Positions 1 through 64,000 of a stretch of 64,000 nt of DNA are shown piece after piece. Location of the stretch: assembly GCA_013360745.1 (NCBI GenBank), contig JABWBA010000001.1:1-64000 (forward strand), written 5' to 3'. The translations under genes were made by a program, and so were the position numbers. The DNA is from Chthonomonadales bacterium. GTDB lineage: Bacteria > Armatimonadota > Chthonomonadetes > Chthonomonadales > CAJBBX01. The notes beneath the pieces are model-generated. The model worked only from the letters and a program-made list of their open reading frames with translations. It was not told the DNA's origin and made no database searches. The stretch's first letter is position 1. The number at the start of each line of letters is the position of its first letter.

Positions 1-2
1 CT

Positions 3-191
3 GAGCATCTCATTGGCGAGTATCTCCGCGTCGATCAGGGATGGCATGACTATCCTGTACGAATGGTCCTGTATTCGGTCCATCCAGCATACCTGACCCG
101 GGGCGGTGTCTGTATGACCTCGACGTTTCGCGCCTGGTGTCCGGATCGGATCACAGGCGCCAGCCCGCCGCCAATCAGCGATGGTCTCTGA
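3..191 (+). CDS. C-terminal fragment of a protein truncated by the window edge (unknown function)
   Basis: Open frame from base 3 to TGA at 189-191: EHLIGEYLRVDQGWHDYPVRMVLYSVHPAYLTRGGVCMTS...; no start in window. Confidence 0.35.
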   Translation, partial: EHLIGEYLRVDQGWHDYPVRMVLYSVHPAYLTRGGVCMTSTFRAWCPDRITGASPPPISDGL

Positions 192-389
192 GTAGGGTAC
201 TGTCTATGATCTAGTAACGGTCTCGACCCGAGGGGCGGGCAACTCGATCGTATACGGCGAGGACGGAAGGAACGTGACGACGGTGCGCTGGGACATCGAA
301 GCGCTAATACCGGATTGGTCTGCGTGTACCCTCTGAAACCAGGGTGCGCGTGGAGCCCGTACCTGAGCGGCAAGGTCCGTTAGCCGTTC

Positions 390-1670
390 GTGTCCGATGC
401 GCGTATACCGACTCTGACATCCCAAAGGGGCGAATCCAGCGATCCGCCCGTCTGGCGTAGACGGGCGCTGATCGCGTGTATGTTTCTGATCACCTCGGCT
501 CTCGGCTTCCTCCAGCCTTTCGTGCCGATCTACCTTCAGGCAGCCGCGCTATCACGCGCTGAGATCGGCTTGATCTCCGGTCTTGGCACGGGAGCAGCGC
601 TGTTGATCCAGCCGGTTCTGGGACGTTTATCAGACCGCCGGGATGCACGTCGATCGCTCATGGTGGCGTGTGCGTTGACGGCGTCGTTCGCGTTCACGTG
701 CTACCGTTTCGCGAACGGTCTATGGGCTTTCGTGGCATTGAGCGCGATCGGCATCAATGGAACGATGTATCTGAACGCGGCCACGGGAGTGATGATCGCC
801 CGCATCTCGCCGCGGGGCGCCGGAGGACGGACCTATGCCTCGTACCGGGTATGGGGTTCGGTCGGTTATATCGTGGTCGCCCTCGCCGCTGGATGGCTCC
901 TCCATCTTTTTCGAACGGATACATCTCGTTCGATGGATCGCAGTATGTTGGCGCCGGTGTTCGCGTACGGCCCGATCATCTTCGTTCTCGTGGCAGTGTC
1001 GGCCTTGTTTACCCCCGATCGACGCGCTACGGTCGACGACACCCCTGTCCTGGGCCCTGAAAGGGGTCATCCGACACGACCAGATCGAGAGCGGGCGATG
1101 CGCCGCTTTCTTACTGCCTTCTTCCTATACCAGTTCTCGTTATATGGCGCCTCCGCCTACCTCAGCCTGTATATGCAGGAGCTTGGGGCCGGACCCCTGT
1201 GGGTTACGGGAATGTTCGCGGGCGGCGTGGTCTGCGAGGTACTGGTGATGACTCGTATCGGCGGTGTCTCCGATCGACTGGGCCGCCGGCCTGTCCTCGC
1301 TGTAGCGTTTGTGGCGCTCCCAATCCGTCTTCTATGTTATATGCCCGCCACTGGTCCCGTTTGGGTGATGGTAGTGCAACTGCTCCATGGTCTCAACTTC
1401 GGGATTATGGGAGCCATTGCGGTCGTATACATCAATGATCTGGCATCCGACTCAGAGCGTGGGCGTGCCCAGGCGCGGTTGGCTGCGGCTGGCGGGCTGG
1501 CTTCTGCCGCAGGCCCTCTCCTGTGCGGATTAATCGCCCAGGCGTACGGTCTTGTTGCCATGTTCGGCGTTATGGCGGTCATTGGCGCCATTGGTGCGGT
1601 CTATTTCCTCAGCAGAGTTCCCGAGTCGCATCCGATACGTACCATGGAATCGAAGATCGAAGCTCGTTGA
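390..1670 (+). CDS. MFS transporter
   Basis: 426 aa, ~12 hydrophobic segments, MFS loop motif GRLSDRRDARR and repeat GGVSDRLGRRP. Confidence 0.9.
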   Translation: MSDARIPTLTSQRGESSDPPVWRRRALIACMFLITSALGFLQPFVPIYLQAAALSRAEIGLISGLGTGAALLIQPVLGRLSDRRDARRSLMVACALTASFAFTCYRFANGLWAFVALSAIGINGTMYLNAATGVMIARISPRGAGGRTYASYRVWGSVGYIVVALAAGWLLHLFRTDTSRSMDRSMLAPVFAYGPIIFVLVAVSALFTPDRRATVDDTPVLGPERGHPTRPDRERAMRRFLTAFFLYQFSLYGASAYLSLYMQELGAGPLWVTGMFAGGVVCEVLVMTRIGGVSDRLGRRPVLAVAFVALPIRLLCYMPATGPVWVMVVQLLHGLNFGIMGAIAVVYINDLASDSERGRAQARLAAAGGLASAAGPLLCGLIAQAYGLVAMFGVMAVIGAIGAVYFLSRVPESHPIRTMESKIEAR

Positions 1671-1696
1671 CTTCCCTCTGATCCGAGTGCTATATT
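1667..1696 (+). promoter_or_regulatory. Sigma70-like promoter for LCP gene
   Basis: TTGACT (1667-1672), 18-nt spacer, TATATT (1691-1696); -35 overlaps the MFS stop codon. Confidence 0.55.
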
Positions 1697-1740
1697 CACG
1701 CTCCGCGCCGGGTTGCCGAGGTATCGGTTAGTGCGGCTCG

Positions 1741-3093
1741 TTGCACGGTTCGTACGGTTGTGGACCATGGGGGAATGGGATGGAGGGTGGCGGGCTGCGC
1801 TCACCGCGCAGTTGGCGTGAACAGCAAGAGGAGCAGCAACGACGCGGCGTACGCCGGGTAATACGTACGCTGGCCGTTACCGTGTTCGTGATGTTGTTCG
1901 TTGTGGCTGGCGGTGTGTTCGGCGCGTTCTATTTCGGAAGCCGAACCATTCGTGACGCCCTGTGGAAGCACATCAGGGAGAACCCGTTCCAAAACCCGAT
2001 GGCGCTCTACACCCCCGAGCGCCAGTTCGCCGGCGTTCGGTCCATGAACATTCTGGTTCTTGGCGTCGATCGCGACCTTGATAATCGCCGTCGAGTAATG
2101 AAAACGAACGGTCGGAGTGACTCCATTCTGATCGCCCGCGTGGATCTGGCTGGTAAGACGATCCGTGCTCTGACCATACCCAGGGATACCGCGGTTCATA
2201 TTCCCGGGAGACGGGGACTGAGCAAGATCAACGCTGCACACAGCTTCGGTGGTCCGGAGCTGACGATCGATACCATCCGTGAGTGCTTCGGTATTCCGAT
2301 CGATCATTATGTGACGATCAACTTCGACGGATTCTGTAAGGTCGTGGATGCCATCGGCGGTGTTGACTTGACGGTGGAAAAGCGTCTCAAGTACGACGAT
2401 AACTGGGGAGGATTGCACATCAATCTGTATCCTGGATATCAGCATCTCAATGGATACCAGGCGATGGGCTACGTGCGGATGCGGCATTCTGATAGCGATG
2501 AGATGCGATCCAAACGGCAGCATGCGTTCCTTGAGGCAGTCCGCACGAAGCTAAAGAGCCCCGCCACGTTTCTCCGACTTCCCGGCGCCGTGGATCGTCT
2601 GGCAGACAGCCTCAAACGCTCGCCGAATCTCACTCTAGAACAGATGTTCGCGCTGGCGAACTTCGCACGAGGTCTGCCCAAAGACAGGATCGAGGTCGTT
2701 ACTCTGCCATCAGAGGAAGGGAGGAGCTATGTGAGTGTCAATCGCACAGACGCCGAAGCCCTGATCAACAGGCTGTTCTTCCCGGGCTCCGCGAGTGGCG
2801 TCCGACTCGATGTGCCGGATCCCAGTACCGTCGCCGCGTTGAACGGGGAATACCGACGTCACCGCACCAGGCGATCATCTGGTAATGCAGGGGTGAACGG
2901 TGATTCAGGCGCCTCCGATTCTTCAGGTGATCCATCGAACGTCGATGGGCTCAGTGACCCAGACACCGCCGATGGTGTCAGCTCAGGAGAGAACGGGATG
3001 TCTGACCACACGGATAATCCGCCCTCTACCGATCCAACGCCTATGAACCACGACCCTCAGGAGGAACCGCCCCATGCTTCGGATCAGCCCTGA
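1741..3093 (+). CDS. LytR-CpsA-Psr (LCP) family protein
   Basis: N-terminal TM helix followed by LCP core (NILVLGVDRD...RSDSILIARVDLAGKTIRALTIPRDTAV, KINAAHSFGG, YVRMRHSD); Ser/Asp/Pro-rich C-terminal tail. Confidence 0.88.
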   Translation: MHGSYGCGPWGNGMEGGGLRSPRSWREQQEEQQRRGVRRVIRTLAVTVFVMLFVVAGGVFGAFYFGSRTIRDALWKHIRENPFQNPMALYTPERQFAGVRSMNILVLGVDRDLDNRRRVMKTNGRSDSILIARVDLAGKTIRALTIPRDTAVHIPGRRGLSKINAAHSFGGPELTIDTIRECFGIPIDHYVTINFDGFCKVVDAIGGVDLTVEKRLKYDDNWGGLHINLYPGYQHLNGYQAMGYVRMRHSDSDEMRSKRQHAFLEAVRTKLKSPATFLRLPGAVDRLADSLKRSPNLTLEQMFALANFARGLPKDRIEVVTLPSEEGRSYVSVNRTDAEALINRLFFPGSASGVRLDVPDPSTVAALNGEYRRHRTRRSSGNAGVNGDSGASDSSGDPSNVDGLSDPDTADGVSSGENGMSDHTDNPPSTDPTPMNHDPQEEPPHASDQP

Positions 3094-3427
3094 AGCCGTT
3101 CCGTTCTCACCGGTGACGATGGAAGGAGCCAGCGGATGCGAGATACGAGAGTTGATCACGGCGGCGGATGGCGCCCCAACATTCGCGATGCGACACTTCG
3201 AGATCGCCACCGGCGGACACACGCCATACCACAGCCATCCATGGGAACACGAGGTCTATATTCTGAGCGGTTCCGGATACCTGCGAATCGTAGATGGGCA
3301 CCGACCGTTCACTCAGGGTGATGCCGTCTACGTCGCTCCTGGTGAGGAACATTCGTTTGTTAACGATGGAAGCGAACCCCTTCAGTTTCTCTGCATGATT
3401 CCGGTCGCCGAGGCCTGTTGTCGGTAG
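3074..3427 (+). CDS. Cupin domain-containing protein
   Basis: 117 aa with cupin motifs HTPYHSHPWEHEVYILSGSG and GDAVYVAPGEEHSFVN; overlaps the end of the LCP CDS. Confidence 0.85.
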   Translation: MLRISPEAVPFSPVTMEGASGCEIRELITAADGAPTFAMRHFEIATGGHTPYHSHPWEHEVYILSGSGYLRIVDGHRPFTQGDAVYVAPGEEHSFVNDGSEPLQFLCMIPVAEACCR

Positions 3428-3475
3428 GTCAGCGTCGAACGCGTACGACTATATACATTCGCCATTCCTACGCCA

Positions 3476-6400
3476 TTACGGCGTCGGCCTGGCAGATGAT
3501 GGGCGAACCTCGATCGTAACCGCGATCTCTGGCTGAACGAATAGCAGCTGCGCGCGTATACGTTCCATCGGAATCCGGAATACTTCGGAAACACATTCGG
3601 CATAGCTGCGTATCTGCGGTGCAAGAAGCTCGGCGCGCGTGGCCACGGCGTCGGCGCCTATCATATCTGTCTTGAAGTCCGTAATCGTCGCGACGGAACC
3701 TGTCGGCTCTCTTGTCACAACCATCCGATCTACACGACCCCGCACGAGTGAGCCTCGAATGCGTGCGGTGATGGCATGCTCCCTGAAGAGAACCGCCTCG
3801 ATCCCGGGTCGAGATAGTGTTGCGGTGACTGCGGGGCTTCGCAGCATGCGATGATAGTCTTCGAGGAACCCTTCGGCCCACTCAGGCTTACGATGCGGCA
3901 GCGTTATTCTGGCGATATCCAGCAGCTGATCTGTACCAGGGACGCCATCCTCGATCCATTCGATTTGCTGAAGCCACCCATGGAGGAGCGTGCCTCGATC
4001 CCTTGCGTCTCGGTTCATACCGAAAAGTGATCGGATCGCGTCTGTATGCTCTCTGGCCGCGCTCGACGGCGATAGATCAGGCCAGCGACGGCGCGGCGAT
4101 CGGCATGCAAAAACGACCCGCTCGGGAGCAACCTGTTCGATGATCGGCCCAGAGTCGATGGCGGAATCCCCAGCGCCGCCGAGATCAAGATCGCCAACGC
4201 GATGATCGTAATCCTCCGCCTCATTCGGGATATCGAGAGCACCGCGAACGATATCGCCCAGTGTCGGTTTGCCCGTCGCTGAGGCGGTCCCATCCGGTTT
4301 CAGTTTTTTGGGTGGTATCAGCATGTAGAGTGCGTTTCGTGGTCGTGTCATTGCGACATAGAGCAGATTGAGCTCATCACCCAGGATCCGCTGGTGGTAC
4401 CGTTGATGCGCGGATACTAGCTCCGGCGAACACGCTCTGATGCTCTCCGCTGCATACGGGTAGATCGCGGTGATCGGCCCTGTCTCGGTCTGCCTTACGA
4501 TCATGACCGGTGGGGTCTTTGCGGGGATCGTCCTCTGGAGTTCAGGTAAGATCACGACATCGAACTCAAGCCCTTTTGCCTGGTGGATCGACATGACCCG
4601 GACAGGAGAGGGCACGGAGTCTCGGAGGGTACGGGTTCGGATCATATCGACGAACTCAACCGGGCGGCGGCCCGGGCTCCGGTCGTATTCATCCGCGGCT
4701 TCCACTAGCGAGGACAACCGTCTCGCACTTCGAGCGTCACTCCAGGGTGCGAGAAGACGGCATAACCAGCTAATCGTATGTCCCCAGCCGCGAGCGATCA
4801 CGGATTCACGAAGAGCCAGGGCGGTACGATTTCGCTGATCGTCTGTGAACTCGGTAAAGCCTAGTTGAGCGCTCAGTGGTGAATGGAACACATGGAACGC
4901 CGCTGCATCCGATCCTGGATGGTCTGCGAAGGTGATCGCTGAGAGAACAAGCTCAACGGCGGGGTCATCGACGAGCGTGCCGGGACCTTCGAGACTGGCG
5001 TCGATGCCCTCGACCATCAGGCGGATCGCCAATCGTCTGGCATACTTATTCGTCCTCGTCAGGATGCCAACGGAGCTTCGAGGATGGTCGCGGATGATCT
5101 CGAGGATCTTCGTAACGCCCCAGGATTCGTATGGTGTGAATGCGCTGTCATGGTCCTCCCCGGGTTCAGCGTCGGATGTCGAGGGGAGGAGTACGGATCG
5201 AGGGGCGATGATGAGTTCCGCTAATCCAGACCGCGGGATTGCCGCGACGCTGCGGGTATACGCCTTCTGCCATCGCTCGAGCAACTCTGGATAGGCTGCA
5301 AGCGTGTGAGAACGTTTCAGCCCTCTGAATACCCTGTCAACGAAATCGAGGATGGTCTGAGACGATCGATAGCTCTGGTCGAGCTGCTCCCAATGGATAT
5401 CCGCGACATCCTCATTCAGGGAGTCGAATATGGCGGCACAACCGCCGCGCCACCCGTAGATCGCTTGCTTGGTGTCGCCGACGAAGAATGCCGAGGACCT
5501 CTGGCGCTCGGGATGGGTATCTGAAGGCAGCAGCGAGCGAAGCGCCTCCCATTGTTCCCGGTTGGTATCTTGAAACTCATCGAGGAGCAGATGCTGCGGG
5601 TGGAACGGGAGGTGATAGGCGAGACTGGACCGCGGGATCGACTCGAGGAGATTAGCAAGCCGGAGCGGTACCTCAGAGAAGGGTATCTGTTCTGCTGCGG
5701 CTATCCGGCCCAGATAAGCCGGTGCGAACGCATGGATGACGTCCCTGAGAGCCTCGGTTTGGCGCTGGACCACCGTAAGGCTCTCGGACGCGGCAAGGCC
5801 GATTATCTGCCTGATGAAGGTTGCCGTTGTCTCCTCCAGCGCTACGCGACTATAGGAATCCAAACCACGCTGAACATTCCTGACGATAGTGGCTGCAAGG
5901 ACGTCGGTCCAATGCCGTGCGGTGATCAGCTCAGCAAGGCATTTGAGCGCGTCTCGTACACGCTGATCCGAGTAAGCCTGCGCGTCAGCGATGAGCTCCT
6001 TAGAAAGCGTGAATAGATCGACTGGCTCAGCCTCTGGGATGGATAGAGCGCACCACGCCTCATCCGGCGCCGATCGGACATCGACGTACAGCGCTTCGAT
6101 GCTGTTGTAGATTGTGTCTGCGATATTACGCTTCGGCTGTCCCCGATTGAGTCGCCAAACAAGGTCATCCAATCGTCCGGTCGGAAGTCCTGCAAGCGCA
6201 TCATAGACAGCCGATTCGCGATATCGACGCGCCTCGCTGGACTCATCATCAATAGGGGTAGGACCGCCCGTGGCTCCAGCATCCATTGCCAGGGACCGCA
6301 GCATCTTCATGAAGAGGGCATCGATCGTCGAGATCTCGACCCTGTCGAGTTCGTTGCACAGACTCCGGAGAAGCCCGATGCAATCCTCGATGGAAAGAGG

Positions 6401-6661
6401 ATGAACGGGGCGTCCACCGGTGAGCCATGTGCGTATCGGCGCGCAGTCGTCATTCAGGCGCTGCAACGCACCGTCGGAAGCCGCAGCCTCGGCTAGACGT
6501 GCCAGAATGCGCGTGAGGATCTCACCAGCGGCTTTACGGGTAAACGTTGTGGCGATAATCTGGGACGGGCGTGATCCGTCGGCGAGAAGCGCAAGATAGT
6601 GGACCGCGAGAGCATAGGTCTTACCGGTGCCGGCGGATGCACGAATGGCGCGAGCGAGCAT
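3476..6661 (-). CDS. UvrD-family helicase/nuclease, AddA-like
   Basis: 1061 aa; Walker A ASAGTGKTYAL, LLDEFQDTN, GDTKQAIYGWRGG, VMSIHQAKGLEFDVVILPEL, C-terminal RGRVDRMV...ITDFKTD nuclease motif. Confidence 0.88.
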   Translation of the reverse strand: MLARAIRASAGTGKTYALAVHYLALLADGSRPSQIIATTFTRKAAGEILTRILARLAEAAASDGALQRLNDDCAPIRTWLTGGRPVHPLSIEDCIGLLRSLCNELDRVEISTIDALFMKMLRSLAMDAGATGGPTPIDDESSEARRYRESAVYDALAGLPTGRLDDLVWRLNRGQPKRNIADTIYNSIEALYVDVRSAPDEAWCALSIPEAEPVDLFTLSKELIADAQAYSDQRVRDALKCLAELITARHWTDVLAATIVRNVQRGLDSYSRVALEETTATFIRQIIGLAASESLTVVQRQTEALRDVIHAFAPAYLGRIAAAEQIPFSEVPLRLANLLESIPRSSLAYHLPFHPQHLLLDEFQDTNREQWEALRSLLPSDTHPERQRSSAFFVGDTKQAIYGWRGGCAAIFDSLNEDVADIHWEQLDQSYRSSQTILDFVDRVFRGLKRSHTLAAYPELLERWQKAYTRSVAAIPRSGLAELIIAPRSVLLPSTSDAEPGEDHDSAFTPYESWGVTKILEIIRDHPRSSVGILTRTNKYARRLAIRLMVEGIDASLEGPGTLVDDPAVELVLSAITFADHPGSDAAAFHVFHSPLSAQLGFTEFTDDQRNRTALALRESVIARGWGHTISWLCRLLAPWSDARSARRLSSLVEAADEYDRSPGRRPVEFVDMIRTRTLRDSVPSPVRVMSIHQAKGLEFDVVILPELQRTIPAKTPPVMIVRQTETGPITAIYPYAAESIRACSPELVSAHQRYHQRILGDELNLLYVAMTRPRNALYMLIPPKKLKPDGTASATGKPTLGDIVRGALDIPNEAEDYDHRVGDLDLGGAGDSAIDSGPIIEQVAPERVVFACRSPRRRWPDLSPSSAAREHTDAIRSLFGMNRDARDRGTLLHGWLQQIEWIEDGVPGTDQLLDIARITLPHRKPEWAEGFLEDYHRMLRSPAVTATLSRPGIEAVLFREHAITARIRGSLVRGRVDRMVVTREPTGSVATITDFKTDMIGADAVATRAELLAPQIRSYAECVSEVFRIPMERIRAQLLFVQPEIAVTIEVRPSSARPTP

Positions 6662-6663
6662 GG

Positions 6664-9492
6664 CTACCTCCAGATGCTCGGCGCCCGCGCGATGAGGGCT
6701 TGTCTATACGGAGATCGATCCATACAGATACTGGAAAGGTCATCGTCCCAGGTGGGCACAACCATAGAGGGCGGCCAGAATACCCCGGCTCTCACCCCCC
6801 GGATAATCTCCTCGGCGCGATCAAGGGCTGATGCGTAGTCAGCATCGGTCCAGTCGGCGATCGCGAGTGGCGGACGATCCTCAGCGCCATCGAGAAGGAT
6901 GTACCCAACCTTGATTGAAGACCCGGACGGGATTGGAGCGATCTGTCGGTACAGGGGAAGCTGCAGGTCCGTCCAGACTTTTGCGTTTCTGGGACCCTGG
7001 CGATGGGATTCCTCTGGTTCCGTGCGGCGGTCCGATGTCTTGAGGTCGAGGATCGCGTATTCGTTCGTATCATCCCGGTACTCGATCCGGTCGATTCTTC
7101 CCTGTATGCGAAACGGGATATCGTCCACCACGAGATCTTTTTCGGCGTCTACCTCGATCCACTCCTCTTTGGTGCGCCAACCGTCGAGGCTGCGCTTGCA
7201 GTGGAACTCCGCGTAGCGCATAAGACGGATGCGGATATGGCGGAGTTGCTGTTCAAGGTATATGGAGCGCTCTGCTCCATAGGTGGCCTTCACCAGGCTA
7301 TCGAGGCGCTGATATAGCTCCTTGACCACCGCATTCGGCTCAACTGAGGTTAGACGATCGCTCCGGGCGAACTCCCCAATCACAGTATGAAGAAGTGATC
7401 CAAATCCGGCGCCGTCCAGCTCGCGCGCCTCATCGTCGAGCGCTTGTAGGCCGAGAACATGCCGCAGATAGAAGCGGTATTTGCACGCGATATAGTCCTT
7501 GAATGCTGTTACCCGAAGGTGCGTTATCGGTGGTTCGGGTACGGAAGGTCGCGGCATCACGAGAACGGAGGTCGCCGCTGACGGGAAGAGGACCGGGATC
7601 GATGGGGGTATCGAGTCATGGCTGGTAAATGCTTGATTGGCCCGGGTTACCAGGGTCTTATCGTCGACGGCAAAGAGGAGCCGGCTCGGCGCCAACGCGC
7701 TTCCATCCACACTCGTCTTACCCCAGACGATCCGCAGATTCGGCGTAGAGGCGCATATTGCCGATAGAGCGTGAGCATCACGGGCGTACCGTACCTCTGT
7801 GCCGGGTAGTCCCAGCGCAGAGCGTAGCGACTCGGATAACAGAGGATCGTACGCTGGCATTTCCGGTACGGACCCGTTGTTCATGCCGGTGATGATCTTC
7901 ACCGGTGCATCATCGGAGCTCAGCTCGAACCAGTTTACTAACTCAACCGATGGGCCCTTGTACGTTTCGGGGATCGGTATTCGCGAGGCCATCCGGGTCA
8001 GCCATCGGATAATGTCCGATCCCCGGATCGGCGCATATTCCGCGAGTGCCGCCGGTAACATCGAGAGGCGCTGTAGGACAGAAGCCAATGCCTTGAGTTC
8101 CGTCTGGAGGGCTTCCGTGTATTCCCTCGCGATCGATGAATGGTCTGCAGCGCCGTAGGCAGCCAGCAACAGTCGCGCGATGTTGTCGGCCGCGATACGG
8201 ACATCGGTAACGCTTTGTGAGACGCTCCCGACAAGACGCCTCGCTGTCCGGACGAGAGCCTCGAGCTCCTTCTTCTCCTTGCATGCGTACGATATCGCAG
8301 CGTCGATCCGTCTCGGAAGATGCTTTGCACGATGGAAGTCCAGAAGTGTCAGCAGGGAAGGCCCGGACGCATGACGGTCAAGAAGGTACTCAGCGTCGGG
8401 GTGCCGGAGCAAGGCTGCTAAGGCATCGCTATCCTCGGACGATGCGTATTCCGCCAGGGCTCTAAGAAGCAACAGCGGCCGAGCGGTTGCCAGCGATCGA
8501 CCATATGCGGAGTGCGTCGGAACACCAGCGCCTTCGAGGAAGCGCTGGATGGTCCTGTGTACTGTCAAGTCTCCGAGGCCGACCGTATATTCATCAATCG
8601 AGAACAGGTCGGCGCGATCGCCAATGAAGCGGAGGGTTTCCATGGCCTGACATCGATGGTCTTGGGCAGCGACGATTACCTCATCGTCTATGTCAATAGG
8701 CCGGTGTGCCCAACGGTCGGGTCTGGGGCATCCAAAGGAATCGAAATAGGATTCGTCGACGGCCGGTGCGTGTACGATACTATGGACCGAAATATCGGGA
8801 TGCAGCAGTAATCGACGCATGCTCTTCGGGAGTTCCGTGACACCGAGCAGCACGACCGATCGGTACTTGGGTGCGCCTGCCGATATCGACCGAGATAGCA
8901 GCGAGGGTACCTCCAGACCCGCCTCATGCATGTAGTCGCGGGCACGCCTGTCAGCAGCCGCCAGGGTCTGCCATATGGCCGCTGACTCCATACTCTGACG
9001 ATTTCCCGCAATCGAAGCTACCTCGTCGGGCTCGATCTCTTCATTGCGCAGATCCGCCATCAGTCCCGACAAACGCGAAGCGAGGTCGAGCGTGGATACA
9101 GGAGATTCCGACCAACCGAGTGGAGCCAGTCGCAGGCGCTCTTCGCTCCGAAGCTCGCCAAGAGCGTGACACCAGGCAAACGTCTGTGCCATATCATCCG
9201 CGATTGGGAACGAACTCCGCAAGAAAGCCGAAGTGATGCCGCTGATCGTGATGATCATCGGCGGGATCAGTACACATGGACTCGAGGGCGACTGCGCTCG
9301 GTCTGCAAGGAGTTCGAGAAGCCGACGGCCCGCCCGCGCGGATGGAGTAACGATCAGGAGATCTTCAAGGTTCCATACTGTCGTGGATTGGTCCCATGCG
9401 GCCGGCTGCGGTGGACGGATCGTGAGAAGAGCGTTCGAGCCTTCGACCAACAGCGGCTGCGTCCACCCTACGAACGTTCGGATCGGTTCCAC
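6664..9492 (-). CDS. PD-(D/E)XK nuclease family protein, AddB-like
   Basis: Adjacent to the AddA-like gene (2-nt gap); C-terminal FRIQGRIDRIEY...AILDLKTSD nuclease motif. ORF extends to 9660 but that would overlap purC; GTG at 9492 (VEPIRTFVGW) is a plausible start. Confidence 0.75.
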   Translation of the reverse strand: MEPIRTFVGWTQPLLVEGSNALLTIRPPQPAAWDQSTTVWNLEDLLIVTPSARAGRRLLELLADRAQSPSSPCVLIPPMIITISGITSAFLRSSFPIADDMAQTFAWCHALGELRSEERLRLAPLGWSESPVSTLDLASRLSGLMADLRNEEIEPDEVASIAGNRQSMESAAIWQTLAAADRRARDYMHEAGLEVPSLLSRSISAGAPKYRSVVLLGVTELPKSMRRLLLHPDISVHSIVHAPAVDESYFDSFGCPRPDRWAHRPIDIDDEVIVAAQDHRCQAMETLRFIGDRADLFSIDEYTVGLGDLTVHRTIQRFLEGAGVPTHSAYGRSLATARPLLLLRALAEYASSEDSDALAALLRHPDAEYLLDRHASGPSLLTLLDFHRAKHLPRRIDAAISYACKEKKELEALVRTARRLVGSVSQSVTDVRIAADNIARLLLAAYGAADHSSIAREYTEALQTELKALASVLQRLSMLPAALAEYAPIRGSDIIRWLTRMASRIPIPETYKGPSVELVNWFELSSDDAPVKIITGMNNGSVPEMPAYDPLLSESLRSALGLPGTEVRYARDAHALSAICASTPNLRIVWGKTSVDGSALAPSRLLFAVDDKTLVTRANQAFTSHDSIPPSIPVLFPSAATSVLVMPRPSVPEPPITHLRVTAFKDYIACKYRFYLRHVLGLQALDDEARELDGAGFGSLLHTVIGEFARSDRLTSVEPNAVVKELYQRLDSLVKATYGAERSIYLEQQLRHIRIRLMRYAEFHCKRSLDGWRTKEEWIEVDAEKDLVVDDIPFRIQGRIDRIEYRDDTNEYAILDLKTSDRRTEPEESHRQGPRNAKVWTDLQLPLYRQIAPIPSGSSIKVGYILLDGAEDRPPLAIADWTDADYASALDRAEEIIRGVRAGVFWPPSMVVPTWDDDLSSICMDRSPYRQALIARAPSIWR

Positions 9493-9515
9493 TGCAATCC
9501 AATCCGCCTGTTCGA

Positions 9516-10466
9516 TTAGATAGGATCCGCCGTAATGGCAGATGCTGAGCCGGTAATCGCTTCGAGGGCTCGCCTGTAGCGGCTGGAGGTCTCTCGCACC
9601 ACCTCCTCCGGAAGCTCTGGCGCTGGGGGTTCCCGATCCCAGCCAGAGCCTATCAACCAATCTCTGAGATATTGCTTGTCGAAGGACGGCTGCGCATGGC
9701 CCGGTTGGTACAGATCCGCGTTCCAGAACCGAGAGGAATCGGGCGTAAGGACCTCATCGGCGAGTGTTAGCACACCGCGGTGCAAGCCGAACTCGAACTT
9801 CGTATCAGCGATTATGATCCCGCGCTGTAACGTAAGGTCTGCGGCGGCACGATAGATATCGAGGCTTGTTCGGCGGAGTTCCTCGGCGAGCTTAGAGCCG
9901 ACGATCTCGGACATCTGCGAGAAACTGATATTGACATCGTGACCCGTTTCGGCCTTCGTCGCAGGGGTGAACACGGGTTCCGTGAGCCTGGCAGACTCCA
10001 GCAGCCCCGGCGGTAGGTCGATATCGTGGAGCCGGGCTCCCTTTGAAGGCCCATCGGCGGCGAGATACTCCGCATACAGCGAACCGGCGAGATAGCCTCG
10101 AACTACGCATTCCACAGGCAGCATATCTGCGCGTACGACTAGCATGGATCGACCATGAAGATGGTTGAGATCAGATGGCGTTAAGTAGTATCCTGTTTCG
10201 CGGAGACGCGTGGCAATATAGTCCATATCAGCGGTGATGTAGTGGGTCGGTGTTATGGGCCGAAGTCTTCGGAACCAGTAACGGGACAGCTCGGTCAAGA
10301 TCCGACCCTTGTTGGGAATCGGAGTTGGCATGACCGAATCGTAGGCGGATATGCGGTCGGAGACGACGATGAGCAGGGCATCGTCCACCGGGAATATCTC
10401 CCGTACTTTGCCTGAGACGATCGGATCGATGCCCGGTAATATGGTGCGGTGCGGTGTGTCAGCCAT
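9516..10466 (-). CDS. purC: Phosphoribosylaminoimidazole-succinocarboxamide synthase
   Basis: GKVREIFPVDDALLIVVSDRISAYDSVMPTPIPNKGRILTELSRYWF and ECVVRGYLAGS are typical of SAICAR synthase. Confidence 0.95.
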   Translation of the reverse strand: MADTPHRTILPGIDPIVSGKVREIFPVDDALLIVVSDRISAYDSVMPTPIPNKGRILTELSRYWFRRLRPITPTHYITADMDYIATRLRETGYYLTPSDLNHLHGRSMLVVRADMLPVECVVRGYLAGSLYAEYLAADGPSKGARLHDIDLPPGLLESARLTEPVFTPATKAETGHDVNISFSQMSEIVGSKLAEELRRTSLDIYRAAADLTLQRGIIIADTKFEFGLHRGVLTLADEVLTPDSSRFWNADLYQPGHAQPSFDKQYLRDWLIGSGWDREPPAPELPEEVVRETSSRYRRALEAITGSASAITADPI

Positions 10467-10530
10467 GATGACCTTTCTGAACTATCCGCTTCGTCCCACT
10501 AGACCGGGGATGTCCGACCCGCGGATGTAT

Positions 10531-12405
10531 TCACGCCCTGGAGGCGATCTCAAGCGCATAGGCGAGCAGGTCTTCTCGTACCTTTCGTGCAGCAGCGTCT
10601 ACTGCCTCGCGGGTACGACCCATCCCCCGCTGAATGTCCGACCAGCCCGATGCATAGAACTTGCATTTTGGCTCCGTACCCGAAGGGCGTACCGATGCCC
10701 GGACACCATCAACGAGATGGTTACCCTGGAGCACAAAGATCAGCAGGTTGTCGGACGCGACGTCAAGACCGTCGATCGGTACGCCTGAGATCGGATCGAT
10801 GATGTCGGGAAAACCGCGTAGCAGGGTTCGATCGCTGTTTCGGACGGTTCCATCGCGCCGATCGATGATATGGGTGACCTCAAGACCCGCCAGAGATCTC
10901 GGCGGGAATGCCCTCAGGCCTTCGAGCATTCGTGCGACATGATCCATGGCCGCGCGTCCCTTGCTCAAATGGGGAGTGAGCGAATCGGTATGGTATCCAA
11001 CGGCATCATAGATGTCGTCAAGGACATCCCACAGGGTTCGTCCTTGGGCCCGTGCATCTGCAGCCGCTTCAGCAAGGAGCAGTGCGGCGCCCGCTGCGTC
11101 TTTGTCGCGCGTATAACTGCCGCCAAGATAGCCGTGGCTCTCTTCGCAAGCGAATACGACTTGATCGGGGTCGTCGTAATGATCCAACACTCGGGCGATA
11201 TATTTGAAGCCTACGAGTAGGTCCTCAATGACGGCTACTCCGAAGTGCGCCGCGATCTTGCCGATCATGGGCGAGGTCACGGTGGTGGTAACAACGACCT
11301 CGTCCGGCTCGAGAAGGCCCTGCGATTGACGGGTCTTCAGTACATGCCAACAAAGAATGGCCCCTATCTGATTGCCCGTGAGAGGCGCATACGACTTCAC
11401 AGCATTCTGTCGTCTGGCCACGCAGCCAAGACGGTCGGCGTCTGGATCGGTGCCGATCGCAATATCCGCGTCGATCCGGTTCGCTTGTTCAGCGGCGAGC
11501 TGCAATGCCAGCGGCTCCTCCGGGTTGGGTATGCCGCCCGTCACGTTCGTGAATGCTCCGTCCGGATCGGCCTGTTCGCCGACGATGTGCATGTCGTCGA
11601 ATCCCGCGCGCTTCAGGACCGGCGGCACCGAGCGGATCCCTGCCCCATGGAGAGGCGTATAGACGATGCGAACGGCGCGTTGAGCGGACCTCGATGTGGC
11701 CAGGACGGCGCTCTGATAGGCCTCGTCTTCGTGCTCGCCAAGCAGGCGGATGGAGCCGTCCGCAACCCCCTGATCAAACGGCTTGCGAGGGATCGCACCG
11801 TTAGAAGCCTTGAGGACCGCATTCAGCACTTCGACATCGAACGGAGGAATCAGCTGTCCGCCGGACGGGCCATACGCCTTGAAACCGTTATCGGTAGGTG
11901 GATTGTGGGACGCCGATACCACGATACCCGCATCCGCCTGGAGCAGCCGAACCGTGAACGAGAGCTGGGGCGTGGGGCGGAACCCGTCGTAAATAAGCGC
12001 GTTGAGTCCGGCGCCCGCGATGACCTCAGCACAGATGCGGGAAAGATCATCGGACGCGATACGCGTGTCGCAGGCCACGACAACGGCTCCCGATGCGGAT
12101 CCGCGCGTGGCGCATATCCAGTCCACCAGACCTCGGGCCGATTCCGCAATCGTACGAGCGTTGATACGGTTGGGACCGACGCCTCGAGGGCCTCGTCGGC
12201 CGCCCGTGCCGAACGGCAGCACGGTATAGAAACTCTCCTCCAGGACATCCCAGGACTCGGATGCGATGAGGTCCGAAATCTCCGGCACGAAGTCGGCATA
12301 ACCGGGATTCGTGAGCCATGTCGTGAGGTGCTCGAAGGCCGAAGGGCTAAGGCGCGCTCGGCTGGCCGTCAGTAAGTCCGTTACAGATGGTATTGAATCT
12401 GGCAT
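10531..12405 (-). CDS. Phosphoglucomutase/phosphomannomutase family protein
   Basis: GIVVSASHNPPTDNGFKAYGPSG (active-site Ser loop), IGTDPDADRLG (metal loop), CEESHGYLGG (sugar loop), VRPSGTEPKCKFY. Confidence 0.93.
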   Translation of the reverse strand: MPDSIPSVTDLLTASRARLSPSAFEHLTTWLTNPGYADFVPEISDLIASESWDVLEESFYTVLPFGTGGRRGPRGVGPNRINARTIAESARGLVDWICATRGSASGAVVVACDTRIASDDLSRICAEVIAGAGLNALIYDGFRPTPQLSFTVRLLQADAGIVVSASHNPPTDNGFKAYGPSGGQLIPPFDVEVLNAVLKASNGAIPRKPFDQGVADGSIRLLGEHEDEAYQSAVLATSRSAQRAVRIVYTPLHGAGIRSVPPVLKRAGFDDMHIVGEQADPDGAFTNVTGGIPNPEEPLALQLAAEQANRIDADIAIGTDPDADRLGCVARRQNAVKSYAPLTGNQIGAILCWHVLKTRQSQGLLEPDEVVVTTTVTSPMIGKIAAHFGVAVIEDLLVGFKYIARVLDHYDDPDQVVFACEESHGYLGGSYTRDKDAAGAALLLAEAAADARAQGRTLWDVLDDIYDAVGYHTDSLTPHLSKGRAAMDHVARMLEGLRAFPPRSLAGLEVTHIIDRRDGTVRNSDRTLLRGFPDIIDPISGVPIDGLDVASDNLLIFVLQGNHLVDGVRASVRPSGTEPKCKFYASGWSDIQRGMGRTREAVDAAARKVREDLLAYALEIASRA

Positions 12406-12495
12406 CGATTACGCCGTGCGCCCGTAAACGATAGGATGATGTACGGGTTCCGGGCTCTCCTGATCATCGTAGTAGCGCCGCAGGGCGACCGAGGG

Positions 12496-12525
12496 TTTAT
12501 AGCATGAGCCGATCGGCTCGGTCAA
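12496..12525 (-). promoter_or_regulatory. Sigma70-like promoter of phosphoglucomutase gene with perfect palindrome in spacer
   Basis: On minus strand TTGACC (12520-12525) - N18 - TATAAA (12496-12501); spacer holds GAGCCGATCGGCTC (12506-12519). Confidence 0.5.
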
Positions 12526-12541
12526 TACGAATACCGAACGA

Positions 12542-13801
12542 TCACAGAGCGGCGTCGACGATCTCCACGGTGTGCATGATGCGGACAGCTGAGCCGCGCT
12601 CCTGGAGGCCGGTTTGAATCCAGGCCATGCAGCCCGGATTACCCATCGCGACGATCTCCGCTCCCGTTTTAAGGATGTTGTCGACCTTGCGATCGAGAAG
12701 CCGCTTTGCCATATCCGGCTGGGTGATATTATAGGTGCCGGCGCTGCCGCAGCAAAGATCGGATTCTGCCAATGGGACGAGGCGAAGGCCGGGCACCTGC
12801 TCGAGCAGGCGCCGGGGTGGCTCGACGACCCGCTGTCCGTGTGCGAGGTGGCAGGCGTGGTGGTAGGCGACTGTGCGTTCGAAGCGGCCCGTGAAAGAGA
12901 GGGGACCATGATCGTCTAGGAAGGTACTGATATCAACAACCTTCGCAGCGAACGTACGGGCCTCGTAAGAGTGAACGGGATCGTCGGCGAGGAGATCGCC
13001 GTATTCGGTCAACGTCGATCCGCAACCTGCAGAGTTGACGACAAAAGCATCATAATCGAGCGTCTGGAGCGTTCGAAGGAACGCCCGGGCTCGTTCAAGG
13101 CCGGAGGAAAGAAATCCAGCATGGATGTCCAATGCGCCGCAGCAGCCGAGAGCCCTGGGCGCCAGGACATCGCAGCCGACCTTCTGGAGGACTCGGATCG
13201 TAGCCCGATGTACTCTATCATACAGAACCTGCATCACGCATCCGGGGAGGATCGCTACGGTATGCCGACGCTTCCCGCTCGCAGGCGAGATCTCGGGAAG
13301 TGGAGAAGTGGATTCCGGCAGGTCCGCCGTGGGCATGAGCAGCTGATCGGCTTTACCTCCCGTGATGGCCCGCACGATGGGCGACGGTATCGGATCATTG
13401 CCCGACACCCGACGTGCCCCCGCTGCGATTTTCAGCGACGCCGCGAAGGCCGCGGGGCGTTCCATCATCGCGATAAGGCCGGCTTTCGACGCGTGCTGGA
13501 CACGGGGACGCGCAGAGGAGGCTTCGATCCGATGCCGGAATATCTCCAGCATTCGACCGTACTCGACGCCTGATGGGCACGCCGTTTCACAGGCGCGGCA
13601 GCCGAGGCAAAGATCCATCGCATGGATCAGGTCGGGGGTGAGCGATTTCCCCTCCCCGGTTACGGAGACCATCAAGCGAATCCGTCCTCTGGGCGAGGCG
13701 GTCTCCGAGGCCGTCAGCTTGTACGTCGGGCAGGCATCCTGGCAGAATCCGCATCGGATACATCGGGACGCCAGTGAGAGGAGGTCGTCGCTCACGGCCA
13801 T
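12542..13801 (-). CDS. glcF: Glycolate oxidase iron-sulfur subunit GlcF-like
   Basis: Two 4Fe-4S motifs (CIRCGFCQDACPTY, CLGCRACETACPSGVEYG) plus CCG domains (GCCGALDIHAG, CCGSAGTYN); next to glcE/glcD-like genes. Confidence 0.9.
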   Translation of the reverse strand: MAVSDDLLSLASRCIRCGFCQDACPTYKLTASETASPRGRIRLMVSVTGEGKSLTPDLIHAMDLCLGCRACETACPSGVEYGRMLEIFRHRIEASSARPRVQHASKAGLIAMMERPAAFAASLKIAAGARRVSGNDPIPSPIVRAITGGKADQLLMPTADLPESTSPLPEISPASGKRRHTVAILPGCVMQVLYDRVHRATIRVLQKVGCDVLAPRALGCCGALDIHAGFLSSGLERARAFLRTLQTLDYDAFVVNSAGCGSTLTEYGDLLADDPVHSYEARTFAAKVVDISTFLDDHGPLSFTGRFERTVAYHHACHLAHGQRVVEPPRRLLEQVPGLRLVPLAESDLCCGSAGTYNITQPDMAKRLLDRKVDNILKTGAEIVAMGNPGCMAWIQTGLQERGSAVRIMHTVEIVDAAL

Positions 13802-15021
13802 CCTCCGGGCTGAATGAGGCTGAAAACGCCGCAGGGATCGAACGCGCGCCGAATGCGCTGGTAGAGCTGATACCTGGTCGATGTCGTGACGGTCTCAGGG
13901 AGCCATGCTGGATACGGCCTCACGCATCGGAGCACGGTTATTCGGTGATCGGCCGAACGGACCATAGCCAACGGCCGTAACCGGTCACGATCGCTATCGA
14001 CGACACCGGCCGCGATGATACCAGAGGGTATGAGCCAGATCCACTCGTCCGCAACGGACGCTGATCGAGCGAAATCGACAGCGTCACGCGGAGGTAGAGT
14101 GACGCGCACTGCGGTTGTACAGATAGTGCCGTACAGTCGCTTCCGCACCGCTCCGAGTCCCGGATCGTCGAAATCGATACGCTCTCCGTGTTCGATACCG
14201 AGTGATCGCAGGACCCTTCGGAGGCGGTCCTCTTCCGCATCGACGTGCCCCGCCGCCCCTGCAAGACCCGTGTACAGGCGTATGCTTGTCGAGGATTTGT
14301 CGCCACCAAGAGCCAGATACGTACGATCACCACCATCGGCCGTAAGGGCGGCGGCAGCCTCGAGTCCAAGGTCGATAGACGCGATATCGAAGACGAGATT
14401 GCGTGCAGCCCGTGATCGAGGGCGCGTTCGGAAGGTGACTTCGGTAATGATCCCTAGGGTTCCGCGCGAACCCGCGAGCAAACGACAGATATCATAGCCA
14501 GCGGCGTTCTTGACTACCCGGGCGCCTGTTGAAATGCATGCACCCGTGCCAATGACGGCTGTCATGGCGACGGCGCTGTCTCTGGGAGTTCCAGCCGCAC
14601 ATTGAAGCAGCCCATGGGCGTTCTGGGCGGTGACTCCTCCCACCGTTGCCAGCTCCGCAAATGGCGGATCAAACGGGAGCGCCTGGCCCCGCTCATCAAT
14701 GGCTCGCAAGAGATCAGCCCAGCGCACTCCGGCTCCGCACGTTACGAGCGAGTCCTCTGGGCGTACCGTGATCCGAGCATCGAACCGGCCGGTTGATATC
14801 GCGACCCACGGCCGATCGGACAGGAAATGCGCCGTGTGTACGGTGGTGCGGCCGCCGATCGGGACCATGTTGATCCGATTGTTCATAGCAGTCCGTACGG
14901 CATCTTGCAGTTCGTCAACGGTGGTCGGTTCGAAGACTGCTTCCGGTATCAAACCGTGAATCGATGCCTCCCGTCGGACTTCGATGTCGGTCTTCGCTGT
15001 GCTGCACGAGGTCACGGGCAT
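13792..15021 (-). CDS. glcE: Glycolate oxidase FAD-binding subunit GlcE-like
   Basis: FAD-binding-4-like domain (EPTTVDELQDAVRTAMNNRINMVPIGGRTTV); ATG at 15021 (MPVTSC) preferred over the longer ORF; overlaps glcD stop. Confidence 0.82.
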   Translation of the reverse strand: MPVTSCSTAKTDIEVRREASIHGLIPEAVFEPTTVDELQDAVRTAMNNRINMVPIGGRTTVHTAHFLSDRPWVAISTGRFDARITVRPEDSLVTCGAGVRWADLLRAIDERGQALPFDPPFAELATVGGVTAQNAHGLLQCAAGTPRDSAVAMTAVIGTGACISTGARVVKNAAGYDICRLLAGSRGTLGIITEVTFRTRPRSRAARNLVFDIASIDLGLEAAAALTADGGDRTYLALGGDKSSTSIRLYTGLAGAAGHVDAEEDRLRRVLRSLGIEHGERIDFDDPGLGAVRKRLYGTICTTAVRVTLPPRDAVDFARSASVADEWIWLIPSGIIAAGVVDSDRDRLRPLAMVRSADHRITVLRCVRPYPAWLPETVTTSTRYQLYQRIRRAFDPCGVFSLIQPGGWP

Positions 15022-16418
15022 GGCAGCATCTTGCCGGGATTGCATAGGCCCTCCGGATCGAACGTCTCTCGGAGACGATGCATGAGCTGAAGATCCGGTT
15101 CGGAGAACATCAAGCGCATGGCCTCTCGTTTCTCGATGCCGACGCCATGCTCCCCTGTGATCGTTCCTCCCGCTTCGACGCACAATCTCAGGACATCCTC
15201 ATTGAAGGCATGGACCCGCGCCGATTCGTCCGGATCGGCTTGATCGTACAGGACGCATGGATGGAGATTCCCATCCCCTGCATGAAAGATGTTGCATACA
15301 CGGATCCTATGGCGCTCCGCGCACTCCGCGATACCAGAGAGGACATCGGGGAGTCGGCTTCGGGGTATCGCTCCATCCTGAGTGACGATTGTGGAGGCCA
15401 GGCGGCCGGTCGTACCTACGCCCTTCTTTCGGGCCAGCCACAGGCGAGCCCGTTCTTCGGGTGTTGCGGCTTCGCGAACCTCGCGTGCGCCATGTTGGAG
15501 ACATACCTCGCGCGCGATCGCGGCTTCCTCGGCCGAACCGGCTTCCGATCCATCTAACTCGATGGTAAGAACGGCGCGTGCATCGCCGGGAAATCCCATC
15601 TGAAAGGCATCTTCGATCGCAAGTAGGATGGTCTGATCGATCATCTCCAGAGCGCATGGAAGAACACCGGCCCCGACGATGGCGACAACCGATGACGTAC
15701 AGCTTTCGACACGGTCGTAAATGGCAAGCAGAGTGCGAACCGCTTGGGGCAGAGGTGTGAGGCGTAAGGTCGCCTCGGTAACGATGCCGAAGGTGCCCTC
15801 GGACCCGACGATGACACCGACGAGATCGAATGCCCCCGGGTCGTCCGCCTTGCCCCCAGCCGTAACGATCGAACCGTCGGCCAGAACCATCGTAACCCCG
15901 AGAACGTGATTGACCGTGACACCGTACTTGAGCGTATGGGGCCCGCCTGCGTTCTCGGCGATATTGCCGCCGATCGTACAGACCGTCTGACTGGACGGAT
16001 CCGGAGCGTAATGGAGCCCGTAAGCCTCTACGGCCCTGCTGACCGCGATATTTGGACATCCCGCTTCAACGACCGCACGACGGTTCTCCGGATCAACCTC
16101 CAGTACGCGGTTCATACGAGCGAGGGAGATCACAACGGAGCCAGGCGAGGGGGTCGCTCCTCCGGAGAGGCCGGTGCCGGCGCCTCGCGGAACGAACGGC
16201 GTTCCATAACGATTACATAGGCGTACGACAGTTGACACCTGTTCGGTGCACGTTGGGAGCGTCACGAGCGCCGGCGCCTGCCTTGCCGCAGGGTAGGCGT
16301 CACCGTCATATGCGAGAACATCAGCCGGTGAGGACAGTACAGCATCGGGGCCCAGGGCCAGCGCCAGCTCCTGTTCCAGTTGCGCAAGGCCGATTTCGGT
16401 ACACAACATCATATGCAT
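15012..16418 (-). CDS. glcD: Glycolate oxidase subunit GlcD-like
   Basis: FAD-linked oxidase: TFVPRGAGTGLSGGATP-like segment, GNIAENAGGPHTLKYGVT, GDGNLHP, TGEHGVGIEKREAM. Confidence 0.93.
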   Translation of the reverse strand: MHMMLCTEIGLAQLEQELALALGPDAVLSSPADVLAYDGDAYPAARQAPALVTLPTCTEQVSTVVRLCNRYGTPFVPRGAGTGLSGGATPSPGSVVISLARMNRVLEVDPENRRAVVEAGCPNIAVSRAVEAYGLHYAPDPSSQTVCTIGGNIAENAGGPHTLKYGVTVNHVLGVTMVLADGSIVTAGGKADDPGAFDLVGVIVGSEGTFGIVTEATLRLTPLPQAVRTLLAIYDRVESCTSSVVAIVGAGVLPCALEMIDQTILLAIEDAFQMGFPGDARAVLTIELDGSEAGSAEEAAIAREVCLQHGAREVREAATPEERARLWLARKKGVGTTGRLASTIVTQDGAIPRSRLPDVLSGIAECAERHRIRVCNIFHAGDGNLHPCVLYDQADPDESARVHAFNEDVLRLCVEAGGTITGEHGVGIEKREAMRLMFSEPDLQLMHRLRETFDPEGLCNPGKMLPCP

Positions 16419-16468
16419 ACACTCCAGTATACCGTTCGTCCTTCCAGGGTATCGAAACACGTAGTGAG

Positions 16469-16474
16469 TATAAT
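16469..16474 (+). promoter_or_regulatory. -10 element of miaB promoter
   Basis: Consensus TATAAT, 8 nt upstream of the ATG at 16483. Confidence 0.5.
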
Positions 16475-16482
16475 CACGCGAA

Positions 16483-17925
16483 ATGAGTACGTATACACCG
16501 ACCTATTGTGTGCTGACCTGGGGCTGTCAGATGAACGAGGAGGACTCCGAGCAACTGGGTCTCTTCCTGGAACAAGACGGGTTCTTACCGGCGACCGACG
16601 CTGAAAGCGCGGATGTCGTATTGTTGAACACGTGTTCCGTCCGTAGGAAGCCGGAGGAGAAGGTTTTCAGCAAACTAGGAGAACTCCGACTCCTGAAAGT
16701 TGAGCGGCCAACGATGGTGATCGGGGTCTGCGGTTGTATGGCACAGGTTCAGGCCGATGAAATCCAACGCCGTGCGCCGTACGTTGATATCATCGCAGGC
16801 ACCGGACATATTGCGGACATTCCCGCGCTTGTGCGTGAGGCATGGCGTCGGAGAAATGGGACCGCGCGCCATCAAGCCGTCACTGAGCTGTCGCTGCCAG
16901 AACGGAAAGGGAACATCGTCGTCGAAGTTCCGGAGCGGACCTTCGCGCGCCCGCGCAGACTTCGCGCGTTTGTACCCGTCATGTACGGTTGCGATCGTTT
17001 CTGCACGTTCTGCATCGTTCCCTCAACCCGAGGACGCGAGCGGAGCCGTCCTCCCTCCGATATCCTGAATGAAATCCGGAGACTTGCCTATACCGGGACG
17101 CGCGAGGTAACGCTCCTCGGTCAGACGGTGAACTACTACGGGCGACATTTGCCCCCATCCACGAGCGGGGAGTCCGTAACCCTTGCCGGGTTGATCCGGG
17201 AGATCGCTCAGGTGCCCGGTATCGAGCGGATCCGATTCACTTCACCGCATCCCTGTGGGTTCACCGATGAGCTAATCCGCGTGATCGCCGATTGTGACAG
17301 AGTGTGTGAGCATGTCCATCTGCCGTTGCAGGCCGCGGATGACCATCTGTTGCGCAGGATGCGGCGCGGCTATACGGTCGATCGCTACAGGCGCTTGCTG
17401 GATAAGCTTCGGAAACACGTCCCGGGTATTGCCGTGACGACGGATATCATGCTCGGGTTTCCCGGTGAGACGCGGGAGCAATATCGCGCGACCCTGGAGT
17501 TTGTGCGCGAGGCCCGCTTCGATTCCGCGTTTATGTTCGCCTATTCGCCCCGGCCCGGAACCCGTGCCGCAGCATCCGGCGATCAGGTGCCCGAAGCAGA
17601 GAAGGTCGATAGGCTGAATGAGCTCATCGCGACCCAAAACGGGATTACAGCGGAGATCAACCGGAGCTCGATCGGTTCATCGGTCGACGTGCTCGTTGAT
17701 GGTGCGAGCGAACGAAATGCCAATCGCGCTGTGGGGCTGACTCGAACCTTCAAGACCGTGCACATCGATCCGGTACCAGGCGACTCGCCAGGAGGAACAG
17801 GATCGCATGGGCCGAAGTTGCCGAAGATCGGCGATACCGTTCGAGTTGTCGTCACGGATGCGGGCCTGACCGGTCTTATTGCTGATTGGGCGCCGGATAC
17901 CGGGGACGCCAGCCTGATCTATTAG
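16483..17925 (+). CDS. miaB: tRNA-2-methylthio-N6-dimethylallyladenosine synthase
   Basis: TWGCQMNEEDSEQLG N-terminal domain, radical SAM CDRFCTFCIVPSTRGRERS, C-terminal TRAM-like domain. Confidence 0.94.
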   Translation: MSTYTPTYCVLTWGCQMNEEDSEQLGLFLEQDGFLPATDAESADVVLLNTCSVRRKPEEKVFSKLGELRLLKVERPTMVIGVCGCMAQVQADEIQRRAPYVDIIAGTGHIADIPALVREAWRRRNGTARHQAVTELSLPERKGNIVVEVPERTFARPRRLRAFVPVMYGCDRFCTFCIVPSTRGRERSRPPSDILNEIRRLAYTGTREVTLLGQTVNYYGRHLPPSTSGESVTLAGLIREIAQVPGIERIRFTSPHPCGFTDELIRVIADCDRVCEHVHLPLQAADDHLLRRMRRGYTVDRYRRLLDKLRKHVPGIAVTTDIMLGFPGETREQYRATLEFVREARFDSAFMFAYSPRPGTRAAASGDQVPEAEKVDRLNELIATQNGITAEINRSSIGSSVDVLVDGASERNANRAVGLTRTFKTVHIDPVPGDSPGGTGSHGPKLPKIGDTVRVVVTDAGLTGLIADWAPDTGDASLIY

Positions 17926-17981
17926 GTTGCCGGTAATGCAGCCGATCGAGCCTTATTCGCTCGGATGATCTTCGGACTTGT

Positions 17982-18000
17982 TGCTCGGAGCCTCCGAGCA
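17982..18000. terminator. Hairpin between convergent miaB and small ORF, possible bidirectional terminator
   Basis: Perfect inverted repeat TGCTCGGA-GCC-TCCGAGCA; no T-tract on either side. Confidence 0.4.
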
Positions 18001-18015
18001 CTTCCCGGGCGCCAT

Positions 18016-18105
18016 TCAGGTAGGGACGCCAAAGCGCGGCAGAATAAAGCGCTGCAGTACGAACCAAACAACCAGAAATGCGATCAACACCGCCCATTCG
18101 GGCAT
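18016..18105 (-). CDS. 29-aa predicted single-pass membrane microprotein
   Basis: ATG(18105)-TGA(18016): MPEWAVLIAFLVVWFVLQRFILPRFGVPT; SD-like GGGAG 7 nt upstream; below the ORF-track size cutoff. Confidence 0.5.
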   Translation of the reverse strand: MPEWAVLIAFLVVWFVLQRFILPRFGVPT

Positions 18106-18210
18106 TTCGATGCTCCCAAGCGAATCCTAGGTCATCCAGTACAGTACACTATACCTTATAAGATAGACGCCCGGTATTAGTGTGCTTGGGATCGTAAGGG
18201 CCGACAGGCA

Positions 18211-18546
18211 ATGGTGGTGCGGTTATTGAGCCATATACGGATCCGAAGGGGGTGGCGGTTGATTCGAAGCATTCATGCACTCGGGCTTCTTCTTGTGATC
18301 TTCGTTCTAGCGGTCGTCGGTTGCGGGCGGCGGCAGGCGCCATCGACACCGAGTGCGCACGAGATTCAGGAGTTCACTTCGGCGGTGAACGACGGAGACG
18401 CTGCCATCGTCGACCGCTTGCTGTCCGCGAAGCCCGGATTGGTGAATGTTCGGCTGGAATCCGGGAAAACCGCCGTCGCGGTGGCGCGAGAAAAGGGCGA
18501 CAGCGATATGGAGGATGTCCTCAAGCGGCACGGTGGCCACGAGTAA
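18211..18546 (+). CDS. Putative lipoprotein/secreted protein with ankyrin-like repeat
   Basis: Signal-like N-terminus ending VVGCGRRQ (lipobox-like); ankyrin-like VNDGDAAIVDRLLSAKPGLVNVRLESGKTAVAVAREKGDSDMEDVLKRHG. Confidence 0.65.
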   Translation: MVVRLLSHIRIRRGWRLIRSIHALGLLLVIFVLAVVGCGRRQAPSTPSAHEIQEFTSAVNDGDAAIVDRLLSAKPGLVNVRLESGKTAVAVAREKGDSDMEDVLKRHGGHE

Positions 18547-18564
18547 GCTCCATCTCCATTCGCC

Positions 18565-19812
18565 ATGCCAGAGTACGAATATACCGCACGCGACGCATCG
18601 GGAGTCCAACTCGAAGGCCGTATCAACGCCGAGAACTCCGGCTTTGCCGTGGCCCGTCTCCGAGCCCAGGGTCTCGATGTTGACCGAATCCGAGTAGCCG
18701 ATACGAGGGATGCCGCGCCTCCAACGATGACCGTGCAGGCCCGCGGTCCGGGCGTTGTCCGCTCGACGGGCGATCCGATCACTCCCGGTGTGCCACTCGC
18801 CGATCAGGCGGTGTACTTTCGCCAGTTCGCGGTGCTGATCAAGGCTGGTCTTTCCCTGTATGAGGCCCTTACCGCCCTCACCTCTCAGACGAGGAATCCG
18901 ACGTTGAAGGCGATCACATCGGCTAGTCAGTCACACATCATGGCCGGAGGTAGGCTCTCCGACTCGCTTGAGCGTCACCCATACGTGTTCTCGCGGCTCC
19001 AGATATCGATGCTTCGTGCCGCGGAGCAAGGCGGCATGCTGGAGGAGGCGCTAGAGCGGTTGGCGTCGTATCTTGATCGCGAACTCGCCCTGCGACGGAC
19101 GATAAGCCGCGCCACACTGTATCCCAAGATCGTTCTCCTATCCGCTGTGTTCATTCTAGGGCGCTCGTTTCTGACCGATGGCGTACCGGCGATCGCCAAA
19201 CTGATCATCGGATCGATGGGACGATCGTCTTATTCGGTCCTCGACTATCTGTCGGACACGGTTCTCGTGCTTGGCATCGTGGCAGTGTGGGCGTTGATGG
19301 TCAGCGCCGTCGGACGCTACGGTCTATGCCGATCGCTTGACCTGAGGGCTGTACGGGAGCGGGTGATCTGGATCATTCCGGGTGTAGGGAGTGTCTCACG
19401 CTCCTTTGCCGTTTCCCGATTCGCGCGGGCGTTCAGCGCCTTATCCGGGGCCGGCTTGTCGATGAACGGCGCCTTATCGGCCTCAGCAGAAGCCAGCGGG
19501 AGTCCGAGTATCGAACGTGGCACAACCCGTATTCAATCGCTCGTTAACGAAGGACGGCCCCTAGCGGACGCTTTCTCGGAGAGTGGTATCTTTCCTCGGT
19601 TGATCGTTGACATGCTTCGGACCGGAGAACAGACCGGCAATATCGACAGCATTATGGAGCACGCTGCCAACCATCTGGAACGGGAGGCCGAGATGCGAGC
19701 AAGCCAGTACTCGATCATGTTCGGCACCGGTGTGTACCTGATCGTCGCGCTCCTCGTCGGGATGGTCGTGATCAACTCCTATGCAGGGTATGCTTCCGGT
19801 TACGGCAAATAA
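18565..19812 (+). CDS. Type II secretion system F / pilus assembly PilC-like protein
   Basis: MPEYEYTARDASGVQLEGRINAEN..., FRQFAVLIKAGLSLYEALTAL, AFSALSGAGLSMNGAL, MLRTGEQTGNID. Confidence 0.9.
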   Translation: MPEYEYTARDASGVQLEGRINAENSGFAVARLRAQGLDVDRIRVADTRDAAPPTMTVQARGPGVVRSTGDPITPGVPLADQAVYFRQFAVLIKAGLSLYEALTALTSQTRNPTLKAITSASQSHIMAGGRLSDSLERHPYVFSRLQISMLRAAEQGGMLEEALERLASYLDRELALRRTISRATLYPKIVLLSAVFILGRSFLTDGVPAIAKLIIGSMGRSSYSVLDYLSDTVLVLGIVAVWALMVSAVGRYGLCRSLDLRAVRERVIWIIPGVGSVSRSFAVSRFARAFSALSGAGLSMNGALSASAEASGSPSIERGTTRIQSLVNEGRPLADAFSESGIFPRLIVDMLRTGEQTGNIDSIMEHAANHLEREAEMRASQYSIMFGTGVYLIVALLVGMVVINSYAGYASGYGK

Positions 19813-19848
19813 CCACCTGCTCGGGCAATACGCCTTGCATGGATTCCC

Positions 19849-21015
19849 ATGAGTGCGCCTAATCACTACGAAACGCTCGGAGTCGGGATCGACGTCACCG
19901 AGGCGGACCTCAAGTCGCGGTATCGCGCTTTGGCGCGTCGATGGCATCCGGACATCGCGCGTACCGCTGATGCCGCAGAGCGCTTTCTGGCGATCAACGA
20001 GGCGTATCAGGTTCTGATCGATCCTGTGAGCCGCGCCAAGTACGACGCGGAGCAGAAACTGGCGACCTTCCGTGCTGCAAGAAGTCGACCCGCTGGCGCC
20101 GCCGCGACCGACGACGCGACATGTCCGAACCGATCAAGGGGCACGACGACTGGATCGAGCAGTACCAGGGGAGCTGATCGCGCAACAAGGCGCCAGGCGG
20201 ATCTCGACGCCATGATCGATCACCTTCTCCAGGACGCCCATATCGCCGTGCAACGGATGAATCTCGCCAGAGCCATTGAATGCTGTAACGCAGCGCTCAG
20301 GCTCGACCGGCGTAATGCGGAGGCTCATGAGATACTCGGTGATATCGCGAACGCGCGCGGGCAGGCTGAGGCCGCGCTCTCCCATTACACGCTTGCGATA
20401 CAGCTTGATCCCCGGAGCATCAGGGTGCGCGCGAAGTTCGATCGGCTGGTATCGGAAGAGCGTGGACAGGTGGGGTACTCCGCTAGCCGGAAGGAATCGT
20501 CTTCATCGTTAGCCCTGCGTCAGACGGCAACGTTCATGGTGTGTCTTGGTTTCTTCGTTGCACTCGTTGCTGTCGTTGCGTCGTCCGGCACCTCGAATGG
20601 CATCGAGGGAGCCGCCCTATGGGACTGGTCCGCGGGTCTCCTGTTCGCCTTGCCTTTGAGCGGAGCGATTGCAGGCGTAGTGTGCTCCTATACAGCCATG
20701 GTTCGCCCGGCGCGGAGTGAACTGATGATGACGTCCTCCAGTCGCAGGAGCCGCTCCGTGGTCCCGATGGGAGTGATCCTCGTGTTGCTGTCCCTCGCAT
20801 GCTTCTGGATGGCGGGTCTGCTGTATACGGTTATGGCCATCACTCAAGAGGCGCTGTCGCGATCCATCGTTGCGGCCTTCGTAATATGCGCCATCATCGT
20901 GCTGCTATTCGCGGTTGCCGTTCCTGCCGCACCGCTTGGCGTGCTCCTACTCGGCGGAAACATGGTGTTTCCGGCCTTCATTGGAGGATGGGCGCTAGGG
21001 GACGCACTACGTTGA
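19849..21015 (+). CDS. J-domain protein with TPR-like region and C-terminal TM helices
   Basis: J domain NHYETLGVGIDVTEADLKSRYRALARRWHPDIA (HPD), TPR-like ARAIECCNAALRLDRRNAEAHEILGDIANARGQ, then ~4 hydrophobic segments. Confidence 0.85.
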   Translation: MSAPNHYETLGVGIDVTEADLKSRYRALARRWHPDIARTADAAERFLAINEAYQVLIDPVSRAKYDAEQKLATFRAARSRPAGAAATDDATCPNRSRGTTTGSSSTRGADRATRRQADLDAMIDHLLQDAHIAVQRMNLARAIECCNAALRLDRRNAEAHEILGDIANARGQAEAALSHYTLAIQLDPRSIRVRAKFDRLVSEERGQVGYSASRKESSSSLALRQTATFMVCLGFFVALVAVVASSGTSNGIEGAALWDWSAGLLFALPLSGAIAGVVCSYTAMVRPARSELMMTSSSRRSRSVVPMGVILVLLSLACFWMAGLLYTVMAITQEALSRSIVAAFVICAIIVLLFAVAVPAAPLGVLLLGGNMVFPAFIGGWALGDALR

Positions 21016-21127
21016 CGCAGGAAGCGACCGATGACGCGAACGCGGTGGACCACTGCGGTGATAGCGCCCCCTATGACGATGGACGAGTGAAACGCACCAC
21101 CCTTGCGGCGAGGACGAGATGGATATC

Positions 21128-21340
21128 CTAGCCGTCAGAGGCGGCAAGGCGGACGTTGGCTGCCTGCGGTCCTTTGGCTCCGTCGACGATGTCGAACACG
21201 ACATTCTGACCTTCGGCAAGAGTACGAAATCCCTCCATCTGAACTGCGGAGAAGTGGACAAAGATATCCTTGCCATCTGTGGTCTCTATGAAGCCGTAGC
21301 CTTTGGCGTCATTAAACCACTTCACTCTACCTGTGGGCAT
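21128..21340 (-). CDS. csp: Cold shock protein, CspA family
   Basis: [31 protein letters not shown] with RNP1 and RNP2 motifs. Confidence 0.95.
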
Positions 21341-21394
21341 GCTCGGTTAGGCCTCCTAGCCGCTTGTTGCGGCTTATATTACTGCTTGCTCCCA

Positions 21395-21423
21395 AGTATA
21401 ACACTGTGTATTCGATGTGTCAA
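21395..21423 (-). promoter_or_regulatory. Consensus sigma70 promoter of csp
   Basis: On minus strand TTGACA (21418-21423) - 17 nt - TATACT (21395-21400). Confidence 0.75.
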
Positions 21424-21475
21424 TGCGCTGAGCTCGTACCGCTGAGCGTACCCTGGCAGTTGCTTAGGAGGACCT

Positions 21476-22381
21476 GTGAATCTACCCTGTGTAATCGCAA
21501 CCTGGAGTTTTGGTGCGCCAGCATGCCGCGCCGCGCTTGAGATCCTGGAGGAGGGCGGATCCTCGCTCGATGCCGTCGAACGCGCCGCCAACGTTACGGA
21601 GGATGATCCTGACGTTACATCGGTTGGCTATGGCGGGATGCCGAACGCCGATGGAATCGTAGAACTCGATGCGGCGATTATGGATGGTCGACGGCATACT
21701 GCCGGTGCGGTAGCCGCGCTCACTGGCATCCGACGCCCGATCTCGATCGCCCGGCTTGTCATGGAGCGAACGAGGCATTGCATGCTCGCCGGAGGCAATG
21801 CACGACGGTTTGCGCTTGCCCAGGGCGGTGAGGATACCGATCTTCATACGGACCGAACACGTGCCGCCTATGCCGCGTATCGGGAGCGTACCGATCAACC
21901 CGCCGTTGTTCACTTCGACGACGAGAACCACGACACGATCGGAATCTGCGCTCTCGATGCGGATGGGCATCTGGCGGCCGCGTGTACGACATCAGGGCTT
22001 GCCTGGAAGTTGCCCGGCAGGGTCGGAGACAGTCCGATCGTCGGTTCTGGACTGTATGTCGATGACGAGATCGGAGCTGCATCGGCGACCGGGAACGGCG
22101 ATGAGATTATGAAAGTTTGTCTATCCTATCGGGTCGTCATGGGGATGGAACGGGGTATGACGCCGACAGAGGCGTGTCGTGACGGGATCGCCTACCTACT
22201 GCGAAAGAGGCCTGATCATCAAGCCCAGGGAGCCGCATGTATTGCCCTGCGAAAAGACGGGGCATGGGGTGCAGCCGCGACACAGATAGGCTTCGATGAA
22301 ATGTCGCGGCGATGGCAGCACGCCTACGGCGCTCGGAGCGTCGTCACGCTTTCGGAAGGTCCATATGTCGCCCGAGGTTGA
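21476..22381 (+). CDS. N4-(beta-N-acetylglucosaminyl)-L-asparaginase family protein
   Basis: Ntn-hydrolase: ATWSFGAPACRAALEILEEGGSSLDAVERA, processing site NHDTIGICALD, GDSPIVGSGLYVDDEIGAASATGNGDEIMK. Confidence 0.9.
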   Translation: MNLPCVIATWSFGAPACRAALEILEEGGSSLDAVERAANVTEDDPDVTSVGYGGMPNADGIVELDAAIMDGRRHTAGAVAALTGIRRPISIARLVMERTRHCMLAGGNARRFALAQGGEDTDLHTDRTRAAYAAYRERTDQPAVVHFDDENHDTIGICALDADGHLAAACTTSGLAWKLPGRVGDSPIVGSGLYVDDEIGAASATGNGDEIMKVCLSYRVVMGMERGMTPTEACRDGIAYLLRKRPDHQAQGAACIALRKDGAWGAAATQIGFDEMSRRWQHAYGARSVVTLSEGPYVARG

Positions 22382-22435
22382 GTGGCTGTCAGATAACACG
22401 AGAAACATCGTCTCTCGCTGCTGGAGGTACGACCC

Positions 22436-23737
22436 TTGATCATCGACTTCGACACGCACGCCTACGACTTTGCGGACATCGCTCTGCCCGAGGTCTGGAC
22501 CATTCGACACCGGGTCGACGCGCCGGTGATCGAGGATATAACCGCAAGTGTGCGGCAGGCCGTCTCGGCGTTTCAGGACGACCCGCGTCTCAAGCCGGGC
22601 GCTTCGATCGCGATGGGAGTCGGCAGCCGCGGGATCGCCAACCTGTCTGTGATGGTCAGGGCGGCCGTCGAGGCGCTTATCGAACTCGGCTGTCAACCCT
22701 TCATCGTGCCTGCGATGGGCAGCCATGGAGGCGCGACGGCGGAAGGCCAGATGGAGATCCTCGCCTCCTATGGTGTCACCGCGGAAGCGATGGGAGTTCC
22801 GGTACGGGCTACGATGGAGGTCGATCGTGTCGGATCCCTCGACGATGGGTATCCCATCTATTTCGATCGGTACGCTCTGGAGGCAGACGGCGTCATCGTC
22901 CTGAATCGGGTGAAGCATCATACCGACTTCAAGGGGCCCATCGAAAGCGGTCTCTGCAAGATGTGCGCGATCGGCCTTGGGAAGCGGCAGGGCGCTGAGG
23001 CGATCCACCGTTTCGGCGCCGACGGTTTGTCTAAGATCATGCCGGAAGTCGGCCGGCGGCTGGTTCAGGTCGGTGACGTGATTGGCGGCATCGCCATCAT
23101 CGAAAACCCCTACGGGCAGACTGCGGAAATCCATGGACTACGGGGCGCCGATATCGGGCGTGAGGCGGAAACGGCCCTGTTGGAGCGTGCCCGATCAATG
23201 TCGCCGCGTTTGGCGTTTGATCAAGCGGATGTCCTGGTCGTCGATGAGATGGGGAAGGACATCAGCGGAACCGGCATGGATACGCACGTCCTCGGGCGTG
23301 TCAGAATGCCGTCGGTGCCGGAGACCGATTGGGACGGTCCCGATATTCGGATGGTAGTAACACTCGGGCTAACCGAAGCCACCCATGGGAACGCTGCCGG
23401 GCTCTGTCTCGCGGACATTGTAACCGAGCATCTGATGGAGCAGATCGATCTCAAGAAGACGTTTACGAACCATCGGACGAGTCAGGAGGGGGGCGCCTAT
23501 CGGGGCGGGATCCCCATCGTCCTGCACAGCCCGGATGCGGCGGTCCGAGCGGCGATCGGCATGTGCGGGCGAGGCGACCGTAGCCAGGTGCGCCTGGTGC
23601 GCATCCAGAATACCGAGCACATCAGTCGCTTACAGGTCTCAGAGGCGTTCCTTGCTGAAGTTGAGCGGCGTTCTGACCTGACGGTCGAGGCTGGCCCCGA
23701 GCCGCTGCAGCTTGATCGTACGTTCGTGGGTCGATAG
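22436..23737 (+). CDS. Lactate racemase (LarA)-like / DUF2088 domain protein
   Basis: VGSRGIANL, PAMGSHGGATAEGQ, NRVKHHTDFKGPIESGLCKMCAIGLGKRQGAE typical of LarA N-domain-like proteins. Confidence 0.78.
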   Translation: MIIDFDTHAYDFADIALPEVWTIRHRVDAPVIEDITASVRQAVSAFQDDPRLKPGASIAMGVGSRGIANLSVMVRAAVEALIELGCQPFIVPAMGSHGGATAEGQMEILASYGVTAEAMGVPVRATMEVDRVGSLDDGYPIYFDRYALEADGVIVLNRVKHHTDFKGPIESGLCKMCAIGLGKRQGAEAIHRFGADGLSKIMPEVGRRLVQVGDVIGGIAIIENPYGQTAEIHGLRGADIGREAETALLERARSMSPRLAFDQADVLVVDEMGKDISGTGMDTHVLGRVRMPSVPETDWDGPDIRMVVTLGLTEATHGNAAGLCLADIVTEHLMEQIDLKKTFTNHRTSQEGGAYRGGIPIVLHSPDAAVRAAIGMCGRGDRSQVRLVRIQNTEHISRLQVSEAFLAEVERRSDLTVEAGPEPLQLDRTFVGR

Positions 23738-23749
23738 GTACGAGCCGAA

Positions 23750-23784
23750 GCCCTGCGCCAGAAGGCAGTTGCCTGACGCAGGGC
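23750..23784. terminator. Strong hairpin between convergent genes, likely bidirectional terminator
   Basis: GCCCTGCG ... CGCAGGGC perfect 8-bp arms with inner AGGC/GCCT stem; lies between the two stop codons. Confidence 0.6.
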
Positions 23785-23794
23785 ATCGAAGGCG

Positions 23795-24904
23795 CTAGAT
23801 GACTTCCAGCGCGTTACGGTCCGGCAGCGCTGGGAACGGAGCGTGCGGTTCCGCCTGATACCAGAGCGCTACCGAAGCGATGTCGTCCCGAAGAGGGAGA
23901 TATCGGCCTCCTGACCGCCATCCCAGCGCCTGGACGGTGACTTTGAGATCCTCTTCGAAGCGGATCGGATCCATGATGTGCCACCGGTACATTCCGTGTC
24001 GTTGCTGGCTCCGGTACATCCCCTGAGCGCCAGCCGTGATGACCTGGGGCATGCCCAGAAACGGGGTCGAATAGATGCAGTACTGCCCTGCCGGCTGTTC
24101 CCAGTCCCAGGCGCCCCCGAAATAATCCTCGGTGCCGGTACCGCAGATGGTCGGGAAGTCGGTGTCGCCGTCCAGGTAGAACTTCACCTCGCCTTCGCCC
24201 CACCAGCCACAGCTATTGGTTTGCCACGCCATGTAGGTTCCGACATAATGGCCGCAGCCTCGAACGCCGTCGACAAGGATATGGTCGGTGCGCTCGGGAA
24301 GGGGGTTGCTGCGACGCCACTGAGCATGGAGGTAGGCGGCGTCCTCCGGAACGTCGGTCAGCGCATAGGTGATCTGATAGAAGAAACCGCGGCATGGCTC
24401 ATCCCAGGTGTTCTCCACCGTAATCCGGGCGCCCTTACGAAACGGCATCTCCCAGTAGGAGTTGAAACCGCCGGCGGGATTAACGGCGATGGGAAGAGAG
24501 TTGACGTTCGCCCGTTCACACCATCCCATGCAGAAGAAATCGCCCAGCGGCACTTCGATCGAGGGCGTCTCCTCGGCATCCCAGTACATCCGGAGAACGA
24601 GGCGGCGCCAATAGTTCGGGTCCACGGTGATCCAGATGTGCTGGATGGCGCCAGAGCCGTCGATTATAGCCAGATCCGTCGTCGTATGGGGCTCGAGCGT
24701 GATGCAGGGGCGCACTTTCCAGCCCTGTCCCAGCTCGCGAGCCGCGCCGATCGGACGGCCCTGATCATCCATTAGCGGCACAGCCATGGCGCCGCGGCCT
24801 TTGGACCCGTCGGGGTTCTCCGCGCAGATCGATCGGACCTTCGCTCGTGACAGACGACTGATGTTGTGGAGTCCCAGGCCAAGCCCGTCAAAACCTTGAG
24901 CCAA
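23795..24904 (-). CDS. DUF2961 domain-containing protein
   Basis: LGLGLHNISRLSRAKVRSICAENPDGSKGRGAMAVP...DFFCMGW...NSYWEMPFRKGARITVEN...GTGTEDYFGGAWDW; TTG start at 24904 gives the usual N-terminus. Confidence 0.85.
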   Translation of the reverse strand: MAQGFDGLGLGLHNISRLSRAKVRSICAENPDGSKGRGAMAVPLMDDQGRPIGAARELGQGWKVRPCITLEPHTTTDLAIIDGSGAIQHIWITVDPNYWRRLVLRMYWDAEETPSIEVPLGDFFCMGWCERANVNSLPIAVNPAGGFNSYWEMPFRKGARITVENTWDEPCRGFFYQITYALTDVPEDAAYLHAQWRRSNPLPERTDHILVDGVRGCGHYVGTYMAWQTNSCGWWGEGEVKFYLDGDTDFPTICGTGTEDYFGGAWDWEQPAGQYCIYSTPFLGMPQVITAGAQGMYRSQQRHGMYRWHIMDPIRFEEDLKVTVQALGWRSGGRYLPLRDDIASVALWYQAEPHAPFPALPDRNALEVI

Positions 24905-27257
24905 GTTGCGTATCCTCCTGTTTGTAGATAAGAGTGAAACCTGCGATATAGACCTCACCAGAGGTAGGGCTGCCGCCGGCGCTATCCAGCAGGAACAACG
25001 TATCCCAGCGCAGCGGTGGACGCAGCGCTCCGTCGTTTGGTCCGCCCCAATGTCCGCTGCGTGATCCATCCAGGCGAAAGGTGATCCACTTCCATCCATT
25101 CCACGTGATCGGATCTCCGTCCGGCTGCCAGGCCTGGCCGGATGAGTCCGCGTAGCGCATACGAGGGATGTTGCCCGAACCGTCACCGTAGAGCCACATA
25201 CCGAGACTATCGGGTTTTCCCGCCAACGGTGTCAGCAGATCATCGTCCGCAACGATGCGGAGGAACTTCCAGCCTCTATCGAACTTGTACCTAAGGCGGA
25301 CGGACTGGAGGCCCTTAGCCGCCGGACCGTCTGCAGGATCAGCAGAGGCGATCGACTGGGTGGATGCAACCTTCGGATCGCCATCGGGCACGAGCCTGAT
25401 GCCGTGTGGCAGGCGCGAAACCGGAGCGCTCAGAGCCGAAAGTACGTCAACGAACCGCCACGACCCCAGATCTCGGACCTTCCGTCCGTGATCATCCCGC
25501 AGTTCCCCTCGTACTGGAAATGCCGGCCCGGTGCGTTCGATCGGAACCGTGAATGTGTCCGATGACTTGCCCCGCCCAAGGTGTACCGGTATCTTCCGTT
25601 CCACCGCGGGATCGCCCAGACGCAATACCATAGTCCCGCTGAACGCTCCCTCTGCCGGAGTCCAGAGGCGAATCGTCATGCGGCCGCCAAATGGAGGTGA
25701 AAGCTCAGCGCCGATGGGATCGGTCACGTATATTCGCGTCTCCTGCACGAGTGGAGCACTGCCTTCAATGCGTACTTCGAGACGGGCGATCTCCGGGATG
25801 TCGGATCGTTCAAGAGGAACGTCGGCGGCGATCGTCGTCTGCTCATGCTTAGCGAGGTTCTCGCTTCCATTAAGGGAACGGACCGAAACAGCCTTACCCG
25901 AACTGTTCCGGAGGCGTGCTTGAACCCTCGCCTTCGCGCGGAACGGCAACCATAGATCCAGTGGCAACCGCTCCCAGGAGGCCGCTACCGAGAGGATCGC
26001 GTTGGGTGATACGGGATGCAGGTAGACCGGTGCATCGGTCAGGCGGATCCGCAGGCCGGAACCGGCTTCCGCCTTCATGGGAGAGAGCGGGTTGCCGAGA
26101 TGATCGACGGGGTTGAGGGAGCCCGGGCTTGCGGGAATAACGCAATCGATCGGAGCGGGACTCGACGTCCAGGCCACAATCTTGACGTCCGCGCCCTTGA
26201 TGAACAGAAGAACATGGTTCGACGACGGCCCGCAGATCAACCGCTTGTTGAACCGGTAACCACGAAGCTCCCGTGTCAGCGTCCTCGCGGCGAGATAGGC
26301 GGGTTTGGGATCATAGACCGGTGTCTTTGCTTCATGGTACGGGTGCAAAACAGTTCCGAAATGGTGCTCCGGCTCTTTCGGGTCTGGACCGTCATCATGC
26401 CAGTCGTACCAGATGCTAAGGACAACATCTTCGGCAACGTTGGTCAGCCACTGGCGGGCCAGCATCCGGCCCTGAGCCTCAGGGGACATGCCGGACCATA
26501 CGGACGAGTACCCCCACTCGCCCGAGATGATCGGGATCCGCCTGCCGCGGGGGCTATGGGCTCGAATCATGGCCCGGAGCCGGGCGTAATCGGGAATCGC
26601 GGTCTCCGGTGCGCTCTGGCGATACGGATGTACGGAGACTGCGTCCCAGTACTCGAGTAATCCGCCTTTGAAGCAGGCTTCCAGGAAGGCCCAATCGAAG
26701 CCGGAGACTGCCGGCCCTATGTACGCTTCGCCCGGCGCCGCTTCGCGTATCGCTTTGCCCACTGCTGTCGCCAGCCGAACATAGTCCGCTGCATTCGGCT
26801 TCGGGCGCCAGAACGGGAAGATGTTCGGCTCATTGTACATCTCCCAGAGAATGCCCTTGCCCTTATAATGGCGCGCCGCAGCAGCAGCGAACCGAGCGAA
26901 TGCGGCGATCGCGGCGTCCGAGTGGGGTGATTGCGCATCATCATACAATCGGTGGACGTAGTCCAGGATGAAGATGGGGCGCATATGCTGGGCTTCCAGC
27001 GCGGCCATGAGCCGGTCGTATGCGTCAAACCGGTACTTGCCCGCCTCATATTCGATCTGGTTCCAATCGAAGTCCATCCGGACCCACGTAAAGCCTCCGT
27101 CGTGGAGCATCTCCATTTCGCCCGGGCGGGGATCGGTAAAGTGGATGTTGACGCCCAGGCCATCGGGTAATACACCCGTCGGCAATCTCGGCGGAGCGGC
27201 GTATACAGCGGTCGACGCCAGCGTGAATAGTAGCGAGGCCATGGTAAGGGAGTTCAT
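24888..27257 (-). CDS. Secreted glycoside hydrolase, clan GH-A-like (cellulase/GH5/GH39-like)
   Basis: Signal peptide; acid/base motif WEMYNEPNIF, putative nucleophile IISGEWGYSS; C-terminal beta-rich accessory region. Confidence 0.8.
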   Translation of the reverse strand: MNSLTMASLLFTLASTAVYAAPPRLPTGVLPDGLGVNIHFTDPRPGEMEMLHDGGFTWVRMDFDWNQIEYEAGKYRFDAYDRLMAALEAQHMRPIFILDYVHRLYDDAQSPHSDAAIAAFARFAAAAARHYKGKGILWEMYNEPNIFPFWRPKPNAADYVRLATAVGKAIREAAPGEAYIGPAVSGFDWAFLEACFKGGLLEYWDAVSVHPYRQSAPETAIPDYARLRAMIRAHSPRGRRIPIISGEWGYSSVWSGMSPEAQGRMLARQWLTNVAEDVVLSIWYDWHDDGPDPKEPEHHFGTVLHPYHEAKTPVYDPKPAYLAARTLTRELRGYRFNKRLICGPSSNHVLLFIKGADVKIVAWTSSPAPIDCVIPASPGSLNPVDHLGNPLSPMKAEAGSGLRIRLTDAPVYLHPVSPNAILSVAASWERLPLDLWLPFRAKARVQARLRNSSGKAVSVRSLNGSENLAKHEQTTIAADVPLERSDIPEIARLEVRIEGSAPLVQETRIYVTDPIGAELSPPFGGRMTIRLWTPAEGAFSGTMVLRLGDPAVERKIPVHLGRGKSSDTFTVPIERTGPAFPVRGELRDDHGRKVRDLGSWRFVDVLSALSAPVSRLPHGIRLVPDGDPKVASTQSIASADPADGPAAKGLQSVRLRYKFDRGWKFLRIVADDDLLTPLAGKPDSLGMWLYGDGSGNIPRMRYADSSGQAWQPDGDPITWNGWKWITFRLDGSRSGHWGGPNDGALRPPLRWDTLFLLDSAGGSPTSGEVYIAGFTLIYKQEDTQLGSRF

Positions 27258-28060
27258 CAGACCTCCTCATTCAAGGTCGGATCGACGACGGCCACCTCCG
27301 CCGGCCGCTGGAACCAGGAGAGATACTCGCGATTGCGGCCGCTTCGGACGGGAGACGGAATCAGCGCCCGTTTGATCAGGCCGAGTTCCCTTACCGCGCA
27401 CCAGGTGACGCGATCCCGGGCTGACCTCAGGGCTTCCGGGTCGCGGACGACGCCGCGCTCATCGACCGCCTCACGCCCCGCTTCGAACTCGGGTTTGATG
27501 AGAGCCACGAGATGACCCGTCGGTCGGATCATCGGGACGAGCGCAGGCAGGACCAGAGTCAGCGAAATGAACGACACGTCGACTGCCACGAAGTCGAACA
27601 CCCCGCAAAACTGATCTGGCGCGATATGGCGAGCGTTGACTCCTTCGAAACTGCGAACCCTGGGGTCGGCGGCGAGGGATGGATGGAGCTGACCGTGGCC
27701 GACATCCACCGCGATTACCTCACGAGCCCCTCGTTGCAGCAGACAGTCCGTGAAACCGCCAGTGGAAGCGCCGATATCAAGGCAGCGGCATGCGCTGACA
27801 TTGATGCGGAACTGGCGTAAGGCGGCGTCGAGCTTCAGTCCTCCCCGGCCAACGAAGGGTAACGCATCGCCTGTAATCGATACGATCGCGTCGTCCAGGA
27901 CGATCGCACTGGCTTTCCTTGTAACGGCTCCGTCAACAGTGACGTGCCCGGCCTGGATCAGCATCTGGGCTCGTTCGCGGCTCGGGGCGAGTCGGCGGTT
28001 CACGATCGCGATATCAAGGCGTTTCCCGGTCGTATCGGAGGTTCTTTTTACATCGGACAT
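27257..28060 (-). CDS. tlyA: TlyA family rRNA (cytidine-2'-O)-methyltransferase/hemolysin-like
   Basis: S4 domain (RLDIAIVNRRLAPSRERAQMLIQAGHVTVDG) plus FtsJ-like methyltransferase (LDIGASTGGFTDCLLQRGAREVIAVDVGHGQL). Confidence 0.93.
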   Translation of the reverse strand: MSDVKRTSDTTGKRLDIAIVNRRLAPSRERAQMLIQAGHVTVDGAVTRKASAIVLDDAIVSITGDALPFVGRGGLKLDAALRQFRINVSACRCLDIGASTGGFTDCLLQRGAREVIAVDVGHGQLHPSLAADPRVRSFEGVNARHIAPDQFCGVFDFVAVDVSFISLTLVLPALVPMIRPTGHLVALIKPEFEAGREAVDERGVVRDPEALRSARDRVTWCAVRELGLIKRALIPSPVRSGRNREYLSWFQRPAEVAVVDPTLNEEV

Positions 28061-28126
28061 CGGGGCTTAGCCTTCTCTCAGGCGATTACGCCCAAGTGCG
28101 CCGTCGATTGCGGAGAGATGCAAGGA

Positions 28127-28381
28127 TCAGAGGTTGCCGCCGTCGGTTACGGAGCGTTGCTGGGCGTCGATGCTTAGGCCGGTGGTATGAAGCCATGCGA
28201 TCGCTCGCTGCACCTCATCCAGGCTACCCTCCAAATCGATCTCCACATAACCGCCCTCTTCCGACAGTGCGGCTCTTCGGAGGTTCGGGGCGACACGAAA
28301 CTCCGTCGCCAGACGATAGAGCACCGGTTGGCTCGCCTGGGACGCTGATCGGGTTGCAATGCGTACAGAAATGACAGGCAT
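28127..28381 (-). CDS. NIL domain-containing protein
   Basis: MPVISVRIATRSASQASQPVLYRLATEFRVAPNLRRAALSEEGGYVEIDLEGSLDEVQRAIAWLHTTGLSIDA; ATG at 28381. Confidence 0.7.
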   Translation of the reverse strand: MPVISVRIATRSASQASQPVLYRLATEFRVAPNLRRAALSEEGGYVEIDLEGSLDEVQRAIAWLHTTGLSIDAQQRSVTDGGNL

Positions 28382-28423
28382 GGGATTCCACTCCGTTGAG
28401 GGATTGCGATCCCCATACCCATT

Positions 28424-28485
28424 ATGGCCGATCCAGCGGCGCTTGCAGATGGTCAGCGTACATCCGATGGCCGATCCAGCGGCGC
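28424..28485. repeat. 19-nt exact direct repeat, two copies
   Basis: ATGGCCGATCCAGCGGCGC at 28424-28442 and 28467-28485 in intergenic DNA. Confidence 0.8.
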
Positions 28486-28525
28486 CCAACCGGTATGGAA
28501 ACCGTGTTCGGGTTGAGGCCGTCTC

Positions 28526-30499
28526 GTGCGGTATCCTCTACGGATTATGGACGAACGTCCCATCGAGGCTCATGGACAACCCGACACGGGTCTTCTCAGG
28601 ATCGTACGCGCGACGATCGTAGGCCTGCTCTTGATGCCGGTCTGCTGTTACTGGGCACAGGATCAGACGGTCGATCGCATCTTCTCTCTGATGGTCCCTC
28701 CGATCGTGTTGACCCTGATCGTCGCCGTCGCCAATCGTATCGTGAGGATGAGAAGCGTTGTCCTTGCGATGAGCGAAGGCGAACTGGTCATCGTATATGC
28801 GATGCTGACGGTCGGATGCGCCATGGCATCGGAGTGGATGGATGTGATCGCGCCGTATATCCATTCCTACGGCCTGTACGCCGATCGCAATGAACGGTAC
28901 CGATCGAAGGTGCTTCCCTATGTAAGTAACCTTCTGTTCTTCAAGGACGCCTCAGCGCTGGAGGGATTCGCGGCCGGCGGAAAACCATTCTGGTACTTCG
29001 TTTCACAGCTACCGCTCTGGTGGCCGAAGATCTTAGCCTGGACCGCGATCATCAGTCTGGTCTGTCTTGCGATGCTCTGTATCAACATGCTGATGAGGGA
29101 CCAATGGACGCATCGCGAGAGGCTCGCGTTTCCGATCATCCAGCTGCCAGTCGCGATCGTGAGCGAGGGGAGCGGAGGAGGAGGTCTGCGAGGACGCTAC
29201 GTGCTTGGCGCCATGGGGGTGATGCTCGCCATCGACCTGCTCAACGGGTTTGCATTTCGTTATCCGGTCTTGCCTCGAATCAACGTGCGATTCCTGGGTG
29301 ATATGTCCCAGTGGTTCACCGTGCGACCATGGAACCAGGTCGGTTGGACGCCGATCGGTATCTTCCCCTATATGGCGGCGATCGGCCTGTTCATGCCGAC
29401 GGACCTGCTGTTCTCGTGTATCTTCTTTTTCTTCGTTCGGAAGGGGATGCAGGTCGTAGCGGCGGCGTTGGGCAATGAACAGGGCGTCTTCGGCGGAGGT
29501 GGGTTGGTGCCGAGCCCGCCGTATTTCAGCGAACAGTCCTGGGGTGCGTTTTTCGGACTCTTCTGCACTGCAATATGGGTGTCGCGCGGCTACCTGCGAG
29601 AGGTATGGGCCGAGATCGTCCATGGGGGTGGAGAACCACGAGGCGTACCCCATCGCATCTCGTTTATCCTGCTGCTGCTCAGCCTGGGACTGCTGGGTTG
29701 GATCGGTTATGCGATTGGGCTTCCGTGGTATTTCGTCATCGGGTACACCATCGTCTTTCTCGCGTTCAGCGTCGCGATAACGCGCCTTAGAGCCCAGCTC
29801 GGGCCGCCGACGCACGAGATGGCCTTCATGGGGCCAAACCAGCTGCTCGTTGATTTCCGCGGTTCCCAGGGGTTGGGGGAGAGTTTCATCGCACGAACGG
29901 TGACGACGTTTCACTTCATGAATCGGATTCACCGAACCCATCCGATGCCGCACCAGCTAGAAAGCATCAAGATGGGAGCGATGGCCCGGGTGAACCAGCG
30001 GGCGATCTTCACGGCTATCGTGCTCGCGACGCTGGCAGGCAGTATCTTCGGGCATCTAGTCCGAATCTATCTTGGCTACCGCTGGACCCCGGGCGATTAC
30101 GGAGGCGATACGGCGGGTGTGATCGCCCAGTTGACCGATTCGCCGCGACCATACAATATCGCGGCCATTACCGCGATCGTTCTGTCGTTCAGCTTCGTCC
30201 TGCTGCTCGATATGATCCGCTTTCGGATACCCGGATTTCCGCTTCATCCGGCGGGCTATGCGCTTACGATGAACTTCGGCGTCGATTACTACTGGTTCGG
30301 CTTGATCATCGTGCTTCTGGTCAAGACCTACGTCCAGCGCTACTACGGCCTTGCCGGATACGACAAGCTCAGGATGGTCGCATTGGGCATCTTGCTCGGA
30401 GAGTTCGTCGCAGAAGGGATATGGGGGACGGTCGCGATGATTACGCGCGAAGCGACCTACAGCATCTCGATCAATGGTCGACTGGGATGGACCCAGTGA
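28526..30499 (+). CDS. Large polytopic membrane protein, DUF6785/DUF6784-like
   Basis: 657 aa, >10 hydrophobic segments; sequence style recalls DUF6785/6784 proteins. Confidence 0.7.
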   Translation: MRYPLRIMDERPIEAHGQPDTGLLRIVRATIVGLLLMPVCCYWAQDQTVDRIFSLMVPPIVLTLIVAVANRIVRMRSVVLAMSEGELVIVYAMLTVGCAMASEWMDVIAPYIHSYGLYADRNERYRSKVLPYVSNLLFFKDASALEGFAAGGKPFWYFVSQLPLWWPKILAWTAIISLVCLAMLCINMLMRDQWTHRERLAFPIIQLPVAIVSEGSGGGGLRGRYVLGAMGVMLAIDLLNGFAFRYPVLPRINVRFLGDMSQWFTVRPWNQVGWTPIGIFPYMAAIGLFMPTDLLFSCIFFFFVRKGMQVVAAALGNEQGVFGGGGLVPSPPYFSEQSWGAFFGLFCTAIWVSRGYLREVWAEIVHGGGEPRGVPHRISFILLLLSLGLLGWIGYAIGLPWYFVIGYTIVFLAFSVAITRLRAQLGPPTHEMAFMGPNQLLVDFRGSQGLGESFIARTVTTFHFMNRIHRTHPMPHQLESIKMGAMARVNQRAIFTAIVLATLAGSIFGHLVRIYLGYRWTPGDYGGDTAGVIAQLTDSPRPYNIAAITAIVLSFSFVLLLDMIRFRIPGFPLHPAGYALTMNFGVDYYWFGLIIVLLVKTYVQRYYGLAGYDKLRMVALGILLGEFVAEGIWGTVAMITREATYSISINGRLGWTQ

Positions 30500-30605
30500 A
30501 CCATTGCGGTGCAGGATATCCGTCCGACACACCAGTCGGCCGATTGGGCTCCTTCATCTCCACCATCACCGGTTGAATCCGGCGAAAACGCTGTGCTGGC
30601 AGATA

Positions 30606-31100
30606 CTAAGCCCGCGGCGGATCGGCATCGATTCGTGCGGTCTCGTATGCGAGCGAAGCCAGTTCCTCCGGCGTTGCACGCTGCTCGATGGTCGGGAACA
30701 GCACACGCTCTTCCCAGCGAACGTGAGCCTCAAGCCGTGTTCCGGCTTCGCCGCAAAGACCCCCATCCTCCGCACCCGCCTCAACGATGGTTCGCGCCTG
30801 TTCGACCATCGAGCGCAGCGCGTCATGATCACCAACCAGTCGGGAGCGCTCCTCGGCAAGCATCAGAGGGATCAGCAGCCTCTCTTCATCGATGAAATGC
30901 TGCCTCATCCTGCGGTCCCATTCGTACACGAACCCTTGCAGCGCGGCAATCCGATCAGCCGCTGCACTGTGTGCGTTGATCATTCGGACCGCACGGACGA
31001 GCGATTGATGATGGTCCCTGGAAAATGGGATCAGACTGTCGTGTCGTCGTGCCAAACCGATTTCACCTTCGCGTCTGCATGCATCGGGCTGAGACTGCAT
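30606..31100 (-). CDS. Hemerythrin domain-containing protein
   Basis: His/Glu-rich four-helix pattern: FSRDHHQSLVRAVR, MRQHFIDEERLLIPLM, LEAHVRWEERVLFPTIE. Confidence 0.82.
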   Translation of the reverse strand: MQSQPDACRREGEIGLARRHDSLIPFSRDHHQSLVRAVRMINAHSAAADRIAALQGFVYEWDRRMRQHFIDEERLLIPLMLAEERSRLVGDHDALRSMVEQARTIVEAGAEDGGLCGEAGTRLEAHVRWEERVLFPTIEQRATPEELASLAYETARIDADPPRA

Positions 31101-31164
31101 CGCGAACGGATCCAGACCCGCTCGCGAGGCAACATACCCGACTCATCGCGGGAACCGTACCGTT

Positions 31165-31548
31165 CTAGAGTTGCGTAACAGCATCCTCGACACTGATGAT
31201 GAGCACGCCTCTGGCCCAGGGAAACTGCGCTTTGACGCGATCGTAGTCATCGCCGGACGTGATGATCCTGCCGGTCCCCGTGATCAAGCATCCCTGACCC
31301 GGGGTGCGGGTTCCGTGAACGGCCTTGGACGCCAGAAGAACCTGGACCCTGTTATCCCTCTGGAGGTTGTCCTCTGTTATACGGTAGCCGCCGGTTGGGA
31401 GAACGATCCGGTCAGGCTCGATGCCCACCTTCCGTAGATAGTCTCCCCAGTTAGCTACAACATGAGGCGCATCGTCTCCATTGGTCACGATAGCCATGAA
31501 CTCGGCCTTTTCGCACAGCTCCCGGATCACACCGTCGATTTTCGGCAC
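31165..31548 (-). CDS. Pyridoxamine 5'-phosphate oxidase-like FMN-binding protein
   Basis: EFMAIVTNGDDAPHVVANWGDYLRKVG...NRVQVLLASKAVHGTRTPGQGCLITGTGRII. Confidence 0.72.
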   Translation of the reverse strand: MPKIDGVIRELCEKAEFMAIVTNGDDAPHVVANWGDYLRKVGIEPDRIVLPTGGYRITEDNLQRDNRVQVLLASKAVHGTRTPGQGCLITGTGRIITSGDDYDRVKAQFPWARGVLIISVEDAVTQL

Positions 31549-31656
31549 TGTCGCCTCCTCGCATACGATATTCGTCTCGCGCGGGCCATGATCGCCCGCC
31601 TCTGAGCGAACCGTCTCATATATTATGCCCGTGGATGTGCCCGGATCCAGCGCCGC

Positions 31657-33417
31657 TTACAGTGATTCCGGCGCATGGACGGCGATGGCCGCTCGGATCT
31701 TATCGGCCTCTTCCTGAATCAGGCGCCCCTCCGCGCCGATTTCCGATAAGAGCGCCTCAGCCAGATGCACAGCTACCTCGGCCTCTTCATAGGTCACAGC
31801 GGTGACACCCAGAGCCTCCAGCTCATCCCTCTCAGAGATGTGGCGTGCGCGAACGAAGATCCGGAGGTCCGGATTGATCGCGCGGGCGCCGAGGATAACC
31901 GGCGTCCTGCGTGCCATGTCTGGCAGGGTTACAAGGAGGTATCCGGCCTTATCTACACCAGCGCCGCGGAGGACTTCCTGCTGACGAGCATCACCGTAAA
32001 TAGCCGGTGAGTTCTCGGCCGCCAGGGCGCTCACAGCGTCCACATCGAGGTCAATCACCGTGGCGATCACCCCGAAGTCCTTTAGGATGTGCACCAGTGT
32101 CTGCCCTGCTGGTCCATATCCGACAACAACCACTCGGAGGAATGTAGGGGTCTCGGATGGAGGTGTGATCAGTCGTGCATTCACATCGCGCCCGCGGGCT
32201 TCGGCTCTGCGGTTCAGGCACCGCCAGAGACGCGGACGAGCGCGCAGTTGCCGTTCAATCCAACCGGACATCCGGTAGAGAAGGGGATTCAACGTAATGG
32301 AGATCAAAGCGCCCGTGACAAGAAGGCTCTGACCTTCCCTGGGCAGGATGCCGAGCTTTCTCGCGGCATCGCCGAGGATGAAGGAGAACTCGCCGATCTG
32401 CGCAAGGCTCAGGCCGACCGTGATCGCTGTCGGGACGGAGTAACCCAGTACGGTAAGGAGGAGAAGCATTGCGACTGGCTTGGCGATCAGGATCACACCG
32501 AGGACCCCGAGGACGAGCCACGGCTCTGATAGGAGGAGTTCCGGTCGAAACAGCATGCCTACCGAGACGAAGAACAGCACGGCGAATGCATCGCGCATGG
32601 GGAGCGCATCGGCGGCAGCCTGATGGCTAACGCTCGACTGCCCAACCACGATTCCGGCTAGAAAGGCTCCAAGCGCCATGGATGCTCCGAAGAAGATCGC
32701 TGAGCCGGCTGCGGTGACCAGGGCGAGCACCAGAACCGTCAGCGTGAAGAGCTCCTTGGATCTCGAACGGGCCACATGGAACAATAGCCAGGGCACGAAG
32801 CGAGAACCGAGGAAGAGGACGATGCCTGCGAGTCCTCCCAGCTTCAACAGTGCGATCCCCAGAGACTTCAGGATGGCGGCCCCGCTAACATTCGATGACG
32901 CCGAAGCGCCGAGAGCCGGAAGAAGGACCAGAAGGACCACCACCAGGATATCCTCAACAATGACCCACGCGACCGCGGCTTTCCCTCCCGGTGTGGCGAG
33001 GTGCTCTCGTTCGGTCAGGTTCCGCACCATCACTACAGTGCTGGCAACGGAGATGGCGGCGCCGAGGACCATAGCCGCGCTCAGCTTCCATCCAAATGCA
33101 ACGGCGAGGGACGCTCCCAGTAGGGTTGCGCAGAGACTCTGGGACAGAGTGCCGATGATGATCCGTCGGTGAGCGAGCAAGTCCCGGAGGTGGAAATGAA
33201 GGCCGACACCAAACATCAGCAGGATGACGCCGATCTCGGCGAACTGCGCTGCAAGGCTCGTGTCTGCGACAACCCCTGGCGTGTGCGGACCGACAATGGT
33301 TCCTGCGATGAGATAGCCGGGTATGGGTGATAAGCGAAGCCGGTTTGTGAGAAAGCCGAGGATGAGGCCGAGCGTAAGACCGATCGTAAGGTTGAATATC
33401 AGGTGATGCTCATGCAC
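31657..33417 (-). CDS. CPA2 family monovalent cation:proton antiporter with RCK/TrkA-N domain
   Basis: Kef/Ybal-like membrane domain (LGAFLAGIVVGQS, LLMFGVGLHFHLRDL) and NAD-binding VVVGYGPAGQTLVHILKDFG. Confidence 0.9.
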   Translation of the reverse strand: MHEHHLIFNLTIGLTLGLILGFLTNRLRLSPIPGYLIAGTIVGPHTPGVVADTSLAAQFAEIGVILLMFGVGLHFHLRDLLAHRRIIIGTLSQSLCATLLGASLAVAFGWKLSAAMVLGAAISVASTVVMVRNLTEREHLATPGGKAAVAWVIVEDILVVVLLVLLPALGASASSNVSGAAILKSLGIALLKLGGLAGIVLFLGSRFVPWLLFHVARSRSKELFTLTVLVLALVTAAGSAIFFGASMALGAFLAGIVVGQSSVSHQAAADALPMRDAFAVLFFVSVGMLFRPELLLSEPWLVLGVLGVILIAKPVAMLLLLTVLGYSVPTAITVGLSLAQIGEFSFILGDAARKLGILPREGQSLLVTGALISITLNPLLYRMSGWIERQLRARPRLWRCLNRRAEARGRDVNARLITPPSETPTFLRVVVVGYGPAGQTLVHILKDFGVIATVIDLDVDAVSALAAENSPAIYGDARQQEVLRGAGVDKAGYLLVTLPDMARRTPVILGARAINPDLRIFVRARHISERDELEALGVTAVTYEEAEVAVHLAEALLSEIGAEGRLIQEEADKIRAAIAVHAPESL

Positions 33418-33557
33418 TTGTGATAATCCTGGCGTCTAGCGAAAGCGCTGCGGGTAGGGAATGACCAGGGACATCGGCTCGGAGGCGCTATCCTCAAGGA
33501 TCGAGTTCGAGTCGGTTCGTCGTTGTGTGGGCAGGATTATATGGAACCAGGGGAAGT

Positions 33558-33586
33558 GGAGGCCTGGGATTCGTCGCCAAGCCTCC
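33558..33586 (-). terminator. Hairpin downstream of tRNA-Asn
   Basis: On minus strand GGAGGCTTGG-cgacgaatc-CCAGGCCTCC, 10-bp stem with one G.U; no U-tract. Confidence 0.5.
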
Positions 33587-33611
33587 GGGGATGAGCATTC
33601 TTCGATAAGGG

Positions 33612-33683
<72 letters not shown>

Positions 33684-33736
33684 ATGGGACGTCGATAGGC
33701 GTCCATTCGCCAGTGAGTATACGCCCAGAGGTATTC

Positions 33737-34381
33737 GTGAGTCAAGATCCTGGCGCAAGTCGCCGTAGTCGGTTTCGGCGACGCTGGACGCGCGAAGCGA
33801 TCCTTCGTTCTATCGACGCACTGCATGAGGCAGGTGCGGATCTCTCCTATTCCGCTGTTCATCGGGATCGGGGGGCGCTGTATGCAGCGGCAATCCGGCT
33901 ATTCGGCGATTGGTCTAGTGCGCTGAGAGAATCGGGTGTGACGCCGGCCAGGGTGCGCCGTCGGCAGCGTTGGACGGATGAGGGTCTTATTGAGCGAATC
34001 GCCTCCATGGCGGCCGCAGGCCATGATCTTTCCTGGACGGCTGTGATCAACGGACCGGATAGGATGGTCGCCTATGCCGCAGCCCGATCGTGTCATTTCG
34101 GGTCATGGCAAGCGGCTCTCGCCGCTGCGGGGATTACCGAGCGCACGCGCAGGAGGCGCCGTTGGGATGCGCGAAGCATAAGCCGGGCGGTATTGACGCG
34201 ACGGCGAGAAGGGCTGCCGCTCAACGCGAAGGCGGTGGAGCGGGATGAACCGGCGCTCATCGCTGCGGCACGCCGGATCTTCGGCACGTGGAACGACGCT
34301 CTCAAGGCATCGGCGATCGACCCGGAGACGGTAGCATTGCGAAAATCGCCCAGACGTCTGGCCGCCTCTTCGCCCCTCTGA
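33737..34381 (+). CDS. Protein with three tandem homing-endonuclease-associated (HNH_repeat-like) modules
   Basis: Three ~60-aa repeats: RRRWTREAIL..LFGDWSSALRESGV / RQRWTDEGLI..HFGSWQAALAAAGI / RRRWDARSIS..IFGTWNDALKASAI; GTG start at 33737 avoids the tRNA. Confidence 0.72.
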   Translation: MSQDPGASRRSRFRRRWTREAILRSIDALHEAGADLSYSAVHRDRGALYAAAIRLFGDWSSALRESGVTPARVRRRQRWTDEGLIERIASMAAAGHDLSWTAVINGPDRMVAYAAARSCHFGSWQAALAAAGITERTRRRRRWDARSISRAVLTRRREGLPLNAKAVERDEPALIAAARRIFGTWNDALKASAIDPETVALRKSPRRLAASSPL

Positions 34382-34436
34382 GCCGCGGTATCGATGCGGA
34401 CCGTTGGGGCCTAGTACTAATAGGAGTAATAATCGA

Positions 34437-35456
34437 ATGTCGATAGAACCCCTGCGTATTGGTGTGGTCGGATGCGGAGCCATCGGCCAGGCGCATATCG
34501 GTGTCTGGTCGGAGATATCCGACGCCCGGATTGCCGCGGTCTGTGACGCGAATCCGGAGCAGGCCAACGCGATGGCCCGATCTCTGGGCTGCGCCCCGTT
34601 CACCGATCTCAAGGCGATGGCGGCATCCGGATTGATCGATGCCGTTGACCTGTGCACGCCGTCTGGCGTGCACGCCGACCAGGGCATGATCGCAGCCGAA
34701 CACGGCCTCCACGTTCTATCGGAAAAGCCACTCGACATCAACGCAGAAAAGGCCCGTGCGCTCGTTGCCCTGTGCGAAGATCGCGGATTGACCCTGTCCT
34801 GCGTGCTTCAGCGCCGAACCTACTCCGGAGCCAGAACCGTAGCGAACGCGATCCATAGCGGCGAGTTCGGCGAACTGCTCTCCTGTTGCGCCTATATCAA
34901 ATGGTGGCGGGACCAGGCTTACTACGACAGCAGCCGGTGGCGCGGAAGCATTACCCTGGACGGTGGTGTGCTCGCCAATCAAGGGATTCACGCCCTGGAT
35001 CACCTGTGCTGGCTGGCGGGCCCTGTGATCCATGTGGACCACGCCTATGCCGCAACGGTCGGACATCAGATGGAAGCGGAGGATTTTCTCATCGCCGTGG
35101 TCCGGTTCGCATCCGGAGCCAGAGGTGTGATCGAGGCAACGACCTGTTGTAATCCGCCCTTGTGTTCGCGCATTGAGGTCGTCGGCGCTCGCGGCTCGGC
35201 TGCGTTCGACGACGCACGGGTTGTGCAGTTCGGATACGGCGGTGAAGACTTGATCCGTACCGTGGACGAGGCGGATGCCCGTCTGGGAGGTCGCGCTGAG
35301 GCGATGGCGATCAGTATGGAGGGGCATCGCGCCATCCTATCCGATTTCGCAGCTGCCGTTCGCGACCACCGTCCGCCTGCCGTTACCGGCCGCGATGCGC
35401 TCGTCGCCGTCGAGGCTCTGGATCTGATCTATCGGGCGGCGAGCGCCAGTTCGTGA
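34437..35456 (+). CDS. Gfo/Idh/MocA family oxidoreductase
   Basis: Rossmann GVVGCGAIGQAHIGVW, LCTPSGVHADQGMIAAEHGLHVLSEKPLDI. Confidence 0.93.
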   Translation: MSIEPLRIGVVGCGAIGQAHIGVWSEISDARIAAVCDANPEQANAMARSLGCAPFTDLKAMAASGLIDAVDLCTPSGVHADQGMIAAEHGLHVLSEKPLDINAEKARALVALCEDRGLTLSCVLQRRTYSGARTVANAIHSGEFGELLSCCAYIKWWRDQAYYDSSRWRGSITLDGGVLANQGIHALDHLCWLAGPVIHVDHAYAATVGHQMEAEDFLIAVVRFASGARGVIEATTCCNPPLCSRIEVVGARGSAAFDDARVVQFGYGGEDLIRTVDEADARLGGRAEAMAISMEGHRAILSDFAAAVRDHRPPAVTGRDALVAVEALDLIYRAASASS

Positions 35457-37531
35457 TCGCGAACCGGTTCTTCAACCGCGAGATCAGCTGGCTGGAGTTC
35501 AACGGGCGGGTTCTGGAGGAAGCCGAGGACTCACGGAACCCGTTGTTGGAACGGGTGAAGTTCCTCAGCATCTTTCATAGCAACCTCGATGAGTTCTATA
35601 TGATCCGGGTATCGGGATTGCAGGAACAGGTCGAAGCCGGCTATATCGAACGGTCCCGGGATGGCCTCTCGCCTACGGATCAGTTGGTAGCGGTTCGTGA
35701 GCTGGCGGCCGGGCAAAATCGAAGGGCCTGGCAACTCTGGAATCACGAGTTACAGCCCTGCCTTGAGCGCGAGGGGATCGTAATACGGGACTATACAACG
35801 CTATCGCATAAAGAGCGCACCTCTCTGAAGCGTTACTACGAAAAGGATATCTATCCGATCTTGACTCCTCTGGCTGTCGATCCCAGCCATCCGTTTCCAC
35901 TGATATCAAACCTCAGCCTGAACCTCGCAGTCGTCATCGACGGCAAGGATAAGAGCGTCAAGTTCGCCCGTGTAAAGATACCGCCGACACTGCCAAGGCT
36001 TGTCCGGACCCCCAACCCGCGAGGCAAAGACACACTAGACGCTCCGGTCCACTATACATGGCTCGAGGACATTGTCGCGGACAACCTGGGCTCGCTGTTT
36101 CGAAAGATGGCTGTCGTTAGCGCCTACCCCTTTCGGGTGATCCGGGATACCGATATCGAGATCAGAGAGGATGAGGCCGGTGATCTGCTGCAAGGGATCG
36201 AGCGAGTCCTGAGGCGCAGACGGTTTGGAAGCGTGGCGCGGCTTGATATCACCGAATCGATGCCAGGACACATACGGGAACTCCTTCTCAAGCATCTCGA
36301 AACCGATCCTGCGGATTGCTTCGAGACCGAAGGGCGGCTGGGCATGAGTGCGATCGGAGCGTTGGCCGATATCGATCGCCCGGACTTGAAGGTCGTACCG
36401 TATCGACCCAGGCTCCCTGCGCGGATGCGGGAGGATGTTGATATTTTCGAGACCGTACGGGCGCAGGATGTTCTTCTGCACCACCCATTCGATAGTTTTT
36501 CCCCCGTGGTAACGCTTATTACAGCGGCGGCTTCGGATCCTGACGTGCTCGCAATCAAGCAAACCATCTACCGTGTTGGCACAAACTCTCCGGTTGTTGC
36601 GGCTCTCCAACAAGCCAGCGATAAAGGGAAGCAAGTGACCGTGATCGTCGAACTCAAGGCGCGTTTCGACGAGGAAAACAACCTGGAGTGGGCGCGCTCG
36701 CTCGAGGCTGCCGGCGTCCATGTCGTCTACAGCGACATCGCGTTCAAGGTCCACTGCAAACTGCTGATGATCGTACGCAGGGAGGCACGCAAGGTCCAGC
36801 GATACATACACCTCAGTACGGGCAACTACAACGCTCGTACTGCCACGCAATATACGGATCTTGGTCTCCTGACCTCTGATCCCATCATCGCAGATGATGT
36901 GAGCGCTCTCTTCAACGCCCTCACAGGATACAGCGAGGATCAGTCCTATCGAAAGCTGCTCGTCTCGCCCGGTGGGATTCGGAAAGGGCTCTATCACCGG
37001 ATCGAACGGGAGATCGAGCACGCGCGGAGCGGTGGCACGGGCCGACTGGTCTTCAAGATGAACGCCCTGACCGATTTCGACTTCGCCGAGCGCCTATACG
37101 ATGCCAGCAGGGCTGGCGTGTCCATCGACCTGATTGTACGAGGCAGCTGTTGTCTGGCGCCAGGGATACCTGGGCTGAGCGATACCATCAGGGTGCGCAG
37201 CATTGTAGGGCGCTTTCTGGAACATGATCGAGTGTTCTTCTTTCAGAATGGCGGCGCCGAGGAGGTATATCTGGGCAGCGCCGACTTGATGCCCCGAAAC
37301 CTGGATCGCCGGTATGAAGCCCTATTCCCGGTCGAAGACCCATACCTGAAACGATGGATCATCGATACATACCTAGGGGCCTATTTGAAGGATTCGAGCT
37401 CCGCGAGAATCCTCAATGGAGACGGAACCTACGTTCGGGTAGCCCCGGAGGGTAGGGATCCGGTCAACGCGCAGCGATGGTTTATGGAACGGGAGCGGAG
37501 CTATGGTCAGGAGGATAGTAAGACTCGCTAA
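35453..37531 (+). CDS. ppk1: Polyphosphate kinase 1
   Basis: FFNREISWLEFNGRVLEEA, SIFHSNLDEFYMIRVSG, HPFDSF, YIHLSTGNYNARTATQYTDLGLLT, IVRGSCCL. Confidence 0.96.
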   Translation: MIANRFFNREISWLEFNGRVLEEAEDSRNPLLERVKFLSIFHSNLDEFYMIRVSGLQEQVEAGYIERSRDGLSPTDQLVAVRELAAGQNRRAWQLWNHELQPCLEREGIVIRDYTTLSHKERTSLKRYYEKDIYPILTPLAVDPSHPFPLISNLSLNLAVVIDGKDKSVKFARVKIPPTLPRLVRTPNPRGKDTLDAPVHYTWLEDIVADNLGSLFRKMAVVSAYPFRVIRDTDIEIREDEAGDLLQGIERVLRRRRFGSVARLDITESMPGHIRELLLKHLETDPADCFETEGRLGMSAIGALADIDRPDLKVVPYRPRLPARMREDVDIFETVRAQDVLLHHPFDSFSPVVTLITAAASDPDVLAIKQTIYRVGTNSPVVAALQQASDKGKQVTVIVELKARFDEENNLEWARSLEAAGVHVVYSDIAFKVHCKLLMIVRREARKVQRYIHLSTGNYNARTATQYTDLGLLTSDPIIADDVSALFNALTGYSEDQSYRKLLVSPGGIRKGLYHRIEREIEHARSGGTGRLVFKMNALTDFDFAERLYDASRAGVSIDLIVRGSCCLAPGIPGLSDTIRVRSIVGRFLEHDRVFFFQNGGAEEVYLGSADLMPRNLDRRYEALFPVEDPYLKRWIIDTYLGAYLKDSSSARILNGDGTYVRVAPEGRDPVNAQRWFMERERSYGQEDSKTR

Positions 37532-37588
37532 GAGAACGGCCGTTCGCTTAGAACAGCGGCGCTCTGAGGGTACACTAACACGGTCGTC

Positions 37589-38122
37589 TTGAACGACCAG
37601 TCAATCGGAATGCCAGGTACCTATCTTCTATTAGCTATAGCATTGATCGTCGCCGCAGCCCTTGGCATCGCCATGGTTGTCGGGGCGTATGTACTCGGTC
37701 CCAAGAAGCCGAGCCGCCATAAGGAGGCCCCGTACGAGTGCGGTATGACGCCCGTCGGCGGGGCACGGGAGCGGTTTCCCATACGTTTTTACGTCGTCGC
37801 TATGCTCTTTATCGTGTTCGACGTTGAGACCGTTTTCCTATATCCGTGGGCTGCTACGTTCGCTGACGGGAGTCGCGCCCAGAAGTTGTTCCTTCTGGGT
37901 GAAATGGGCGTCTTCGTCGCCATCTTGATCGTCGCCTATGTATATATCCTCGGAACGAAGGCTCTAGACTGGGGGCCGGAACATGTGGATGGCCGACGAG
38001 TCGAACCCGGAGTACTGGATCGGCGCCCGCCGATCATGTTCGGCAATGAAACCTCGAACGGAGTGAATCTCAGTCAGACCGTGGTCAGCGATCGGCATTC
38101 GATGAGCTCGTCCCGTGATTGA
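37589..38122 (+). CDS. nuoA: NADH-quinone oxidoreductase subunit A
   Basis: KEAPYECGMTPVGGARERFPIRFYVVAMLFIVFDVETVFLYPWA; unusually long C-terminal tail. Confidence 0.92.
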   Translation: MNDQSIGMPGTYLLLAIALIVAAALGIAMVVGAYVLGPKKPSRHKEAPYECGMTPVGGARERFPIRFYVVAMLFIVFDVETVFLYPWAATFADGSRAQKLFLLGEMGVFVAILIVAYVYILGTKALDWGPEHVDGRRVEPGVLDRRPPIMFGNETSNGVNLSQTVVSDRHSMSSSRD

Positions 38123-38759
38123 TCGAACGGAGTCGACGCTCGAGCTGCCCGAAGCGATTGCGAGCGACGTTGCGGCCGTCAGGTCTGCGGTGCCGGCCGG
38201 TTTCATCGACGCGCAAGCCCATCGTGGTGATGTATGGGTCAGGGTGCACCGCGAGAGTATCGTCGAAGCGCTCCAGTGTCTGCGTGATCAGGTCACTCCC
38301 GGCTATCGATTCTTCTCCGAGTGCGTTGGGGTCGATTACCTTGATCCGAAGACCGGACAGCTGATCATGGGGCGTGAGGAGCGCTTTGAGATCATCTATA
38401 ACCTGGCGGCATTCGTTCCTTCTTCAGAGGGCGTTGGGGCCGTGCGGCGGATCTTCGTGGCTGTTTCGGCGCCCGAGGCGGATCCGACCGTCCCGAGCGT
38501 AACGGAGCTCTTCGCAGGCGCGTCCTTCCCCGAGCGCGAGATCTACGATATGTTCGGAATCCGCTTCCAGGGGCACCCAGATCTCCGGCGCCTCTTGATG
38601 TCGGATGACTGGATCGGACATCCGCAGCGCAAAGACTATCCGCTGGGCGGTGAACGAGTACGCTTCCCGGCGGAGATGACCGGCCCGAGTATCAACGATC
38701 GGCTCGTTCAGCATCCCGGCGAAAGCTTCTTCGGGCCTACTGCGGAGGAGTTTGAGTGA
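38115..38759 (+). CDS. nuoC: NADH-quinone oxidoreductase subunit C
   Basis: VTELFAGASFPEREIYDMFGIRFQGHPDLRRLLMSDDWIGHPQRKDYPL. Confidence 0.94.
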   Translation: MIDRTESTLELPEAIASDVAAVRSAVPAGFIDAQAHRGDVWVRVHRESIVEALQCLRDQVTPGYRFFSECVGVDYLDPKTGQLIMGREERFEIIYNLAAFVPSSEGVGAVRRIFVAVSAPEADPTVPSVTELFAGASFPEREIYDMFGIRFQGHPDLRRLLMSDDWIGHPQRKDYPLGGERVRFPAEMTGPSINDRLVQHPGESFFGPTAEEFE

Positions 38760-39985
38760 CGAAGCCCGCGATGACGACCGCGGCGATGGCGGCCCAGGGT
38801 ATTACCCTGGATCCAGTGGATGACAGCACCATCGTTCTGAATATGGGGCCACAACATCCATCGACGCACGGAGTCCTCCGGCTTGTGCTCGAACTAGACG
38901 GCGAGACAATCGTCAGTGTGACGCCTCATATCGGCTACGTCCATACGGGTATCGAAAAAGAGGGAGAGTACCAGAGCTACCTGAAGGCCGTTACGATAAC
39001 GGACCGGATGGACTACGTTAGCGCCCACATCAACAACCTGGCGTTCTGTTTGTCCGTGGAGCGGCTGCTGGGGGTGGAGCCACCTCCGAGAGGGCAGTAT
39101 CTGCGCGTTCTATTATCGGAGATCCAGCGGATGGCCAGTCACCTCGTCTGGCTGGGAACGCACGCCCTCGATCTTGGAGCGATGACGGTCTTCTTCTACG
39201 CTATGCGCGAGAGGGAGAAGCTTCTGGATCTGACGGAGATGCTGTCGGGCGTCCGCTTGATGCCGTCCTGGATCGTCCCGGGCGGACTCCGCGGCGATGT
39301 GCCCGAGGGCTGGTTTGAGCGATGTAAGCACGTTCTGGATGATCTGCCCGGCCGTTTTGCGGAGTATGAGACGATCCTCGACCAAAACCCGATCTGGTGC
39401 GAACGGACCCAGGGCGTGGGGATCATCTCTGCGGATGAGTGTCTCGGGCTCGGGGTCAGCGGTCCGTCGTTGCGAGGTAGCGGTGTCGCATACGATGTGC
39501 GAAAAGCCAGCCCGTATTCCCGGTTTGAGGATTTTGAGTTCGGTATCCCCGTCGGCGCCTTTGGGGATGTGAACGATCGGTACCGGGTTCGCATGGCGGA
39601 ACTGCGCCAGAGCCGTGAGATCGCGCGGCAGGCGATCGAACGGATGCCCGATGGTCCAGTCAGCATCGATGACCCTCAGATATTCCCGCCGAAGCGGGCG
39701 GATCTCGATCGGTCCATGGAAGCGGTGATCCAGCATTTCAAGCTGTGGAGTCAGGGATTCGCGCCGCCTGCGGGCCATGCCTACGTGCCCGTCGAATCGC
39801 CCAAGGGCGAGCTGGGTTTCTATGTCGTCTCGAACGGCGGCTTCTATCCGTGGCGCATGCACCTGCGGGCGCCCTCGTTCATGAACCTACAGGCGCTATC
39901 GACGTTATGCCGCGGCCGATTGATCGCCGATGTTGTTGCGATTATCGGCAGCCTGGATATCGTCCTCGGGGAGATAGATCGTTGA
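38756..39985 (+). CDS. nuoD: NADH-quinone oxidoreductase subunit D
   Basis: NMGPQHPSTHGVLRLVLELDGE, GYVHTGIEKEGEYQSYLKAVTITDRMDYVS. Confidence 0.95.
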   Translation: MTKPAMTTAAMAAQGITLDPVDDSTIVLNMGPQHPSTHGVLRLVLELDGETIVSVTPHIGYVHTGIEKEGEYQSYLKAVTITDRMDYVSAHINNLAFCLSVERLLGVEPPPRGQYLRVLLSEIQRMASHLVWLGTHALDLGAMTVFFYAMREREKLLDLTEMLSGVRLMPSWIVPGGLRGDVPEGWFERCKHVLDDLPGRFAEYETILDQNPIWCERTQGVGIISADECLGLGVSGPSLRGSGVAYDVRKASPYSRFEDFEFGIPVGAFGDVNDRYRVRMAELRQSREIARQAIERMPDGPVSIDDPQIFPPKRADLDRSMEAVIQHFKLWSQGFAPPAGHAYVPVESPKGELGFYVVSNGGFYPWRMHLRAPSFMNLQALSTLCRGRLIADVVAIIGSLDIVLGEIDR

Positions 39986-40599
39986 CTCACGACCGTACCG
40001 ATCCGGCATACGCGCGCCGGTTTTCCCCAGACGCGGTGCGGGAGCTTGAGGAACTCGTGGCCCGCTATCCGCAGCGAAAAGCAGCTATGTTGCCCGCACT
40101 CTGGATCGCGCAGCGTGAGTATGGCGGTGAGATCACCGCGGAAGCCATGGAAGAGGTGGCGCACCGATTGGGCGTGCCGCCGGTGGAGGTTGAAGGGGTT
40201 GCATCGTTTTATACGATGTATAACCTGAAGAAACGGGGCCGCAAGCACATCGAGGTATGCGCGTGCCTTACCTGTGCTGTCCTGGACAGCGCCTCCGTTA
40301 TCCATGCACTGGAACAGAGACTCGGCATCAAGGCCGGAGAGACGACTGCCGATGGCGAATACAGTCTCAGCGAGGCTGAGTGCCTGAACTGGTGTGAGGC
40401 GGGAACCGTCGTCCAGGTAGGGCATCGTTACTACGGGAACGTAACTGCGGAGGATGTGGATCGACTGCTCGACGATATTGCGGGAGACCCTCGCAACGAC
40501 GTGGTAACCCATGCGGACACCGTAGTGCGGGTGCAGCTGCGCGGAGGATGTAAAGGTCGTCCGAGGCCGTCGGCTGAGGTGGAGGCCGATCGTGGCTGA
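39982..40599 (+). CDS. nuoE: NADH-quinone oxidoreductase subunit E
   Basis: TTG start overlapping nuoD stop; 2Fe-2S ligands CACLTC and CLNWC, VEGVASFYTMYNLKKRG. Confidence 0.93.
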   Translation: MTHDRTDPAYARRFSPDAVRELEELVARYPQRKAAMLPALWIAQREYGGEITAEAMEEVAHRLGVPPVEVEGVASFYTMYNLKKRGRKHIEVCACLTCAVLDSASVIHALEQRLGIKAGETTADGEYSLSEAECLNWCEAGTVVQVGHRYYGNVTAEDVDRLLDDIAGDPRNDVVTHADTVVRVQLRGGCKGRPRPSAEVEADRG

Positions 40600-41887
40600 G
40601 AAGCTGGTGCTGTTCGAGCACCGTCATCTGCCCGGGGTGGAGACCGCGGCCGTATATGAGACCGTGGGCGGTTACGAGGGGCTTCGCCGGGCGCTGCAGA
40701 TGACGCCCGCCGGCGTGATCGAAGAGATAAAAGTATCCGGGCTTCAAGGGCGCGGGGGAGCCGGTTTCCCGACCTGGATCAAGTGGAATGGAATGCTGGG
40801 CAATCCGCCGGGAGATCGCTATGTGGTCTGCAACGCGGACGAAGGAGAGCCCGGGACGTTCAAGGACCGTGAGTTGATGCTGCGCTTCCCGCATATGATC
40901 GTCGAAGGAATGGCGATCGCGGGCCACGCCACCGGCTCCGCCACGGGCTATATCTACATTCGGGGTGAGTTCACCGAGCCTGCCGACGCGATCCGCAGAG
41001 CCGTAGACGAGGCGTATGAGCGCGGCTATCTGGGGGAAGGGATTCGCACCGACGGCAGCCGGTTCGATATCCACGTTCACCTTGGCGCGGGCAGTTATGA
41101 ATGCGGCGAGGAAACCGCTCTGATGAGCAGCCTGATGGGAGAGCGGGGACAACCGCGCGCCAAACCGCCGCATGCTCCGCTGCCCGTAGTCGCAGGCCTC
41201 TGGCGGCGGCCAACACTGATCAACAACGTCGAGACCTATGCATGCGCCCCTCATATCCTCCGGCGAGGCGGCGCCTGGTACGCGTCGATGGGCACGGAAC
41301 GGGCCAAAGGGACCAAGATCTTCAGCGTGAGCGGCCACGTGGCGCGGCCGGGCAACTACGAGATCGAACTCGGCACCCCGTTGCTCGAGCTGCTCGATAT
41401 GGCGGGCGGCGTCACCGGCGGCGCCTTGAAAGCGATCATCCCGGGCGGCTCGTCCGTGCCGATCCTGCCCGCGGCGAAATGCACCGATGTTCGACTCGAC
41501 TATGATGGATGCCGGGCCGCGGGAACCATGCTGGGGTCGGGCGGCTGCATGGTCTTCAATGAGACCACGGATATCGTCAAGCTCATGTGGGTGACGGCGC
41601 GGTTCTACGCTCATGAGTCCTGCGGCAAATGCACCCCGTGTCGTGAGGGAACCCGCTGGATGGCCAAGATCATGGATCGTATCGTTCAAGGCAAGGGCAG
41701 ACCTGAGGACCCGGATCTGCTGGTCAGCGTCTGCAATAACATCGACGGCCGATCCTACTGTCCGCTGGGCGATGCTGCGGCCTGGCCGATTCGTGCCAGC
41801 GTACTCCAGTATCGCGATGAGTACGAGCACTGGGTTCGGCACAAAACATCGCCGGTCGGCGAGCACTCGGTTCCGAAGGTGGCATAA
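40592..41887 (+). CDS. nuoF: NADH-quinone oxidoreductase subunit F
   Basis: GLQGRGGAGFPTWIKW (NADH), CNADEGEPGTFKDRELM (FMN), ESCGKCTPCREGTRWM (4Fe-4S). Confidence 0.96.
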   Translation: MAEKLVLFEHRHLPGVETAAVYETVGGYEGLRRALQMTPAGVIEEIKVSGLQGRGGAGFPTWIKWNGMLGNPPGDRYVVCNADEGEPGTFKDRELMLRFPHMIVEGMAIAGHATGSATGYIYIRGEFTEPADAIRRAVDEAYERGYLGEGIRTDGSRFDIHVHLGAGSYECGEETALMSSLMGERGQPRAKPPHAPLPVVAGLWRRPTLINNVETYACAPHILRRGGAWYASMGTERAKGTKIFSVSGHVARPGNYEIELGTPLLELLDMAGGVTGGALKAIIPGGSSVPILPAAKCTDVRLDYDGCRAAGTMLGSGGCMVFNETTDIVKLMWVTARFYAHESCGKCTPCREGTRWMAKIMDRIVQGKGRPEDPDLLVSVCNNIDGRSYCPLGDAAAWPIRASVLQYRDEYEHWVRHKTSPVGEHSVPKVA

Positions 41888-41893
41888 TAGCGC

Positions 41894-44065
41894 GTGTCTC
41901 AAGTTGAGTTCGTCAATATAACCATCGACGGCACGACCGTGCAGGTCCCTGCCGGCGAAATGGTGATCGAATCGGCCCGCCGAGTCGGGATCGAAATACC
42001 TCACTTTTGCTATCACCCCAGGCTAACGATGGAGGCCGGCGCCAACTGCCGCATGTGTCTCGTCGAAGTATCCATGCCCCGTAAGAATCCCGATGGCACA
42101 CTGGCGTTGGCACGGATGCCAAAGCCGCAGACCTCGTGCAGCTTGCCTGCGGCTGAAGGTATGGTGATCGAGACCGAAACGCCGATGATCGTTGAAGCTC
42201 GGAAGGGTATGCTGGAGTTCCTGCTGATCAACCACCCTCTCGATTGCCCGATCTGTGATCGCGGCGGCGAATGTCCACTCCAGAACAATACGATGCACTA
42301 CGGCGCCGCAACCACGCGCTTCGTTGAGGAAAAGCGACATCCGCCCAAGGCGTATCCGCTGTCCAAGTACGTCATCTTCGATCGGGAACGGTGCATTCAT
42401 TGCGCCCGCTGCACCCGGTTCGCGTCGGATATCTCCGGCGATGCCCAGCTTGATTTCCTCAAACGGGGCGCCGACATGGAGGTTTCTTCGTTTCGGGACA
42501 CCGAGTTCACCTCGCTCTACTCGGGCAACGTCATCGAGGTCTGCCCGGTAGGCGCTCTGTTATCCCGGCCCTATCGGTTCACGGCCCGTCCGTGGGACCT
42601 ATCTACCCAGAAGTCGATCTGTACTGAATGCTCCAACGGATGCAACATCAAGCTTGATCACAGAGCGGGCAAGCTCCTGCGGGTGAATGCGCGCCTGAAC
42701 GAAGAGGTCAACGAGGAATGGACCTGTGATCAGGGCAAGTTCGGGATGGACTATGCCTCGCACGAGAAGCGACTTCGGCGTCCGTTGATCCGAGACGGCG
42801 CGGTCTTCCGTGAAGTCTCATGGGATGAAGCCCTGACCCATGTCGCGACGGCCTTGAGCGAAGCGGGGCCCGCAGCGGCGTTTCTGGGCGGCGCTCGGTC
42901 CTCGAACGAAGACCTGTTCGTTCTCCGCCGACTCTTTCAGGAGGTGCTCGGCTCCCAGAATATGGACCACCGGCTTGGCCCAGCCTATCCTTCCGCCGCC
43001 GATGTGCGGGCGGCGCTGGGTTCGCAAAGCCCTACACCGATTGCGGCCTACGAACGGATGACGACGATCATCGTCTTCGGATGCGATCTCGCCGTCGAGT
43101 TGCCGATCCTGTATCTGAGGGTGCGTAAGGCCGCCGTTCGCAGGGGCGCGAAGGTCATCGAGTGCCAACCGAGCTCCTATCGTGAGCGGCCCCATGCGAA
43201 CAAGGTCACTGATTTTGCGCATAGCTCGATCTGGTACGAGCCCGGCCAGGAGACGGCAATCGCTGAAGCGTTGGCGCACGTGATGACCGGTGGTCGTGAT
43301 CCTGGCGCGTCTGATGGGGCGTCGGACGCGGCGGCATCTCTGCCAAACGCAGTGGCCGAGGCGAATGTGGAGTTCGGATCGGCGATCCCCAGGCTTGACG
43401 ATGGACCGATCGCGATCATCATCGGGCGGGACGTATGGTCCCGGAGTCTGAGCGTACCGGCTACGCTGAAGGCCGCTGCCGACAAGATGGGAACGCCCTG
43501 CGTCATCAATACCTACGCCTGTTCCGTTAATGAGCAGGGAGCGCGGGAGTTAGGCATCCTTCCGGATGGAAGCGTGCAGGCATCCGCACCCGGCCTCAAT
43601 GCAGATCAGATCCTTCACGGATTGAAGGACGGAACGGTAAAGGCGCTGTGGGTGAGCGGCGTGGACATCGCATCGCAGTTCCATGATCCGGAACTGGTCA
43701 CGCAATCGCTCGAACAAGCGCCCTTTGTGGTTGTAACCGCTCTCGACCTCAATCGGACAGCGACGATGGCTGATGTGGTGTTGCCGTTGGCGAGCGTTGC
43801 CGAATATGACGGCACCTATACCAGTATGGAGCGTCGCGTGCAGCGCTTCCATCAGGCATTTGATGCGGGCGTCGACGTCCGTGAGGAATGGCGCATCGCC
43901 GCCAACGTGGGCATGCGGCTCGGCGTTGATATGCCCTACGCGAGCTGGCGCGACATCTTCGGGGCCATCGCGACTTCGGAGCGCGCCTTTGCGGAATGCA
44001 CTCCGGATAACCTGGGCGACGGCGGACGGCTGCTGGCGGATCGGAACAACGAGGATAGCCGGTGA
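41894..44065 (+). CDS. nuoG: NADH-quinone oxidoreductase subunit G
   Basis: 2Fe-2S (PHFCYHPRLTMEAGANCRMCLVE), CPICDRGGECPLQN, CIHCARCTRFASDISG, molybdopterin-type domain. Confidence 0.95.
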   Translation: MSQVEFVNITIDGTTVQVPAGEMVIESARRVGIEIPHFCYHPRLTMEAGANCRMCLVEVSMPRKNPDGTLALARMPKPQTSCSLPAAEGMVIETETPMIVEARKGMLEFLLINHPLDCPICDRGGECPLQNNTMHYGAATTRFVEEKRHPPKAYPLSKYVIFDRERCIHCARCTRFASDISGDAQLDFLKRGADMEVSSFRDTEFTSLYSGNVIEVCPVGALLSRPYRFTARPWDLSTQKSICTECSNGCNIKLDHRAGKLLRVNARLNEEVNEEWTCDQGKFGMDYASHEKRLRRPLIRDGAVFREVSWDEALTHVATALSEAGPAAAFLGGARSSNEDLFVLRRLFQEVLGSQNMDHRLGPAYPSAADVRAALGSQSPTPIAAYERMTTIIVFGCDLAVELPILYLRVRKAAVRRGAKVIECQPSSYRERPHANKVTDFAHSSIWYEPGQETAIAEALAHVMTGGRDPGASDGASDAAASLPNAVAEANVEFGSAIPRLDDGPIAIIIGRDVWSRSLSVPATLKAAADKMGTPCVINTYACSVNEQGARELGILPDGSVQASAPGLNADQILHGLKDGTVKALWVSGVDIASQFHDPELVTQSLEQAPFVVVTALDLNRTATMADVVLPLASVAEYDGTYTSMERRVQRFHQAFDAGVDVREEWRIAANVGMRLGVDMPYASWRDIFGAIATSERAFAECTPDNLGDGGRLLADRNNEDSR

Positions 44066-45201
44066 CGATTCCGAACGTTCAAATAGGGCCGTTGGACCTG
44101 GTAACGGTGTTGCCGTACCTCAGCCTCGCCATCATGTTCGGGATCGTCCTCGCCGTGGTGCCGCTCTTGACCTGGTTCGAACGCGTCGTGCTTGGTTTGT
44201 TCCATGATCGGCCCGGACCGAATCGAGTCGGTCCCAGGGGGATCCTGCAACCTATTGCCGATGGGATTAAACTGTTCTTTAAGGAGGACATCCTCCCGAC
44301 ATCGGTGGATCGACGCATCTACTATCTGGCGCCGGTACTGGCCCTCATGCCGCCGCTTGCTTCATGCGCTGTAATCCCTATTACCGAACTCCGTATACGG
44401 ATGGCCGATGGCACGATCCGCACGTTGCCGATGGTCGCCGCCGACGTGAATATCGGTGTACTCTGGGTTTTCGGATTGGCGGCCCTGCAGGTCTATGGCA
44501 TCGTCCTCGGCGGATGGTCCTCGAATAACAAGTACTCGCTGCTCGGCGGCCTCCGGTCGAGCGCGCAGTCGATCTCCTATGAACTCGCGATGAGTCTCAC
44601 CATCGTGACGGCGGTTCTGATGGCGGGGAGTTTGAGCCTCGTCGAGATCGTGCAGGCGCAATCCGGTGGGATCTTCTCGTGGAATATCCTCCGCTGGTTC
44701 CCACTCGGCCTTATCGCAGCAATCGTGTACGGCATCTCCATGGTAGCGGAGACGAATCGTGCGCCGTTCGATCTGCCCGAGGCCGAGTCCGAGCTCGTCG
44801 CGGGTTTTCAGACCGAATATTCCTCGATGAAGTTCGCGGTGTTCTTCATGAGTGAATACGCCTCGATGGTGGTAGTATCCGCGATGGCTACCGTGCTGTG
44901 GCTGGGCGGATGGCAGGCGCCCGCGCCCGGTCTGACGATCATACCGGGCGTTGTCTGGTTCTTCGGTAAGATCGCACTCATTATCTTCACCTATGTGTGG
45001 GTACGGGCTACGCTGCCCAGATTTCGCTACGATGCTCTGATGCGTTTCGGATGGAAGCGGTTATTCCCGGTTGCGCTGGCGGTTCTGATGCTCGGAGCGG
45101 TGGTCGATGCGTACTATACGAGCCCGACCGCCAAGAGCGCTATCCCGGCCAAACCAGAGCGACCCAAGCCCAATATGATGGGCGCGGAGGGGGCTGGGTA
45201 A
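44062..45201 (+). CDS. nuoH: NADH-quinone oxidoreductase subunit H
   Basis: RPGPNRVGPRGILQPIADGIKLFFKEDILP, ETNRAPFDLPEAESELVAGFQTEYSSMKFA. Confidence 0.96.
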   Translation: MTIPNVQIGPLDLVTVLPYLSLAIMFGIVLAVVPLLTWFERVVLGLFHDRPGPNRVGPRGILQPIADGIKLFFKEDILPTSVDRRIYYLAPVLALMPPLASCAVIPITELRIRMADGTIRTLPMVAADVNIGVLWVFGLAALQVYGIVLGGWSSNNKYSLLGGLRSSAQSISYELAMSLTIVTAVLMAGSLSLVEIVQAQSGGIFSWNILRWFPLGLIAAIVYGISMVAETNRAPFDLPEAESELVAGFQTEYSSMKFAVFFMSEYASMVVVSAMATVLWLGGWQAPAPGLTIIPGVVWFFGKIALIIFTYVWVRATLPRFRYDALMRFGWKRLFPVALAVLMLGAVVDAYYTSPTAKSAIPAKPERPKPNMMGAEGAG

Positions 45202-45205
45202 CGAC

Positions 45206-45727
45206 GTGGGGAGCGCGATTATCTTTTGGATCCTTGCGACGATCGCCGTCGTTACGGCCGCTATGACCGTGTTGAACCGCAATCCCGTTCGCGGCGCGTT
45301 GATGCTCGTGGCGCATATGCTTACGCTGGCGGTGATGTACCTGACTCTGTCGGCGCAGTTCGTCGCGGCCGTACAGGTAATCGTTTATGCCGGTGCGATC
45401 ATGGTCCTCGTTCTCTTCACGATCATGCTGCTGAACCTAGGCGTAACTGGCGGCGGCATCCGCTCACGCGGTGCCGGATTCGTGCTCGCGGTGATCGGTG
45501 CGCTCACGTTGACACTTGCGATGGTCGGAGGCTCAGTGTGGCGTCATGGTCTTGCCCCGATGAAGGCGACCGCCGAGTCCCTCGAGCGGGGCGGCACCGC
45601 GCAGGCCATCGGCTATGCTCTCTACGATCCCGAACTGCCCTGGCTCTTTCCGTTTGAAGTGATCTCGTTGCTGCTCCTGAGTGCGATCGTAGGAGCGCTC
45701 GTTTTGACGAGGCGGAGATCGGAATGA
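45206..45727 (+). CDS. nuoJ: NADH-quinone oxidoreductase subunit J
   Basis: NPVRGALMLVAHMLTLAVMYLTLSAQFVAAVQVIVYAGAIMVLVLFTIMLLN. Confidence 0.94.
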   Translation: MGSAIIFWILATIAVVTAAMTVLNRNPVRGALMLVAHMLTLAVMYLTLSAQFVAAVQVIVYAGAIMVLVLFTIMLLNLGVTGGGIRSRGAGFVLAVIGALTLTLAMVGGSVWRHGLAPMKATAESLERGGTAQAIGYALYDPELPWLFPFEVISLLLLSAIVGALVLTRRRSE

Positions 45728-46035
45728 TCCTTCCCGTACCTACGGCTCACTACATGGCTCTATCGGTTCTCATCTTCTGCTGCGGAGCGTTCGGCGTCGC
45801 CACCCGTCGGAACCCGATCGTGATGTTGATGTGTATCGAGTTGATGCTCAACGCGGCGAACCTAGGCTTTGTGGCGCTGGGCCGCCATTTCGGCGACACC
45901 GGCGGACAGATGCTGGCGATTTTCGTCATGGCCGTCGCCGCGGGGGAGGTTGCGATCGGCTTGGCGATCATCGTCGCCCTTTTCAGAACACGAGAGACGA
46001 TCGATGTCGATCGTGTGGATAGCCTCCGACTATGA
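45724..46035 (+). CDS. nuoK: NADH-quinone oxidoreductase subunit K
   Basis: GVATRRNPIVMLMCIELMLNAANLGFVAL, AAGEVAIGLAIIVALFR. Confidence 0.95.
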   Translation: MILPVPTAHYMALSVLIFCCGAFGVATRRNPIVMLMCIELMLNAANLGFVALGRHFGDTGGQMLAIFVMAVAAGEVAIGLAIIVALFRTRETIDVDRVDSLRL

Positions 46036-48038
46036 TGGATGGAATGGGGCATCTGAGCTCGGGAGGCCTCGTCTGGGCGATACCTTGCGTGCCGCTTATC
46101 AGCTTCGTGGTGATCATGCTCTTCGGGGGCAGAATCCTTCAGGTGCTCGGCGATGCCGCTGGCCGACGGGTCATCGGCGCCCTCGCGACGCTGGCGGTTC
46201 TGGTCCCCTTTGCTCTGAGTGCGGCGCTGGTCAGAGATCTCCTTGCATTGCCCGCGGAGGCCCGCCGGGCCATCGTCCCGTTACTGCCGTTTGCCAAGAC
46301 CTTGCCGTGGATCGACGCCGGCCCCATCCACGCACAGTTCGCGGCGCTGATCGATCCGCTGTCGGCGCTGATGTGCCTGATCGTTACCGGTGTGGGCGGC
46401 CTGATCCATCTGTACGCCACGGGCTACATGGCTCACGACCGAGATTACGCCCGGTTTTTTGCCTATTTCAACCTGTTCATCGTGGCGATGCTCTTTCTCG
46501 TCCTCGGGGAGAGCATTCTGATGATGTTCGTCGGCTGGGAAGGGGTCGGGTTATGCTCCTACCTGCTGATATCCTTCTGGTACGACGATACCGACAACGC
46601 GAAGGCCGGCAACAAAGCGTTCATCGTGAACAGAATCGGCGATGTCGGCTTTGTCCTGGGCATCCTGACGATTGTCAGCCTATTCGGTACCGTTTCATTC
46701 CATACCGCTGACGGCCGGGGGTTCCTCGACCTCGCGGCACGGAAGGAGACACTCCACGGAGCCCTGGGGATCGGATCGGCCGCGCTCATTGCGGGCCTCC
46801 TCTTCATCGGCGCCTGTGGTAAGTCGGCGCAGTTCCCATTGCATATCTGGCTTCCCGACGCGATGGCAGGCCCAACGCCGGTGTCCGCGCTCATCCACGC
46901 AGCGACGATGGTAACGGCGGGTGTAGTGATGCTGACCCGCATGTCGGTGATCTTCGTGCAGGCTCCCGCGGTCCTTCTCATCGTCGCGCTGGTCGGCCTT
47001 TTCACTGCGATATTCGCCGCGACGATCGCCCTGACACAGACCGACATCAAGAAGGTTCTGGCGTATTCCACTGTATCCCAGCTTGGCTTTATGTTCCTCG
47101 GATGCGGTGCGGGCGCGTTCGCTGCGGGCATGTTCCATGTGATGACCCATGCCTTCTTCAAAGCTCTACTGTTTCTCGGCGCCGGCTCGGTGATCCACGG
47201 TATGGCTGGACAGCAGAACATGAGGCTGATGGGCGGCTTGCGCAAGCACATGCCGATTACCTTTGCGACCATGGTTGCGGCCTGGGCGGCCATCTGCGGA
47301 TTCCCCGGGCTGTCCGGCTACTGGTCCAAGGACCTGATCCTCGGATATGGCGCAGGTATCCATTCATATGGCATGGTCATCTACGCGGTCGGCACGTTCA
47401 CGGCTTTCCTAACGGGTCTCTATATGACCAGGCTCATGGTGATGACCTTTGGGGCAAAAGAGCGGTTCAACACGCACGAGGTCCACGTCCATGAGTCCCC
47501 TCCGTCGATGTGGATCCCTCTGGCGCTCCTCGCCGTTCTTTCGATCATCGGCGGTCTGATCGGCACGCCGTGGGGTCATCAACTGCAGCATTTCCTCGAG
47601 CCTGTGCTGCCTACCGCTGCACTGCATGTGGCGCACGAAGGTGTTCCGGTTGGAGTTGGATTGGGCATTGGCGCCATCGTTGCGATTGCCGCAATGGCCG
47701 CTGGGCTGGTCTTCTATCCTGCTGAGGCTGCGAAGGGCGAGGCGATTGAACCGGCGCGCAATCCGATTCTCGTCGGTGCAGAGCGACTCTGGTATGTCGA
47801 TTCGGCCGCAAACGCGATCGGGATCCGATTCGGCGGCAAGGTCGCCACCGTCCTCTGGCAATGGGTCGATCAGGGCAACATCGATCGCCTCGTGAACATC
47901 GTTGCCTTTGTCGTCGGGCTCCTGAGCGAGATCGTGCGCGGCTTACAGACCGGATATGTTCGGATCTATGTGACCACCATGCTCGCGGGTGTTGCGGTCC
48001 TCGCTGTCTGGGCGCTCATCGGCGGAGGCGTTCGATAA
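46032..48038 (+). CDS. nuoL: NADH-quinone oxidoreductase subunit L
   Basis: MMFVGWEGVGLCSYLLISFWY, SAQFPLHIWLPDAMAGPTPVSALIHAATMVTAGVVML. Confidence 0.96.
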   Translation: MMDGMGHLSSGGLVWAIPCVPLISFVVIMLFGGRILQVLGDAAGRRVIGALATLAVLVPFALSAALVRDLLALPAEARRAIVPLLPFAKTLPWIDAGPIHAQFAALIDPLSALMCLIVTGVGGLIHLYATGYMAHDRDYARFFAYFNLFIVAMLFLVLGESILMMFVGWEGVGLCSYLLISFWYDDTDNAKAGNKAFIVNRIGDVGFVLGILTIVSLFGTVSFHTADGRGFLDLAARKETLHGALGIGSAALIAGLLFIGACGKSAQFPLHIWLPDAMAGPTPVSALIHAATMVTAGVVMLTRMSVIFVQAPAVLLIVALVGLFTAIFAATIALTQTDIKKVLAYSTVSQLGFMFLGCGAGAFAAGMFHVMTHAFFKALLFLGAGSVIHGMAGQQNMRLMGGLRKHMPITFATMVAAWAAICGFPGLSGYWSKDLILGYGAGIHSYGMVIYAVGTFTAFLTGLYMTRLMVMTFGAKERFNTHEVHVHESPPSMWIPLALLAVLSIIGGLIGTPWGHQLQHFLEPVLPTAALHVAHEGVPVGVGLGIGAIVAIAAMAAGLVFYPAEAAKGEAIEPARNPILVGAERLWYVDSAANAIGIRFGGKVATVLWQWVDQGNIDRLVNIVAFVVGLLSEIVRGLQTGYVRIYVTTMLAGVAVLAVWALIGGGVR

Positions 48039-48040
48039 CG

Positions 48041-49657
48041 ATGTTCGAACAGCATCTTCTCAGCCTGCTGATCTTCCTGCCCGTCATCGGCGCGATGATC
48101 GTCGCGACTGCCCCGACCCGCAAGAGGGACGCCGCGGATTCCGGGTTGTCACCTGCCGCGATTCTGGCCCTCGTGGCGGCTGGAGCGGAGTTCGTGCTGG
48201 CGATCTGTCTTTGGTTCCGGTTTGAGCCGGGGCGACCCGGATTTCAGTTCCGCGAGCTTGCCGAATGGATCCCGGGCTTTGGCATCAACTACGACGTAGG
48301 GCTCGACGGGATGAGCCTGCTGCTCGTGATGCTAACCGCGTTTCTGACGCTGCTGTGTGTCCTCTACTCGGTTCGTCTACAAACCCGCATCCGAGAGTAC
48401 ATGGTCTGTTTGCTCGTACTAGAGGCCGCGATGATGGGCGTGTTCGTTGCGCTCGATCTGGCGCTCTTTTATGTGTTCTGGGAAATAGTCCTGATCCCGA
48501 TGTACTTCTTGATTGGCATCTGGGGGCATGAGCGGCGGATCTACGCGGCCATCAAGTTCTTCGTCTATACGTTTACCGGCAGCGTTCTCATGCTCGTGGG
48601 CATCATCTACCTGTACGTCCAGACAGGCAGCTTCAGTCTGCTGGAGCTTGGCGCTAACGGTTCGCCCGCAGCAATGAAGCTCGCGGGTATTCCCGCGCCG
48701 GCGTTGATGTATCTCTACGGGGCGTTCGCGCTCGCGTTCATGATCAAAGTGCCGATGATCCCGTTCCACACTTGGCTGCCCGATGCCCATGTCGAAGCGC
48801 CGACCGCCGGAAGCGTGATCCTCGCCGGTGTGTTGCTCAAGATGGGGGTCTACGGCTTTATCCGCGTTTGTCTCCCGCTGTTTCCCGAGCAGATGCAGGC
48901 GAGCGCACCGTTGTTCCTGTGGCTGTCAGTGATCGCTATCATCTACGGCGCCATCGTCGCGGCGATCCAGCCGGACATGAAGAAGCTAGTGGCCTATACG
49001 AGCGTCTCCCATATGGGTGTGGTGATGCTGGGCGTCTTTTCCTTCAACGTCACAGCGATGACCGGAGCGATACTGCAGAGCGTGAACCACGGGATCTCGA
49101 CGGGAATGTTGTTCTTCCTGGTCGGCATGTTGTATGATCGGAAACACACTCGCGCCATCGCGGCCTATGGCGGGATCAGACGCATTGCGCCGTTCTTCGG
49201 AGCCGTGTTCCTGATCGCCGCGTTCTCCTCGGCCGCATTGCCTATGACCAACGGCTTCGTCGGCGAGTTTCTGGTGCTACAGGGGGCCTATCTGGCGCCG
49301 AATCGAGGTCCGATGTACGCGGCGATCGCCGCCTGCGGCATGATCTTCTCGGCGGTATACATGCTCTGGCTCTTCCAACGCGTATTCTGCGGGCCGCAGA
49401 TGGCGGACGGACACGATCATGTATCTGACCTCACAATGCGGGAGAGATTCGTTCTGGTACCGCTCGTTGTCATGGTTCTGTGGCTCGGGTGCTATGTGTC
49501 TCCATGGATACGGCCGCTGACCGGGATTGCGCAGGAGAGACAGACTGCCGACCAGCAGGCCGCGTCGGCCGTACCAACGCCGGGCGGGTTCGACATGGGC
49601 CAGGTTGCCGAGCATGAAACTCGTCCGTCGATAGCGGCGGTAGGGCAAAACCGGTAA
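48041..49657 (+). CDS. nuoM: NADH-quinone oxidoreductase subunit M
   Basis: FYVFWEIVLIPMYFLIGIWGHERRIYAAIKFFVYT, PFHTWLPDAHVEAPTAGSVILAGVLLKMG; ATG at 48041. Confidence 0.95.
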   Translation: MFEQHLLSLLIFLPVIGAMIVATAPTRKRDAADSGLSPAAILALVAAGAEFVLAICLWFRFEPGRPGFQFRELAEWIPGFGINYDVGLDGMSLLLVMLTAFLTLLCVLYSVRLQTRIREYMVCLLVLEAAMMGVFVALDLALFYVFWEIVLIPMYFLIGIWGHERRIYAAIKFFVYTFTGSVLMLVGIIYLYVQTGSFSLLELGANGSPAAMKLAGIPAPALMYLYGAFALAFMIKVPMIPFHTWLPDAHVEAPTAGSVILAGVLLKMGVYGFIRVCLPLFPEQMQASAPLFLWLSVIAIIYGAIVAAIQPDMKKLVAYTSVSHMGVVMLGVFSFNVTAMTGAILQSVNHGISTGMLFFLVGMLYDRKHTRAIAAYGGIRRIAPFFGAVFLIAAFSSAALPMTNGFVGEFLVLQGAYLAPNRGPMYAAIAACGMIFSAVYMLWLFQRVFCGPQMADGHDHVSDLTMRERFVLVPLVVMVLWLGCYVSPWIRPLTGIAQERQTADQQAASAVPTPGGFDMGQVAEHETRPSIAAVGQNR

Positions 49658-51144
49658 TGAGCGGATCGAGTCGGTTCATCGCGGATCTCAGCGCCCTGTA
49701 CCCTGCTCTCGCCCTGATCGGCGCGAGCGGCCTGATCCTCCTTGTGATGCCGTTCCTACGCAGGTGTGGAGGCAATAGCGGCAGCGCGACTATTAGCGGT
49801 CTCGGCGTCCTGGCAGCGCTTGCGTTGCTGATCCGGCTGCCGGGAGAAGGCTTTGGCGCCACTTTGTTCGCGGAGACGCTGGTCACCGACAGTCTCTCCA
49901 CAGCCTCGGCCTTCGTCCTACTCCTCTCAGGTCTTCTCGCTGTACTCATCGCGCAGAGCTACCTCAAAGTAAGAGAGATCGATGAGCCCGAATACTACGC
50001 AATCCTGCTGCTCTCCATGGCCGGTGCGTACCTTATGCTGTTGGCTAACGACCTGCTCATCCTGTTTCTGGGTCTCGAGTTGATGTCCTTCGGTTTCTAT
50101 GCCATGGCAGGATTCGCGAGGAGGGACGGTCGGAGTGGGGAGGCGGCGCTCAAGTACTTCCTGACGGGCGCCTTCGCATCGGCTCTGTTTCTGTATGGCA
50201 TTATGCTCATCTACGGGGTATCCGCTTCTACCGAGTTTGCTAAGATCCAGTCCGCGGTTGCGCATGGAGCGCTCCATACGCCTATGGGACTGGCCGGTAT
50301 GATCTTGATTATTGCAGGCCTCGGTTTCAAAGTCGCCGCGGTTCCGTTCCACCAATGGGCGCCGGATGTCTACGAAGGCGCGCCAACCAGCGCCACGGCG
50401 TTCCTTGCGGCAACGGCGAAGATCGGCGCATTCGTGGGTCTCATTCGCGTCCTTGACGTGTTCGCAGGCGGCTCACAGACGCTCATTCCCATGCTTCGCG
50501 TCCTCGCGATCGCGACGATGATCTACGGCAATCTCGTTGCGATTGCACAGACGAACGTGAAAAGAATGCTCGGATATTCTGCGGTGGCCCATGCGGGTTA
50601 CCTACTAGCCGCAATGGTGTGCGTGGCGATGCATTACGAAGGTACGGCGGGCGCGAGAACGAATACCGCCGCCATGAGCGCCTCGGTCTTTTACCTGCTC
50701 GCTTATGCGCTCGCTGGCTTCGGGGCGTTCGGCGTACTCGCCTATCTGAGCTCCCGCGACAAGGACGTCCAAACGCTCGATGACCTACGCGGCCTGGTGC
50801 AGCGTGACGCGCCGTCCGGGTATGCGCTGATTCTGTTCATGCTATCTCTGGCGGGCATTCCGGCCACGGTCGGCTTCATCGGTAAATGGCAGATCTTCTA
50901 CGCGGTCCTGATCGGAGGCGATATGACGCTGGCCGTCACGATCGCCCTGACGAGCGCGATGGGAGCGTACTACTACCTCCGCGTGGTCTGGTATGCGGCA
51001 TTCGAGAGTGCGAGCGGTCCGGATGCCCCTCGTCAGGTTGGATTGACCGGCGCCGGCTTGACAGTCTTCGTTTCGGCGTTTGCGACCCTACTACTCGGCA
51101 TTGTGCCAGGGCTGCTCACGGGCTTCCTGCAGGTGGTGAAGTAG
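49657..51144 (+). CDS. nuoN: NADH-quinone oxidoreductase subunit N
   Basis: FLGLELMSFGFYAMAGFARRDGRSGEAALKYFLTGAFASALFLYG, PFHQWAPDVYEGAPTSATAFLA. Confidence 0.95.
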   Translation: MSGSSRFIADLSALYPALALIGASGLILLVMPFLRRCGGNSGSATISGLGVLAALALLIRLPGEGFGATLFAETLVTDSLSTASAFVLLLSGLLAVLIAQSYLKVREIDEPEYYAILLLSMAGAYLMLLANDLLILFLGLELMSFGFYAMAGFARRDGRSGEAALKYFLTGAFASALFLYGIMLIYGVSASTEFAKIQSAVAHGALHTPMGLAGMILIIAGLGFKVAAVPFHQWAPDVYEGAPTSATAFLAATAKIGAFVGLIRVLDVFAGGSQTLIPMLRVLAIATMIYGNLVAIAQTNVKRMLGYSAVAHAGYLLAAMVCVAMHYEGTAGARTNTAAMSASVFYLLAYALAGFGAFGVLAYLSSRDKDVQTLDDLRGLVQRDAPSGYALILFMLSLAGIPATVGFIGKWQIFYAVLIGGDMTLAVTIALTSAMGAYYYLRVVWYAAFESASGPDAPRQVGLTGAGLTVFVSAFATLLLGIVPGLLTGFLQVVK

Positions 51145-51146
51145 GC

Positions 51147-52250
51147 TTACCGTTTCGGTGTCTGGGCCGCGAGCTTCGCCATACCTAGCAGGACGGCCGC
51201 AGAACCCGTCGTATCCAGAGACCCGAGTGCACCTTCCGCATCATCACGGATGGTCGGCGCCCATGGCGCGAGATCCAACCATCGGCCAATCGCCTGAGGG
51301 ACATGGGTATTGGTGTTGCCGGCTCCGTTCATGGTGTCAGCCCACGTGCCGGGACCCTTTCGGATCACCGATCTCCACGTGATCCCGATCCTCCGCAGAT
51401 CGGAGTCGGTGAACACGAGACCCGCCTGACGGAGGCGGACCGCGAACTGCACGTTGATCGCAGCGTGGGAGATGTCCTCGGCGCCCCGTGCATTCCCTTC
51501 GATATTCGGTTGATAGGCCCAATCGATCCCGCCGTTCGACGTGATCCTTACTCGGTTGCGGAAATAGCGTCCAAGAGCCTCAGCTCGGTCCCTGTAGAGC
51601 CGCTGATGCATCGAACGGTATAAACTGAGCCAGACCATGCCGGGAGCATTCTGCTGGTTCAAGGGCAGCAGGCCGATCGCGGGATCGATCATATGGGCTT
51701 CATCGCGCCTGGGACCCCAGCGCCATTCGCTGTCATGAGCAGCCATGGCCTCATCGATCAGATCCAGAATCTCCTGCGCTCGTTTACGGAGCGTCTGCGG
51801 CGTCCTGCGGGATAGGATATCCGCCGCGCACTCCGCCGGTCCGAGGCACAGCATGCCGGTGTGGACGGCCCATACGTGCCAGCGTCCCTGTGTGTACTGC
51901 GCCGTGCCCCACGCCGGCCGGATCGTCCGCGTAAAGGCGTCGACCGCGGGTGGACGCCGCCGATCATCCCGATCCCGAGCTATGGCCTCGAAGCGATCAA
52001 AGAGGAGTTCAGCATATCTGCGTTGAGCCGTCGCTCGGTACATAACGGCATAGGCCTGAAGGAGGTACGACTCAGACCATGGAAGGGCGTCATTGTCCTT
52101 AGTCGTCCTGTAGGGAGCGGCGGACCGATAGGCGGCCTCGGCCCGGTCGAAGCGTCGTATTGCGGCCTCGTAACGGTCCGATGCGGACATCCCCGAGATG
52201 GCCGGAAACGCCGCAAGAACCACCCCGCAAACGATAATGAACCTAGTCAT
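51147..52250 (-). CDS. Secreted alpha-helical (toroid-like) protein of unknown function, possibly carbohydrate-active
   Basis: Signal peptide; Trp/Tyr-rich helical pattern (YLLQAYAVMYRATAQRRYAELLFDRFEAIA, WGTAQYTQGRWHVWAVHTGML). Confidence 0.55.
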   Translation of the reverse strand: MTRFIIVCGVVLAAFPAISGMSASDRYEAAIRRFDRAEAAYRSAAPYRTTKDNDALPWSESYLLQAYAVMYRATAQRRYAELLFDRFEAIARDRDDRRRPPAVDAFTRTIRPAWGTAQYTQGRWHVWAVHTGMLCLGPAECAADILSRRTPQTLRKRAQEILDLIDEAMAAHDSEWRWGPRRDEAHMIDPAIGLLPLNQQNAPGMVWLSLYRSMHQRLYRDRAEALGRYFRNRVRITSNGGIDWAYQPNIEGNARGAEDISHAAINVQFAVRLRQAGLVFTDSDLRRIGITWRSVIRKGPGTWADTMNGAGNTNTHVPQAIGRWLDLAPWAPTIRDDAEGALGSLDTTGSAAVLLGMAKLAAQTPKR

Positions 52251-52734
52251 CAGGCTCGGTACGTCTCTTCAACCTGTCCGCGTAGATGCCCGGTTCGCTG
52301 CCGGGAATGACGATTGCGCCCAGGGCTCCGGAATAGAACTCGATCGGCCCGGCGCCGCCGATGATGCCATAGACGTAGCCCAGATCCCTGAGGCCATGCA
52401 TGCAGGCAAGGAGCAACGCCTTCCCTATTCCCTTGCCACGTTCCCGCTCCGTGACACCAGTGGGGCCGAAATACGCGCGCCGTGTGCACTCGTAGGCGCC
52501 AAACCCGATAACCTCTCCGTCCCTGATAGCAATGTAGACGGTAACGGGCTTGTTCGAGAAACCGACAAGAACCTCGTCGGCCCAGCTCGTAGCGAAGTTG
52601 TTTTGAATGAACGACCTCACCTGCGAGATCTCAAAGACGTTCGCCCTCCGGATGACGACACCCTGTTCGGACAGAGCGTTGAGATGGGGTTGCAGATCCG
52701 GCAGGATGAGCAGGTTGGCGAGCATGTCGGGCAC
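52243..52734 (-). CDS. GNAT family N-acetyltransferase
   Basis: GPTGVTERERGKGIGKALLLACMHGLRDLGYVYGIIG acetyl-CoA motif. Confidence 0.83.
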   Translation of the reverse strand: MPDMLANLLILPDLQPHLNALSEQGVVIRRANVFEISQVRSFIQNNFATSWADEVLVGFSNKPVTVYIAIRDGEVIGFGAYECTRRAYFGPTGVTERERGKGIGKALLLACMHGLRDLGYVYGIIGGAGPIEFYSGALGAIVIPGSEPGIYADRLKRRTEPDD

Positions 52735-52769
52735 GGGACGTTCTCCTTCGGTTCGTGGCGCTGATTGAG

Positions 52770-54914
52770 TTACAATAGATCTGCAGGACGATCCGGTTCA
52801 ATATCCAGCTCTAGGATCAATCGCTCCGGCGTCGTCTGAACGATCGTTCCGAGCGGCCGTCGGCGCTGCATCAATCGTGTCGGCACGGTGTAACGCCATG
52901 GTCCACGGAGCGCCGTTGTTGCTTGAGCCCTCAGCCGCTCGATACGGCCGCCACTCACCGTTCCAGAGAGGAGAACGCCGCCTCCGCCCAGGAGGCCATC
53001 GAACGTGCAATCGTCCATAGTATGCGGCAGTCCGTGACAGAGATGGGTCGCCTCTTCATCGACCGCGACGAAGACCGCATGCAGGGCATAGATCCACGCG
53101 CCGATACCGGTGGTGAACCACGGAACGCGGGGATGCCCGTCCGCCGCCAGATGTTCGTTCGGCACCAGTCCCGGCCCGCAACAGGAGGGTCCCGACGATA
53201 GGGCTTCCCATGCGAGATCGCCCTCCCCGTGCATGGCGTGGACGATTCCGAGATGGGCGCCGGCCCAGAGCCAGTTGGTATCGTCGTACACCGGCGATAA
53301 CCCCGGCTTCCAGCCCCGTGTGGAGCGGCAGGCACGGTGGATCAGCTCAGCGCTGCGCCGAGCGCGCACGGAGCCGATTTCGGTGCGGAACGGGAAGATG
53401 TGCCCCAGGACCGAATAGTGCAGCGCGGCGCCGTCCGGGATTCCAAATACCTCCCCATGCATCTCGCGCGCGGAGGCGACGACGATGCTAGCCAGGAGCC
53501 CGTTCGAAAGCTCACGCCAGTGAGCCCCTCGCGCGGGATTAACACCGAGGATGTCCGCAGCATCGGCGGCGCAACGGAGGGCGAAGGCCGTACCCGAAAG
53601 GGTGAATGGGCCGCCGTTGACTGGCCCGACGGACTCGTCGAAGTCCACGCAGGGCCAGGTAGACAGCCTGCCGTGCGATCCGATCTGAACCACGTTCTTC
53701 TCGTAGTACCGGGCGATCTCTCGGAGGACCGGATAGAGGTCTTCCAGGAGGGATAGGTCCCGCGTATAGAGCCAGAGCGCCCATATCTCGGCCGAAAACT
53801 GGGCAAGGTGAAAACGCTCCGACAGCCATAGGCCGTCGGGATCGCGCTCCTGGCCGTCCTCGGTGCTGCTCCACGGATACAGCGCACCAGTTCCCCGGGC
53901 GCGCGCTTGAGCCTGGGGCAGCGTAGCCAACCGAAAGTAGGGCATCCGGGCGGCGAGGTCCGCGTGATTGCCGGACAGCAATGCATAGAAAGGGTACATC
54001 TCGTCATGGAACGCGCCGCCGCCCCAGTACCGTTCGGAAAGCGTGGGGCCGATCGACCACGGACTTAGCTGGGCGCGAATGGTGTATAGGCCGACGGCAC
54101 GCAAGCGATCGATCTCCGCATTGCCGGTCATTAGAACGCTCCGCCCTGTGTAGGCGCGCCAACCGGCTCGATGCGTTGCGGCATAGTCGTCCCATTGTTC
54201 GATGTCGAGCGGAAACGCGAAGGTCACCCGGTCGCTGAACTGAAGGAGTACTCTGATGGTCGCGGATCGGTTTGGGCTGACGCGATGGACGAACGCGATC
54301 TCCTCACGGTTTTGATCGATGGCGCACCCGCAATCGGGATCGTCACATCGAGACTGGATCACGATCGTGCCCATCTGATCAAGATACGTGTAACGCAGTT
54401 CGACGCCAGCGCCCGTCCGCTGAACATCTCGAACTGCGGGCCAACGGGGCAGACGGTACCGAATCCGGTAGTCCAGCTGTCGGGAACGATTGGCGGTCCG
54501 TTCGATCGTTACTCTGGCCATCAGCGCATTGCTATGAAGTGGGATGAAGGTATCGGCGATTTCGATGATGGAATCGGTGGTATATCGAGAGGTTACGATT
54601 CCATCCTCGAGATGCAGGGTCTGTTCCCAGTCGACCGGCGTGGGCGTTCTACGATCGATGAGCAGGCGCCGGCTCAGGCTGCCAAAGTCGAGAAGAGGCC
54701 TACCCGCACCGGGGCCCCTGCGGCCTGCCCAGACGAAGAACTGGGTCTGATGTGCGGTGGCGCTCGGATCAAGCGGATCATCATGAAAGCCGGTGGGACC
54801 GATGGTTGTGGCAAGTTCGCCGTTGCCGATGAGCATCGAGGTGATACCATCAGCGTCGTCGGCGCTTAGGGTGGTCGTAAGGCGGTCCTCGCGATTGCTG
54901 TGGTACTCTGCCAT
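52770..54914 (-). CDS. Six-hairpin glycoside hydrolase-like protein (GH65/GH95-like)
   Basis: N-terminal beta-sandwich then (alpha/alpha)6-like region: YWGGGAFHDEMYPFYALLSGNHADLAARMPYFRLATLPQAQARA, YPVLREIARYYEKNVV. Confidence 0.7.
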   Translation of the reverse strand: MAEYHSNREDRLTTTLSADDADGITSMLIGNGELATTIGPTGFHDDPLDPSATAHQTQFFVWAGRRGPGAGRPLLDFGSLSRRLLIDRRTPTPVDWEQTLHLEDGIVTSRYTTDSIIEIADTFIPLHSNALMARVTIERTANRSRQLDYRIRYRLPRWPAVRDVQRTGAGVELRYTYLDQMGTIVIQSRCDDPDCGCAIDQNREEIAFVHRVSPNRSATIRVLLQFSDRVTFAFPLDIEQWDDYAATHRAGWRAYTGRSVLMTGNAEIDRLRAVGLYTIRAQLSPWSIGPTLSERYWGGGAFHDEMYPFYALLSGNHADLAARMPYFRLATLPQAQARARGTGALYPWSSTEDGQERDPDGLWLSERFHLAQFSAEIWALWLYTRDLSLLEDLYPVLREIARYYEKNVVQIGSHGRLSTWPCVDFDESVGPVNGGPFTLSGTAFALRCAADAADILGVNPARGAHWRELSNGLLASIVVASAREMHGEVFGIPDGAALHYSVLGHIFPFRTEIGSVRARRSAELIHRACRSTRGWKPGLSPVYDDTNWLWAGAHLGIVHAMHGEGDLAWEALSSGPSCCGPGLVPNEHLAADGHPRVPWFTTGIGAWIYALHAVFVAVDEEATHLCHGLPHTMDDCTFDGLLGGGGVLLSGTVSGGRIERLRAQATTALRGPWRYTVPTRLMQRRRPLGTIVQTTPERLILELDIEPDRPADLL

Positions 54915-54976
54915 GTCCTCGCAGGTTCGGCGGCAGGGGCATGGGATCCTGCCGGTATTGGTGAAAAGAACGGTGA

Positions 54977-55960
54977 GTGACAGGGAGGTGTACGTTGTAC
55001 TGCCGTAGACTCATTGTGCGTGCCGCTCTAGTTCCAGTAGTCCTTGCGCTGGGAGTTTCGACCTCGGGACAAGGGCAATCACCGAGTCTTGAGGAGATAC
55101 GGGGGGCCATCTACGAGATCGACAGCTCGCAACCACTCAACGCGGATGTGTCTGCTGCGCCGAAGCTCAAGGATGAGGCGGCAAAGATCAGCAGCGTTCG
55201 CTCTCGGTACAAGGTGATCTTCGACAGCGTCAACGATCAGCGAGTGCCCTGTATCCTGACCCTACCGTTGAAGGCGAAGGCTCCGTTTCCCGCGGTTCTG
55301 CTGTTGGCCGGCTCCGGTGGTCACAAGGATACTGATTATGTCCGGCTGACCAGCGATATGCTGAATACGATGGGCTTTGCGACTCTGTCGATCGATGCCC
55401 AATACCATGGTGAGCGATCGCGCACGAACCGTTCCGGCGACATCCACCTGATCCATCACGTGACGGAACGGGACGCCTGGATCCAGACGGTACGGGATCT
55501 CCGACGAGCGGTCGATTATCTGATATCCCGTAAGGACGTGGACCGCACCCGTATCGGCTTTGTCGGATTCAGTCAGGGAGGAATGATCGGCGGCACCTTC
55601 ATCGGTGTAGAGCCGCGAATACGGGCCGCGGTCCTGGCGATACCGGGCGGGGGATTCGCGGATTGGGCTGTTCGTGCGAAGATGGTGCAGCCGAACGATA
55701 TGGAACGGCTTCGGCTCGGCGCAGCGCTGACAGATCCAGTTCACTTCATCGGCCGGTTTGCACCGCGCCCGCTTCTTGTCCTATCCGCCCGGAAGGATGA
55801 GCTGATCCCTGCCTATGCTACAGAGGCGCTCTGGTCGGCAGCGGCCGAACCGAAAGAGATCAAATGGTACAACTCTGGCCACGTGCTCCCTCCGACGGCG
55901 CTGCTCGTAGACGCCAGAGCCTTCCTCAAACAGCATCTTGGCTCGACAAGCGCACCATGA
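54977..55960 (+). CDS. Secreted alpha/beta hydrolase (dienelactone hydrolase/acetyl esterase-like)
   Basis: FPAVLLLAGSGGHKD, nucleophile elbow GFVGFSQGGMIGG, SARKDELIP, WYNSGHVLP. Confidence 0.88.
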   Translation: MTGRCTLYCRRLIVRAALVPVVLALGVSTSGQGQSPSLEEIRGAIYEIDSSQPLNADVSAAPKLKDEAAKISSVRSRYKVIFDSVNDQRVPCILTLPLKAKAPFPAVLLLAGSGGHKDTDYVRLTSDMLNTMGFATLSIDAQYHGERSRTNRSGDIHLIHHVTERDAWIQTVRDLRRAVDYLISRKDVDRTRIGFVGFSQGGMIGGTFIGVEPRIRAAVLAIPGGGFADWAVRAKMVQPNDMERLRLGAALTDPVHFIGRFAPRPLLVLSARKDELIPAYATEALWSAAAEPKEIKWYNSGHVLPPTALLVDARAFLKQHLGSTSAP

Positions 55961-55977
55961 CCGACGGCGTCCGTCGG
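55961..55977 (+). terminator. Hairpin immediately after hydrolase stop codon
   Basis: CCGACGG-CGT-CCGTCGG perfect 7-bp stem, no T-tract. Confidence 0.45.
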
Positions 55978-56163
55978 GACGATGGATGTGTCTGTGGCTG
56001 GGCCGCTGATCGTGTGGCACGTTCGCTGCCGCATCCGCTGCCGATCGGATGATGGTTATCAACAAAGCCTCCTTCCGCGACGGGAGGGAGCAGCTCAGCC
56101 AATCAGGAGCTTTCCCGGTTGCGGCGATTTCCGATAGTGCAGTTCACTCTCCGAGTAGATGAA

Positions 56164-56880
56164 ATGAATACCAATGAACAGACACGGCTCATCAACGAGG
56201 ATTTCCCGTACATCGATCGGACACCGCATGGTCAGTATCAGCGCGAACCGCACGCGATTGCGGATCTACGGAGGCTGATGGGTATGCCCGCATACGCAGT
56301 GCCAAAGGCCATCGCCGATCTGTCGCCGGAGGCTGGGGTATGCGCGTTTCGTATTGCCTATGTAATGGGTCTGACCGGAGTCAGCGATCAGATCGTGGAG
56401 GCCCTGCTGTATAAGTGCGTCCCGTATATTCTTAGGCGGCTTCCAAGGTATGGCGTGATGTACGCTCTGGAGGATATCCGATCGGATCTGGCTGTAGTAT
56501 TGATCGAACAATGGCGACGAACGGACTCATGTCAGGAGTTCTGGGAGGTCCGTTTCTGGCACTGCCTCGGGCTTCGGATACGTGATGTAGTGCGGCCCTA
56601 TTGCCGATTCGGGGAACGGGATGCCGACGGTCCGTCCCCTTTCCCGGAGACGCTCCAATCGATGCCGTCCGCTGTCAATGTGGAGGAGGAAGCGATTCAT
56701 CGCGTTATGTTGGACGGTCTCCCGGATAACCTTCGCCGCGCCGTCGTCCTGCGTCATCGGCATGGTTATACCGAGGGTGAGATCGCCAGGCGGATGGGAG
56801 TTACATCCAGAACGATAAGGAACTGGTTGACGAAGGCTCGAGAGCTGTTGATCAAACATTATGGAGGCGCCGAGCGATGA
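56164..56880 (+). CDS. Divergent sigma-70 family RNA polymerase sigma factor
   Basis: C-terminal sigma4-like LPDNLRRAVVLRHRHGYTEGEIARRMGVTSRTIRNWLTKARELLIKHY; region-2-like DIRSDLAVVLIEQWRRTDSCQEFWEVRFWHCLGLRIRDVVR; likely ATG 56164. Confidence 0.75.
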   Translation: MNTNEQTRLINEDFPYIDRTPHGQYQREPHAIADLRRLMGMPAYAVPKAIADLSPEAGVCAFRIAYVMGLTGVSDQIVEALLYKCVPYILRRLPRYGVMYALEDIRSDLAVVLIEQWRRTDSCQEFWEVRFWHCLGLRIRDVVRPYCRFGERDADGPSPFPETLQSMPSAVNVEEEAIHRVMLDGLPDNLRRAVVLRHRHGYTEGEIARRMGVTSRTIRNWLTKARELLIKHYGGAER

Positions 56881-57608
56881 AGCGTGTGACACGGGACGAA
56901 GCGTTGTTCGAGTTTTCGAAGCTTGGCCATATTGATGAAAGAACGCTGGCGGAGTACCTGGCCCGATATCCGGAATACGGCTCGGACCTGATGGATCTCG
57001 CGCTTAGCCGCGTGCCGTTGATGGACCTGGAGCCCACGGCCGATGATCTGGATCCTCAGGCAGCGGAGAGCATTGAGGTTAAGACCAGCATTGCGGCGAT
57101 GCTCGAGCGGATGCGCACTCATGGTACAGCAAGCCACCTCTCACAATGGGGTCTTCTTGGAACGATTAAACGCCTGGGTAGGGCGCCATCGTCCTTTGCC
57201 GAGAGCCTCGAACTCGGCCTCAGTGTCCTGACGAAGCTCGACCGTCGGTTCTATGAACCCTCTACCATTCCGCTTCAGCTGTTGACCGATCTCTCCAAGG
57301 CGATCGACGAACCGCTGGTGGCTCTGCTTGAGTATTTGAACCGCCCGCCGACCCTTGCTCGACAGGCATCGTATCGAGCGACTGCTCGTGACGTACAAGA
57401 GGGTGGCCTTCGAACACCCTTGCGGTTGTCCGAAGCGGAACATAGGGTTGGCTTGTATCGCCCCGTACGGGCTGATGGATCGGCAATGGATGGGTCGATC
57501 GATACCGATACGGAAATCGGAGCGGATCATATCGAACGTCTTGATTTCGCGGAAAGCGTGCGTGATGCGCCCGATATGAGCCTCGAGCAGAAGGCGAAAT
57601 GGGCGTGA
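56877..57608 (+). CDS. XRE-like putative regulator, partner of downstream ImmA/IrrE protein
   Basis: ATGA overlap with sigma gene; LGLSVLTKLDRRFYEPSTIPLQLLTDLSKAIDEPLVALLEYL resembles the second half of a Cro/C1 HTH; ends FAESVRDAPDMSLEQKAKWA. Confidence 0.5.
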   Translation: MKRVTRDEALFEFSKLGHIDERTLAEYLARYPEYGSDLMDLALSRVPLMDLEPTADDLDPQAAESIEVKTSIAAMLERMRTHGTASHLSQWGLLGTIKRLGRAPSSFAESLELGLSVLTKLDRRFYEPSTIPLQLLTDLSKAIDEPLVALLEYLNRPPTLARQASYRATARDVQEGGLRTPLRLSEAEHRVGLYRPVRADGSAMDGSIDTDTEIGADHIERLDFAESVRDAPDMSLEQKAKWA

Positions 57609-57639
57609 GATCCACCTAGATCGAAGAAGATCTCCGGCC

Positions 57640-60600
57640 ATGACACGGTCCGATTTCGATGGTGTTCGCGACGCGGCACACCGTGCGCTGCGATCCGTAG
57701 GACTGGACATTCACTCCCTTCGATCGGCGGATATTCCGATAGAAGCGCTGTTGAGCTCTCTGGGCTACCAGTGTATCGGCTTGCCACGTTTCGATCCGCT
57801 TCTTGCCGGCGCTCTTGGCGTACTCGACCGTGAGGCGGGCGCCGTTTGGATCCGGGAAGGTTTGGCGCCATCCGACCGCCGACTACTAATCGCGCATGAG
57901 CTCGGACATGCCTGGTGCGGTACAGGCGCTGATATTAACGATGATGATGAGGGGACCTTCGGATTCCTCGCCCGCTCGTCGTTCGATGTGGATGGACCGC
58001 TGGGGTACAGTCCGGTCCAGGCTGATGAGATCGATGCCACGGTATTCGGCCTTGAACTCATTGCACCCGGACCCGCACTCAGAGCCGCCTTCCTAGGCGG
58101 AATGACCTCTTCGGCGATCGCTGAGAAGATAGGCGTTCGACAAGCCACCATTGATGGACAGCTCGTGCACCACCTCCTCCGCCCAATCCGGCCAGCAGGG
58201 CGACCTATAGAGCCCCATCTGCCCCTGGACACCTACCAGCGCCGCGCATCGGTCCATATGGATGGTGACGTTACCGTCCTGGCGGGTCCAGGCACAGGAA
58301 AGACGCGCGCATTGATCGGCCACGCTGTCCACTTGATACGGTCGGGAGTCAGACCGGACCGGATATTGATCCTAACATTCGCTCGACATGCGTGTTCCGA
58401 GATTCGGAATCGGTTGGAAGAGAGCCTCGGTGACGAGTGTCGTGGGATACGCGTATCCACTACGCACGCCCTGGGCCTCGAGATCCTTCGCACCTACGGC
58501 GGTCGAATCGGCTTGTCGCCGAACCCCGGGATCTTGAGCGCTGACGAAGCCATCCGTTTCATGGAACAGCGTCTCGATTTGTTTGAGATGTCGGATGCGC
58601 CGATCGGATTGAGTCCGTTGACCACGCTGATCGGATACTACCGGAGCATTGGGAGATGGAAAAGCCAGGGAATCACTCCTGCGAGCCTGTTGAGCGAATC
58701 CATGCCGATCGGTGTGAAGGACGATGCTCCGATTCGCGCGTATTCCGCGTATCAAGCGCTGCTGAGCAGTAATGATTGCCTGGACCTATCCGATCTAGTG
58801 TATCGCTCGCTTGAGCTCCTACGCTCGCATCAGGATGTACTCTCAACCGTTGCCGGCACGTTGGACCACGTCCTTGTCGATGAAGCACAGGATCTCCACG
58901 ACGCCGAATGGGAGATGATTCGTCTATTGACGGTCGGTACGGCGCGCCTCTGGACGGTTGGCGATCCTAATCAGGCGATCTACGGATTTCGTGGAGCGGG
59001 ATGGAAGGGCTGGGCGTCTGGTGGCATGGGGCGAACAGTTCACGGGCAATACGAACTGGCGGTGAACTATCGCTGTGGAGAACGTATCGTCCGTTTGCTG
59101 AGAGCCTTCGCGGGCCACGCTGGCCTGACGCCTCCTCGGCGTATGCGCTCGGTAACTTCCCGCGATCGTGGTCGAATACGTTTCGCCACGACTCTGGATG
59201 AAAGGACGCAGGCCGACGCGATCGCTGAGGATATCATGGAGAGCCGGCGATCGGGTACGCCCTACTCCGAACACGCAATCCTGGTACGCACGAACAAACA
59301 GGCGGGGCTGTATGCCCGAGTACTACGGGACCGTGGTATCCCTGTGATCTGGGCGGCCTCGGTTTTATCTTCAGATTCTGCTCGTACGGCGATTGCCATG
59401 ATCGCTAGAGCGGCATCGTCTGCCGTGGATGCACGGGGCGGGGAACAAGTCGGTCCCAGGGAGGTCCTGAGCGAGTATCTATTCGGCAGTGAACGTGCAG
59501 CGGTACGAAAGAGCCTCGAGCCGCTCGATTATGCGGCGCTCGCATGGCTATACCGTTTCGTTGATCGATGGGAGTGGCACAGTCGAGATCCGGATCGTGC
59601 TGGCCGAACGGACGCTTTGTTCGCAGCGCTGTCGGCGCTCCGAAGAGCAGTTGCCCTTCGTGAAGACGGATTGGAGTTGAGTCACCTGATGGCTTCTGAT
59701 GATGCGGTCCGGGTGTTGACCGTGCACAGAGCGAAGGGGCTTGAGTTCCACTCGGTCTATGTTCCGTCATTGAACATCGGGCGATTCCCTATTCAGTCAA
59801 CTTCTGCAACGCAGAACGACAACGATGCGAACCGACTCGACGGGACGGAGTCCGACAAGGAAGAGGCCAGGTTGCTGTATGTTGCCATCTCACGGGCCCG
59901 CGAGTCGGTTACCGTGTCGGGTTGCAGGGAGCTGGATGGAAAACCCGCTGAGTTATCCTCTCTGGGCCAATGGGCGCAGTCGGCCGTTAAAGAGGTTGGC
60001 GGTGAGTTGATCGAGTGGCGTTCCGAGGGGACATCGCGTCCCGCGAGATCCTCAGTACAGAACCTACCGGCGCAAAGTGAAGAGTTGTCGCTCGATGATC
60101 TGGATGTATACCACCATTGCCCACGACGATTCTACTACGAACGGACGGAACTCGCCTCGGGAGCCTGGAGCGATCCTGATCGTCTCTTCCAGCGTGGGAT
60201 GCGAACGGCCATGCGAACGATACAGGCCGCCAGGGTGCACGAGAGCGAGAACGTGCACGATAAGGCGTATCAAGTGTGGCTGAGTGTGTGGAACGCCGAT
60301 CAATGGCCGAAGGACTTCGATGACCATTATCAAAGGCTGGCACAACGTACCATCCGAACGGTTTGTGGATGTCCGGAACTCCGTACCGGCGAAGTTGGTA
60401 TGCACCTTCGAGTACGCAGTCCGGCCGGGGTCTTTGTGTTGACAGCGGATCGCATCGTTCATTCATCAGACGGATCGACTACCGTTGAGATATTCCGCTA
60501 CACTCGGAGACCCCGTTGGAACGGTCGTCTTGGCGCGATCGTCCAGATAGGGGCCGAACAACAGTGGCCTGATCGCCATGTGCGAACAGCGATCCGCTAC

Positions 60601-60783
60601 TGCCTCGACGGCGAACACACGCTGGAGCAATACCGGCCCTCGGTGAGCGCTGTGACGATGGCCGACAAACACTACAACGGTATCATGAATCGGATAAAGG
60701 AAGGCGATTATCCCGCGAAACCATCACGATGGTGCGCGCAATGCCCGTTTCTATTCGATTGCCCGGAAGCGTCCGACCGGTAG
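57640..60783 (+). CDS. ImmA/IrrE metallopeptidase - UvrD/PcrA-like helicase fusion with C-terminal Cys-flanked nuclease-like domain
   Basis: HEXXH LLIAHELGHAW + EIDATVFGLELIAP; Walker A LAGPGTGKTRALI, LVDEAQDL, GDPNQAIYGFRGAG, LTVHRAKGLEFHSVYVP, LLYVAISRARE; C-terminus YHHCPRRFYYE ... WCAQCPFLFDC. Confidence 0.9.
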   Translation: MTRSDFDGVRDAAHRALRSVGLDIHSLRSADIPIEALLSSLGYQCIGLPRFDPLLAGALGVLDREAGAVWIREGLAPSDRRLLIAHELGHAWCGTGADINDDDEGTFGFLARSSFDVDGPLGYSPVQADEIDATVFGLELIAPGPALRAAFLGGMTSSAIAEKIGVRQATIDGQLVHHLLRPIRPAGRPIEPHLPLDTYQRRASVHMDGDVTVLAGPGTGKTRALIGHAVHLIRSGVRPDRILILTFARHACSEIRNRLEESLGDECRGIRVSTTHALGLEILRTYGGRIGLSPNPGILSADEAIRFMEQRLDLFEMSDAPIGLSPLTTLIGYYRSIGRWKSQGITPASLLSESMPIGVKDDAPIRAYSAYQALLSSNDCLDLSDLVYRSLELLRSHQDVLSTVAGTLDHVLVDEAQDLHDAEWEMIRLLTVGTARLWTVGDPNQAIYGFRGAGWKGWASGGMGRTVHGQYELAVNYRCGERIVRLLRAFAGHAGLTPPRRMRSVTSRDRGRIRFATTLDERTQADAIAEDIMESRRSGTPYSEHAILVRTNKQAGLYARVLRDRGIPVIWAASVLSSDSARTAIAMIARAASSAVDARGGEQVGPREVLSEYLFGSERAAVRKSLEPLDYAALAWLYRFVDRWEWHSRDPDRAGRTDALFAALSALRRAVALREDGLELSHLMASDDAVRVLTVHRAKGLEFHSVYVPSLNIGRFPIQSTSATQNDNDANRLDGTESDKEEARLLYVAISRARESVTVSGCRELDGKPAELSSLGQWAQSAVKEVGGELIEWRSEGTSRPARSSVQNLPAQSEELSLDDLDVYHHCPRRFYYERTELASGAWSDPDRLFQRGMRTAMRTIQAARVHESENVHDKAYQVWLSVWNADQWPKDFDDHYQRLAQRTIRTVCGCPELRTGEVGMHLRVRSPAGVFVLTADRIVHSSDGSTTVEIFRYTRRPRWNGRLGAIVQIGAEQQWPDRHVRTAIRYCLDGEHTLEQYRPSVSAVTMADKHYNGIMNRIKEGDYPAKPSRWCAQCPFLFDCPEASDR

Positions 60784-60816
60784 TTAGGAGTTCATGCGCA
60801 TGTTTCGTTATGACCC

Positions 60817-61395
60817 GTGGACAACCAGGCCTTGATCGAGGGCGTTTATACGACAACGCACCGACCGGATGGTGCCGTGTGTCGCATCAGACACATGGAC
60901 ACGGCTGATATCGTCGCGGTGGTTGAGCTCGAACGAGCGTGTTTTACAACGCATTGGCCTGTCGCCACCTATCAGAATGAGCTGTTGAATCCTGCGGCGG
61001 TTTATCTGGTGGCGGAGCTCGACGGTACTGTAGTAGGTTTTGCTGGGATGTGGGTCTCGGCCGATGAGGCCCATATCACACTACTCGCGGTTCGATCGGA
61101 GTATCGGCGCAAGGGTATTGGCACGCGTCTGCTCATCGGCCTTCTGGAAGAGGCCCGCTATCACGGCGCCACCGCGGCAACACTCGAAGTACGGAAGAGC
61201 AACGAGTGCGCACTGGGTATGTATCACGCGGCCGGTTTCGTTGAGACCCACGAGCGGCCCGGCTATTATTCGGATACGGGCGAAGCCGCCGTCATTATGT
61301 GGGTCTACGATATTCAGTCTTCGCGATATACCGCTCTGCTCGGCCAGTTGAGGGCCGGCCTTGAGGAGCGATGCCCACCGACATCGTCGGTGTAA
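60817..61395 (+). CDS. rimI: Ribosomal protein S18-alanine N-acetyltransferase-like
   Basis: GNAT motif HITLLAVRSEYRRKGIGTRLLIGLLEEA, TLEVRKSNECALGMYHAAGFVETHERPGYY; adjacent to tsaD. Confidence 0.9.
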   Translation: MDNQALIEGVYTTTHRPDGAVCRIRHMDTADIVAVVELERACFTTHWPVATYQNELLNPAAVYLVAELDGTVVGFAGMWVSADEAHITLLAVRSEYRRKGIGTRLLIGLLEEARYHGATAATLEVRKSNECALGMYHAAGFVETHERPGYYSDTGEAAVIMWVYDIQSSRYTALLGQLRAGLEERCPPTSSV

Positions 61396-61428
61396 ACATC
61401 CGCGGAACATAAAAGGCCAGGAACGGTT

Positions 61429-62445
61429 ATGGTTGTACTCGGCATCGAGACCTCGTGCGACGAGACCTCCGCGGCGCTGGTTGCGGACGGCCGAAGAGGG
61501 CTCGTCGACATCGTCGCGAGCCAGGCGGACCTACATGCGCGATGGGGCGGAGTCGTACCCGAGGTGGCAAGCAGAATGCACGTAGAACGGGTTCTGCCTG
61601 TGGTTCAGGAGGCGATGGAGAAGGCAAAGATCACCTCAGCGGAGATCGATGGCATCGCCGTTACCAATCGTCCCGGACTGATCGGCGCTCTCGTCGTGGG
61701 CGTAGCAGCAGCGAAAGCGTTGGCGCTCGCATGGAACCGCCCACTCGTTGGCGTGCACCATCTCATCGGGCATATTTACGCGTGCTACCTTGCCGAACCT
61801 CGTCTCGTACCGCCGTTCGTCTGTCTGATTGTATCCGGCGGTCATACCGAACTGATCTACGTCGATAGGACAGGGGAGTGCACCGTTCTGGGGCGAACAC
61901 GGGACGACGCAGCAGGAGAGTGCCTCGATAAATGCGCGCGCATGCTCGATCTCCCGTACCCGGGCGGCGCTCATCTCGAGCGGCTCGCGGAGCAGGGGGA
62001 TCCACAGCGCGTTCCACTGCCGAGGGCCTGGTTGGAGGGGTCGGCGGACTTCAGCTTTTCGGGGCTGAAAACTGCGGTAGCCCGGTATCTGAGACAGAAC
62101 ACACACGAGATCCGTCGAGAGGATGTCGCCGCCGCACTGCAGGGCGCCGTGGTGGATGTCCTTGTGGAGAAGACGGTCGCCGCCGCGCGATCGGTGGGTG
62201 TAGAGGCGATCGGCATTGGCGGCGGGGTGGCGGCGAACAGAACCCTGAGCAGGGCGATGGCGGATGCGGCCCTAGCCGTCGGCATCCGTTGCATCACCCC
62301 TCTGCCGCCGCTATGTACCGATAACGCGTCGATGATCGCAGCAGCCGGATATGATCGACTGATTCGCGGCGAAGACGACGGTCTCGGGCTCGACGCGGCT
62401 GCCTCGGCTCCCCTGCCGAGAGCCTCTTCAGTCGAAGGAACATAG
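61429..62445 (+). CDS. tsaD: tRNA N6-adenosine threonylcarbamoyltransferase
   Basis: VLGIETSCDETSAALV, GGVVPEVASRMHVE, GVHHLIGHIYA, SGGHTELIYV, GIGGGVAANRTLS. Confidence 0.97.
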   Translation: MVVLGIETSCDETSAALVADGRRGLVDIVASQADLHARWGGVVPEVASRMHVERVLPVVQEAMEKAKITSAEIDGIAVTNRPGLIGALVVGVAAAKALALAWNRPLVGVHHLIGHIYACYLAEPRLVPPFVCLIVSGGHTELIYVDRTGECTVLGRTRDDAAGECLDKCARMLDLPYPGGAHLERLAEQGDPQRVPLPRAWLEGSADFSFSGLKTAVARYLRQNTHEIRREDVAAALQGAVVDVLVEKTVAAARSVGVEAIGIGGGVAANRTLSRAMADAALAVGIRCITPLPPLCTDNASMIAAAGYDRLIRGEDDGLGLDAAASAPLPRASSVEGT

Positions 62446-62451
62446 GCTACG

Positions 62452-63141
62452 GTGGCTGGCGCTTCAGGTATCGCGCAATCCAGAAGGCTGCTTGTTGCGA
62501 GCGCTCTCGCCGCGCTCGTGTGCGCGTATATCCCCGGAGCATGGATCATCGTCTATCCGATCCGGCTATTCGTGACCTACATACACGAGACATCCCACGC
62601 GTTGGCGACACTGCTTACTGGCGGCGCGATAACACAGGTGATTGTGGAGCCTGGCGGAAGCGGACTGACGCTTTCCAGAGGTGGGCTTCCGCTGATCATC
62701 TGTCCTGCCGGTTATCTTGGGGCCGCGTTGCTCGGAGGCCTGCTACTATTGCTCATGCGGCCAAAGCTGGGAAGCGGTACCCTGGTCAGTCTCGGTGTGC
62801 TGATTCTGGCGGCGACGCTATTGTGGGGCAGAGATCCGTTCACGATCATCGCAGGACTCGTCCTCGCCGGTGTCCTGTTAGGCGTCGGACGATTACTGCC
62901 CGCCAACGGCTCTGACTTCGCCGCCGCATTCCTGGCTATACAGCTGTGCCTGAACTCCATCCTGGATGTCCGAACCTTGCTCTGGCTGACCACAGCGACC
63001 GACGCACCCAATGACGCGGTCAATATGGCCAAGCTCGTCGGGCTTCCGCCGCTGCTCTGGGCTCTCCTATGGAGTCTTGCCTCAATAAGTATTCTGATCG
63101 CGGCGCTGCGTGCAGCATGGAATGGAAATCGATCACGATGA
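62452..63141 (+). CDS. M50-like (M50B) membrane metallopeptidase
   Basis: GTG start; HETSHA (HEXXH) in the first hydrophobic region, PAGYLGAALLGGLLLL motif. Confidence 0.8.
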   Translation: MAGASGIAQSRRLLVASALAALVCAYIPGAWIIVYPIRLFVTYIHETSHALATLLTGGAITQVIVEPGGSGLTLSRGGLPLIICPAGYLGAALLGGLLLLLMRPKLGSGTLVSLGVLILAATLLWGRDPFTIIAGLVLAGVLLGVGRLLPANGSDFAAAFLAIQLCLNSILDVRTLLWLTTATDAPNDAVNMAKLVGLPPLLWALLWSLASISILIAALRAAWNGNRSR

Positions 63142-63190
63142 GCGTCCGCATCCCCCGACCCATCATGGACGGCATCAACATCCGAATCGC

Positions 63191-63220
63191 TTGACTTGGC
63201 CGATCGCTCGCGCGTATACT
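63191..63220 (+). promoter_or_regulatory. Sigma70-like promoter upstream of nitrilase-family gene
   Basis: TTGACT (63191-63196) - 18 nt - TATACT (63215-63220). Confidence 0.65.
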
Positions 63221-63233
63221 CGGAACCGTTCAT

Positions 63234-63336
63234 CCCTCGATCGAGGCTGGCTGACGATCGATACCAACATTATTCCGGCGTGTACACGGACGTCGAGGGC
63301 ATGGACATACCGGCAGCATTCATCTAGATCGGTATG
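63234..63336 (+). promoter_or_regulatory. Putative structured 5' leader
   Basis: CCCTCGA(63234-63240)/TCGAGGG(63293-63299) and CATACCG(63306-63312)/CGGTATG(63330-63336) perfect complementary arms. Confidence 0.45.
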
Positions 63337-63373
63337 CGAAGGGGCCGACTCCCCGGTCGACAAGGAGCGGACG

Positions 63374-64000
63374 TTGACGATTCAGGTGGCCGCGGCTCAA
63401 GTGCGCCCCCGGAAAGCCGATTATCAGGCCAATCTCGAGATGCTGGGCGACCTGTTCGAGCAGCTGGCCGAATCGACAACCCCAACCGATTTGCTGACAT
63501 TACCGGAAACCATCCTTTCGGGCTATTTCCTCGAAGGCGGGGTTCGTGACGTCGCGAGGCCCGCCGATGCGGTATTTGAGGACATCCTGGCCGTGTTCCG
63601 TTCGCGATGTGTCGACCCTGAGGCCGTCCTCGATGTCTCTCTGGGGTTCTACGAAGAGTACCGAGGACAATACTATAACGCCGCGCTGTACGCCACTCTA
63701 ACTGGTTCCGATCATGCCGCCTGCGCCGCTCGCCTCCATCACGTTCATCGCAAGTTTTTCTTACCCACCTATGGTGTGTTTGACGAACAGCGGCATGTGA
63801 CCCGTGGACGTACGATTACCGCGTTCGACACGCGACTTGGGCGGCAGGCGCTGTTGATCTGTGAGGACGCATGGCACTCCGTCAGTGCGGCCTTAGCGGC
63901 GCTCCAGGGAGCGCGCATCATCCACATACTGAGCGCTTCGCCGGGAACGGATTTTCACGGGCCGACGCCTGGCAATCTGGCCTGTTGGGATCGGATCCTC
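63374..64000 (+). CDS. Carbon-nitrogen hydrolase (nitrilase superfamily), truncated by window end; possibly N-terminal domain of a glutamine-dependent NAD+ synthetase
   Basis: TTG start after AAGGAG; Glu-Lys-Cys triad: LTLPETILSGYF, HRKFFLPTYGVFDE, ALLICEDAWHS; absent from the ORF track because no stop in window. Confidence 0.88.
   Translation, partial: MTIQVAAAQVRPRKADYQANLEMLGDLFEQLAESTTPTDLLTLPETILSGYFLEGGVRDVARPADAVFEDILAVFRSRCVDPEAVLDVSLGFYEEYRGQYYNAALYATLTGSDHAACAARLHHVHRKFFLPTYGVFDEQRHVTRGRTITAFDTRLGRQALLICEDAWHSVSAALAALQGARIIHILSASPGTDFHGPTPGNLACWDRIL

Follow-up and report, generated by a model that had tools for sequence, protein, structure and literature searches.

Three adjacent genes in the window, a 64,000-nucleotide stretch of a contig from a Chthonomonadales bacterium, probably form an immune-pathway controller in which a sigma factor freed by a peptidase would drive an immunity regulon. 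The genes encode an ECF-like sigma factor, a 243-aa protein with an XRE-like helix-turn-helix (HTH) core and a 1047-aa fusion of a peptidase, a helicase and a pseudonuclease domain (Table 1). At the level of sequence, this reading is supported by the conservation of the module, by its intact active sites and by a predicted promoter and the genes that it precedes. The broader proposition is that a helicase-fused protease senses DNA damage or invasion and frees a dedicated sigma factor, which would co-activate a regulon of immune and repair genes across the genome (type I CRISPR-Cas, R-M, DinD/RhuM-type, ADP-ribosylation and ubiquitin-like conjugation operons), and that this is an undescribed controller class present in at least seven phyla; the chances of this being right or wrong are judged to be about even.

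Table 1. Features of the module and of the predicted promoters in the genome of the window (window positions unless a contig is named)
Feature	Position	Strand	Details
Predicted sigma-dependent promoter	56128-56157	+	TTTCCG-N18-CGAGTA, directly upstream of the sigma gene
ECF-like sigma factor gene	56164-56880	+	238 aa; Sigma70_r4_2 E 2.9e-12; first gene of the module, conserved
XRE-like HTH protein gene	56877-57608	+	243 aa; candidate anti-sigma factor and protease substrate; ATGA overlap with the sigma gene
Five-helix HTH core (model)	57135-57338	+	residues 87-154; pLDDT >90; XRE/lambda-type HTH helix pattern
C-terminal helical tail of the HTH protein	57540-57605	+	F..A...PDM...K..W; conserved; follows the disordered linker
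Peptidase-helicase-pseudonuclease fusion gene	57640-60783	+	1047 aa; Pfam, alignment of 21 homologues, AF2 model
IrrE/ImmA/CapP-type metallopeptidase domain	57730-58179	+	PF06114, above cut-off
Peptidase HEXXH	57895-57909	+	
Conserved Glu130	58027-58029	+	
UvrD-type SF1A helicase	58228-59928	+	PF00580 E 2.8e-54; PF13361
PD-(D/E)XK (RecB/AddB/Cas4-like) domain	60085-60765	+	residues 816-1042; PF12705 E 1.4e-5
cas3 promoter site, genome of the window	G000:C84:50396		ahead of type I-C operon cas3-cas5c-cas8c-cas7-cas4-cas1

The three gene products

The earlier note had placed the three open reading frames correctly, and its identification of a sigma factor is borne out by the Pfam match to sigma-70 region 4. 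The protein has the features of the ECF type, with regions 2 and 4 only and a two-box promoter before its own gene, and it matches TIGR02937 (sigma70-ECF) over residues 76-231 with an expectation value (E 3.6e-9) that lies under the curated cut-off. No Pfam match was obtained for region 2.

The second protein has no family match in Pfam, NCBIfam or PADLOC. Its AlphaFold (AF2) model (pLDDT 77) consists, in order, of N-terminal helices, the five-helix core, a disordered linker (residues ~171-220, pLDDT about 50) and a C-terminal helical tail (pLDDT about 96). A Foldseek search of the PDB with this model returned SinR and CylR2 as the top matches (probability 0.96-0.97), with non-significant E-values of ~0.6-0.9, and DdrO is found within the first ten matches, likewise with a non-significant E-value. 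For the modelled core, the XRE-like label given in the earlier note is therefore tentative, a resemblance of fold on which the top Foldseek matches agree at non-significant E-values, and it is not reflected in the family databases. In the alignment of homologues, W242 of the tail is invariant and F224 nearly so, and the disordered linker and tail are a plausible candidate for the cleavage region.

An XRE-like core would also suit a DNA-binding repressor. The substrates of the nearest peptidases, CapH and DdrO, are repressors of this kind (PMC10904395), and Bub (ubiquitin-like) operons elsewhere use CapH+CapP; on such a model, the peptidase would clear promoters and the sigma factor would then simply be expressed. 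However, the promoters described below have the two boxes of a sigma signature in common, and no inverted-repeat operator is evident in them on a non-systematic look; the sigma and HTH genes remain paired even where there is no peptidase nearby (L105-L108), as sigma/anti-sigma pairs do. A repressor is thus considered unlikely, and the HTH protein is treated below as a putative anti-sigma factor.

The fusion gene starts after a 31-nt gap behind the HTH gene. The joining of an ImmA/IrrE peptidase to a UvrD helicase, reported in the earlier note, is confirmed by Pfam matches to Peptidase_M78 (residues 66-167, above cut-off) and to both the N- and C-domains of UvrD; a third, C-terminal domain of the PD-(D/E)XK type had been missed. 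A scan of genome contigs with the single fusion protein returned no matches, and an alignment-based scan did. Across 21 homologues (the window protein and 20 others), the HExxH residues of the M78 peptidase and its downstream glutamate ligand (H86, E87, H90 and E130) are invariant, and the closest PDB sequences to this domain are those of CapP (7T5T, E 3.5e-7) and IrrE (3DTE, E 1.1e-6). The helicase motor belongs with the SF1A UvrD/Rep enzymes, and its Walker A/B and other SF1 motifs (GKT, DExQ, QxIY and NYR) are intact and invariant in the same alignment. A Foldseek search with the model of the fusion (pLDDT 80, pTM 0.81) retrieved Deinococcus radiodurans UvrD (E 1.2e-31), as well as AddAB and AdnAB.

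In the C-terminal domain, four cysteines in a C...CxxC...C arrangement (C827, C1032, C1035 and C1041) are invariant in the 21 homologues. The D...(D/E)xK nuclease motif is conserved in none of the columns of this alignment, and the possibility of an active nuclease in the fusion was rejected because of its absence throughout. The domain is probably an Fe-S DNA-binding module.

The UvrD/AddAB/AdnAB fold, together with the scoring of the fusion against GajB by PADLOC, would be compatible with a defence or repair effector, that is, a Gabija-like or AddAB-like helicase regulated by its own peptidase domain, with the sigma factor and HTH protein only controlling expression. This is very improbable given that all homologues lack the nuclease motif and HExxH is invariant, and that the sigma promoter precedes many other immune genes. 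The fusion is instead regarded as a putative DNA-sensing protease.

Distribution of the module and its association with Bub operons

The module occurs in no fewer than seven bacterial phyla. Within the class, 26 of 31 genomes contain the fusion, and on this basis the idea that the copy in the window is mobile or was acquired recently was rejected. In the phylum Armatimonadota, where the module is chromosomal, the HTH family was detected in 40 of 291 genomes, most of which keep the sigma-HTH-fusion order, and the three genes are adjacent in families f1, f2, f8, f9, f15 and f28. They are also adjacent in 16 plasmid and seven named chromosomal loci. In the Chloroflexota, Acidobacteriota, Alpha-, Beta- and Gammaproteobacteria, Cyanobacteriota and Abditibacteriota, all examined full-fusion loci have the HTH gene with an ORF in the sigma slot directly upstream; at two of these loci (L183 and L185) the sigma HMM is silent and the slot contains an ORF of fitting size. 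Since the same three genes occur in the same order across the Armatimonadota families and at every examined full-fusion locus outside them, their grouping is far beyond chance. Homologues consistently without sigma and XRE-like neighbours, which the earlier note had named as evidence against its proposal, were mostly not encountered, the exceptions being four genomes of the class (G013, G014, G020 and G027) in which the sigma-HTH pair is located away from the fusion.

Several variants of the arrangement were observed. In the Armatimonadota genus g29 (L121-L124) the third gene is shortened and the sigma promoter is strongly conserved; at L122 and L124 its product is 643-645 aa long, with the peptidase domain present and little helicase. 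A 7.6-Mb genome (G051) contains a second sigma-HTH pair followed by a 317-aa protein (L114:7769-10097) that has no match to the peptidase profile. A Spirosoma plasmid (L335:1175-5768) encodes a sigma factor, an HTH protein with a weak match to the middle gene, a cysteine-containing Cas4-like PD-(D/E)XK protein and a protein of 829 aa that is Argonaute-like by eye. The set is oriented divergently from a Bub operon, does not include the peptidase-helicase and is possibly a variant controller. In an Armatimonadaceae locus, a gene for a full WGR-PARP_reg-PARP protein, a poly(ADP-ribose) polymerase, lies directly downstream of the module (L129:9263-10573 on JAUJOK010000014.1, the same gene as L109:12585-13898 on G049:C71), and genes for ADP-ribosylglycohydrolase and ARPP-1 bear the sigma promoter in other relatives. 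In an Acidobacteria locus, the gene after the module encodes a protein with a VWA domain (L130:10024-10698), and proteins that look VWA-like stand behind the promoter in G008/G009 (L238 and L250), the one that was scanned giving no Pfam match.

Bub operons lie beside the module in Chloroflexota, Proteobacteria, Cyanobacteria and Abditibacteriota. At almost all of the plasmid loci examined, the module adjoins a ubiquitin-like operon (multiubiquitin, ThiF E1, DUF6527 or JAB); no such operon was visible at L189, and L188 is partly unannotated. The chromosomal loci L128, L131-L133 and L135 contain Ubl, E2, JAB and E1 genes, recognized by their sequence similarity to those on the plasmids. Elsewhere, the corresponding slot of Bub operons is occupied by an HTH protein with an ImmA/IrrE protein, or by a WYL protein; these occupants correspond to two controllers, CapH+CapP and CapW, that are described in PMC13373217, the main text of which makes no mention of ImmA or 'metallo'. 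The module is likely to be the controller of some of the Bub operons that were not assigned to CapW, CapH+CapP or CapK+CapS in that work. Location beside Bub, as expected of a Bub controller, is seen for the plasmid and chromosomal relatives and not for the copy in the window: Bub genes in this genome were rejected, as PF14452 is absent and none lie beside the module.

Predicted sigma-dependent promoters and their candidate targets

The predicted promoter has the consensus TT(T/A)CCG, followed after ~17 bp by a lineage-specific -10 box. Its occurrence upstream of the sigma gene in the window is predicted to reflect autoregulation. Armatimonadota sigma genes are preceded by TTTCCG-N17/18-(G/C)AGTA, with 20 of 39 upstream regions having a spacing of 18; a spacing of 19 is found only in the window and at L108, and every other spacing from 13 to 24 gives 0-3 regions. 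TTTCCG itself is present in 24 of the 39 regions, against 3.8 expected.

Upstream of Bub, TT(A/T)CCG-N17-CGAT is found in 12 of 21 module loci. With a looser pattern, the promoter is present at 13/21 loci with the module and 0/10 without it (Fisher p 0.001), some of these loci, such as two from Acinetobacter, being non-independent. Several of the remaining loci appear to contain variants with TTCCG and other -10 boxes, which were noted by eye and post hoc. Within single loci, the sigma and Bub promoters share their -10 variant, namely CGATCA in L180 and L182 and CGACTT in L186, and in L128 (Chloroflexota) TTTCCG-N17-CGATTA precedes both genes.

The motif is also present upstream of cas3 in 8 of 23 cas3 loci, at spacings of 18-19 only; no instances at other spacings or in antisense orientation were found in these 23 loci. 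All seven family f1 genomes with an above-cut-off cas3 (the genome of the window and six relatives) have it. In the genome of the window, the sigma and cas3 promoters have the same spacing of 19, with a spacer 1 nt longer than that of the relatives. The cas contig stretch L228 was inspected for a CRISPR array and contained none. In the sister family f2 the motif is weakly linked to cas3, with only G025 carrying it among the loci of module-carrying genomes, and in genomes without the module it is found at 0/4 cas3 loci, a contrast that is non-significant alone (p 0.26). The suggestion that another host sigma factor serves the TTTCCG/TTACCG promoters, and that the neighbours of the module share them merely as immune genes, draws on the small size of this last control and on the fact that binding of the motif by the sigma factor of the module is predicted, but it is the least probable reading considered, given the Bub operons without the module, the matching -10 variants and the spread of the motif over phyla with different host sigma sets.

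If the sigma factor of the module does recognize this motif, its regulon may extend to a variety of immune and repair genes in family f1. Over 12 f1 genomes, 100 occurrences of the motif were counted, compared with 40 of the reversed pattern, and many sites lie 15-150 nt before genes for C5 DNA methyltransferases, N4/N6 methyltransferases, DinD/Bro-N and RhuM proteins. Further genes at such distances behind the motif encode AAA/HEC-01A-like ATPases, PLD-SNF2 helicases, an Mre11/SbcD-like phosphoesterase, thermonuclease (SNase), LigT, ARPP-1 and ADP-ribosylglycohydrolase. PADLOC matched 9/10 motif-linked genes, against 2/10 random ORFs from the same genomes (both weakly), in a comparison for which the ten motif-linked genes were picked for being recognisable and in which methyltransferases match generically. 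In the genome of the window, a scan with a relaxed pattern gave seven matches against seven for the control, and of the sites checked, the ones ahead of the sigma gene and of cas3 alone are clearly in promoter position; given the lack of a genome-wide motif excess, the regulon may be small there, and none is asserted beyond the operon itself and cas3. In G001, near-identical promoter copies, TTTCCGGATT(C/T)..CAACC(C/T)CAAACGAGTA, occur on contigs C117, C282, C319, C358, C451 and C835, mostly with no evident ORF downstream; they may represent a repeat or genes for short RNAs.

The proposed switch and its relation to known systems

In resting cells, the XRE-like protein would act as an anti-sigma factor that keeps the dedicated ECF-like sigma factor from working. 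The helicase/Fe-S end of the fusion would be engaged by damaged or foreign DNA that is single-stranded in places, and the attached IrrE/CapP-type peptidase would then cut the XRE-like protein. Once free, the sigma factor would transcribe its own operon, generating positive feedback, as well as distant immune and DNA-repair operons with TT(T/A)CCG-~17 bp-lineage-specific -10 promoters; in most phyla these targets would be Bub operons, and in Armatimonadota they would be genes for type I-C CRISPR-Cas, R-M and repair. By analogy with CapP, PprI/IrrE and CalpL, we infer that the fusion reads DNA, that its peptidase cuts the HTH protein and that the sigma factor is released from an anti-sigma factor as a result. 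A DNA-damage or foreign-DNA sensing circuit of this type had been suggested in the earlier note, and fits the strict co-occurrence of the genes, the intact peptidase site, the XRE-like core, the position of CapP as the nearest solved peptidase and the presence of a predicted promoter upstream of both the sigma gene and immune operons, with cleavage, anti-sigma function and activation by DNA as its conjectural steps. The evidence in that note covered the module and did not extend to the output (CRISPR-Cas, Bub, R-M and repair genes).

Most of the immune controllers known from bacteria are repressors that act locally and are removed by ssDNA-activated proteases or kinases. If the proposed mechanism is correct, a sigma factor with its own promoter would allow one DNA signal to switch on many separate immune loci, CRISPR-Cas included. 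The module makes it testable whether bacteria have an SOS-independent, sigma-driven immune regulon, and its promoter could be used to search poorly studied phyla for immune genes that are still unknown. The combination of a protease-helicase fusion, an HTH protein and a dedicated sigma factor looks undescribed: a literature search, in which the 2025-2026 Bub work and the CapP work were incompletely covered, so that a prior mention is possible, returned no description of the module or of an IrrE-UvrD fusion with a sigma factor.

AddB/RecB/AdnAB and Cas4 proteins have a UvrD-like motor and, behind it, a PD-(D/E)XK domain that contains a cluster of four cysteines. The fusion shares this motor, domain and cluster, but lacks the nuclease motif throughout its homologues and has an N-terminal peptidase. 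In the case of CapP and PprI/IrrE, ssDNA activates the peptidase, which cuts an HTH partner (PMC10904395; PMC13373217). IrrE(PprI)/DdrO of Deinococcus has a peptidase of the same family and an XRE-type partner, and its activation by ssDNA is known (PMC10904395); it differs in having neither a helicase fusion nor a sigma factor, and in derepressing repair genes only. CapH+CapP, which controls CBASS and Bub operons, is similar in its peptidase family (CapP being the best PDB match), its adjacent HTH partner, its Bub-adjacent slot and its immune output. However, it consists of a stand-alone peptidase and an adjacent HTH repressor for the next operon, whereas the peptidase of the module is fused to a UvrD helicase and a probable Fe-S pseudonuclease, a dedicated sigma factor is present and the predicted targets are also distant, rather than limited to the neighboring operon.

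CapK/CapS and CapW are likewise encoded beside Bub operons, which they switch on after DNA damage, but they are a kinase/repressor pair and a WYL repressor, without a protease, a helicase or a sigma factor (PMC13373217). In the type III CRISPR system CalpL/CalpT/CalpS, the activated protease CalpL cleaves the anti-sigma factor CalpT and thereby frees the sigma factor CalpS for a transcriptional immune response (PMC12751052), which is the logic proposed here. CalpL is a Lon protease with a SAVED sensor that binds cA4, whereas Pfam identifies an M78 peptidase and a UvrD helicase in the fusion, and the module is not tied to type III CRISPR. The module is filed among the protease-switch immune controllers, and not as a separate category.
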